IMG/VR virus record: IMGVR_UViG_3300030380_001290
Span: 1-35,724 of that record
Reading direction: 5' to 3' (one strand)
Source: a virus
Length of the DNA stretch: 35,724 nucleotides
The notes under the pieces were generated by a model. It saw nothing but the letters and a program-made list of their open reading frames with translations, was not told the origin of the DNA and ran no database searches. This document shows, piece after piece, positions 1-35,724 of this stretch. The position numbers and the translations under genes are program-made. The first letter of the stretch is position 1. Each line of letters starts with the position of its first letter.

Positions 1-166
1 CTAGCATGCGGTCAGACATTACGTCTGTTGGTTTTTTCACTAGCTCAATAGTCTCAAAACGCCCCTCACAAAATTTGCATTTACGTTTGCGAATTATCCT
101 ATTGCGTGTTTCTCGCGTGCTATCCACAAAATGCTTACCGTCAACATCGCAATGAGGGCAAATCAT
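1..166 (-). CDS. NrdR-like zinc-ribbon protein, partial at left edge
   Basis: The frame opens at an ATG at 166 that overlaps the stop of the nuclease gene upstream (ATGA), and it runs off the left edge after 55 residues. It starts MICPHCD and carries CxxC at residues 3-6 and again in CKFCEGRF, with VDSTRE and IIRKRK between them. This is the pattern of the N-terminal zinc ribbon of NrdR, the repressor of ribonucleotide reductase genes (CPxC, DSR, RRRRxCxxCxxRFTT). The ATP-cone domain of full NrdR is not visible. It may be a stand-alone phage zinc ribbon binding DNA or modulating host nucleotide metabolism; that role is inference. If the molecule were circular with these ends joined, the frame would stop after five more residues. 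Confidence 0.75.
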   Translation of the reverse strand, partial: MICPHCDVDGKHFVDSTRETRNRIIRKRKCKFCEGRFETIELVKKPTDVMSDRML

Positions 167-591
167 AGCGCACCTACCTGATTGGCATATTTTTCTGCCA
201 TATCGGTCCTTGGGTTCGCACGCAGCTCTATCATGTTGCCAAGAAAAAACTTTAGCTGTGATAACTTATCAATGGTTGCAACTGCGCAGCCAAGTTCCAG
301 CAGCTGGTCTTGGATTTGTTTTTGTTTATCGGTAAGTCTGCCCTTGCCCGGCGCTTTTACTTCTACGAAAATCGGTGAAGCAATACCATCCCACCAAAAC
401 TGCTGGTGTACAAATATCTCAATGTCTGGAAACCCTGGCTTCATGCCCAGGTCTATTAATCGTTTAGTATACGCGACATGCCGCTTGCCCTCATTCGGAC
501 TATGGTGCCATAGACTTTTTTCTGGCAACGCAGCATCCAGCCATTTAGCTATTAGTTTTTGGAACTCATCTTCACTCATTGTAAAAGTCAT
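163..591 (-). CDS. VRR-NUC domain nuclease
   Basis: This is a 142-residue protein matching the VRR-NUC (PD-(D/E)XK superfamily) fold found in phage and FAN1-type nucleases. Visible motifs are HSPNEGKR (about residues 30-37), GMKPGFPDIEIF (about 49-60, supplying the metal-binding Asp) and FVEVKAPGKGRLTDKQKQIQ (about 75-94, the E-x-K motif and the following helix). In phages these are small structure-specific endonucleases, possibly acting on branched recombination or packaging intermediates. The gene overlaps the Cro-like gene by 20 bases and its stop overlaps the zinc-ribbon start, so all three are probably one leftward transcript. An internal ATG at 579 is an alternative start; neither has a strong ribosome binding site. 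Confidence 0.88.
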   Translation of the reverse strand: MTFTMSEDEFQKLIAKWLDAALPEKSLWHHSPNEGKRHVAYTKRLIDLGMKPGFPDIEIFVHQQFWWDGIASPIFVEVKAPGKGRLTDKQKQIQDQLLELGCAVATIDKLSQLKFFLGNMIELRANPRTDMAEKYANQVGAL

Positions 592-763
592 TCGGCATAA
601 CCGAACCCATAGTAGCTAACTTGATAACTTGCATTTTATCCTTGCTTGGCAACACAGAATGGTCACACCAACGCTTAACTACTGTTGCGTGTTTTACGTC
701 CAGAAGTTGCGCCAACGCATGGTAGGTGAGACCCTTTTGTATTCTGAATTGATTAAGTGTCAT
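572..763 (-). CDS. Small HTH protein, Cro-like
   Basis: This 63-residue protein reads as a single helix-turn-helix: FRIQKGLTYHALAQLLDV, then KHATVVKRWC as the probable recognition helix, ending PNDFYNE. The size and the position divergent from a larger HTH regulator are those of a Cro-type repressor. It is the first gene of the leftward transcript and starts 22 bases from the palindrome at 785-799, which it may bind. The role is inferred from size, fold and divergent context; there is no catalytic signature. Confidence 0.75.
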   Translation of the reverse strand: MTLNQFRIQKGLTYHALAQLLDVKHATVVKRWCDHSVLPSKDKMQVIKLATMGSVMPNDFYNE

Positions 764-784
764 AACATCAGAAATTAATTATTT

Positions 785-799
785 TGACAAAATATGTCA
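785..799. promoter_or_regulatory. Operator-like palindrome O1 in the divergent switch region
   Basis: TGACAAAATATGTCA; with flanks the arms extend to TTTGACA / TGTCAAA (783-801), separated by AAATA. On the minus strand it supplies a TTGACA that could serve as a -35 box for the Cro-like operon. The same element, 14 of 15 bases identical, recurs at 5850-5864 before the integrase operon. It is probably the binding site of one of the two HTH proteins here. Confidence 0.7.
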
Positions 800-893
800 A
801 ATAATGTTACTCATTATGTCTGTCTGTGTCGGCGCGTGACGATACATGACTTGATAAACAAAATATTTGAATGGTTATGGGGAGGAATTTATA

Positions 894-1643
894 ATGCGAC
901 ATGCGAATCATGACAAAGATAGTATTATGGATACATTGTATAACAATTTGTCAAAGAAAATTAGACAAACTGGCATGGAGAAAAAAGAGGTAGCCAGGCG
1001 TAAAGGTATAGCGCCAGAAACGCTATCGCGACATTGCAGTGGCAAAATCCACCTAACACGTAAAGATGCGGATGAATATGCACAAATACTAGGCTGCCGA
1101 AGCGCAGAAATATTATATCCATTAGACCCACATCCTATCATTGGCAAATGGAGTATATCAAATTATTGCCCAACTAATCCGCAATTAGTCAGAAAATATG
1201 AGTACGGTTTGTGCCTGCAAATGTCTAATACTGAAGTCACTAAATGTGACATGGTTTATTTGCGTACTTTATACTCCAGGCAGATAGGCGTATTTATGTA
1301 TGATTTTACAGCAGAAGAATATGCAAAAACAGGATTTCCACAAACGCCGTGGTGGACGCCCAGCAAGCTAGATATTATCAATGTAGACTATTACAATAAA
1401 GGCGTGGATAAAAATTGTTTTCAAAATTTATGTTATTGTATGACTTCTGATGAATTGCATTTATGGGGTTATTTATATCCAGAACCAGAATTTAATCGCT
1501 ACACAGTGCATGTTCCCAAAACACTGGGTTTTGGCAATGTACAAACACAAACTGGTGTCGAGCTAAAATGGGCATGTCCAGTGCTAGGCAGCATTTTTAG
1601 ACCTGACCTACGTGACTTAGAAATAGTTCCATATGAAGCATAA
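894..1643 (+). CDS. HTH-family phage regulator (probable repressor)
   Basis: This 249-residue protein has an XRE-like helix-turn-helix at about residues 28-68 (MEKKEVARRKGIAPETLSRH, then a helix through DADEYAQILG). I chose ATG 894 because GGGGAGGA lies at 879-886; an in-frame TTG at 867 lies upstream of that site. The C-terminal 170 residues (from about PHPIIGKW to the end) are not recognised. They lack the S24/LexA-type cleavage site and Ser/Lys dyad that I would expect in a lambda-CI-type repressor. Transcribed divergently from the Cro-like gene across O1, it is the best lysogeny-repressor candidate. Whether it represses or activates cannot be told from sequence. Confidence 0.75.
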   Translation: MRHANHDKDSIMDTLYNNLSKKIRQTGMEKKEVARRKGIAPETLSRHCSGKIHLTRKDADEYAQILGCRSAEILYPLDPHPIIGKWSISNYCPTNPQLVRKYEYGLCLQMSNTEVTKCDMVYLRTLYSRQIGVFMYDFTAEEYAKTGFPQTPWWTPSKLDIINVDYYNKGVDKNCFQNLCYCMTSDELHLWGYLYPEPEFNRYTVHVPKTLGFGNVQTQTGVELKWACPVLGSIFRPDLRDLEIVPYEA

Positions 1644-1687
1644 TTGATATAATATGCAATTCTAATTACGTCATTTGTAGTTTTCTA

Positions 1688-1717
1688 TTGACACATAAAT
1701 CATTTGAAATGCATACT
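1688..1717 (+). promoter_or_regulatory. Putative sigma70-type promoter for the recombination operon
   Basis: TTGACA at 1688-1693 is separated by 18 bases from CATACT at 1712-1717, about 25 bases before the exonuclease start. A short inverted repeat GTCCG/CGGAC (1720-1724 and 1733-1737) follows at the likely transcript start. It was called by eye against the consensus. Confidence 0.45.
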
Positions 1718-1743
1718 CGTCCGAAAACTTACGGACAACCGCT

Positions 1744-2664
1744 ATGGCATTTCAAGAAACACCACACTTTGCAAAGAGATATAACTGGTCACATCACAGC
1801 AACCCAGAATCAGTTCCTATTTGTAAAAAGTTTTTCGAAAAAGTGCATGTACGCCCTGCATTAAATGCAGCCTGGCAAGTTGTAAAAGGCGAAGCAGCTG
1901 GCGATAAATCGCAAGCATTCAAAACAATCAATAAATACGCAGAAACCAATGCCAAAATGCTAGCCGGGCGCACTGTTCAAGAAATGTGCGACATGGTGAT
2001 TCTTGAAAATAAGAGCCAAGAAGAAGCAATGGAACACGGTACAGCTGCATTCCGCGATTACAAGCCCCTCAACTGGCAGGCAGAAAAAGATGCAGCACAA
2101 GCAGAGATTTGTGCAGAGGAGCTGCACAGCGTCTTTAAAAACGCATTAGAAGGGTTAAACGAAGCGCAAGCAGCATTGGGATTGAATAGACTTACTGGTG
2201 AGGCAGACATACTAGCAGACTGGCGAGGTTTACAGCTGCGCTTTAATGGCAAACCAGACTATAGCAAGCGTGTGGAATTAAAAACGGTATGGTCTAGTGT
2301 TGCCGATACCAAGTCTGGCAAACGTGCCGGCAGCGTGCCAACAAACCCAACACACAGCCATCTGTGTCAGGTTACCGGGTATTGGGTCATAACGAATCGC
2401 TTATCACAATGCATTGTGCAGACCAGCGCCACAAAAACAAATGTACACACAGAAGATAATTGTGAGCAGCTGCAAGACGAAGCGATGCACATACGCGCAC
2501 AAGCTATTACAGCACGCTGCAAAATCCGTGAAAATTTATTGAAGACAGCTGAAACAAAAGAACAGCTGTTCGCCCTTATAGAACCCGACTTCAGTCACAT
2601 GTATGCCTGGAACATAAGCCCGGAAGCATTGTTCGAAGCAAAACAACTATTTGGATTCGCATAA
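1744..2664 (+). CDS. Phage exonuclease, PD-(D/E)XK / RecB-lambda-Exo type
   Basis: This 306-residue protein probably resects double-stranded DNA 5' to 3' to make 3' single-stranded tails. The catalytic signature is D172 in GKPDY, followed by E178-x-K180 in VELKT, and then a downstream Q209xxxY213 in LCQVTGYW. That is the arrangement of the lambda-exonuclease/RecB-like nucleases (YqaJ-like families). Upstream, a helical stretch at about residues 110-150 fits the same fold. It is followed without a gap by a membrane microprotein and an annealing-type protein, the usual exo-plus-annealase pairing of phage recombination systems. A ribosome binding site is weak. The exact subfamily is not determined. 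Confidence 0.85.
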   Translation: MAFQETPHFAKRYNWSHHSNPESVPICKKFFEKVHVRPALNAAWQVVKGEAAGDKSQAFKTINKYAETNAKMLAGRTVQEMCDMVILENKSQEEAMEHGTAAFRDYKPLNWQAEKDAAQAEICAEELHSVFKNALEGLNEAQAALGLNRLTGEADILADWRGLQLRFNGKPDYSKRVELKTVWSSVADTKSGKRAGSVPTNPTHSHLCQVTGYWVITNRLSQCIVQTSATKTNVHTEDNCEQLQDEAMHIRAQAITARCKIRENLLKTAETKEQLFALIEPDFSHMYAWNISPEALFEAKQLFGFA

Positions 2665-2837
2665 TGAGCAAACTGAGTATGCACATACAAGCTGCTACAC
2701 CTCGCCGGCGCAGGCGATACACAACACTGCGCAGCTTTTTAGTTTTGGTAGGAATCTTAGCTGGCATGATGGCTGCGTTTTTAATAGCTGTGTTGCTATT
2801 TTTTATTTTAATCACACTAACGACAGAGGTTTATTGA
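2664..2837 (+). CDS. Small single-pass membrane protein
   Basis: This 57-residue protein has a basic N-terminal segment with five consecutive Arg (PRRRRRYT), then one long hydrophobic helix from about SFLVLVGI to VLLFFILI. That charge pattern predicts a cytoplasmic N-terminus. Its ATG overlaps the exonuclease stop (TAATG) and its stop overlaps the next start (TGATG), so it is translationally coupled inside the recombination operon. I do not recognise it. Possibilities are a membrane tether for recombination, a superinfection-exclusion peptide or a holin-like toxin; nothing in the sequence decides. Confidence 0.7.
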   Translation: MSKLSMHIQAATPRRRRRYTTLRSFLVLVGILAGMMAAFLIAVLLFFILITLTTEVY

Positions 2838-3415
2838 TGGATGATATGCAGTCTGCTCTCGCAGAATTAAAACAACTTAACAAAGATGGTGGTCTGAGCA
2901 TCCACAACAAAAAATATAGCACAGTGCCAATGCGCATTGAGATATTTCGCAAACATTTTGGCACTAAATACAGCATCCAAAATGAGATACTTATAGATGA
3001 CGGCAAACGCATAGTCGTGCGCTCTGTCATAAAAGATACTGCTGGCAATGTGCTGGCAACTGGACACGCCGAAGAGTTTCGCGGAACCACCAACATAAAT
3101 AAAACCAGCGCTCTTGAAAATGCGGAAACATCCGCAGCTGGCAGATGTCTGGGTATGTTCGGATTACATGGCGGCGAAATGGCTAGCGCCTTCGAGGTAG
3201 AGGTAGCAATCGACACACAACAGGACATGACAGATTTTGTCATAGCAGCGCATGGTTCAATTACAGCATGTAAATCACAAGTCCAGCTGGCAGCTTGGTT
3301 TGATAAATCAACAAGTCAAATGGACGCGCTCGAAAAGCAAGACCCGGACGAATGGACAAAAATAGTAATAGCATATGAAGAAAAAGAAGAGGAATTAAAA
3401 AATGGCACAGCCTGA
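2837..3415 (+). CDS. Probable ssDNA-annealing / ERF-Rad52-like recombination protein
   Basis: This 192-residue protein reads from ATG 2837, which overlaps the stop of the membrane protein. The segment KTSALENAETSAAGRCLGMF (about residues 90-109) resembles the conserved core of phage single-strand annealing or ssDNA-binding proteins, where ENAETSAxGRxL recurs. Preceding beta-rich sequence (YSIQNEILIDDGKRIVVRSV) fits the same fold. The C-terminus is acidic (EEKEEELKNG). Position directly behind an exonuclease supports a role like Red-beta/Erf: annealing the resected strands. The family assignment is from memory of the motif, so the exact clan (ERF, Sak or RecT) is open. Confidence 0.65.
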   Translation: MDDMQSALAELKQLNKDGGLSIHNKKYSTVPMRIEIFRKHFGTKYSIQNEILIDDGKRIVVRSVIKDTAGNVLATGHAEEFRGTTNINKTSALENAETSAAGRCLGMFGLHGGEMASAFEVEVAIDTQQDMTDFVIAAHGSITACKSQVQLAAWFDKSTSQMDALEKQDPDEWTKIVIAYEEKEEELKNGTA

Positions 3416-3758
3416 TTATAAAAATTCAAATGTAAAAGTAGCATTCCCAGCGCCAGGCACAGCCCAGGTTGGAGTAGCCTTATATCTCAACGTAGATGAC
3501 GAACTAGCCAGCTTACTTACGACATATTGGGATAAGACAGGACAATCACCGTCCATTGCATTTTCTCAAAGGAAAAAGAACGAGGATTGGGAGAAAATGG
3601 GCAATGCAAAATTATTTCCACCGGATGAAAAAAACGAGGCTGATACAGGCTCGTACAGCGGCAGTAATGAGCATTCTCAGGTTGAACGTCCGGACAGTTA
3701 TGAAACTCAGCCAGCAAGCGCAGAAACAACAGCAACACCAAGACGGTCATTTAGGTAA
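3402..3758 (+). CDS. Hypothetical protein in the recombination operon
   Basis: This 118-residue protein overlaps the annealing gene by 14 bases. The first 75 residues look folded (VGVALYLNVDDELASLLTTY, then SPSIAFSQRKKNEDWEKMG). The rest is a low-complexity tail rich in Ser, Glu, Thr and Gln that ends in basic RRSFR. A compact N-domain with a disordered tail is reminiscent of single-strand-binding accessory proteins, but I see no recognisable motif, so function is not assigned. Confidence 0.6.
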   Translation: MAQPDYKNSNVKVAFPAPGTAQVGVALYLNVDDELASLLTTYWDKTGQSPSIAFSQRKKNEDWEKMGNAKLFPPDEKNEADTGSYSGSNEHSQVERPDSYETQPASAETTATPRRSFR

Positions 3759-3764
3759 AATATT

Positions 3765-3992
3765 ATGTCATTATTAATAAATACAAAACAAGCAGCAGAA
3801 TTATTATTTGGTCAGACAACTGAAACAGCACGAAAACGGGCAATGCGTTTTGCTGACAGTAACAATATAGAACCCATAAGAGATGGACGTTATATTTATT
3901 TTAGGCGTGAAGACATCGAGAATATAACAAGGCAGAAGACTGAAGCTCCGCGCGTTCATGTGGGTGCTAATGGTCTCAGCTTGGGTAACTAA
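3765..3992 (+). CDS. Excisionase-like MerR/HTH_17 DNA-binding protein
   Basis: This 75-residue protein has the winged-helix layout of HTH_17/excisionase families: LINTKQAAELLFG, a helix ARKRAMRFADS, then IEPIRDGRYIYFRREDIENI, which matches the 'G.r..f.r.di' wing. It is the last gene of the rightward operon and converges on the genes next to the integrase (4-base overlap with the opposing gene). Size, fold and closeness to int make it the best Xis candidate for directing excision at the attP. A small transcriptional regulator is the alternative. Confidence 0.65.
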   Translation: MSLLINTKQAAELLFGQTTETARKRAMRFADSNNIEPIRDGRYIYFRREDIENITRQKTEAPRVHVGANGLSLGN

Positions 3993-4402
3993 TCAGTCCA
4001 TGACTGTACACGCTGCGGCTGACCTATTTCTCTAGTTATAATATTATATCTGCTACTAGACCCTCTGAACTCTTTTTTGCGCGGCAGATAGCGTTTGTTA
4101 CTTACATCAAATGATCTAGTGTCTGCGTCTTCTTTCAGTATACAGCGCATCCATTCCACAACATTCGGCAGCTGGTCATCTGTTATAGTTGGGCAGCGTA
4201 CATCTAGCCATTCTGGAAACCTTTTTAAACCAGGATCATATTCTGCTGTTACTCTTGCACCAGCGTTCATGTGATATTGCCAGTTACCCCGGCGCACCCG
4301 GACACGGATTTCATGGTTACCAAATTGCCAGCGTGTCTCATGCGCACCCAGTGTTTTTATGTCACCACCAACTCTATACTTTTCTATTAGACGCGGCTCC
4401 AT
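3989..4402 (-). CDS. Hypothetical protein downstream of integrase
   Basis: This 137-residue protein is not recognised. It is rich in Arg and aromatic residues (HEIRVRVRRGNWQYHMNAG; LPNVVEWMRCILKEDAD) with a basic C-terminus (KRYLPRKKEFRGSSSRYNI). It follows the integrase stop by one base and is probably co-transcribed with it. It ends convergently with the excisionase-like gene, overlapping by four bases. A role in recombination or immunity is only suggested by location. Confidence 0.6.
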   Translation of the reverse strand: MEPRLIEKYRVGGDIKTLGAHETRWQFGNHEIRVRVRRGNWQYHMNAGARVTAEYDPGLKRFPEWLDVRCPTITDDQLPNVVEWMRCILKEDADTRSFDVSNKRYLPRKKEFRGSSSRYNIITREIGQPQRVQSWTD

Positions 4403-4403
4403 G

Positions 4404-5555
4404 TTACACCCCTAACATTGCAGCAGCAGCTGCTTTTTTCTGGTTTTGTTTCTCAGCGTTACGGATGCTGTGTCCGTACTGTTGATATGTAAAGTTGCTG
4501 TTTGTATGACCCATACTTGCAGCTATCTCTGCCCAGTCTGTGCCTAGCTGGGTAATCATGTGGCTGGCAAAGTAATGGCGTAGGTCACTCCAGATTATAT
4601 CGATGCCAGTACGTTCTTGGATACGATACATTAGCTCGCGGATTGTTTTAGGCTGCTTGGGCTGCCCAGTGTTAGTTGCAAAAATGATATCTGTATCAGC
4701 ACTAAACCGTGAACTTAGACGCAGCTTACGCAGCTCTTGGATAGCGTCAGCTGGTAGCACAGCAACACGATTACCGCGCTTAGTTTTTGTTGTGCCTATA
4801 ACATGACCACCGTCACGCTTTACTGCTTTATTAATATCTACCTCGCCTGCGTCAAAGTCGATATCTGCCCATGTCAATGCGCGTATCTCGCCCTGGCGCA
4901 TGCCGGTGTACATAGCAACAAGAAACATGACGCGCCAGTTATCTGCTTCACCTTTTAGACCGACATCTAAAACATCACGCATAGTCTGACTGCTAAAATT
5001 CTTAACGCGATCTGTACGGCTAGATAATTCATAACTTTGCCCTAGTGTTACTTTGTCTAGAAAATTGTTTGTGATATACCCTTGGAGCTGACAAAAATTT
5101 AGAAAGGCTTTCGCCATCTTTAAACGTGCAGCAGCGCGTGATTTGCTGTTACTACCTTTCTCGATAGCAATGCTAAATGTGTTGACTAGCAGCTCTGCAT
5201 TTTTTGGCTGCACAACTTTTTGCAGCTGTAGAGACCCAAAACGCATATTATTTATTTTGATGTCTAAAACATATTTTACACAGCGAACTGCATCTTTGTA
5301 ATGTTCTTTGCCAATCTTGCCGGCATCAACTTTGAGTTGTAATTGTGCAAAATATTTTTTTGCAGCAGCGTCAGCTAATTTGATAGAAGTTGTGTTTTCT
5401 GTAATACCTAAGTCTGCTTTTACTAGAAGCTCAGCAGCTGCTTTTTTTGCTGCGCTTTCTGTCTTATAATTACCAAACTTCTGATGCATACCTAAACGTC
5501 TTGCATCTATCACCCAATAATTTCTATGCTTGAATACTTTTAGTTGCTTAGACAT
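4404..5555 (-). CDS. int: Tyrosine-family site-specific integrase
   Basis: This 383-residue integrase catalyses recombination between phage attP and the host tRNA-Asp gene. It has an N-terminal arm-binding domain (about 1-55), a core-binding SAM-like domain (about 60-165) and a catalytic domain (about 185-365). The catalytic set is R220 in TGMRQGE, K257 or K259 in TKTKRG, R326 in SDLRHYFASH, H350 in MGHTN and nucleophile Y360 in QQYGH. The first His of the usual HxxR box is Ser323. ATG 5555 was chosen because GGAGCAG lies just upstream inside the preceding gene; a start 12 codons earlier lacks one. It lies about 430 bases from the attP core. Confidence 0.95.
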   Translation of the reverse strand: MSKQLKVFKHRNYWVIDARRLGMHQKFGNYKTESAAKKAAAELLVKADLGITENTTSIKLADAAAKKYFAQLQLKVDAGKIGKEHYKDAVRCVKYVLDIKINNMRFGSLQLQKVVQPKNAELLVNTFSIAIEKGSNSKSRAAARLKMAKAFLNFCQLQGYITNNFLDKVTLGQSYELSSRTDRVKNFSSQTMRDVLDVGLKGEADNWRVMFLVAMYTGMRQGEIRALTWADIDFDAGEVDINKAVKRDGGHVIGTTKTKRGNRVAVLPADAIQELRKLRLSSRFSADTDIIFATNTGQPKQPKTIRELMYRIQERTGIDIIWSDLRHYFASHMITQLGTDWAEIAASMGHTNSNFTYQQYGHSIRNAEKQNQKKAAAAAMLGV

Positions 5556-5802
5556 GGTACTGCTCCATCGCAGCTGAACGATACTCGTCATAACTTTCTT
5601 TAGTTACAAAACGAAAAGTAGATTGACCGTTGAAACTGTCTGTGATCTCAAACGGTGTAAGACTGAATATTCTACCGTCCATCATTTCGAGTGTATAATT
5701 AAGTTGGTAAAACTGACATGGACGTACATGTGTTACCGTACCCCACCCTGACCTATTTGCCATGTCACCAGTGTAGTAGATGCGCTGCCCTGTAATATAC
5801 AT
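5548..5802 (-). CDS. Small hypothetical protein preceding integrase
   Basis: This 84-residue protein starts MYITGQRIYYTGDMANRSGW and has a beta-rich composition. ATG 5802 follows GGAG closely; an in-frame ATG at 5814 is the alternative. Its stop lies past the integrase start (8-base overlap) and its last codons contain the integrase ribosome binding site, so the two are coupled. A SH3-like barrel that binds DNA or modulates transcription is imaginable from the VTHVRP strand pattern, but no family is recognised. Confidence 0.6.
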   Translation of the reverse strand: MYITGQRIYYTGDMANRSGWGTVTHVRPCQFYQLNYTLEMMDGRIFSLTPFEITDSFNGQSTFRFVTKESYDEYRSAAMEQYHV

Positions 5803-5849
5803 AATTGACTCCATAGATTGTTTGTAATTGATAACTCACGAATCAAATA

Positions 5850-5864
5850 TGACATAATATGTCA
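5850..5864. promoter_or_regulatory. Operator-like palindrome O2 before the integrase operon
   Basis: TGACATAATATGTCA is a palindrome with perfect 7-base arms around one central base, 48 bases upstream of the integrase-operon start. It differs from O1 (785-799) at one position. In the direction of the operon it also presents TTGACA, so a bound repressor would cover a possible -35 box. Confidence 0.7.
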
Positions 5865-5880
5865 ATTTACTCAAGTCAAA

Positions 5881-5900
5881 ATGAACACAAAACGAACACA
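5881..5900. repeat. Left arm-type direct repeat of attP
   Basis: ATGAACACAAAACGAACACA is itself two tandem GAACACA units. The same 20-mer with one difference occurs at 6136-6155 in the same orientation on the other side of the tRNA core. Paired arm repeats flanking a core are the layout expected for tyrosine-integrase arm sites. Confidence 0.65.
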
Positions 5901-5917
5901 AACGTGTTTTTGGCACA

Positions 5918-5947
5918 AAAAAAGACCCCGAACATTGCTGTCCGAGG
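5918..5947 (-). terminator. Rho-independent terminator reading leftward out of the tRNA end
   Basis: On the minus strand CCTCGGAC pairs with GTTCGGGG around the loop AGCAAT (two G-U pairs), followed by TCTTTTTTT. It lies 35 bases past the CCA of the tRNA fragment. It would end the transcript of the reconstituted tRNA-Asp before it reaches the integrase operon. Confidence 0.75.
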
Positions 5948-5981
5948 TGTATTAAACTATTGATTTTATTTATTTATTTAG

Positions 5982-6026
5982 TGGCGGGAGTGACGAGACT
6001 CGAACTCGCGGCCTCTGGCGTGACAG
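5982..6026 (-). other. attP core: 3' part of tRNA-Asp (GTC anticodon loop to CCA)
   Basis: On the minus strand this reads from CTGTCAC (anticodon loop with GTC) through GCCAGAGGCCGC, the T-arm GAGTTCGAGTCTC and the acceptor strand CACTCCC to GCCA. The discriminator base G and loop sequence fit tRNA-Asp. Upstream (6027 on) the sequence cannot pair to complete the anticodon stem, and no D-arm is present, so this is a fragment and not a whole tRNA. Phage integration at the 3' half of a tRNA with the phage supplying a replacement end is well known. With arm repeats on both sides it is attP; if the window were an integrated prophage it would be one att half. Confidence 0.85.
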
Positions 6027-6135
6027 TCTGGCATTTTAACGGTTTTTGACGGTATTTGAACGACACACATCGACATATTTCCTAAGTTTGTACGTCACCA
6101 AACTACTCCTATCGACACTGAAAGTCACCTGAATA

Positions 6136-6155
6136 ATGAACACAAAATGAACACA
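6136..6155. repeat. Right arm-type direct repeat of attP
   Basis: ATGAACACAAAATGAACACA matches 5881-5900 at 19 of 20 positions in the same orientation, 109 bases beyond the tRNA core end. The intervening stretch 6027-6135 has no gene. Confidence 0.65.
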
Positions 6156-6183
6156 GCGATCTGCAATTTAGTGTCCCCAGATT

Positions 6184-6342
6184 TTAGTACGTTCCCATCA
6201 TTCTAGGCTTGCCTTCACCCATTGCACCCATCTTTTGTTTCTTCTTCATTTTTGTCATAGGTGTGGTATTGCGTGATGCTTGCTTGCGTGCAGTTGCCAT
6301 CCCCTGGAGCTTGTCAAATTCTTTATTACCTAGTTTCTGCAT
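6184..6342 (-). CDS. Small basic hypothetical protein, last gene of the late operon
   Basis: This 52-residue protein starts MQKLGNKEFDKLQGMATA and ends in a Lys/Met/Gly-rich tail (TKMKKKQKMGAMGEGKPRMM). ATG 6342 has GGAG about ten bases upstream; a longer frame upstream lacks a site. It is the most leftward gene of the minus-strand late block. I see no convincing terminator between it and attP. The basic, disordered make-up resembles other small phage proteins near the lysis genes; function is unknown. Confidence 0.6.
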   Translation of the reverse strand: MQKLGNKEFDKLQGMATARKQASRNTTPMTKMKKKQKMGAMGEGKPRMMGTY

Positions 6343-6352
6343 ACCTTTACTC

Positions 6353-6544
6353 CTAACTTTTCTTGTGACGGTTAGCAAACTTACGTGCAGCTGCTACGCT
6401 GCCAAAACCCCAATCTGATAATGCTTCAGCTTTCGGAGTCTTGCGTCCTTTACTGTCTCTCATCGGACCGCGCATGCCGGCAAAACGAGCTGCAAAAGAG
6501 ACGCGCCTGCCACTTGTTCCTGTCTTCTCAGGTGGACGGCTCAT
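6353..6544 (-). CDS. Small basic protein, DUF6321-like (left copy)
   Basis: This 63-residue protein reads RRVSFAARFAGMRGPMRDSK and continues GRKTPKAEALSDWGFGS, ending NRHKKS. The pattern RRxSFxARxAG..GPxRDSKGR..xK..L..WG matches the C-terminal half of the 98-residue protein at 30495-30791, so the two are paralogues. I recall this type as DUF6321, found in marine phages. The left copy lacks the KNPKGGLNAKGR N-terminal segment of the right copy. Function is unknown; possibly nucleic-acid binding or virion-associated. Confidence 0.7.
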   Translation of the reverse strand: MSRPPEKTGTSGRRVSFAARFAGMRGPMRDSKGRKTPKAEALSDWGFGSVAAARKFANRHKKS

Positions 6545-6546
6545 AG

Positions 6547-6681
6547 CTATTTATCTTTCGGTTTGAAGCCGCCTTTCTTGCGCTTCATCATGTTGTAGGT
6601 CTTACTATCTATGGTTGTATTTTTCTTTGACCTACTAGTGCCAGCTTTTTTCCGTTTGTTCATATTTTCATATAAGCTCAT
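6547..6681 (-). CDS. Small Lys-rich hypothetical protein
   Basis: This 44-residue protein, MSLYENMNKRKKAGTSRSKK and on to a GGFKPKDK end, has about one third Lys/Arg. The ATG overlaps the muramidase stop (ATGA). It resembles short proteins seen near lysis or head genes of marine phages, but no function is known to me. It could bind nucleic acid or be a minor virion component. Confidence 0.6.
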   Translation of the reverse strand: MSLYENMNKRKKAGTSRSKKNTTIDSKTYNMMKRKKGGFKPKDK

Positions 6682-7196
6682 GTTGTAATCAGGCTAAGCG
6701 CCTGCTCCCTGGTTTCGTTATTACGGCGTGTCCAACCTCGACCAAAAGTCTCGAAAGTTTTTAGTCGCTCGTAGAACGCCTGCCGCCGCATACACAACCG
6801 TTCTACTGTTTCTTTGGGGTCTAGGTGATACACTGCTTTGAGTGTCTGCTGCCCTATAACGCCATCAGCTGTAACCCCAGCGTGCTTCTGCAACATGCGT
6901 GCAGCTCTGCCTGTTCCGCTATTGACTGCCCAATCAAACACTGACCAATCGATACCGCCTGGGAGTTTGTCACCCATGACCCTATCCCAGTAATTTCTTT
7001 TATAAATTGGCAGCACATCTTCTTCTGTGAGGTCACGCATATCTTTAGCAACAAAATCCTGTTCTATGCAGTAGGCTTCATAGACGCGCTGTGTCACACC
7101 TAAATTGGTTACGCCACCTGGGTCATCTGGGTGATCTACAAAGCCTCCTTCATGCTCCATAAGCCAGGCAAAGCACTGTTCAAAATTTGTATTCAT
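6678..7196 (-). CDS. Endolysin, GH108-type muramidase
   Basis: This 172-residue enzyme is predicted to hydrolyse the beta-1,4 bond between N-acetylmuramic acid and N-acetylglucosamine at the end of infection. E16 in MEHEGGF is the catalytic Glu of the GH108 motif (EGG...DPGGxTNxGxT), and HPDDPGGVTNLGVTQ follows at 22-36. IYKRNYWDR (about 64-72) and WSVFDWAVNSG (about 84-94) are further family landmarks. The C-terminal part (GVTADGVIGQQTLKAV, about 107-122) is the peptidoglycan-binding-3 segment. No signal peptide or membrane anchor is seen, so it depends on the holin next door. The start overlaps the holin stop (ATGA). Confidence 0.92.
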   Translation of the reverse strand: MNTNFEQCFAWLMEHEGGFVDHPDDPGGVTNLGVTQRVYEAYCIEQDFVAKDMRDLTEEDVLPIYKRNYWDRVMGDKLPGGIDWSVFDWAVNSGTGRAARMLQKHAGVTADGVIGQQTLKAVYHLDPKETVERLCMRRQAFYERLKTFETFGRGWTRRNNETREQALSLITT

Positions 7197-7588
7197 TTGG
7201 TCAATCCTTTTGCCTTTTCAAAACTGCGCAAACCACCTAGCCCAAGCATTCCAAGCAGAACTGTGGTTAATGTTTCCATATCGAAACTAGGTAATTCTGG
7301 TATTTCAACACCAGCAATCGCAGCTGCGAAAAGAATAAGCGGAGCAAAGACAAAGTGGTACGCAAGCGCCACCCCACAGACCCATCCGACAAAGGGACGC
7401 CATCCAGCAACAAAAATTGATCTGTGTTGGGCTTCTTGCTTATTGACTCCGACTTGAGCGAGGGCTGCTTCGTGGGCTTGTTTTTCTGCGAGTGTGGCGA
7501 TTTCATGGGCTAATGCATTTTTCTGATCTTTATCTTCAATAAATTTATCTAACAGCGGTGTCACACCGCCAATGATTGCTTGCAACAT
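7193..7588 (-). CDS. Holin, 3-TM superfamily
   Basis: This 131-residue protein has an N-terminal amphipathic stretch (ITPLLDKF region), a charged coiled segment (about 20-55), then SIFVAGWRPFVGWVCGVALA, which is the signature of the Holin_3TM family (GGWRPxxGWxCxxxLxYxFxxxP). The hydrophobic segments are at about 60-92 and 105-120, with a basic tail (RSFEKAKGLTK). It would form inner-membrane lesions releasing the muramidase. It is coupled at both ends: TAATG from the gene upstream and ATGA into the endolysin. Confidence 0.88.
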   Translation of the reverse strand: MLQAIIGGVTPLLDKFIEDKDQKNALAHEIATLAEKQAHEAALAQVGVNKQEAQHRSIFVAGWRPFVGWVCGVALAYHFVFAPLILFAAAIAGVEIPELPSFDMETLTTVLLGMLGLGGLRSFEKAKGLTK

Positions 7589-7887
7589 TATTTACTCCTA
7601 GATGCCCAGGCACTTGTTGTCATAAACGTAGCAACGATGCCTAAGTTCGCTACTACGTATGTACTCAGCAGCGCTGTAACCATTTCTATCCTGCTGTCTG
7701 GTATGATCGGTGACATGCTTATGCAGATAAGCACTATGCTCGACAGTGAGCTAACCCAACAGATTAGTCGCTGCTGGTCTGCCATACGGTTACTATTCTC
7801 TAGCCGTATAATCTGCTCTTCTGTTTCTAATTCTTCTTTGGTAACGATGCCGTCACCATCCAAATCATGCGGATTTTTTCTTGTCAT
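7588..7887 (-). CDS. EF-hand-containing small membrane protein in the lysis cassette
   Basis: This 99-residue protein begins with a complete EF-hand calcium loop: D8-L-D10-G-D12-G13-I-V-T16-K-E-E19, with acidic or polar ligands at positions 1, 3, 5, 9 and 12. A charged helix (ETEEQIIRLENSNRMADQQR) follows, then two membrane segments at about 41-62 and 70-92, ending in WASRSK. Placed between two lysis membrane proteins and translationally coupled to both, it may be a second holin, an antiholin or a regulator of lysis timing. A calcium-sensing role is an inference from the loop alone. Confidence 0.75.
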   Translation of the reverse strand: MTRKNPHDLDGDGIVTKEELETEEQIIRLENSNRMADQQRLICWVSSLSSIVLICISMSPIIPDSRIEMVTALLSTYVVANLGIVATFMTTSAWASRSK

Positions 7888-8363
7888 GCTGAACCTCTGT
7901 TCTGCCAGAGAAATAAAATAAAAATGAAAAATCCAACAATCGTTATTACAAGAAACATGATGCTAACAATCTCAACAAAGTGTCTTCTTGCTTCTCTCTG
8001 CGCATATAATGTTTCTTTGCGCTGTTTTCGTATGTCTGCTTCCATCCGCAACAATTCTTGCCAAGCATTTGGACCACACATTGCTGATATCAATTTTCTA
8101 AGTTCATCTCTTTGATTTTCTAATTGTTTTTTTTGCGTGAATAACTCGATAGCCTCTTGCTCAACAGAGGCACCAGAAAATAGCTTCTTGAATATAGGTG
8201 GGTGCTTCGCTTCGTGATGCGCCCTGTCAATATCGGATACAGCCGACATCCAACGTGACAAGTCTTTACCCATGGACTCAATATCTCTGCCTATCGATAC
8301 CCCTTTTTTTAAAGCGTTAAATGCACTACCGGCTATAGCGATAGCACTTACTGGGTCTACCAT
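7884..8363 (-). CDS. Membrane-anchored hypothetical protein, lysis region
   Basis: This 159-residue protein has an N-terminal hydrophobic patch (PVSAIAIAGSAFNALKKG), a long charged helical middle (residues about 65-125, with KKQLENQRDELRKLISAMCG and RKQRKETLYAQREARRHF) that reads as coiled coil, and a C-terminal membrane helix (IMFLVITIVGFFIFILFLWQ). I have seen similar proteins in marine phage lysis or head regions without a known role. A spanin-like or virion-assembly membrane function is possible. It overlaps both neighbours by four bases or fewer. Confidence 0.7.
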   Translation of the reverse strand: MVDPVSAIAIAGSAFNALKKGVSIGRDIESMGKDLSRWMSAVSDIDRAHHEAKHPPIFKKLFSGASVEQEAIELFTQKKQLENQRDELRKLISAMCGPNAWQELLRMEADIRKQRKETLYAQREARRHFVEIVSIMFLVITIVGFFIFILFLWQNRGSA

Positions 8364-8530
8364 TAGCCAGATACCAGTATCGTTATTAGCAATAGTATGA
8401 CTGCACCAGCTGTACCGATCATGATTGCTTCGATACGTTTAATGCGTAAGATCGTTTCTTTCCAGCGCTCCGCGCACACAGCCTCATGCGTGTCCAGCTG
8501 GTGCTGAACATCGTTCACAGATTTTTTCAT
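8363..8530 (-). CDS. Small tail-anchored membrane protein, lysis region
   Basis: This 55-residue protein starts MKKSVNDVQHQLDTHEAVCA with a helical charged half (ERWKETILRIKRIEAI), then one hydrophobic helix (GTAGAVILLLITILVS) to the C-terminus. The layout resembles XhlA/hemolysin-type or other small lysis accessory proteins of phages. The stop overlaps the next start (TAATG). It appears to open the lysis cassette, since the 70 bases upstream (8531-8600) hold no gene. Confidence 0.65.
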   Translation of the reverse strand: MKKSVNDVQHQLDTHEAVCAERWKETILRIKRIEAIMIGTAGAVILLLITILVSG

Positions 8531-8600
8531 GATTTACCTTTGATTTATTACTTCCAGCGTGTCATGTGCTGTTAACTTATCGGTTTATTTACCAGTAAAA

Positions 8601-8966
8601 TTAGTATGGAGAATTACCCAAAATAGATTTATCCCATGCGGCTTTTAGTTCTGCAATTGTTGTTGCATCTGTAATAGCTTGTGCGGCTGGGGCATCTCTA
8701 AGTGCGTTCTTTGCTGTAGCTATATCTGTTGTGCTTGCACCTGTTTCCAGTGCTTTCATAAGCTCAACATCTTTGGCTTCCAGTAAAGGAGCGCGAACCT
8801 CACGAATTTTGTCTTTAAAAATGTTTTTCGCAGTGGCTAAGTCTTCTGATATTACATTACCAGAGAGTGTCCAAGCACCACGAAAATGACGGTCAGACGG
8901 CTTAGTAACACTAGCGGCATTTGCCTGATTGCCGTCCTTATCTATTATGTATGTTGCTACAGCCAT
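8601..8966 (-). CDS. Tail-fibre-assembly-like / phage tail chaperone-like protein
   Basis: This 121-residue protein has an N-terminal Trp/beta segment (RHFRGAWTLSGNVISED, about 27-43), a helical region (KDKIREVRAPLLEAKDVEL) and a conserved-looking end KNALRDAP...ITDATTIAELKAAWD. The pattern R..R..LL...D....AL..........LRD.p...I..A is typical of small tail-fibre-assembly or tail-chaperone proteins carried next to fibre genes. A proper SD (TAGGAG) precedes it, inside and just after the stop of the upstream gene. Function is inferred from pattern and location. Confidence 0.65.
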   Translation of the reverse strand: MAVATYIIDKDGNQANAASVTKPSDRHFRGAWTLSGNVISEDLATAKNIFKDKIREVRAPLLEAKDVELMKALETGASTTDIATAKNALRDAPAAQAITDATTIAELKAAWDKSILGNSPY

Positions 8967-8976
8967 TTTAATACTC

Positions 8977-9435
8977 CTATGCGGCTAGTTCTTTAGAGAT
9001 ACGCCAAGCGTTTCTCCACTCTCTTGTTGCAGGAAGTTGATTCTTCCTACAGATAACCATCTTAGGACGATTACCTTCATCCCAATTCTTCCAAACATGC
9101 TCTGGCACATCTTTTTGAATTAGGTATTCTATTGCCTGTTCTTCAGTCATAGCTTCCATAGGTTCTGTCTGGTGCAGCAGATAACCTCTTGTGTGCTTCT
9201 TAAAGTCAGGTTGTGCTTCGTCCTTTTTTAACTCCCAGTACACCCACACTGGTGGAAGTATACCGCCCTGTAAGGCGCAAGCCATCCAATTAGGGTCAGG
9301 CACAAGTATTTTTGCACACTCATCTATGCTGTCTTCGTATACCACACGATAGTCTGATTGCACTCCATCAAGGTTTTCTTTAGCCCAACATAGTCTGTCG
9401 AATAGATGTGTGCCTTGAAACTGTGGTGTCTGCAT
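8977..9435 (-). CDS. Hypothetical protein in the fibre cluster
   Basis: This 152-residue protein is rich in Trp (eight) and acidic residues. It starts MQTPQFQGTHLFDRLCWAKE and includes PVWVYWELKKDEAQPDF and VWKNWDEGNRPKMVICRKNQ. No family is recognised. It sits between the GDLA paralogues and the chaperone-like gene, and its ATG overlaps the upstream stop (TAATG). A fibre accessory role is possible by position only. Confidence 0.65.
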   Translation of the reverse strand: MQTPQFQGTHLFDRLCWAKENLDGVQSDYRVVYEDSIDECAKILVPDPNWMACALQGGILPPVWVYWELKKDEAQPDFKKHTRGYLLHQTEPMEAMTEEQAIEYLIQKDVPEHVWKNWDEGNRPKMVICRKNQLPATREWRNAWRISKELAA

Positions 9436-9836
9436 TATGCTAAATCTCCGAATACTAAAGTAAATCCGTAAGTGTTAACATCATTGCTTGAATCTGCATC
9501 ATGCTGTTGCGTGGCTAACAAAGCAGTAGTTGTAACACCTATATCTACGTTCTGTGTGTTGTTCGCGGCTATTACACCGTCTGGATAAATATTCTCCAAC
9601 CCAGCCATGTTATTAGTATAGTTTCCATGAGCATCTCCTGTTCCAGCATCTGTCCCACTTGCTATGTTTAATGTACTGCTAGGCAATTGGTTAGTACCTA
9701 CTCCACCAGCGTAGGTACTAGTAGCTAAATTCATTCCAAACACTGCACTTGGACTTACTCCTTGGTTAATATCAGAGGTAGCAACAGTGTTATTACCACT
9801 GGCATCTTTTAGTGTGTTCACTCTAAGTTCACTCAT
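9435..9836 (-). CDS. GDLA-family small protein, copy 3 (fibre cluster)
   Basis: This 133-residue protein begins MSELRVNTLKDASGNNTVAT and ends LVFGDLA. ATG 9836 overlaps the upstream stop (ATGA). The opening MS-x-L/F-x-V-(D/N) is shared with the two genes upstream and with short adhesin or tip-type proteins of marine phages. The centre is Gly/Asn/Thr-rich and beta-like (SAVFGMNLATSTYAGGVGTN). Together with its paralogues it looks like a small trimeric fibre or receptor-binding module; this is inference. It is the most diverged of the three in its central region. Confidence 0.65.
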   Translation of the reverse strand: MSELRVNTLKDASGNNTVATSDINQGVSPSAVFGMNLATSTYAGGVGTNQLPSSTLNIASGTDAGTGDAHGNYTNNMAGLENIYPDGVIAANNTQNVDIGVTTTALLATQQHDADSSNDVNTYGFTLVFGDLA

Positions 9837-10231
9837 GCTAAATCTCCACAAGATTTACCTATTACTTCAGTTCGGTCAGAATAACCACTACCTGTATAAA
9901 TATAAATGGTATATGCCTCAGTAGTGTATCCTGTTGCGACCCAAAAGAAACCATCAAAATTACTGTTTACAGTATTAGCATAATTAGCATTGTTAAAATC
10001 ATTATTGATATTAACTGTATGTTGTCCTGTAGATTGGTCGCCCAAACTTGAAACATTAAAACTATCTTGCACTATAGGCGTTCCACTAGAAGCATCTAAA
10101 TGCACCCAAGATTTTGTTAGCCCCTGCTCAAGATTTGTTGTAGTCGTACTGTCTGTAGCATGACCTGCAAGAACAGTCATAGTGTTGGCAGTGGTCTTAC
10201 CTTTAATATTATCAACTATAAAGGTACTCAT
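9833..10231 (-). CDS. GDLA-family small protein, copy 2 (fibre cluster)
   Basis: This 132-residue protein begins MSTFIVDNIKGKTTANTMTV and ends KSCGDLA. Residues about 55-88 (DSFNVSSLGDQSTGQHTVNI, then NNDFNNANYANTV) align with the same region of copy 1 (DSFNMTSVVDNGTGDHTFAV, then NNDFSNANYALIT). It is beta-rich, without catalytic motifs. It starts in an ATGA overlap and carries the next gene's ribosome binding site in its GDLA codons. It is probably a virion surface or fibre-tip protein. Confidence 0.68.
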   Translation of the reverse strand: MSTFIVDNIKGKTTANTMTVLAGHATDSTTTTNLEQGLTKSWVHLDASSGTPIVQDSFNVSSLGDQSTGQHTVNINNDFNNANYANTVNSNFDGFFWVATGYTTEAYTIYIYTGSGYSDRTEVIGKSCGDLA

Positions 10232-10620
10232 GCTAAGTCTCCTAAAAACGCTAAGCTACCCCTTGGATTATCTTGAGCACTGTAATGTTCTCTGGTTTGC
10301 ACTATCACGCTACCAGCCGCAGGGGATGTTCCATGTTCAATATCTATATGACCACCAAAACCGCTTGTCTGTTGTTGTCTGCCTGTTATCAAAGCATAAT
10401 TAGCATTACTAAAATCATTGTTAACAGCAAATGTGTGGTCGCCTGTTCCGTTATCAACAACACTAGTCATGTTAAAACTGTCTGAAACACCAGTAAGGTT
10501 AGAGTCACTTGTTAAGTTTGCGCTTACATAAACAACCCAAGCTTTTGGCGCGTGTTGATTAGTTAGTGTGACTGCACCACCAGATGTATTCTGTATTGTA
10601 TCTGCTTTTAATGTACTCAT
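10228..10620 (-). CDS. GDLA-family small protein, copy 1 (fibre cluster)
   Basis: This 130-residue protein begins [20 protein letters not shown], the form of opening seen in many small fibre-like proteins of marine phages, and ends AFLGDLA. The central DSFNMTS...NNDFSNANY block is shared with copy 2. ATG 10620 overlaps the stop of the oxygenase gene (ATGA); a GTG two codons upstream is less likely. The downstream junction GGAGACTTAGCATGAGT fuses SD, last codons and next start. Confidence 0.68.
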   Translation of the reverse strand: MSTLKADTIQNTSGGAVTLTNQHAPKAWVVYVSANLTSDSNLTGVSDSFNMTSVVDNGTGDHTFAVNNDFSNANYALITGRQQQTSGFGGHIDIEHGTSPAAGSVIVQTREHYSAQDNPRGSLAFLGDLA

Positions 10621-11168
10621 TTCCACCTTGGCCCTTCAAACCATGCTACTAAACTTACTCTTGTTCCACTCAGAACTGGTGTTACTCTATGTTGCAAATA
10701 GGAAGGAAAGACTAAAACTGTTCCCTTTTTAGTAGATAAATTATAATCTGGTGTTTGTGTTTCGTTAAACTCAAAGCCACCACCAGTGTAATCTTCTGGC
10801 CCACTAAGTTGCACTGTTACAGATAACTTTCTGTCGTATGCTTTGTCTCCATTCCAATGAATGTCATGGTGCCAATCGTAATGCCCAGACTCTGTTGCAT
10901 GATACTCTGTGTATTGAATGTCACCGACACTAGTTATATCAAACCCAAAAGCATTTCTATTTGCTTCTTCAACATATCCCCACAATAAATTTCTTACATC
11001 ATTATCATTGGTTAGCCATTTCACCTTTGACCTACGAACATCTACATTTACTTTGCTATCTGCAAATGTAGTAGCATTCATGTCAGGCAGTGCATCTGCC
11101 TTTTCGGTTATCAGTGCTAATTTATTGTCGGATAAAGCACCACTCCATAATTGCCAGTTTTGTCTCAT
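10617..11168 (-). CDS. 2-oxoglutarate/Fe(II) oxygenase, prolyl-4-hydroxylase/PKHD-like
   Basis: This 183-residue enzyme belongs to the double-stranded beta-helix 2OG-Fe(II) oxygenases. Iron ligands are H100 and D102 (GHYDWHHD, matching G-x-Y-x-x-H-x-D) and H160 (LQHRVTPV); R170 ([10 protein letters not shown]) is placed to bind 2-oxoglutarate. These enzymes use O2 and 2-oxoglutarate to hydroxylate proteins or small molecules; the closest patterns are the PKHD/P4H types. ATG 11168 overlaps the fibre stop (ATGA), so it is translationally coupled to a fibre with a collagen-like tract. Hydroxylation of fibre Pro (or Lys/Asp/Thr) is a natural hypothesis, not shown. Similar phage PKHD genes elsewhere have unknown substrates. 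Confidence 0.9.
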
Positions 11169-13321
11169 ATTACTGTCCAATTCTCTCCGCTTCCTACAGT
11201 CACAGTCACTCCACTATCAATAGTAATTGGTCCTGCACTATAAGCATTATAGGTGTTTGTAATTGTATAATCTGCGCTTACATTTTGTTTGTTTTCCCAA
11301 AAAGGTTGATTACTGCTATTTCTAATTACACCATTAAAATCACCGCTAAATGTACCGCTTGGTCCAGTTGGTCCTGTCGGTCCAGTCGGACCAGCAGACC
11401 CTGCTGAACCAGAAGGACCACTAGGACCAGTAGGTCCAGTGGGTCCAGTGGGTCCAGTTGAACCATCGCTACCATCGCTTCCTGACGGACCAGTCGGACC
11501 TGCTGGACCTGCAGGACCTGCAGGACCTGCTGGACCTGTAGAACCATCATTACCGTCACTTCCTGCAGGACCTGCTGGACCTGCAGGACCTGCTGGACCT
11601 GTACTTCCTGCAGGACCTGTGGGTCCTGTTGCACCTCTTAAATCTGCTGTAACAAAACCTAAACCATCATCTGAAGTAAACGTGATTTTACCAGTCGACG
11701 GAGCGTATGAGCCTCCAGTGAAACCATCACCTGTTGGACCTGTAGGTCCTGTTGGTCCCGTACTTCCTGCTGGACCTGTACTTCCTGCTGGACCTGCTGG
11801 ACCCGTAGGACCAGTTGAACCATCTGCACCATCTGAGCCATCTGAACCACTTGGCCCTGCAGGACCAGTAGGGCCTGTCGGACCAGTTGAACCTGCAGGA
11901 CCAGTTGGTCCAGCAACAGTTGAATCAGCGCCAGTAGGTCCTGTAGGACCTGTAGGCCCAGTTGGACCAGTAGAACCAGTAGGGCCAGTTGGTCCTGTTG
12001 CTCCTCGCAAATCTCCAGTTAAAAAACCAAGACCATCATTACTTGTAAAAGTTACTTTACCATTTGATGAATTATATGAACCACCTGTAAAACCATCACC
12101 AGTAGGGCCAGTAGGACCAGTAGGGCCAGTAGAACCAGCAGGTCCTGCAGGTCCTGTAGGTCCTGTTGGGCCTGTTGAACCATCATTACCATCCGCACCA
12201 GCAGGACCAGTAGGACCAGTAGAGCCTGTTGGTCCTGTAGGTCCAGTCGGTCCTGCAACAGTACTATCTGCTCCTGTTGGTCCAGTCGGTCCAGTTGGAC
12301 CTGTCGGTCCTGTAGGTCCTGTTGAACCAGTAGCACCAGTAGGTATTGTAAAATCAAATGTTGCCGATGATGATGAACCAGAATTACTAACAGATGCACT
12401 ACTACCAGCAGGACCTGTTGTAGTAGAGCCAACAGCAATAGTTGCCGCAGAACCTGTTGGCCCAGTTGCACCTGTTGATCCAGTACTACCTGTTGGACCA
12501 TTAGGTCCTGTAGGTCCTGTATTACCTGTTGGTCCAGTAGGCCCTGTTGGACCAGTTGGTCCAGCTACTGTAGAGTCTGCTCCTGTTGGACCAGTAGGAC
12601 CTGTAGAACCTGTAGGTCCAGTTGGGCCAGATGGACCTGTTGGTCCAGCAGGACCAGTTGGCCCTGTAGGTCCAGCTACAGTTGAATCTGCTCCTGTAGG
12701 ACCAGTTGGCCCTGCAGGTCCTGTGACTCCAGTATTACCTTTAGGTATTGTAAATAAAAATGTATTGGTATTTGCTGTATAACTTACAGATGCACTTGTT
12801 CCTGCATCACCAGTAGCAGTTGTCATTGAAGCATTATCCAATGATGGTTTAGCTTCTGGAACACCAGTTGAACTAAATCCTAATACTTTGTCTGCTCTTG
12901 CAGATGCAAGTGGCAATGATGTGCTAACTTCAGTATCATGATCAACAAGTCTAAGTGAACGTGTAGCTGTATCATCTACATCTGCTGATAAATATAAAAA
13001 TGTATCTAAGTCTGTATTTAATTGTGAAATATCAAATGCGCCTGTAGATGGAAAATCTGTTGTACGTGCTAATGCTGTATTGCGTAATATAACAACAGAA
13101 GAACCACCAGTTGCGCCTGTAACAGATTTTGTAATAGTTCCTGTTGACCCACTACCACCAGATACCTCACTCGAACTAAGTGAAGTTAATGTACCATCTA
13201 CATAAAAAAGTAATTCTGTATGAGTATTAAATTCAAATGTTACAGCAAACGTGGTCTGTGTTACACCTTGAGATACTGTGTAATGTTTTCTTGGTACATT
13301 ATTACCTGATGAAATAGTCAT
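11165..13321 (-). CDS. Tail fibre with T7-gp17-like N-terminus and collagen-like shaft
   Basis: This 718-residue fibre has three parts. Residues 1 to about 135 resemble the T7 fibre N-terminal domain that attaches to the tail ([20 protein letters not shown]; later [20 protein letters not shown]). Residues about 195-656 are Gly-x-y repeats, mostly Gly-Pro-Thr with Gly-Pro-Ala and Gly-Ser-Thr, interrupted by globular inserts. About 657-718 is a beta-rich C-terminal cap ([20 protein letters not shown]) that could trimerise or bind receptor. Two FTIP-x-G entries ([11 protein letters not shown] at 188-198, [11 protein letters not shown] at 322-332) each start a repeat tract. It would form a trimeric triple-helical shaft. 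The oxygenase gene overlaps its end. Confidence 0.93.
11354..12739 (-). repeat. Collagen-like Gly-Pro-Thr/Ala coding repeats with duplicated inserts
   Basis: Degenerate 9-base units encode Gly-x-y triplets across fibre residues about 195-656. [10 protein letters not shown] appears four times (residues from about 211, 248, 351 and 465). A 36-residue globular insert starting GDGFTGGSY occurs twice, at DNA 11996-12103 and 11624-11731. Pro is mostly in the X position (Gly-Pro-Thr, Gly-Pro-Ala). The opposite strand reads as a long Pro/Gly/Val open frame that is only a shadow. Confidence 0.9.
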
Positions 13322-13363
13322 ATAATTTTCCTATCATTTATAAATAAAATACTCAATGTACAT

Positions 13364-16300
13364 TTATCTACCCAAATCTTTTAACATAGCTTTTGTATCA
13401 CCAAAAATATGAGGCAATCCAATAAGAGGTAAAGAGTTTACTAGTCTATCTGTACCTTCAGTTGTATTCCCATTAAAAAAATCGACTGCGGATCTACCAT
13501 AATCTGAGACTAAACCAACTGGAGCACCAAATGGTTCTAATACAGAATCAAAAGAATCAGGAGCATACTTACCTTTTATTAATCCTTTTTCAGCATCATA
13601 CAAACCTGTACCTGATGCTATATGTAAACCCATATATGCTAAATCAGAATACAAACCAGTTATACCAGAGTGGTCTATAATTCTTAATCCAAGATTAGTT
13701 GCATCTTTATCTTTAAACCACCAATAAGGTTTCTTTAAATCAAGAGCAAGATATGATAAGCCCATTAATGCAATAACACCAGTAAGTCTATGCTGTTGAT
13801 TAGGGTCACGTATTCTGCCTAAAATTTTATTATTGGCTGCAAATGCAAAATTCATAAAAGTAAAAGGTAAAGTCATTAACTGACTTTCAAGCCTTATAAG
13901 TTTTGTATTAGCGGTAGATACAGTTTCATCTATTGCATATAAATTAGGAAAAAGTTTTCTTGCGCCTTGAAAATATAAATTGTCTCTTGCATACACAACA
14001 CCATTTGCAATTAAAGGTATATCAAATTGTTGCCCATAAATAACTGAATTGTTAGCATGAGCATTTGTTGCCGCTTGCCATTTGCGTAACATTTCTATTT
14101 CTTGAGCAGTTTTTGAATTCCATTTTGTAATATTTGCATAATAAAAATTACCATTTGTTGCTTTATCAAATGGCATTTGTGCATAGTAAGCCGCATCTTC
14201 TTCTGTAATTCCATAACGAGCTAAATATTCTTTATCAAATTTTGATAAGTTTTTATAATTACGAGATAGTTGATAAAACTTATTATTAACTAATACATGG
14301 TCTAGTGTTTTACCAGCTTGTGTAATAGGTGTTAAAAGATTTGCTAAATAAAATAATTGATTTCCTTTAGCTATAAATTTTTCTCTAGCATTTGGTTGAT
14401 TACGTTTTATTGTATCTCCAATAATTCTACGCTGTGTATCACCTAATACAGATTCGAGTATATCACCGCCTATTCTACCATTTTTAATTATATCTGCCCT
14501 AAAGCCAGTATTTGTATAAGCTGTTATACCTGCTTGTATTGTATCTTTTAAACCATGTTGAAGTAAAATAGTTCCTAAATCTCCAACAGCAGATATACCT
14601 GCTAATGGCAAATATACCCAAGCAGAATAATTTTTTAGAATCATAGCAAGTTGATTGTCCCACCTATCAGCACTTTTAATAAGGCCACCAGTAGCACGTT
14701 CATATTCTGCTAAAAATGCCGCTTTTGTTTTAGCTATCTTAGCATCAGGCATATTAGCTTTTTTCATATCTGATTCAATATCTTTTAAAATATCTTCAAC
14801 AGATTTGTTATCAAACTTACGAGCAAACTCAATACGACCACCCATACGTTTTGCATAAGAAAATATTACATCTTTATTTTTTTGAATAAATGGTTCTACC
14901 TCCCATTCTTCAAATCCAGTTTTTCTTAATTTTAAATGCTTTGAGTTACCAGAAAAATTAGCTTCCATTTCTTCATCACTCTCTTGCATTATGTTTTTAT
15001 ATGTAGCTAGAGCATCATCTTCTGGAGTATTAGCAAACTTTTTATCAGGCATTATAGCTCTTTGTCTTGTATAAGACTTTGTTGCCATTTCTAAAAATGC
15101 TTCTTTGCCTTCTGGTGTTTGTAATTTTTCTCTATCATAATAAATAGAAAATCTAAAATTCTTGCGTGTTGGTGATTGTAACGCATCTTCTAACTCAATA
15201 CGTTTAGCACTTTCTCTTTCTCTTATATCATCTAGTCTTTTTAATTCAGCAGTTTGTTTCTTTGTTGCCCCTTGTTTAGCTCGAACATTAGCTTCAATAG
15301 CACCAGCTTTCTTTGCATTATCAGCTAACCTATCATCTATTTCTTGGATTAATTTTTTTATTTTAACATCATCTAACAACAAACCAACATATCTACCTTC
15401 TAAATCATACTGGTCAAAAAACTGTTTAATTAATGTAAAAGCTTGTTTTTGATTTGGTGTTGCATCATTTATAGCTGGTAAAGAAATAGATGGGTCAGGA
15501 TTATCTTGATTAATATATCGAGTAACAGTTTCTTCCCACCATTCATCTGCTGTTAATTGTGTATCTGCAAACTTAGTATTATTATTTATATTAATATCTC
15601 GACTGTATAATTCATCCATTTCGTTTATTAATTTAAAAGCATTACCATCATGCGTAGTAATCATTTGTGCAACAGAAGCTTCACCCATGCCTTTTCGTTG
15701 TCTATTAATACCAAGTGAAGAATTATAAGATACTTTTGCAAATAACTCTTTAACAGATTGAGGTATTTTCCTATCAGATAATACTGTTTTGGTAGGGGTA
15801 GGAATAAAATCTGTTGTTGTTAAATCATAATCGCCTAGTGATTTATCATACTCTGTATAGTTTTCATCTGAAAATTTAATATTACCTTCTTCATCTATAA
15901 ATCTTTTAGATTGTTTACCTCTAGCTAAACCTATTGTTTTGTTTACAGTTCCTTTAACACCTCTTGCTAATATAGGTGTAGCTCCAAATCCTAATCCAAG
16001 CGCACCAGATAAAATAGTTGTGGTTGCAACATTAGATAAAACTTCTCCTTGTTCATTTACATCAAAAGGCGCACGTCTTCCTTCAGATGCAAGAGCAAAT
16101 ATACTACCCTGTTTTGTAAATGCACCTGTTGTTTGCAAAAGACTTTTGCCTTTCAATCCAATATTAAACAAAGGAGAAAAACTAATAAAAAATAATGGAT
16201 CGAAAGGCATAGCTGTCAAAGCTGGTAATACACCAGACTGTGACAAAACTTTTTTTCTATCTAAAGAAGCTCTTAAATTTTGAACAAGAAAATTAAAATG

Positions 16301-16540
16301 TTCTTCATTTTTATAATGATATAATTGTTTGTAATGTGGCAATAAATCATCAGGTATTTCAGCTTTAAAATTAGGGTCTTTTGGAATAGCACCAAATCTT
16401 ACACCTTCTTCTACACTATTCAGTAACGGAGCATTTACATAAGCAACATTAGCTTTAAACCCTTCTACAAAAGAAGGGTCATCTTGATACCTAATAATAT
16501 CATCAGGACTTAATAATATTTCTCTTAAACTTATATCCAT
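13364..16540 (-). CDS. Internal virion protein, T7 gp16-like position
   Basis: This 1058-residue protein is the largest internal-core candidate and directly follows the 747-residue one, as gp16 follows gp15 in T7. It begins MDISLREILLSPDDIIRYQD. Hydrophobic patches at about 100-135 (ALTAMPFDPLFFISFSPLFN) and about 172-193, a long charged coiled-coil-like region at about 400-450 and a second hydrophobic zone at about 645-690 fit a DNA-ejection channel protein. I do not see the lytic transglycosylase motif found at the N-terminus of T7 gp16. No detailed homology is visible; the call rests on order, size and composition. Confidence 0.75.
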   Translation of the reverse strand: MDISLREILLSPDDIIRYQDDPSFVEGFKANVAYVNAPLLNSVEEGVRFGAIPKDPNFKAEIPDDLLPHYKQLYHYKNEEHFNFLVQNLRASLDRKKVLSQSGVLPALTAMPFDPLFFISFSPLFNIGLKGKSLLQTTGAFTKQGSIFALASEGRRAPFDVNEQGEVLSNVATTTILSGALGLGFGATPILARGVKGTVNKTIGLARGKQSKRFIDEEGNIKFSDENYTEYDKSLGDYDLTTTDFIPTPTKTVLSDRKIPQSVKELFAKVSYNSSLGINRQRKGMGEASVAQMITTHDGNAFKLINEMDELYSRDININNNTKFADTQLTADEWWEETVTRYINQDNPDPSISLPAINDATPNQKQAFTLIKQFFDQYDLEGRYVGLLLDDVKIKKLIQEIDDRLADNAKKAGAIEANVRAKQGATKKQTAELKRLDDIRERESAKRIELEDALQSPTRKNFRFSIYYDREKLQTPEGKEAFLEMATKSYTRQRAIMPDKKFANTPEDDALATYKNIMQESDEEMEANFSGNSKHLKLRKTGFEEWEVEPFIQKNKDVIFSYAKRMGGRIEFARKFDNKSVEDILKDIESDMKKANMPDAKIAKTKAAFLAEYERATGGLIKSADRWDNQLAMILKNYSAWVYLPLAGISAVGDLGTILLQHGLKDTIQAGITAYTNTGFRADIIKNGRIGGDILESVLGDTQRRIIGDTIKRNQPNAREKFIAKGNQLFYLANLLTPITQAGKTLDHVLVNNKFYQLSRNYKNLSKFDKEYLARYGITEEDAAYYAQMPFDKATNGNFYYANITKWNSKTAQEIEMLRKWQAATNAHANNSVIYGQQFDIPLIANGVVYARDNLYFQGARKLFPNLYAIDETVSTANTKLIRLESQLMTLPFTFMNFAFAANNKILGRIRDPNQQHRLTGVIALMGLSYLALDLKKPYWWFKDKDATNLGLRIIDHSGITGLYSDLAYMGLHIASGTGLYDAEKGLIKGKYAPDSFDSVLEPFGAPVGLVSDYGRSAVDFFNGNTTEGTDRLVNSLPLIGLPHIFGDTKAMLKDLGR

Positions 16541-18784
16541 TTAATCACCAAAAAAATTGGGTGTTATTAATTTTCCTAATTCTTTCCAACTCATCATTGG
16601 TTTTCTACTTTCATTTGCTCCTATTTCATCTGCTTGTTGTTGTATATTAGAAGATAATGATGGAGTATATGGGCCTTTTTGAGCTAACTCATTAAAGCGA
16701 GTCAAATCTGTGTTTCGTTCATTAGCTAAATCTTGATAATGTTTAATCATACCTGCTCTATTTATCTGTAATACAGTACTACCTACAATAATAGGCCTAG
16801 AAAATTCATCTACTAATGTATAATTAGGATATGCTCCACTTATATTTCTTGGTTCTGCAACAAAAACATTTTTACCAAATACAGGCTCTTGTCCATTTAA
16901 AAATATTTTTTTAGATGTATCATCCATTGTGTCTAAAATCATTTGCGCTTGAAACTGAAACTCTTGAATATCATCTCCTTTTTCTCCATATAATCTTTCT
17001 GGAGCAAACTGAGAAACATTAAACTCAGGAACCATAAACTGAGAACCTTTTCTATAAAATCGATTAGATAAAGATTGTCTCATTATATCTGTGCCTAGTT
17101 CTTTACCATAAACCGCTACAAGTTTAGGCAAACTTGCTCTTACATAATTATCTTCAGCAGGTGTAAGACCTCTTTCATCGCCAAAAGCAAAAGTATCATA
17201 AGTAAATTCTTTGGTAATATATTCATCAAGTGTCTTAAAATCTTCCCCCATTTGAGATTCAAATGTTTGTTTTACATTTATATTAGGGTCATTTAATCTT
17301 CTTACTACTTCTGGTATATCTGCAACTTGTGCTGTTTGTGACAATAGTTCTATTGATGTCATTAGTTCAATAGTGCTATCTGATAACCCTCTATACAAAA
17401 ATTGATTATTTTGTGTTCGTGTTAAGGCATTATAAAATCTTACAAGACCTGTTGCATCTTGTTGATTATTGCTAACTAGTCTTAATATATTGTCTTGTTT
17501 AAAAAAATCTTTAAATACTTGAGGCAAGTCTTGTTGTTGATTAAACATTACCTTAAACAAAGGTGAGTTTGTATCATTTAAACCTTGTTCTGAAAAAAGC
17601 ACTCTGTATAAATCATTAGGCGTTTCAATACCAAGACCAACTTTTAAATAATTTTCTAAATTACTTGGTGTAACTGGGATATTATTTGTAATTCTTTCTT
17701 GAGTTAATACAGATTGTTTTATATCTCTAGTAAGTGTTTGATTTTCAGAAAGAGTATTAGCAATAGTAGTTATATCTGAAGCAATATCTTTTCTAATAAC
17801 AAAAGGAGTTGAGTTTAAATAATCCTCATCAAAACCATACTGCGCTAATATTTCTTTTGACTGAGGACTAATAGACACACCTCTTAAACCAAGAGCTACT
17901 TCATTTAAAGAAGCTTCTTGAAGTTGTTGATTATATAATAAATCAGGACTAAATTGAGTATTTGCAATAGCGTTTACAACTCTTGTAACAGGCACAGTAG
18001 CAAATGATTTTTCTATTCTTCTTAAATCTCTATCTCTATTATCACTAGAATATCTTGTAGGATGAGATTCATATATTTCATTTACTTGACTAATTAATTT
18101 TTCTTTATACTTAAACAAAAATTCTGAGTTTGTAAGAGAAACTTGGTCATCACCTTCGCCAAGATAAAAAAATGGTTGTTCAGCTAATCCTTGAATACCA
18201 GACTCTAAATCATTCAAATCACCATCTAATAAACCAATTTCAGTATTAAATGCCTGTCTATCTTCAAAATTTGCTTTATTTACATACAAAGCATTAGCAT
18301 GTTGCAATCCATATTGACTAACAGATATATCAACTAATGGTTTGTATTTACCTGCTTTATCTGCGTATCCTTCTTGCCAACCACTTAATGCTGTAAGAAA
18401 TCCCTCTGGATCATTTTTATATTCTCTAGCTAATTCAGCACTTTTATATTGAACATCAAATTGTATTTGTTGGGCATACATTTTATCAAGAGTTTCTTGA
18501 ACAGCCCTTCTTTGTACTGGAGAAAAACTTTCTGGTAATTTTTTAAATACTAATGTACCTCTGCCAGTTGGGTCATTATCATCTGTTTCTCTTAATGACA
18601 TTTGACTTACAGTATCTAATGCTTGTTCTTCTTGTTTTCTTACATCTACTTTATATTGCATTTGTGCAATATTTTCAGTTACTTGTGAAAACGCATTAGC
18701 TAATTTTGTAGGAGCTTGACTTACACCAGAAACCCCTATTGGTGAATTAAAATTTTGAGATGTTCGATATACTTGAATAGCCAT
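16541..18784 (-). CDS. Internal virion protein, T7 gp15-like position
   Basis: This 747-residue protein starts at ATG 18784 (MAIQVYRTSQNFNSPIGVSG) two bases after the upstream stop; a GTG 12 bases upstream is less likely. It is long, mostly helical and Gln-rich, without catalytic motifs, ending KLITPNFFGD. Its size and place between the 149- and 1058-residue proteins match gp15 of T7-like phages, which helps build the ejection tunnel. The stop is directly followed by the next ATG, with a ribosome binding site (GGTGA) made by its own last codons. Confidence 0.75.
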   Translation of the reverse strand: MAIQVYRTSQNFNSPIGVSGVSQAPTKLANAFSQVTENIAQMQYKVDVRKQEEQALDTVSQMSLRETDDNDPTGRGTLVFKKLPESFSPVQRRAVQETLDKMYAQQIQFDVQYKSAELAREYKNDPEGFLTALSGWQEGYADKAGKYKPLVDISVSQYGLQHANALYVNKANFEDRQAFNTEIGLLDGDLNDLESGIQGLAEQPFFYLGEGDDQVSLTNSEFLFKYKEKLISQVNEIYESHPTRYSSDNRDRDLRRIEKSFATVPVTRVVNAIANTQFSPDLLYNQQLQEASLNEVALGLRGVSISPQSKEILAQYGFDEDYLNSTPFVIRKDIASDITTIANTLSENQTLTRDIKQSVLTQERITNNIPVTPSNLENYLKVGLGIETPNDLYRVLFSEQGLNDTNSPLFKVMFNQQQDLPQVFKDFFKQDNILRLVSNNQQDATGLVRFYNALTRTQNNQFLYRGLSDSTIELMTSIELLSQTAQVADIPEVVRRLNDPNINVKQTFESQMGEDFKTLDEYITKEFTYDTFAFGDERGLTPAEDNYVRASLPKLVAVYGKELGTDIMRQSLSNRFYRKGSQFMVPEFNVSQFAPERLYGEKGDDIQEFQFQAQMILDTMDDTSKKIFLNGQEPVFGKNVFVAEPRNISGAYPNYTLVDEFSRPIIVGSTVLQINRAGMIKHYQDLANERNTDLTRFNELAQKGPYTPSLSSNIQQQADEIGANESRKPMMSWKELGKLITPNFFGD

Positions 18785-18785
18785 T

Positions 18786-19235
18786 TTAGTCACCAAATCC
18801 TAAACTTTGCGCTCTATAAAAACCACTTGCTAAAGAATTAAATCCAGTCATAAATGCAGTTTGTCTTGCAACACCACCTTCCATCCTTGAGATATCTGCT
18901 TGACCTAATGATTGTTGTGCAGAAGATAAATTTTGTAATAAACTTCTTGCTTGTTCTTCTCTATTAGAACGTCTTGCTTTATCAAGCATTGCATTAATAG
19001 AACGGTCATTTGCTGAACGCCCTAGTTTTGCACGTTGAGCATTTGCTTGTCTTTGATAAATATTAAATTTTTCTGTCAATGCATTACTTTCTTGTAAACC
19101 ACGAAGCTTTTGCATATCAGCATTGAATTCAAATTGTTGTGCTTGACGATTATATAATTGTTGCTGTTGCGCACCTGCTTGTTGTTGCATCATAAAATTT
19201 ATGCCGCCAACGGCAAGATAAAGAAATGGGTCCAT
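18786..19235 (-). CDS. Internal virion protein, T7 gp14-like position
   Basis: This 149-residue protein has a short hydrophobic N-terminus (MDPFLYLAVGGINFMMQQQA) followed by a Gln/Ala/Arg-rich helical body (QQQLYNRQAQQFEFNADMQK) and ends AQSLGFGD. Small, Gln/Ala-rich proteins with an N-terminal hydrophobic patch occupy the gp14 place in T7-like phages and enter the host outer membrane on ejection. Start TAATG overlaps the tail tubular B stop. Confidence 0.75.
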   Translation of the reverse strand: MDPFLYLAVGGINFMMQQQAGAQQQQLYNRQAQQFEFNADMQKLRGLQESNALTEKFNIYQRQANAQRAKLGRSANDRSINAMLDKARRSNREEQARSLLQNLSSAQQSLGQADISRMEGGVARQTAFMTGFNSLASGFYRAQSLGFGD

Positions 19236-22200
19236 TAGAATGCTACCTCTACAACTATACCATCAACCTGACAAGGAAGAGATTTATCTTGTGTAATTTC
19301 AACTTTAGGGTCTTTAGTAATACCTCTTACAAAAAATTCTTTTCTTTCTGATACAGAGATAATTCCTTGTGCTGGACTATTATTTACATATTGAGGTAAC
19401 ATCTTTGTTCCATTAATAACAACACTTTTTGTATCCTGTAAGTCAGCTATAACTTTTGTGATTCTTCTTGGTCTACCAGTTAATGGGCCTCCTTGTACAA
19501 GAGCATCAAGACTTTGTGTTTTAGCTGTTGCTGTAAATGGAAATCCAATATAACCACCAGAATAATCAACGCTATAATCTCCAACATCTATTTCACCAGA
19601 AGATAAAGTATATTCATCAAGTAAAATATTTGTTGATGTAAACATTGTTACTTTTGAAGTACCTGCATTTGGAAACTGTGCCGATGATTTACTAGCAACG
19701 TATGTTCCTGCTGTACTATCATTTACCATATGTGGAGATGCACAATGTTCTGCATTAACAGCATTTGTAAATTCTTCTAATACAAATCTTTTTGTAGTAT
19801 CGGAACGCCTGTTACACGCAACAAACAATCGATTGCCAAGAACACAAATAGATTGCATATACCCAAAATCTGTTGCCCATCTTACCCAACCAGCCCTTCT
19901 ATCTCCTCTTATTTGATAATAAACAAGCAACTCTGTATTTGTAAAATCAACATTATCAGACTTACTTCTAATTAAAAATAAATAAGAACCAGATTGATTT
20001 AATCCACCTTTTAATACAGCAGATTGATATACATTGCTTGTCATATGTGAAGACAATAATGATATTGGATTTGATACATATGCACCTTCTGTATCAGAAT
20101 ACACATAGTCTCGTATTGTTTTGCCATCTGCTTGTGCAAATATAGATACACCATCAAAAGGTAATGGTTTTGTAAAACCTGTACCAAAAGGTGTTTGTGA
20201 AGATATCTTTGCATTAGCTGGTGTTACTGCTTGGTCTGTAAATGCAGGAACAAAAAATTCAAATGAAGATGCAAAGATTTGTAAATCTCTATTACTTACT
20301 AAATGACGTATTTGTGATTGAGTTCCAATATTCGCCTCAATATCTAAAGCATCATCATCTTCACCATCTCCAATATCAAAATTAAAATATAATCCAGTTC
20401 GAGAACCCCAGATACCTAATGGTTGTGATGGTGAACCAGCAAACCAAAGTCTATCTTCATGGAATGTAACAGCTTGAGGATATCCTCTATAAGCAGAATA
20501 AGATTGTTCAAACCAGTTTGTTGTAGACGCAGTTCCAGAAATAACAGGAGAACCCCCACCATCTACTGTAGAAGATGCGGCCGCACCTGCGGTAAACTTA
20601 TAAGTATTCTCATCTATTACTTCAGAAATAGTTCGTGTACCATTTATATTGCTAGAACTTATTCCACCAACACCACCAGCTTCAGATATAACAATAGAAG
20701 CTCCTACTTGTAATCCATGAAGAGCATGTGTTACTTCAACCTTACTTGAGCCATTAGCCGTTTTTAAAGCGTCTCTATCTAATTGAAAAGTTAAATTACC
20801 TAATAAGGAAGCTGTAACGTTTTTTGTATTAGTAAATGCTGTAATTAACGCTTCTGTTTGACCAATCAAAAGAGTTATCCCAATATGTTGAGAAGTAAAA
20901 TAATCTACTGATGTTGTAAGTGTTACAGAGCCAGTTGTTCCAGATGGTGTAAGTGTTGTATCTGAATCTTGAAAATTATAATATGGTTGGAATATTCTAT
21001 TCCCATCTAAAGATTGATCAAAAGTAAAATTTCGTAATTCAAATCTATTTAATGCTGTTCTTACAATCATCATAGGCGACCATGAATCATGGCATACAAT
21101 CATAAAATCACCACGATGAGTATATGTAAATTGATTCAAAGTTGAGCTAGTCCACGGACAACCTACATATTCAGAACCTATAACTGCTGATGTATATGTA
21201 ATATTAAAATCACCAGTTGGTGATATATCTGCTGTTGCGTCTATAGCAATAGTAACTCCCTCAACTACAACAGGATATCCAGTATTATTTGTAAATCTAT
21301 AACGAACTCCTGCTCTTGAATATCTTAATCTTATATCAACATCTTGATTTGTTGATATTGTAAATGTTCCGTTCCCAACACTATTACCACTAGTTCCAGC
21401 TGGAATTGATCCTCCAGTTCCAAAATTTACTGTCGCTGTTCCAGAAGTGCCTGTTATTGTTATTGTTCCAGTTTCTTCTCTTCCTCTTCCACCAATACCT
21501 ATTATTGAATCAGCAGAAGTAGCTTTTGTAATACTACCTGATTGTAAACGAAAAATTTCTTGTATTTCTGTAGCTGTAGCACTACGCACAAGTGTAAGTC
21601 CATTTACCCCACCAAAATTTGTAGATGTTCCATTACTACTTGGTACTGCTTGTGACACAGATAATTCTTCTACTGTTTGTGTATAATTTTTTATAGAAAG
21701 AACAGGGCCAATTTCTGTACCAACATTATCTTGTAATTTATCTGGATCAGAAAAATCTTCTAACACACCATCAGTATCACCAAATCCTGCTGTCCATATT
21801 TCTTTTACATTATCTTCTCTAAATATAACTTCCCAATTAGATGTAGACTGAGCAAATAGCTCAAAAGATTGACTTGGATTTAAAGATATTTCAGAACCAG
21901 CTATTTCTGGTTTAAGACAAATATCACTATTATTTGTAAACTTAATATTATATTTAGAGGCACTAGCATTCACACCAGATTTTATTTCAGTTACAGTTAC
22001 ATCGAGACCTGTTTTACCAACATCTGTTTCTGTTATACTACCGCTATATGTTTCATCATATAAGAATACATTATTAGCCGCATAGAATACTTTACTTGTA
22101 TCTTGGTCAATACACATAAGATTTAAACCACGTCTTATGGGCATTGTAGAACCAGAATTAAAAGTTGTTGGGTATGCATGGTCAGGGTCTAATGTAATCT

Positions 22201-22657
22201 GATATTTTACTAAAGATGCAGTGTTATCACCACTAGGACCTCGAGCTTTTGTATTTGGTTGATTCATATATTGAAGTGTTGCTCTTATTCTTTCTAATTG
22301 AGAAACACCAAGACTATCACCAAAAGTATTATCTATTGCATCAAAATCATTTGGTTCAACACGATATGGTGTAAATCCACCATCATCAAATGCTATAATA
22401 TATTGTTCATCATCAGAGAAAGCAAAAGGCTCAAGTCTTACATCCATATGAGACGTAGAAGAAGAAACACCTACATTTGGTATTGCATCATGCAACCATG
22501 TACCAGCACGTTTCTTCAAACCACCTTCAGGTCTTATGTAAAAATTTTCTACAGTCTCACCAGATTGAGCATATACTGCATTATCTGTTCTGCTTGAAAG
22601 AGAGGGATTTACTTCACCAAAAGAAAAATTATTTAAAGGTATTCTCACCCTTGCCAT
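19235..22657 (-). CDS. Tail tubular protein B (nozzle), T7 gp12-like
   Basis: This 1140-residue protein is beta-rich throughout. It starts with a typical nozzle opening, IPLNNFSFGEVNPSLSSRTD and then an ETVENFYIRPEGGLKKRAGT segment that is characteristic of podoviral gp12/stabilisation proteins. Later landmarks are FHEDRLWFAGSPSQPLGIWG and the DALDIEANIGTQSQIRHLVS stretch. At 1140 residues it exceeds T7 gp12 (about 790), with Ser/Thr/Gly-rich inserts in the middle (about 350-480, 560-700). It directly follows tail tubular A with a TAATG overlap. Confidence 0.9.
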   Translation of the reverse strand: MARVRIPLNNFSFGEVNPSLSSRTDNAVYAQSGETVENFYIRPEGGLKKRAGTWLHDAIPNVGVSSSTSHMDVRLEPFAFSDDEQYIIAFDDGGFTPYRVEPNDFDAIDNTFGDSLGVSQLERIRATLQYMNQPNTKARGPSGDNTASLVKYQITLDPDHAYPTTFNSGSTMPIRRGLNLMCIDQDTSKVFYAANNVFLYDETYSGSITETDVGKTGLDVTVTEIKSGVNASASKYNIKFTNNSDICLKPEIAGSEISLNPSQSFELFAQSTSNWEVIFREDNVKEIWTAGFGDTDGVLEDFSDPDKLQDNVGTEIGPVLSIKNYTQTVEELSVSQAVPSSNGTSTNFGGVNGLTLVRSATATEIQEIFRLQSGSITKATSADSIIGIGGRGREETGTITITGTSGTATVNFGTGGSIPAGTSGNSVGNGTFTISTNQDVDIRLRYSRAGVRYRFTNNTGYPVVVEGVTIAIDATADISPTGDFNITYTSAVIGSEYVGCPWTSSTLNQFTYTHRGDFMIVCHDSWSPMMIVRTALNRFELRNFTFDQSLDGNRIFQPYYNFQDSDTTLTPSGTTGSVTLTTSVDYFTSQHIGITLLIGQTEALITAFTNTKNVTASLLGNLTFQLDRDALKTANGSSKVEVTHALHGLQVGASIVISEAGGVGGISSSNINGTRTISEVIDENTYKFTAGAAASSTVDGGGSPVISGTASTTNWFEQSYSAYRGYPQAVTFHEDRLWFAGSPSQPLGIWGSRTGLYFNFDIGDGEDDDALDIEANIGTQSQIRHLVSNRDLQIFASSFEFFVPAFTDQAVTPANAKISSQTPFGTGFTKPLPFDGVSIFAQADGKTIRDYVYSDTEGAYVSNPISLLSSHMTSNVYQSAVLKGGLNQSGSYLFLIRSKSDNVDFTNTELLVYYQIRGDRRAGWVRWATDFGYMQSICVLGNRLFVACNRRSDTTKRFVLEEFTNAVNAEHCASPHMVNDSTAGTYVASKSSAQFPNAGTSKVTMFTSTNILLDEYTLSSGEIDVGDYSVDYSGGYIGFPFTATAKTQSLDALVQGGPLTGRPRRITKVIADLQDTKSVVINGTKMLPQYVNNSPAQGIISVSERKEFFVRGITKDPKVEITQDKSLPCQVDGIVVEVAF

Positions 22658-23244
22658 TAACTTCTCCTATCAGTAATAAATCTCGATGTCACCAGTTTAC
22701 GTGTTGTTTGTTGTTGTGAGTCTAATGTTTTAGCTTGCTGTGCCATAACAGTTGTTTGTGCATCAAACAATGATGCCATTTGTTCATCTCTTGCTAGTGC
22801 AGTTGCAAGAATAGTTGCCATTCGATATTCGGCAAGCATAATAAAATAAGAAGGGAAGTTTGCTTCTGATACTCTAAATGCATAATCTGCAATCAACGCA
22901 TCTGCTGAATCAGTATCTGCATATACTTCATCTTCATATACATTATATTCAATTGCCAAATCATTTACAGTAACAGCATGAAGCATTAAGTAATCTGTTG
23001 GTAACTGGTATTTTCTTGTATATCTACCAAGAGGTGTGCCAGATATAAGATTGAGTTGAGCTTGTTTAGTTGCAAATCTCCATCGTGAAGATATAAGCAA
23101 TGTGCGTATCATATCTTCATACATAGAATTTGATACACGACCTTCTTCACTATCTTCATCAAATGATGAAATGGTATTTGCACCTACAAGAATTAATGCA
23201 CGATTTGCTATATCTAATGAGGATGATGCGCTAGTTGGAGCCAT
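22657..23244 (-). CDS. Tail tubular protein A (adaptor), T7 gp11-like
   Basis: This 195-residue protein begins with the family pattern SLDIANRALILVGANTISSF, then DEDSEEGRVSNSMYEDMIRTL and SSRWRFATKQAQLN, which is the standard gp11 core (N.AL..lGa..I.s..d...... a..c...y). It joins the portal ring to the nozzle. Start ATG 23244; a large hairpin lies just upstream between this gene and the head genes. Confidence 0.92.
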   Translation of the reverse strand: MAPTSASSSLDIANRALILVGANTISSFDEDSEEGRVSNSMYEDMIRTLLISSRWRFATKQAQLNLISGTPLGRYTRKYQLPTDYLMLHAVTVNDLAIEYNVYEDEVYADTDSADALIADYAFRVSEANFPSYFIMLAEYRMATILATALARDEQMASLFDAQTTVMAQQAKTLDSQQQTTRKLVTSRFITDRRS

Positions 23245-23251
23245 ATTGTGT

Positions 23252-23287
23252 TAGGGAGATGTAAGTTAATGCCTTGACATCTCCCTA
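23252..23287 (-). terminator. 11-bp stem hairpin between head and tail genes
   Basis: TAGGGAGATGT (23252-23262) pairs perfectly with ACATCTCCCTA (23277-23287) around a 14-base loop. No U-run follows in the direction of transcription, so it may attenuate readthrough or be an RNase processing or mRNA-protecting site. Its place after the capsid genes and before gp11 is where T7 has its late terminator. Confidence 0.6.
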
Positions 23288-23294
23288 TCCCTAA

Positions 23295-23561
23295 TTAATC
23301 ACCATCTGTTTCTGCAACAGCCGTACCATCACTTACATCGACAGTCGTACCATTGTTTGACAATACAGTAACAAAGTTTGTTGTTGGTGTGTTAGTGTCT
23401 TGAACAATTACCAAATCACGAACATTCATCATATTAACTGATTCACCAGTAAAATAACCAGCACTATTCACAGTTGCGATTGCGTCTGTTGTTTGATAAA
23501 TCCAAAGATTTACACCACTAGCACCACCAATTCTATGAAGACCACTTGCTGAATAAGCCAT
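23295..23561 (-). CDS. Small head-associated protein, possible decoration or fibre
   Basis: This 88-residue protein starts MAYSASGLHRIGGASGVNLW with a beta-rich body (YQTTDAIATVNSAGYFTG, MMNVRDLVIVQDTN, VVTVLSNNGTTVDVSDGT). Short proteins of this form sit right behind the capsid gene in many marine podo- and siphoviruses and are usually unassigned. Position suggests a head decoration or stabilising protein. SD present upstream (GGAGG). Confidence 0.7.
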   Translation of the reverse strand: MAYSASGLHRIGGASGVNLWIYQTTDAIATVNSAGYFTGESVNMMNVRDLVIVQDTNTPTTNFVTVLSNNGTTVDVSDGTAVAETDGD

Positions 23562-23570
23562 TTAATCCTC

Positions 23571-24386
23571 CTATGTATTGTTATCTAAGACTTCATAGAT
23601 ACCATTGTTATCAATAACAACAGCACCCATTGACATCATAGAGGTTGCAAGATGTGATGCTTTCTGCGGAACATAGTTAAGTTCTGTAGAAACATCTGAG
23701 TTTACTCCTAAACCAACAGCAGAAGTATGATATGCCATACTCTTACCTGCGGCTACTGCGGCAGTTGAGAATATCTTGAATCCAAGAAATTCTTTCATAG
23801 TCATACCACCTGCAAATGGTAGATTTTGCTCACCAACAAAATCTGAAGATGCAAATTCTGTTATTGAAAATAAATCAGCATATCCTTTCGGATGCATTGC
23901 TAGATAACGACCACCATCTTCTGGAATGTTTGCAGTTCCAAAAGTTTCAAATAAAGTAAGTAAGTCTGCTTTTTCAACAGCACCACTTGTATCATGTATT
24001 TGAGTTGAGTTTGCACCTGCATCCATAGCAGTAATCAACAATTCATCTGTTTTACGTCCTAAAGCGGCGGCGGCTGATTGTGCTACTGCCTGACGCTCAT
24101 CGATATTTGTCTTCAATTCATCTAGCTTGTCTATATATTCAGCCGCATAAAAATCAGACATTGTTGCTTCCACAGTTGTATGTGCAAGTTCCATAGGGGT
24201 TACGTCACCATTACGTGACTTAGTTGAAGCAGAACCAGTTCCTATTTTCTGAAAGCGAACAACGCTACCACGAACATTACCAACACTACGTACAGTATTC
24301 CTTAACTTAGAACCCATACGCTGATAAGCCATGTGAACTTCAGACTCAAACTGCTTAATGAAAGCGACATCTATTGTATTCGCCAT
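23571..24386 (-). CDS. Major capsid protein
   Basis: This 271-residue protein forms the icosahedral shell. It opens with MANTIDVAFIKQFESEVHMA and an N-arm-like helix, has the region DVTPMELAHTTVEATMSDFY (about 60-79), an Ala-rich spine-helix-like stretch (QAVAQSAAAALGRKTDELLI, about 99-118) and the P-domain-like MHPKGYADLFS and GGMTMKEFLGFKIFSTAAVA, then a closing strand with VIDNNGIYEVLDN. The Ala-rich helix, the 'lamhPkgyadL' string and location after the scaffold fit the HK97-fold capsids of this phage type. No protease gene is present, as expected for a scaffold-based podovirus. Confidence 0.9.
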   Translation of the reverse strand: MANTIDVAFIKQFESEVHMAYQRMGSKLRNTVRSVGNVRGSVVRFQKIGTGSASTKSRNGDVTPMELAHTTVEATMSDFYAAEYIDKLDELKTNIDERQAVAQSAAAALGRKTDELLITAMDAGANSTQIHDTSGAVEKADLLTLFETFGTANIPEDGGRYLAMHPKGYADLFSITEFASSDFVGEQNLPFAGGMTMKEFLGFKIFSTAAVAAGKSMAYHTSAVGLGVNSDVSTELNYVPQKASHLATSMMSMGAVVIDNNGIYEVLDNNT

Positions 24387-24497
24387 TTTAAGCTCCTATT
24401 AAAAGTTTACATTTAACAGATTATCCACTTTTTGCTTCATCCAGTTATCCATCAGGGCTGTCAGCTACAGAGGGTCATACTATCTATTTGCCATTTA
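24387..24497. other. 111-base gap before the capsid gene
   Basis: No convincing gene lies here. It contains the capsid ribosome binding site (GGAGC reading leftward near 24392) and a 17-codon leftward frame at 24399-24452 that I cannot support as a gene. A capsid promoter could lie here but I see no consensus elements. Confidence 0.5.
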
Positions 24498-25010
24498 TTA
24501 CAGAGAATGGCAACGTACAAAATGAAAACAATCGTAATTATTTACATTTATTGGGGTATTTTCTACTTTAAAACCCAAAAATTTTAACCAATCTATTGTT
24601 TTTTTATTTTTAGCAGGAACAATATTTTCTAACATATCATAGTTTATCATAAGCCAATCAATAATTTCTTTGCTTATTTTGCAAAAAGAAAATTGATATT
24701 TTGATAACATTTCACTGCCTAACATCCAAATTGTACCTGCATTGATATCTAAATCATTATCAATATCCGCAACACCAAACATGGCAATAGGCTCATCTAT
24801 ATATAAAACTGTAAATACATAACTGTCTTTTTCTTTTATAGGCTGATGTAATGCCATAAAAGGAGTAACTCTGTGAATAAAACATTCAAACAAATCTTCT
24901 TTTCTTAATTTATTTTGAAGATATTGGGCATGTTTGTAAGTAGAAGATACAATAGAAACATGCCCTTTTTTATAAAAACAATCTTTAGTAGATTTTAGAA
25001 AATCCATCAT
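24498..25010 (-). CDS. GNAT-fold-like protein, T7 gp13-type
   Basis: This 170-residue protein has the layout of small phage acetyltransferase-like proteins related to T7 internal protein gp13: a strand-helix opening, then VLYIDEPIAMFGVADIDNDL (about 68-87), WMLGSEMLSKYQFSF (about 95-109), and a C-terminal KNKKTIDWLKFLGFKVENTP (about 134-153). In GNAT proteins the last element is the 'FLeklGF' ending. The acetyl-CoA-binding P-loop (Q/RxxGxG/A) is not visible, so it may be non-catalytic. It overlaps the scaffold gene by 26 bases and has much lower G+C than the neighbours. Placed between scaffold and capsid, it probably acts in virion assembly. Confidence 0.7.
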   Translation of the reverse strand: MMDFLKSTKDCFYKKGHVSIVSSTYKHAQYLQNKLRKEDLFECFIHRVTPFMALHQPIKEKDSYVFTVLYIDEPIAMFGVADIDNDLDINAGTIWMLGSEMLSKYQFSFCKISKEIIDWLMINYDMLENIVPAKNKKTIDWLKFLGFKVENTPINVNNYDCFHFVRCHSL

Positions 25011-25680
25011 CGACCTGTTTTATAAAAGCTTTATCACGTTTTGCAGGATTCCAATACCTTTCGTCTTTCATCATACTTTGCAAATCTTCAACTGTTACAG
25101 ACTGCGATGGTTGACTATTAGATACCATAGAAGAATCTCCTACTTTATCCATTATAAATTCTAAAGCTTGTATTCCTTGAGCAGATTGCCCTAGTACAAG
25201 TATTGCATCTCCCAATTCTTCTGGAAAAAACTTATTAGCCCATAGGTCAACTGCTTCAATACGTGCATCTGCATTATCTCCAAGCTGTTGTTTTTCTTCT
25301 TCTAAATTAGGCTGAAAGCTATCTGCAAACTGTGCATACTTAGCAATACCAGACTCAAATTCTTCCTGACTATATCCATTTTCAAATGCATGATTAGCCC
25401 ACCATTGAAATAGTTCATTATCATTTATTAAAGATTCATCCACTGTTTCTGGAACTTGATAATCACCAACAGTAGCAGGTCGTGATGACAATGCTTCTGT
25501 TTCTAGTTCTTGAAGTAGGTTTGCTTTTATTTCTTCTTGGCTTGAGCCAAGTTTACTTTCAAGATTTGAATAAGAGGTAACTAAATCTTCTGGTGTTTTA
25601 AATTTTTCTGGCAACCATTCTGGTCTTGAATCAGTAGGTGCTTCTGCTGGTGCTTCCACATTATCTACAACTTCATTCAT
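24985..25680 (-). CDS. Scaffolding / capsid assembly protein
   Basis: This 231-residue protein is very acidic and helical (PAEAPTDSRPEWLPEKFKTP and on). DSRPEWLPEKFKTPEDLVTSY is the typical opening of podoviral scaffold proteins, and the following EL..YSNLESKLG..QEE region is coiled-coil-like. The C-terminal third (LQSMMKDERYWNPAKRDKAF) supplies a conserved-looking RYWNPAKRD box, probably the capsid-binding end. It would be lost from the head on packaging. Confidence 0.88.
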   Translation of the reverse strand: MNEVVDNVEAPAEAPTDSRPEWLPEKFKTPEDLVTSYSNLESKLGSSQEEIKANLLQELETEALSSRPATVGDYQVPETVDESLINDNELFQWWANHAFENGYSQEEFESGIAKYAQFADSFQPNLEEEKQQLGDNADARIEAVDLWANKFFPEELGDAILVLGQSAQGIQALEFIMDKVGDSSMVSNSQPSQSVTVEDLQSMMKDERYWNPAKRDKAFIKQVDDGFSKIY

Positions 25681-25930
25681 TATTTTTTATCCTTTGTGCA
25701 TGTTTAATTCGTTTTTCAATAATAGCAACAATAAATCGTTGCCCTTCTCTGTGACGTAGTTCGCCATCAGATGCATTTGGTCCTGATACTAAATCAAGAG
25801 TAACAGAACGCAAATAAGCTAATACTGCTTTACCAGATGGTGTATTAAATAAACTTTGAAAATTTTTAGAAATGATTTCATCATTTTCTTTACTGCGTGG
25901 AAAGCCATCAATTCCCAGATGTTGGGTCAT
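25673..25930 (-). CDS. Bbp19-like small protein
   Basis: This 85-residue protein has FQSLFNTPSGKAVLAYLRSV (about 26-45) and HREGQRFIVAIIEKRIKHAQ (about 61-80), the F.tp.G..VL..L......p.......reG.r.vv..I pattern of the Bbp19 family first named from Bordetella phage BPP-1. It lies between portal and scaffold, as in BPP-1-like phages. Function is unknown; head assembly is inferred. It overlaps the portal 3' end by 23 bases in another frame. Confidence 0.75.
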   Translation of the reverse strand: MTQHLGIDGFPRSKENDEIISKNFQSLFNTPSGKAVLAYLRSVTLDLVSGPNASDGELRHREGQRFIVAIIEKRIKHAQRIKNNE

Positions 25931-27452
25931 TCATCATACCTTGTTGCTGTTGCATTGCTATTTGTTGTTGAGCCGCCATTATTATTTGTTGTCTTTGAGC
26001 ATCATCTCTTATTAGAGAATCAGGTACACCAAACTTTTTAGCAAGATATACAGCAGTATCTTCAGATGAAACAAGTAAGTTTAATAACTCTGGGCCAAAT
26101 GTTTGCCCAACTAAACCTAGATAACGTGATACATTTGATATATCTTGATTAGCTTGTGCTTGTGCTAATGGAGATACAGAACGTATTTTAACTTCTCTTC
26201 CATTAATAGTAGGTATTTCTATGCGCCCTTGTTTCTTTAATATATGAACAACTCTTTGCAATACAGGCTGTACCATTTCAGCTTGTAATCTTCCAAAAGC
26301 AGAACCAATACGCCTTGATAAATCAGCCATACGTTCTGCAACTTCTGTAGCAGAAGCAGGTGTTTTATTTGGATCGCCAAGCATATCATTATATAAAGCA
26401 CGTTTTATATTATTTCTCATATCACCCAAAACAAGATTTGCAACATCAAAACTACCAGCAGGTCTAATTGGTTGTAATCCTTGTGAACCTTGAGCTTTAG
26501 GTATTATAGTCCCTGGAACAAGGTTTATAGTATCTGTGTTTATAACGCCATCATCGTCCATTTGATATATGCCAGAGATAGCCATCTGTGCATTTTCTAG
26601 TACAAGCTCGATAGTAAGATTAGTTGTTTTGATTGCACTTAATGCATTAATAAGTGGGCCTCTGCCATATATTTCACCTGCGGCTTTAGACCAACGAAAA
26701 CATACAAATGGATTAGAACCTGTTCCAGTAAATTGTTCTTGATGTATTAATTCTTGTTTCATTCTATCAATTACAAAATAATCATATCTTTCTTCATTTT
26801 TCTTTTGATAGTTTCTACAAATAACTTCTAAAATTTTTGCTTTTTCTTCTGGCGTTGATTCGATTGCTTTACGTACTTTTTCAAGTATATTTGCTTTTGG
26901 ATATGCGATAGGTATGTCGATATATTTAAGTTCGCGTTCCCGATAAACGTGGTCAATGTTATCATCAGGCCCAGTATCCAACATAACAGATGGTAATGGA
27001 ATTGCATTAAAACGGACTGGATTAATTGCATTGCCTTCTTGGACAAGTAAGATGCCTGTGCCAACAGCCAAATCCATAAAGCTTTCATGTATTTCCTGAC
27101 CAAAGTTAGAGTTTTGAATAACTTCAAATACATATTCTGTAACCTCATCTAGCTGATTATTTACTGCATCTTGCTCTTCTTTTGGAACTTCTGAACCAGC
27201 AATAAAGTCAGCCCAACGAGCAAAGTTAGGAACAAGACCAGATTGCAAACGAGATGCAAACTCTTGTGTACCAACAACTGCTGTCTCGTCAAATATCTTA
27301 TCATCTCTTCTTTGCCCTACTGCTTCTGTAAAAAAACTTTTACGCATAGGTAAAGCATACTCATAACATTCTTCATATAAAGGCTCAAAATAAGAACGAT
27401 GTGTTTTAGCACGTTCGTATTTTTGCAACATGTTTTCAGCTAATTTATCCAT
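25908..27452 (-). CDS. Portal (head-to-tail connector) protein
   Basis: This 514-residue protein begins MDKLAENMLQKYERAKTHRS and continues in the pattern of the T7 gp8/BPP-1 type portals: YEYALPMRKSFF (about 28-39), FASRLQSGLVPNFARWADF (about 64-82), AVGTGILLVQEGNA (about 130-143), FVCFRWSKAAGEIYGRGP (about 250-267) and a glutamine-rich C-terminal end (QQIIMAAQQQIAMQQQQGMM). It forms the dodecameric ring for DNA passage and motor docking. TAATG overlap with the gene upstream. Confidence 0.93.
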   Translation of the reverse strand: MDKLAENMLQKYERAKTHRSYFEPLYEECYEYALPMRKSFFTEAVGQRRDDKIFDETAVVGTQEFASRLQSGLVPNFARWADFIAGSEVPKEEQDAVNNQLDEVTEYVFEVIQNSNFGQEIHESFMDLAVGTGILLVQEGNAINPVRFNAIPLPSVMLDTGPDDNIDHVYRERELKYIDIPIAYPKANILEKVRKAIESTPEEKAKILEVICRNYQKKNEERYDYFVIDRMKQELIHQEQFTGTGSNPFVCFRWSKAAGEIYGRGPLINALSAIKTTNLTIELVLENAQMAISGIYQMDDDGVINTDTINLVPGTIIPKAQGSQGLQPIRPAGSFDVANLVLGDMRNNIKRALYNDMLGDPNKTPASATEVAERMADLSRRIGSAFGRLQAEMVQPVLQRVVHILKKQGRIEIPTINGREVKIRSVSPLAQAQANQDISNVSRYLGLVGQTFGPELLNLLVSSEDTAVYLAKKFGVPDSLIRDDAQRQQIIMAAQQQIAMQQQQGMMNDPTSGN

Positions 27453-27670
27453 TATATTGTATCGCTATAATATCCAAGGCCACCACGATTACTTGTTAAT
27501 AAAGAACGTAATCCAGCACCACCACGCATTCTTCTTACTCTTTGCTCTAATGCTTCAGCTTTATTATCTGCTATCTTCCTACGTTCAGCCGCTTCTTGGT
27601 CTCTTCTCATTGATTCAACATTAGGGTCAACTGCTGGTCTTGATGGCCCTCTCGACCTTGATAAACACAT
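27452..27670 (-). CDS. Small Arg-rich protein between terminase and portal
   Basis: This 72-residue protein has a charged helical middle (RRDQEAAERRKIADNKAEAL, about 22-41) and an Arg/Gly end (RRMRGGAGLRSLLTSNRGG). Short proteins ending in an 'RRGRxSLLT' type motif occur at this point in many podoviruses with no known role. It shares its stop with the portal start (TAATG). Confidence 0.7.
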   Translation of the reverse strand: MCLSRSRGPSRPAVDPNVESMRRDQEAAERRKIADNKAEALEQRVRRMRGGAGLRSLLTSNRGGLGYYSDTI

Positions 27671-27681
27671 ATTAAGCTCCT

Positions 27682-29202
27682 TTACATTCTAGCCCATAAT
27701 CCTTGTCTACGCTTTCTAGGTTGTCTTGTAAAGACATCGTATTCTCTTTTTGCTTGAAAAGCACCTTTAGTTATATTGGTATTATGCATAACTTGTCTGC
27801 CCTCACCTGCTCCTAGCATAAGATATTGCAGAGCATCATGTATGTGAGAGTAATGATTTTTTTCTGGCTTGTCATCAAATCTTTCTCCAGAAACCTGCAA
27901 CCTTCTATATTGATATCCACCTTCAAAACCTTTTATGATATTACGACATCTTGGATCTATAAGAAGACCAGACTGTCCTTCTATCATTCGATTTAATGGA
28001 GATTGAACGGATTCAAGTCTTAAAGATACATCATTAGAAGGCGCAGGTCTGGCAAGTAAACCTGCTCCACGTAAAATCTGAAAGGGAGTAGATTCGTCAG
28101 TTTGTGCACGAAAATCACCAGCAGGATCACCAAATATAATAGCTTCACACATACTATATCGTGTTGCTAATTCTTGTCTTAATATTTCAGAAAACTTTAC
28201 AATGCCCATATCAAAAGCAACTATCTCTTGTAATATGAGCCATCTACCTCTTATCTTTTGACCAAACACACAAGCAGGAGTAAGGCCAAAATCAATACCA
28301 ATATAAACAGGTATGGAGGCGGCAACTGGTATTTCTTCTTTGGCAACATGGACATCAGGTGCAAACATGGGATAAATGGGTTTGCCATCTTGAATACTCC
28401 CTAACTTATTCATTACATAAACATCAATCCAACTTTTTGTTTTACCTTGTACAATATTAGGATAATAGTCTTCTCTCATGTTTGTTATGTTTTCAGCTTT
28501 AGAATTTTTTATATATTCTAATACATTTCCCTCATTATCTTTTTTTTCTACCATTCCAGAAGGTTGTGTGAAGAACTGCCAGTTATTAGGTTTAACTAAC
28601 ATCTTTGCTTCTTCTTTAGCAATGTGGTCTGGAACTGGTACTTCACCTGACATAATAGGCCACCAATGGTCTTCTTCTGGTGCATTAGTATCACAGATTA
28701 AACCTGTCCAAGTACATCCACCATCTTTCATAGAAGGGAAACGACCTACACGCATAGAAGCCGCATCAATAATACTCTTACTTACTTCTCTTGCTTCATT
28801 AACCCAAACGCCAGTAACCTCTAAAGACAAAAGTTTCTTTACATCTTCTGGCCTATCAAGAGCTAAAAATATAACTTCAATATCTAAATCATGTGTTTGT
28901 ATCTTATGTGTGTAAGGAACAGACCAGTTGAACTTCCCCCAGACATGTTCTGGAAACCAATCAAGCCATGTTTTTATTGTCGTAGTTCTTAGTTGTGGAT
29001 TAGTATTACGTATGATTGCCCATCTTGAACGTCTTATTCCATCAGCATTTGGCTCTTGAGCTAATGCTCTTCTGAATATTTCTACACAACAAGCAACAGA
29101 TTTACCACTTCCAACTGGACCACGAATGCCACGAAAGAAGCTATTATCTTTCATAAAATCTTTTATTATTTGCCCATCAGGTTTATACTTAAAGGCGGTC
29201 AT
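27682..29202 (-). CDS. terL: Terminase large subunit
   Basis: This 506-residue packaging motor combines an ATPase and a nuclease. Walker A GPVGSGKS is at residues 28-35 and Walker B (EVTGVWVNEA) at about 128-137 with E136 as the likely catalytic carboxylate. The nuclease residues are D304 in YIGIDFGLTPA, D359 in IIFGDPAG and D456 in HIHDALQYL, the RNase-H-like triad. Conserved LQxT- or R-finger-type features are consistent with podoviral TerL (T7 gp19/BPP-1 type). It follows the 64-residue gene with a 14-base overlap and precedes the portal cassette. Confidence 0.96.
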   Translation of the reverse strand: MTAFKYKPDGQIIKDFMKDNSFFRGIRGPVGSGKSVACCVEIFRRALAQEPNADGIRRSRWAIIRNTNPQLRTTTIKTWLDWFPEHVWGKFNWSVPYTHKIQTHDLDIEVIFLALDRPEDVKKLLSLEVTGVWVNEAREVSKSIIDAASMRVGRFPSMKDGGCTWTGLICDTNAPEEDHWWPIMSGEVPVPDHIAKEEAKMLVKPNNWQFFTQPSGMVEKKDNEGNVLEYIKNSKAENITNMREDYYPNIVQGKTKSWIDVYVMNKLGSIQDGKPIYPMFAPDVHVAKEEIPVAASIPVYIGIDFGLTPACVFGQKIRGRWLILQEIVAFDMGIVKFSEILRQELATRYSMCEAIIFGDPAGDFRAQTDESTPFQILRGAGLLARPAPSNDVSLRLESVQSPLNRMIEGQSGLLIDPRCRNIIKGFEGGYQYRRLQVSGERFDDKPEKNHYSHIHDALQYLMLGAGEGRQVMHNTNITKGAFQAKREYDVFTRQPRKRRQGLWARM

Positions 29203-29383
29203 TATTATCTACACCAAACTTAATCATGCGCTCTACAACATCTGGACCAATAGTATTGATAACTTTATCAGCTTCAGTATCAGTACAAAATTCTTTTGGA
29301 TGGTGCACTAAATGAACTTTCTTAACAACCTGCCTAAGTATATCCCTTTCTTCTTTCTTTAAAGAATGCAAAAAATAACTCAT
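29189..29383 (-). CDS. Small hypothetical protein before TerL
   Basis: This 64-residue protein, MSYFLHSLKKEERDILRQVV and ending GVDNNDRL, is helical and charged. It overlaps the terminase start by 14 bases, and its own start overlaps the preceding stop (ATGA). No family is recognised; the position suggests a packaging or head function. Confidence 0.65.
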   Translation of the reverse strand: MSYFLHSLKKEERDILRQVVKKVHLVHHPKEFCTDTEADKVINTIGPDVVERMIKFGVDNNDRL

Positions 29384-29625
29384 CGATATGCCTTTGTTTT
29401 TTTAGCTACATTTTTAGGTTGCTTACTAAACTGTTTGCCTTTTCTTATAGCTTTACGTTTGGCCGCAGTTGAGGCGGCATACTCTTGGGAGGATAAAGAT
29501 TTTATTGCCGCCTCTGGGAGATAGCGTTCACCTGTTGCTTTCGAGCCTTGAGTAGAAGGCTTGCCTGACTTGGTGCGCCATTTCTGTTTTGTCCAGTTTA
29601 CTAATGAGCGTTGAGGAGCTTTCAC
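29380..29625 (-). CDS. Small basic hypothetical protein (GTG start)
   Basis: This 81-residue protein begins at GTG 29625, overlapping the upstream stop (GTGA). It has RSLVNWTKQKWRTKSGKPST, then SKATGERYLPEAAIKSLSSQ and a Lys-rich end KQPKNVAKKTKAYR. Similar KWRTKSGKPST...GERYLP proteins are familiar from marine phage head regions, function unknown. No ATG lies in frame upstream that fits better. Confidence 0.72.
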   Translation of the reverse strand: MKAPQRSLVNWTKQKWRTKSGKPSTQGSKATGERYLPEAAIKSLSSQEYAASTAAKRKAIRKGKQFSKQPKNVAKKTKAYR

Positions 29626-29789
29626 GAAGTATATCCTCCTCCTGCTTTCTTGTAGGCTTTGGCAAGCATCTGCGCTTTACGAGCAGACCATTGACCACTA
29701 GCACCACCTTTGTTACCTGCTTTAATGCGTTGAAAGATTCTTCTTCTCATTGCAGGTTTAGTATAATTTCCAGCCGCATTAACTGCCAT
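29622..29789 (-). CDS. Small basic hypothetical protein, DUF5872-like
   Basis: This 55-residue protein has MRRRIFQRIKAGNKGGASGQ and then WSARKAQMLAKAYKKAGGGY. The stretch GxKGG..GQWSARKAQMLA..YK.AGGGY recurs in marine phage proteins I recall as DUF5872. Function is unknown; it looks nucleic-acid-binding. ATG 29789 lies inside the end of the gene upstream (11-base overlap). Confidence 0.7.
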   Translation of the reverse strand: MAVNAAGNYTKPAMRRRIFQRIKAGNKGGASGQWSARKAQMLAKAYKKAGGGYTS

Positions 29790-30102
29790 TTAAAGACCCA
29801 TATTGTTTTTTTGCAGACTTTAATACATCACTTGTTGCACTTGATGGTATTTGTTTTAATAAACTTTGAGCTAATGTAACTGTGTTTGTTCCAGTTTTTC
29901 CATCTGTCATTGTGTGCTTAAATCCAAGTTCTTTTAATTTTTTTCTTAAAAGTTTAACTTCTTTTGTATAATGTTGTTGAGGTCTTGTTTCTTTTGTATC
30001 AGAAACTTCTGCAACAACAGACCTTGCAAGTTTCAATAAAGAAGCACGACTTGGTGGGTTTGGTGCTTTTTTATCTCTACCCATTTGACCTTTAGTATTC
30101 AT
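29779..30102 (-). CDS. Basic hypothetical protein
   Basis: This 107-residue protein starts MNTKGQMGRDKKAPNPPSRA, with helical RKKLKELGFKHTMTDGKTGT and an end in SLNGS. It is Lys/Ser/Thr-rich and not recognised. It overlaps its neighbours by 1 base (upstream TAATG) and 11 bases (downstream). A role in the head or in DNA binding is inferred from charge and context. Confidence 0.6.
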   Translation of the reverse strand: MNTKGQMGRDKKAPNPPSRASLLKLARSVVAEVSDTKETRPQQHYTKEVKLLRKKLKELGFKHTMTDGKTGTNTVTLAQSLLKQIPSSATSDVLKSAKKQYGSLNGS

Positions 30103-30191
30103 TAGTATCCCCTAGAATATTTTCCAGCAGGTATTGGTTTTGCTGGTTTTTTCTTTTTAGCTTTAGATGGTGTACGTTTCTTTTGCATCAT
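30102..30191 (-). CDS. Very small Lys-rich protein
   Basis: This 29-residue protein, MMQKKRTPSKAKKKKPAKPI and ending PAGKYSRGY, contains twelve Lys/Arg. Start overlaps the upstream stop and stop overlaps the next ATG (TAATG), so it sits in a continuous coupled chain. It is plausible as a real peptide but too short for homology. Confidence 0.5.
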   Translation of the reverse strand: MMQKKRTPSKAKKKKPAKPIPAGKYSRGY

Positions 30192-30334
30192 TTCATTTTC
30201 GCTTTCATAATTCTTTGTTGTAATGCTTTAGGCAATGTCTTCTGCTTACCAGTCAACATTGACTTCTTAGCCGCTTTCTTTTTTGCTGTTGGTCTTCCAA
30301 CTTGTGAACCATAAGTTCCTTTTCCCATAGGCAT
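30188..30334 (-). CDS. Small basic hypothetical protein
   Basis: This 48-residue protein begins MPMGKGTYGSQVGRPTAKKK and continues with a Lys-rich helix (LTGKQKTLPKALQQRIMKAK). Short MPMGKGTYGxQxGRPxKK-type openings are common in marine phage proteins of unknown role. GGAG is upstream of ATG 30334. Confidence 0.6.
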   Translation of the reverse strand: MPMGKGTYGSQVGRPTAKKKAAKKSMLTGKQKTLPKALQQRIMKAKMK

Positions 30335-30345
30335 ATTAATCTCCT

Positions 30346-30495
30346 TTATTTGCCAAAATTTTTCATAGCTTTTTTATGCGATGCAGAAAATGACATTCCA
30401 GATTTCATGTCCTTAATCATCGAGTTCATATGTTTTTTAGTATGATGTTTTTTATGTTTTGCTAATGTTGAACGCTGTCGTTTAGTAAGTTCCAT
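30346..30495 (-). CDS. Small basic His/Lys-rich protein
   Basis: This 49-residue protein, MELTKRQRSTLAKHKKHHTK and onward with KSGMSFSASHKKAMKNFGK, has eight Met and many Lys/His. ATG 30495 overlaps the stop of the DUF6321-like gene (TAATG). KxxMxxFSxSHxxAMK-type proteins are familiar from marine phages; function is unknown. Confidence 0.6.
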   Translation of the reverse strand: MELTKRQRSTLAKHKKHHTKKHMNSMIKDMKSGMSFSASHKKAMKNFGK

Positions 30496-30791
30496 TATGC
30501 TCTTGCCTTATTTCGTTTTGTAATAGCTCTTGCCTTTGCTCTAGCATCAGCAGAACTAGATGCACCCCAAGCTCTAAGCGATAATAATTTTCTAGTAGGT
30601 CTACCTTTGGAATCTCTATCAGGTCCTTTATTACCAGCCATTCGAGCAAGAAAACTTGCTCTGCGAGGATTGTCTCCACTCTTTACTGGAGCTTTGAGTG
30701 TTCCTTGCTTATAAGACGCACGACCCTTTGCATTCAATCCACCTTTGGGATTCTTGCCTTCTTTTCTTTGCCATGCTGGTGTTTTAGCCAT
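30495..30791 (-). CDS. Small basic protein, DUF6321-like (right copy)
   Basis: This 98-residue protein starts MAKTPAWQRKEGKNPKGGLN with the AKGRASYKQGTLKAPVKSGD segment, then RRASFLARMAGNKGPDRDSK, matching the left copy at 6353-6544. The KNPKGGLNAKGR box is the one I associate with DUF6321 proteins of phages. The start overlaps the 302-residue gene's stop (TAATG-type single-base contact). Function is unknown; basic, possibly DNA-contacting or virion-associated. Confidence 0.75.
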   Translation of the reverse strand: MAKTPAWQRKEGKNPKGGLNAKGRASYKQGTLKAPVKSGDNPRRASFLARMAGNKGPDRDSKGRPTRKLLSLRAWGASSSADARAKARAITKRNKARA

Positions 30792-31699
30792 TATCGATTC
30801 CTTGCTCTTTTTCTTTGAGCTAGTAAAGACATATCTGGTCTTGATGTTGGTTGTTCTGTAATACGCTCTGATATAGTAGGTTTAGATGTAGGCTCTACTT
30901 GTGGCAAAAAAGAATCTGGTATGTCTGGTTTTGATATTGGAGTTGCGCTTTGCACTTCAGAAGCACCAGCAGATTTAACTAATAAATTCTTAAAACTACC
31001 CCAAACAGTACTTCTTTGTGGTGTCATAGGACCACGCAAAACAAACTCTTTAGCATTTTCTGGTATCTCTGTTTCATAAACAGTTTCTTCTACCTTTGGC
31101 TCAAGAGGAACATTAATAGAAACTTTCATTGCATCTGAACGAGATGTTCCATCTTTATTTTCTGGCATAAAGTAACCGCCCATTACTCTAGCTGGAGCAT
31201 AAATACTGCCTTCATTTGAATATTCTCTTATTGCAGTTCGAGCAAAATCAAAAAAAGAACTATCTTCATCTAAAGTGCCTTTATTTTTTTTACTGTTGGA
31301 AGAATCAAGAATATCAAAATCATAAACATCTCTTACAATATAACCATCTTTTGTTTTAATTACATTAAATGCACCAAGAGTAGTTTTAATTCTATCTCCA
31401 ATGCTATCAATATTATAATCTTTTTTAAATATATTGGTTAAATTTAAATGCTTGTTAGTATCTGAATAATCAATAAATGAAGTATCACCAACCTGCATGT
31501 TGGGGTTTGATTGTTCAATAATAAATCTTAATGTTTCGAGATACTCACCAGATACATCATTCTCGGTAACAGTAGAAGCTCCAATAAACGGAGCATACAT
31601 AGAATTAAGAACTCCACGAAGATAAAAACTATAATGCTCTGGCAATAAAGCTTTGTCCAGATTGTTGAATGTATCTCTTAGTTGTAAAAAACTTGGCAT
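30791..31699 (-). CDS. Hypothetical protein, 302 residues, packaging region
   Basis: The N-terminal part (residues 1-205; MPSFLQLRDTFNNLDKALLP, later RVMGGYFMPENKDGTSRS) looks folded, while the last 100 residues are low complexity, rich in Pro/Ser/Glu/Thr (PISKPDIPDSFLPQVEPTSK) and end in basic RKRARNR. No family is recognised. Between the small terminase/membrane gene and the small basic cluster, it could be a minor head or packaging protein; the tail could be an interaction or nuclease-accessory segment. No motif supports a catalytic role. Confidence 0.65.
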   Translation of the reverse strand: MPSFLQLRDTFNNLDKALLPEHYSFYLRGVLNSMYAPFIGASTVTENDVSGEYLETLRFIIEQSNPNMQVGDTSFIDYSDTNKHLNLTNIFKKDYNIDSIGDRIKTTLGAFNVIKTKDGYIVRDVYDFDILDSSNSKKNKGTLDEDSSFFDFARTAIREYSNEGSIYAPARVMGGYFMPENKDGTSRSDAMKVSINVPLEPKVEETVYETEIPENAKEFVLRGPMTPQRSTVWGSFKNLLVKSAGASEVQSATPISKPDIPDSFLPQVEPTSKPTISERITEQPTSRPDMSLLAQRKRARNR

Positions 31700-31734
31700 A
31701 ATAAAAAAATATTGAGCATGATTAGATTAATATG

Positions 31735-31908
31735 TCAACGCACAAAACGTGCTTTAAACCATAAAATAAAAAATAACAATATTAATGCAGGTTGTAAAAA
31801 TACAAATAAAATTAAATTCCAAGCTTCATAAGAAATGCCAGACACTTTTTCTAACCATAGAATAGCATCAACACAAAGCAAAAATAACCAATTTATCCAT
31901 TCTGTCAT
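31735..31908 (-). CDS. Small two-segment membrane protein
   Basis: This 57-residue protein begins MTEWINWLFLLCVDAILWLE and has a second hydrophobic helix (NLILFVFLQPALILLFFILW) before a basic end FKARFVR. The hydrophobicity and the Trp-rich first segment suggest one or two membrane helices. It lies between the small terminase and the 302-residue gene and is much more AT-rich than the terminase. It could be a membrane-active accessory protein; function unknown. Confidence 0.6.
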   Translation of the reverse strand: MTEWINWLFLLCVDAILWLEKVSGISYEAWNLILFVFLQPALILLFFILWFKARFVR

Positions 31909-31995
31909 TCATAAACATTAACGAACCTTTGTGGCAAAAATAAGAGTGAAGGTGGTGTTGACTATTGACACGTTGGGTTTTTGACCCCCCTACCA

Positions 31996-32373
31996 CTATG
32001 TCAAGTCAATCTGCACGGTTATGTCTCCTGCGTGCATGTGCATGTGTCGCTCTGGAGCCTTGAATCCTGCACGGTCTAAGATATCCTTACTTGCTTCTAG
32101 CTGAACGTACTCCGACTTGGCTCCACGAGCAAGTTGCACAAGCTTCGCAGAGGCAACCGTAGCAGACACACCCATTGTCTCAGCTATCCTCTGCATCATG
32201 TACGTTTGCACATGTGGCAACCGCAAAGTCTTACTGGCTGTCACTCTTCCTGCTTCACCAGAAGCATAACCTGCAAGACGAGAGGCTTCAGCCACACTGC
32301 ATCCATTTGCTACGAGAGTATCAACAAGCCTCGTCTGTCTTGTGGTTAATTGCTTCGTTGCCACGTTACTCAT
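31996..32373 (-). CDS. terS: Terminase small subunit-like protein
   Basis: This 125-residue protein begins MSNVATKQLTTRQTRLVDTL and continues ANGCSVAEASRLAGYASGEA, an HTH DNA-recognition domain of small terminases (LT.rQ..fv...l..G.s..eAar.aGy), with RLPHVQTYMMQRIAETMGVS after it. The body is helical (oligomerisation) and the end DITVQIDLT is short. ATG 32373 follows AAGGG; an in-frame ATG at 32454 would put two G-runs inside the gene. TerS selects the packaging site for TerL; here it is separated from TerL by about 2.8 kb of small genes. It is much higher in G+C than its neighbours. Confidence 0.85.
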   Translation of the reverse strand: MSNVATKQLTTRQTRLVDTLVANGCSVAEASRLAGYASGEAGRVTASKTLRLPHVQTYMMQRIAETMGVSATVASAKLVQLARGAKSEYVQLEASKDILDRAGFKAPERHMHMHAGDITVQIDLT

Positions 32374-32390
32374 ACAATACCCTTTCTCAA

Positions 32391-32411
32391 CCCCCCCTTG
32401 TGTTCCCCCCC
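32391..32411 (-). promoter_or_regulatory. Twin G7 tracts in the TerS leader
   Basis: Reading leftward, two runs of seven G are separated by seven bases (32391-32397 and 32405-32411) just upstream of the AAGGG ribosome binding site of TerS. They could fold into a G-quadruplex or vary in length by slippage. It was found by eye; no function is shown. Confidence 0.5.
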
Positions 32412-32605
32412 TTTTGTGAACCAGAAGATAACACCTTGTCAAGTCACAATTCATTCACGCACACAGGAGGTCGAATTTATACCAGACGATTTGTCTCTTT
32501 TGGGCGTTTGTATTCCTTACCTGTCCGACAACTCCTATGTTCTTGTACTGTTGTGAATCGCCTATCTGAATCACAATCCTGTCATATCATCAAACTGCTT
32601 CCGTC

Positions 32606-32672
32606 TTGCAATGACAACTTGCTATAGGAGCAAGTTGGCTTAGATTGAGCCAAGACAAGCTTGGCATTGCAA
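32606..32672. ncRNA. Compact three-stem structured element
   Basis: TTGCAATG (32606-32613) pairs with CATTGCAA (32665-32672) as a closing stem. Inside it, CAACTTGCT/AGCAAGTTG (32615-32623 with 32629-32637, five-base loop) and GCCAAG/CTTGGC (32649-32654 with 32660-32665, five-base loop; shares one base with the closing stem) form two hairpins. All arms are exactly complementary. It is not a tRNA: no T-loop or anticodon arm. It may be a small RNA, leader riboregulator or a cis-acting DNA site such as a packaging or replication site. Strand is not determined. Confidence 0.5.
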
Positions 32673-32756
32673 CGTTCGTGAAGCTGTTTGACAATCTGCC
32701 ATGCTAGTGATTGCAGGTCGATGTCTACAACAGTACATCAAACAAAGGAGAATAAG

Positions 32757-33146
32757 ATGTCAAACAAGGTAAATAACACAAACGGTATAACAAAAGAGTT
32801 TAACAAATCATCTGGTATAAATTCGAGAGTATACAGATCACAATTACAGTTTCATCTACAAAGATTGATAGACAATATCGATTACAATTCACAAACAAAA
32901 AGAGACTTGATGGAAAAAAATCAGGCATGGGCAAGAGATCATCAGCTTGAACACAAAGAGAAAGGTACAATGCTTGACAATGATGAGATACTCAACAGGA
33001 ATAGAGTCAACACTTGGAAAGAAGAAGAAATAGAAGTTAACAATGATATACGCGCTGTAGTTCTTGAAGCTTTCGAGCAGTTGTTTCCAGAAGATTTCAA
33101 CAAGTCAAATTCAGTAGCTGATGCACTCGCAAAACTCACAGCATAA
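32757..33146 (+). CDS. Hypothetical early protein
   Basis: This 129-residue protein starts MSNKVNNTNGITKEFNKSSG at ATG 32757 with AAAGGAGAA upstream. It is highly charged (Lys/Glu/Asn) and helical; the middle is HLQRLIDNIDYNSQTKRDLM and the end EDFNKSNSVADALAKLT. No family is recognised. It is the first gene of the rightward operon and is followed by a strong terminator, so it may be expressed separately from the genes after it, as early phage genes often are. Confidence 0.7.
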   Translation: MSNKVNNTNGITKEFNKSSGINSRVYRSQLQFHLQRLIDNIDYNSQTKRDLMEKNQAWARDHQLEHKEKGTMLDNDEILNRNRVNTWKEEEIEVNNDIRAVVLEAFEQLFPEDFNKSNSVADALAKLTA

Positions 33147-33155
33147 CATACAAAC

Positions 33156-33188
33156 AAAGACTCAGTGCTTCGGTACTGGGTCTTTTTT
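33156..33188 (+). terminator. Rho-independent terminator after the first rightward gene
   Basis: AAAGACTCAGT pairs with ACTGGGTCTTT (one G-U) around GCTTCGGT, followed by TTT. It ends the 32757-33146 transcript. Confidence 0.85.
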
Positions 33189-33192
33189 ATGC

Positions 33193-33234
33193 TTGAACAG
33201 ATACAAGTTCTATGTCATACTGCATGTATGCAGT
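33193..33234 (+). promoter_or_regulatory. Putative promoter with palindromic operator
   Basis: TTGAAC (33193-33198), 17 bases, then CATACT (33216-33221). A palindrome ACTGCAT-GT-ATGCAGT (33219-33234) overlaps the -10 and start point, as an operator would. It lies just after the terminator and before the next genes. Confidence 0.45.
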
Positions 33235-33250
33235 TAGAAAGGATACTAGG

Positions 33251-33343
33251 ATGATACATAATATACTCGAAGCGATAACAACAATAGCATTCATGCTGAC
33301 GCTGTTTGGGGTAATGATTGCTATCCTAGTTATCTTTGCGTGA
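33251..33343 (+). CDS. Small hydrophobic peptide
   Basis: This 30-residue frame MIHNILEAITTIAFMLTLFG and on to VMIAILVIFA is almost entirely one membrane helix. A weak SD-like AGG is near ATG 33251. It stops 28 bases before the DUF932-like gene. It may be a leader or membrane microprotein; too short for homology. Confidence 0.45.
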   Translation: MIHNILEAITTIAFMLTLFGVMIAILVIFA

Positions 33344-33371
33344 AAAAAAGTCAAACATAAAGGAGAACCAA

Positions 33372-34253
33372 ATGAACGACATGACTATCACAAAAGACTA
33401 TGCATTCCCAATTGCAATGAAACATTTATATACTTCTGGTGATAAAGTTTTGGACGCAGAGTTAAATTATTTTTATCCCACTATAGATATTCCTACTACT
33501 ATGGCAAGAGTATTAGTACGAACTGATACTGGCGAAGCTCTTGGTGTACATGGGTCGAAGTATGAATACATTTTACATGATGACGTTGTGAATAGTATGT
33601 TAGATGCTGTTAATCAATCTAACATATCAAAAGATTTCACAACTGATATCAAAACATTTGACAATGGTGCAAAAATGTTTGGCAAGATTATATTCGATGA
33701 CCTTACAGTTCAGCCTATTGTTGGTGACTATGTACGATTTGAAATACTATTCTACAATTCATACGATGGTAGCTGGGCTTTCTTACAAGAAGCTAAAGGC
33801 AGACGATTGTTTTGTTTGAATGGTATGACAACAGCAGATACCATTACTAAAACAAAATACAAACACACCAGAGGTAATGCATTAGGTATAAATTTATCTC
33901 ATGCAACAGGACAAATGAAACTAGGTCTTACTGCATTCTTTGACGAAAGTAAGTTATGGAAACAATGGACAGACTACAAAGTTGATAACGACCAAGCATA
34001 TGATTTTATAAGACGCTTTTCTTTTAAAGATTATGATTCAAATGGTAATGAAAAATATAATGAGAAAAGAGTTACTGAACTTATGCAAAAGTGGTGGGAA
34101 TATTCTGCTTCACTTGGCAAAACCAAGTGGGCTTTATACAACGCCTTCACACATTGGGTAACACACAACGACAATATTGTGACAACGCTTAACAAAGAAA
34201 GAGACTTTGCTAAAGCATTGTCACGCACAGATTGGGTTACAATAGGAGGATAA
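33372..34253 (+). CDS. DUF932-like protein
   Basis: This 293-residue protein starts at ATG 33372 (MNDMTITKDYAFPIAMKHLY) with AAAGGAG upstream. It has the landmarks of DUF932 phage/plasmid proteins: VLVRTDTGEALGVHGSKYEY (about 42-61), then GDYVRFEILFYNSYDGSWAF and NGMTTADTITKTKYKHTRGN in the middle, and a closing AFTHWVTHND-type segment. The domain is common in phages and plasmids, function unsettled; a role in DNA replication, or in countering host processes, has been suggested. The following gene is separated by a strong hairpin without U-run. Confidence 0.78.
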   Translation: MNDMTITKDYAFPIAMKHLYTSGDKVLDAELNYFYPTIDIPTTMARVLVRTDTGEALGVHGSKYEYILHDDVVNSMLDAVNQSNISKDFTTDIKTFDNGAKMFGKIIFDDLTVQPIVGDYVRFEILFYNSYDGSWAFLQEAKGRRLFCLNGMTTADTITKTKYKHTRGNALGINLSHATGQMKLGLTAFFDESKLWKQWTDYKVDNDQAYDFIRRFSFKDYDSNGNEKYNEKRVTELMQKWWEYSASLGKTKWALYNAFTHWVTHNDNIVTTLNKERDFAKALSRTDWVTIGG

Positions 34254-34264
34254 CCTAAACAACA

Positions 34265-34292
34265 ATACCCCAAGCAATCAAGCTTGGGGTAT
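34265..34292 (+). promoter_or_regulatory. Perfect 11-bp hairpin between DUF932-like gene and next gene
   Basis: ATACCCCAAGC (34265-34275) and GCTTGGGGTAT (34282-34292) are perfectly complementary around AATCAA. There is no U-run and an SD (AAGGAGAA) follows at once, so this is probably an RNase III-type processing, stability or leader structure, not a simple terminator. Confidence 0.7.
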
Positions 34293-34311
34293 CACAACAA
34301 GGAGAACTGTT

Positions 34312-34533
34312 ATGAATAAAACAATATCATTACTTACACGATTTCAGCAAGCATATTCTGAAATAAATGCATTAGCTAAACAAGCTAACGAAGAACAATC
34401 GAGCTTCAGATTTAAAATCAATGCTTGTCAAAGTTCAATGAAAGACATTCAAGATACAATAGATGAATGCATAAGAATGGATATCGATAATGACTACCCA
34501 TATCTTTTACCAAAAACTCAGGAGAAAAACTAA
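34312..34533 (+). CDS. Small hypothetical protein, helical
   Basis: This 73-residue protein begins MNKTISLLTRFQQAYSEINA and is charged and coiled-coil-like; the end is DYPYLLPKTQEKN. ATG 34312 follows AAGGAGAAC. The stop overlaps the next start (TAATG). Unrecognised. Confidence 0.65.
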   Translation: MNKTISLLTRFQQAYSEINALAKQANEEQSSFRFKINACQSSMKDIQDTIDECIRMDIDNDYPYLLPKTQEKN

Positions 34534-34790
34534 TGCCATTATTTCAAGCTAGACACTATGAAATTCTTGCAACTAGGATTGCACCTAGTCTTTCATGGCC
34601 TGATAAAATCCATGACCTTGCTAGATATTTAGCAAAAGATAATCCAAAGTTTGATTATGTTCGGTTTGTATCTAAAGCAACGCAAGCATGGGAAGAAAAA
34701 AATCTTCCAGAAAATATGATAGATACTGTTGATAAAAATAATTTGCAACTTGAGTATGATGATGAAATACCACAACTTAGAATATCTTGA
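34533..34790 (+). CDS. Small hypothetical protein
   Basis: This 85-residue protein, MPLFQARHYEILATRIAPSL and on to LEYDDEIPQLRIS, has an HYEILATRIAP opening and an acidic helical middle with SLSWPDKIHDLARYLAKDNP. Proteins of this opening recur in phage early regions without known function. TAATG overlap with the gene before. Confidence 0.65.
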   Translation: MPLFQARHYEILATRIAPSLSWPDKIHDLARYLAKDNPKFDYVRFVSKATQAWEEKNLPENMIDTVDKNNLQLEYDDEIPQLRIS

Positions 34791-34923
34791 CGTCCTATTC
34801 GTATGTCAAGATTGTGAAATGGAAACATTTGAATCACAACTTTGTGAACCATGTGAGGGCTACGGCACAGTATGTGCTTGTGGCTCTGACAATCTAATAG
34901 AAAAGGAGAACTACGATGAATAG
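34756..34923 (+). CDS. Cys-rich zinc-ribbon-like small protein
   Basis: This frame of 55 residues runs from a triple ATG (MMMKYHNLEYLDVLF), followed by VCQDCE, CEPCEGYG and VCACGSDN. That gives two CxxC pairs plus a third CxC and fits a small zinc-binding protein. It overlaps the end of the gene before by 34 bases in another frame, and its last bases overlap the start of the next gene (34916). No clear ribosome binding site is seen; translational coupling is likely. Confidence 0.5.
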   Translation: MMMKYHNLEYLDVLFVCQDCEMETFESQLCEPCEGYGTVCACGSDNLIEKENYDE

Positions 34924-35278
34924 TGAAGATACACCAGCATACGCTAGAACTACTGACCCAGAAACAAGTAAAGAATCTGCAAAGAAAGTTAAAACTGCAA
35001 AACTATTTAATCTTGTATATGAAACAATCAAAAGTTTTGGACGCAGAGGATGTATATCAGATGATGTTATACGAATACTTGCTGTTGAAGGTAACATAGG
35101 CTTTCATAGTATTACACCCAGATACAAGCCTTTAGAAGAACAAGGTAAGATAATTAGAGATGGTAACAAACGAAAAGGTAGGTCTGGTACAGAGCAGTTA
35201 ATTATGATTGCAGATGTACACTATCCTGCTGATAAGTATCAGGTATTAGAAGCAGGATATCGACCAAAAATAAATTAA
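34916..35278 (+). CDS. Winged-helix-like hypothetical protein
   Basis: This 120-residue protein starts at ATG 34916 after AAGGAGAAC. It has an opening ARTTDPETSKESAKKVKTAK, common in phage early proteins, then a helix-strand-wing layout (VYETIKSFGRRGCISDDVIR, SITPRYKPLEEQGKIIRDGN, KRKGRSGTEQLIMIAD) that reads as a winged helix. It may bind DNA. Phage proteins of this form occur widely without assigned role. Confidence 0.75.
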   Translation: MNSEDTPAYARTTDPETSKESAKKVKTAKLFNLVYETIKSFGRRGCISDDVIRILAVEGNIGFHSITPRYKPLEEQGKIIRDGNKRKGRSGTEQLIMIADVHYPADKYQVLEAGYRPKIN

Positions 35279-35307
35279 ATTATTTTTATCCCACAACGTC
35301 AATTATA

Positions 35308-35335
35308 CTGACAAATGATGATATACTAATAGTAT
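35308..35335 (+). promoter_or_regulatory. Putative promoter with short palindrome
   Basis: CTGACA (35308-35313), 16 bases, TAGTAT (35330-35335). An inverted repeat ATACT/AGTAT overlaps the -10. It lies before the structured leader that follows. Confidence 0.35.
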
Positions 35336-35421
35336 GAAGTGATTCGATAAGACTCTGCTAAAAAAATGAATCGCTTCATATTAGCGGTAGCCATGTTTCT
35401 TCCTTTCGTTTGGCTACCGCT
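35333..35421 (+). ncRNA. Two-hairpin structured leader or small RNA
   Basis: Stem A: TATGAAGTGATTC (35333-35345) with GAATCGCTTCATA (35368-35380), 13 pairs including one G-U, 22-base loop. Stem B: AGCGGTAGCC (35383-35392) with GGCTACCGCT (35412-35421), 10 perfect pairs, 19-base loop. No U-run follows; an SD (AAGGAGAA) for 35446 lies 25 bases on. It may be an untranslated leader controlling the last gene or an independent RNA. Confidence 0.5.
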
Positions 35422-35445
35422 TCTTATCATCATAAGGAGAACCTA

Positions 35446-35634
35446 ATGATAACGATACAAACTGATAACTTAAAAAAAACACTCGAATGGATAGAGAGTT
35501 GTCCTTTCCATTATACTATTTCATCTATGCAAGGTGGATTTATTCATCTCAAAATACAAATACCACACACATCATTAGCTGAAATTGACAAAGAAATGTA
35601 TGCAAACAAAATGACAGTTGACAGTACTGCATAG
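35446..35634 (+). CDS. Small hypothetical protein
   Basis: This 62-residue protein starts MITIQTDNLKKTLEWIESCP at ATG 35446 with AAGGAGAAC upstream. It contains beta-helix-beta-like YTISSMQGGFIHLKIQIP and ends ANKMTVDSTA. No family is recognised. It is translated behind a structured leader. Confidence 0.62.
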   Translation: MITIQTDNLKKTLEWIESCPFHYTISSMQGGFIHLKIQIPHTSLAEIDKEMYANKMTVDSTA

Positions 35635-35664
35635 TTGCATCATATTAGATGAATGAATAGTTAC

Positions 35665-35724
35665 ATGAAGATATTAGAAAAGAAATCAGCAGACGCAAAT
35701 GTCTACCTCAAAAAGGCATTTGTG
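35665..35724 (+). CDS. Possible CDS cut by right edge
   Basis: The frame MKILEKKSADANVYLKKAFV opens at ATG 35665 and runs off the right edge after 20 residues. No ribosome binding site is seen. It could be the start of the next rightward gene or a chance frame. Confidence 0.35.
   Translation, partial: MKILEKKSADANVYLKKAFV

Follow-up and report, generated by a model that had tools for sequence, protein, structure and literature searches.

In eukaryotes, hpRNA loci and young plant MIRNA loci carry an inverted copy of a coding gene and form a long imperfect hairpin that co-evolves with that gene. Type I toxin-antitoxin systems and other cis-antisense RNAs involve an RNA that is antisense to a small neighbouring gene, and strand-specific hairpins occur in primosome assembly sites, such as that of phiX174, and in plasmid single-strand origins. 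GOLLD and ROOL are very large structured RNAs, associated with bacteria and phages, that adopt ornate conserved folds (PMC12286853). In conjugative plasmids, the Frpo/ssi single-stranded promoters form a hairpin immediately ahead of a unit's first gene, in the template strand of that gene (PMC11541004). Background on PriA and DnaT is available in PMC4129139.

We analysed a 35.7-kb virus record (the window, i.e., the whole stretch of 35,724 nucleotides), which encodes a T7-type portal protein (PF12236), TerS, TerL, an integrase and a divergent gene that we call gene A. We show here that the window and its relatives carry a giant hairpin locus in which gene A forms one arm and its non-coding mirror the other, with a branched tip between them. 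The inverted gene copy in a long imperfect hairpin and its co-evolution with the gene resemble hpRNA and MIRNA loci, but the locus belongs to a phage, its mirror is attached to the gene itself, there is no RNAi machinery, and its RNA is a predicted one. Like GOLLD and ROOL the element is very large and structured, whereas its sequence changes freely within a mirror hairpin and Rfam holds no match: neither the window nor any of 20 related loci gave a match in searches with the Rfam 15 covariance models and with ARAGORN (tRNA/tmRNA). The position of a single-strand hairpin ahead of a unit's first gene, in the template strand, recalls Frpo/ssi. However, the arms run through the gene and the host replicon is a dsDNA phage. 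Promoter-like (−35/−10) sites are not enriched in the hairpin domain or stem, so that an Frpo-type promoter was rejected. An attP site was likewise rejected, as an integrase was found in only 3 of 25 near-complete members while the hairpin is present in nearly all loci. With primosome assembly sites and single-strand origins the locus shares a strand-specific hairpin, in a clade dependent on host replication enzymes, but a whole-gene mirror is not part of those sites. As in type I toxin-antitoxin and other cis-antisense systems, an RNA antisense to the adjacent small gene would be the likely actor; here, in contrast, a mirror decoy would be part of the antisense RNA itself, and gene A encodes a helical protein of 129–165 residues with no toxin match. 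The locus is thus assigned to no known family, given the failed Rfam and tRNA tests and the absence of the testable Frpo and attP features. A literature search found no paper on the closest isolated relative, phage Hodr, or on a comparable element, and we know of no comparable element in phages.

In the window, terS (31996–32373, minus strand; PF03592, phrog_51) is the first gene of the late operon, and gene A (32757–33146, plus strand) is the first divergent gene, opposite terS. Gene A is taken to be a real gene from its third-position excess and in-frame indels among relatives. Its 129-residue product, of unassigned function, is modelled by AF2 as a long helical hairpin (pLDDT 84.5), and a structure search returned no PDB match at E ≤ 0.001 and nothing informative. 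An intrinsic terminator lies 3′ of gene A at 33156–33188 (plus strand), as found in a relative with the same sequence (L003). A putative −35 element of the terS promoter (TTGACA, 32437–32442, minus strand) is suggested by the sequence and by relatives; a stricter promoter scan gave no match, and the corresponding −10 is weak in the window and strong in Hodr-type relatives. In the window and, at the same place, in much of the clade, the stretch from this promoter to the start of terS contains two G7 tracts (GGGGGGG(A)ACACA(A)GGGGGGG, 32391–32411, minus-strand reading), which Hodr lacks. On the other side of gene A, before a DUF932 gene, a small open reading frame (33252–33344, plus strand) probably encodes a 30-residue membrane peptide and is flanked by an inverted repeat (33238–33252/33323–33337).

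A first-pass annotation of this DNA had described a closed 67-nt fold at 32606–32672, between terS and the early operon, made of three perfectly complementary stems and matching neither a tRNA nor a terminator. The fold exists and is non-random: its RNA minimum free energy is −25.1 kcal/mol against a shuffle mean of −15.1 (z = −4.18), a value equalled by none of 200 base-shuffled controls. The 8-bp outer stem (32606–32613/32665–32672) and the 9-bp hairpin (32615–32623/32629–32637) are perfectly complementary as described, and the tRNA and terminator exclusions hold. The 6-bp hairpin also exists, but its 5′ arm shares about 3 nt with the 9-bp stem and competes with another 6-bp pairing (GCCAAG/CTTGGC); the inner arrangement of the tip is therefore an ensemble, and when both strands are folded each picks a different inner option. 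A motif in the internal loop of the tip, AAC(A/C)CGG...GCGGGCA, recurs, always on the terS strand, in L014, L020, L024, L026, L031, L039, L083 and L085; in the form AACACGG..GCGGGCA it is found in several subclades, in an alignment too loose for model building.

The boundaries of the fold were drawn too small. The 67 nt, to which we assign no strand, are the branched tip of a 356-bp imperfect palindrome at 32471–32826, and across the clade the palindrome is 5 to 20 times larger than the tip. A self-search of the window first revealed the inverted match around the fold. The left arm (32471–32613, minus strand) includes a non-coding mirror of the start of gene A and ends before terS; the right arm (32665–32826, plus strand) holds the leader, the ribosome-binding site (32744–32750, plus strand) and the first ~23 codons of gene A. 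A 24-nt mirror segment at the outer end of the left arm (32471–32494, minus strand) matches gene A at 32803–32826, inside the coding sequence, at 23 of 24 positions. The arm alignment scores 47, compared with a maximum of 20 in 200 shuffles, and the terS-sense (minus) strand folds best, with a minimum free energy of −155.9 versus −137.8. Folded as DNA, the 226-nt part at 32532–32757 has z-scores of −9.2 (terS strand) and −8.2 (opposite strand). The hairpin is the top palindromic centre along both the window and Hodr; in the window only collagen-like repeats at 11–13 kb also score high, in a region where a tail protein with collagen-like GPT repeats is encoded (11165–13321, minus strand). A coarse 220-nt energy scan ranked the hairpin first in Hodr; in the window, the scan grid split the arms and the hairpin did not come first.

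Among isolates, Pelagibacter phage EXVC031P Hodr is the closest (identities of 63% for the portal, 66% for TerL and 59% for TerS), and IMG/VR holds hundreds of related stretches; five terS relatives were located in MAG contigs. We surveyed related marine podoviruses, mostly uncultivated contigs but with Hodr among them, and compared the 91 nonredundant spacers that precede terS. These spacers fold far better than shuffles (median z = −5.6, versus −1.9 for a terS coding control). A hairpin domain could be defined in 89 of them (median 229 nt, median z = −8.7, 94% below −3), starting a median of 5 nt from the ATG of gene A, where gene starts were called automatically. The ribosome site of gene A is engaged in long-range pairing in 58 of the 91 loci, including the window. 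In 55 of 91 the inverted repeat extends into the gene A coding region with z above 4, as found with cheap-gap alignments and confirmed with stricter gaps. The hairpin is kept in 33 loci in which no mirror is detectable, and there it starts further from gene A (median 26 nt versus 3). In L004, the hairpin sequence is unrelated to that of the window although the TerS proteins are 98% identical. The hairpin locus is thus shown to be conserved in position, size and pairing, not in sequence, across this marine podovirus clade. Cassette-like swaps are seen between close relatives, either of inner hairpins (L018 and L020) or of the hairpin together with gene A (the window and L003 versus L004).

The mirror covers the whole of gene A in 13 loci, giving hairpins of 1.2–1.4 kb. 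In all 13, the gene arm ends 32–65 nt past the gene A stop codon, although 860–1000 nt of arm were available, and in the 12 with a terminator found this end is offset by −6 to +17 nt from that of the terminator. At its other end, the mirror stops before the terS promoter in most whole-gene loci; in Hodr-type phages it traverses the promoter and reaches ~95 nt into terS. Similarity to inverted gene A coding sequence extends over the terS promoter plus the initial ~95 nt of terS in Hodr (L083, 19880–20070), L107, L110, L100 and L104. The mirror is ~80% complementary to gene A, with a flat ~80% identity over 450 nt, and perfect pairing is short: the longest perfect run is 12–17 nt in nine whole-gene mirrors, and the longest perfect stem has a median of 12 nt and is at least 20 nt in just 2 of 133 loci. 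Mirrors are stop-ridden, whole-gene mirrors being broken in all frames, and the terminator copy within the mirror is damaged in the examples read by eye. The idea that the mirror side holds an intact, divergent paralogue of gene A was therefore rejected; a partly similar open reading frame occurs in L234 only.

Gene A and its mirror co-vary site by site. Among 18 listed phage pairs, 17 of them usable, we followed sites paired in one phage. The mirror had changed at 0.49 of those where gene A had changed versus 0.09 of the others (odds ratio 9.4, p = 3e-110), a large effect whose p value is optimistic because some phages were used twice and the pairs are not fully independent. The outcomes were 206 compensatory and 26 wobble changes versus 75 non-pairing ones. 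When the register was slid by 3–9 nt, the odds ratio fell from 8.4 to 1.4–1.9. Within the spacer hairpin, double changes kept Watson–Crick pairing in 168 cases and lost it in 78. The element thus passes both refutation tests set with the first-pass annotation, since it folds beyond shuffles and shows compensatory change in related phages; together these indicate a pairing constraint on a structured nucleic acid. A structured element in the divergent region is therefore upheld, but it is the divergent gene, not terS, to which its arms are linked.

The two strands are not equivalent. The terS-sense strand is the more stable one in 44 of 47 whole palindromes and, beyond dinucleotide composition, in 68 of 89 hairpin domains, and for whole-gene palindromes its mean minimum free energy is −666 versus −555 kcal/mol. 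Read on the terS strand, the ratio of G·T to A·C mismatches is 106:33 in the hairpin, 580:220 in the coding arms (from the same cheap-gap alignments, again confirmed with stricter gaps) and 247:50 in whole-gene mirrors. Among one-sided gene/mirror changes it is 156:95, while recent one-sided changes within the spacer alone are 95:89, without strand bias. Since the mirror gains G and T generally, mutation bias may contribute to, or mimic, wobble. Relative to expectation, G·T (1.75), A·G (1.24) and T·T (1.16) mismatches are in excess, G·G is at 0.99, and C·T (0.58), A·A (0.53), A·C (0.50) and C·C (0.46) are depleted. This profile fits RNA wobble; it also matches the order of mismatch stability in DNA.

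The best reading, which we hold tentatively, is an antisense RNA transcribed in the terS direction with a built-in mirror of gene A. Such an RNA would run through the antisense of gene A, the tip and the mirror, and would fold on itself, G·U pairs included, into an imperfect hairpin of 0.4–1.4 kb. Its antisense half could pair with gene A mRNA, and the mirror half would act as a built-in competitor that holds the antisense half; the RNA, or its cleavage by an RNase III-type enzyme, would then determine how gene A is expressed at the early/late divide. With mismatches this frequent, the DNA palindrome would be tolerable and the arms kept from recombining, while RNA pairing would be preserved. 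Counting for this RNA are the covariation and its loss on register slide, the greater stability of the terS strand in domains and whole palindromes, the one-strand G·T excess, the arm ends near terminator and promoter, the broken mirror frames and the avoidance of perfect runs. Counting against it are the balanced recent changes in the spacer, the general gain of G and T by the mirror, tip triloops that look DNA-like, and the promoter searches: no promoter for a terS-direction RNA is conserved among relatives or enriched at arm ends, and a candidate antisense start at the arm end (TATACT in the window) was rejected as not general (5 of 45 loci versus 1–5 of 45 at shifted positions).

Three roles had been proposed for the fold: a regulatory RNA, now the most likely, a replication element, its main rival, and a packaging site, which fares poorly. 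In the replication case, a single-stranded terS strand would fold into the hairpin, at which replication would start, a primosome load or synthesis prime itself, much as at the phiX174 primosome assembly site, plasmid single-strand origins or Frpo; the mirror would derive from fold-back copying of the gene arm. The terS strand carries 20 GNA triloops, mostly C-GNA-G, against 0 of the complementary type; under DNA parameters it is the more stable strand in 77 of 89 domains, and the hairpin persists where the mirror is not detectable. In the 25 near-complete members no DNA polymerase A or DnaB was found, whereas a DnaT-like domain occurs in 7 and an SSB in 6. We nevertheless consider an ssDNA element somewhat unlikely: the triloop bias weakens to 19:14 over whole spacers, an arm that ends at a transcription terminator is unexpected of an origin, and the long perfect stretches that fold-back copying would be expected to produce are rare. 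The locus could instead be an old palindrome without function, its arms kept alike only by template switching or gene conversion. Concerted change of gene and mirror, site by site, would follow from such a process, quasi-palindrome correction is a recognised phenomenon, and inner hairpins have been exchanged between contigs (L018 and L020). However, the short perfect runs and flat identity of the mirrors argue against conversion as the sole cause, the differences are strand-biased, and the structure is conserved across lineages with unrelated sequences, so that a mere by-product appears unlikely.

Pairing of the gene A ribosome site in most loci, and arms that end at the gene A terminator, would also suit a leader of gene A mRNA, starting from a promoter near terS, in which the 5′ portion would be base-paired to the coding region and ribosome site and would block translation until the leader is opened. 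This is improbable, because the early strand is the less stable one and the favoured differences become A·C mismatches on it, mirror-less hairpins start further from the gene, and no consistent early-strand promoter was found. Still more doubtful, and in our view very improbable, is a packaging element (cos/pac or a TerS-binding site). The locus adjoins terS, and contig ends fall 0–300 nt upstream of terS 23 times versus 8.6 expected (175 loci), but they are scattered with no single position and palindromes break assemblies; moreover, the hairpin of L004 is unrelated despite its near-identical TerS, and the pairing is mainly with gene A, not terS. The excess of contig ends may itself reflect either assembly breaks at the palindrome or physical ends.

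The anatomy is strong and clade-wide: a coding gene is paired lengthwise with a stop-ridden mirror that follows the gene's changes. Returning to the antisense RNA, it is quite possible, though we would not put it more firmly, that the locus has an organisation previously undescribed in bacterial viruses. In it, a non-coding and imperfect inverted copy with a strand bias would mirror all of gene A, ribosome site and terminator included, and co-evolve with the gene at single-base level across a branched tip; the whole would encode a giant hairpin RNA, up to 1.4 kb long, that combines antisense and decoy and controls gene A. If so, bacterial viruses would have their own counterpart of gene-derived hairpin RNAs, and with it a new form of gene control at the early/late switch. 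If the element instead acts as DNA, it would be a single-strand hairpin of a new type, carried by dsDNA phages for which we found no phage-encoded polymerase. Under either reading, direct testing is possible with the isolate Hodr on its Pelagibacter host HTCC1062. Elsewhere in the Hodr genome, the minus strand encodes a replication-initiator-like fusion of an HTH and a DnaT domain (16052–16579) and an ArdC-type anti-restriction protein (17553–18437).
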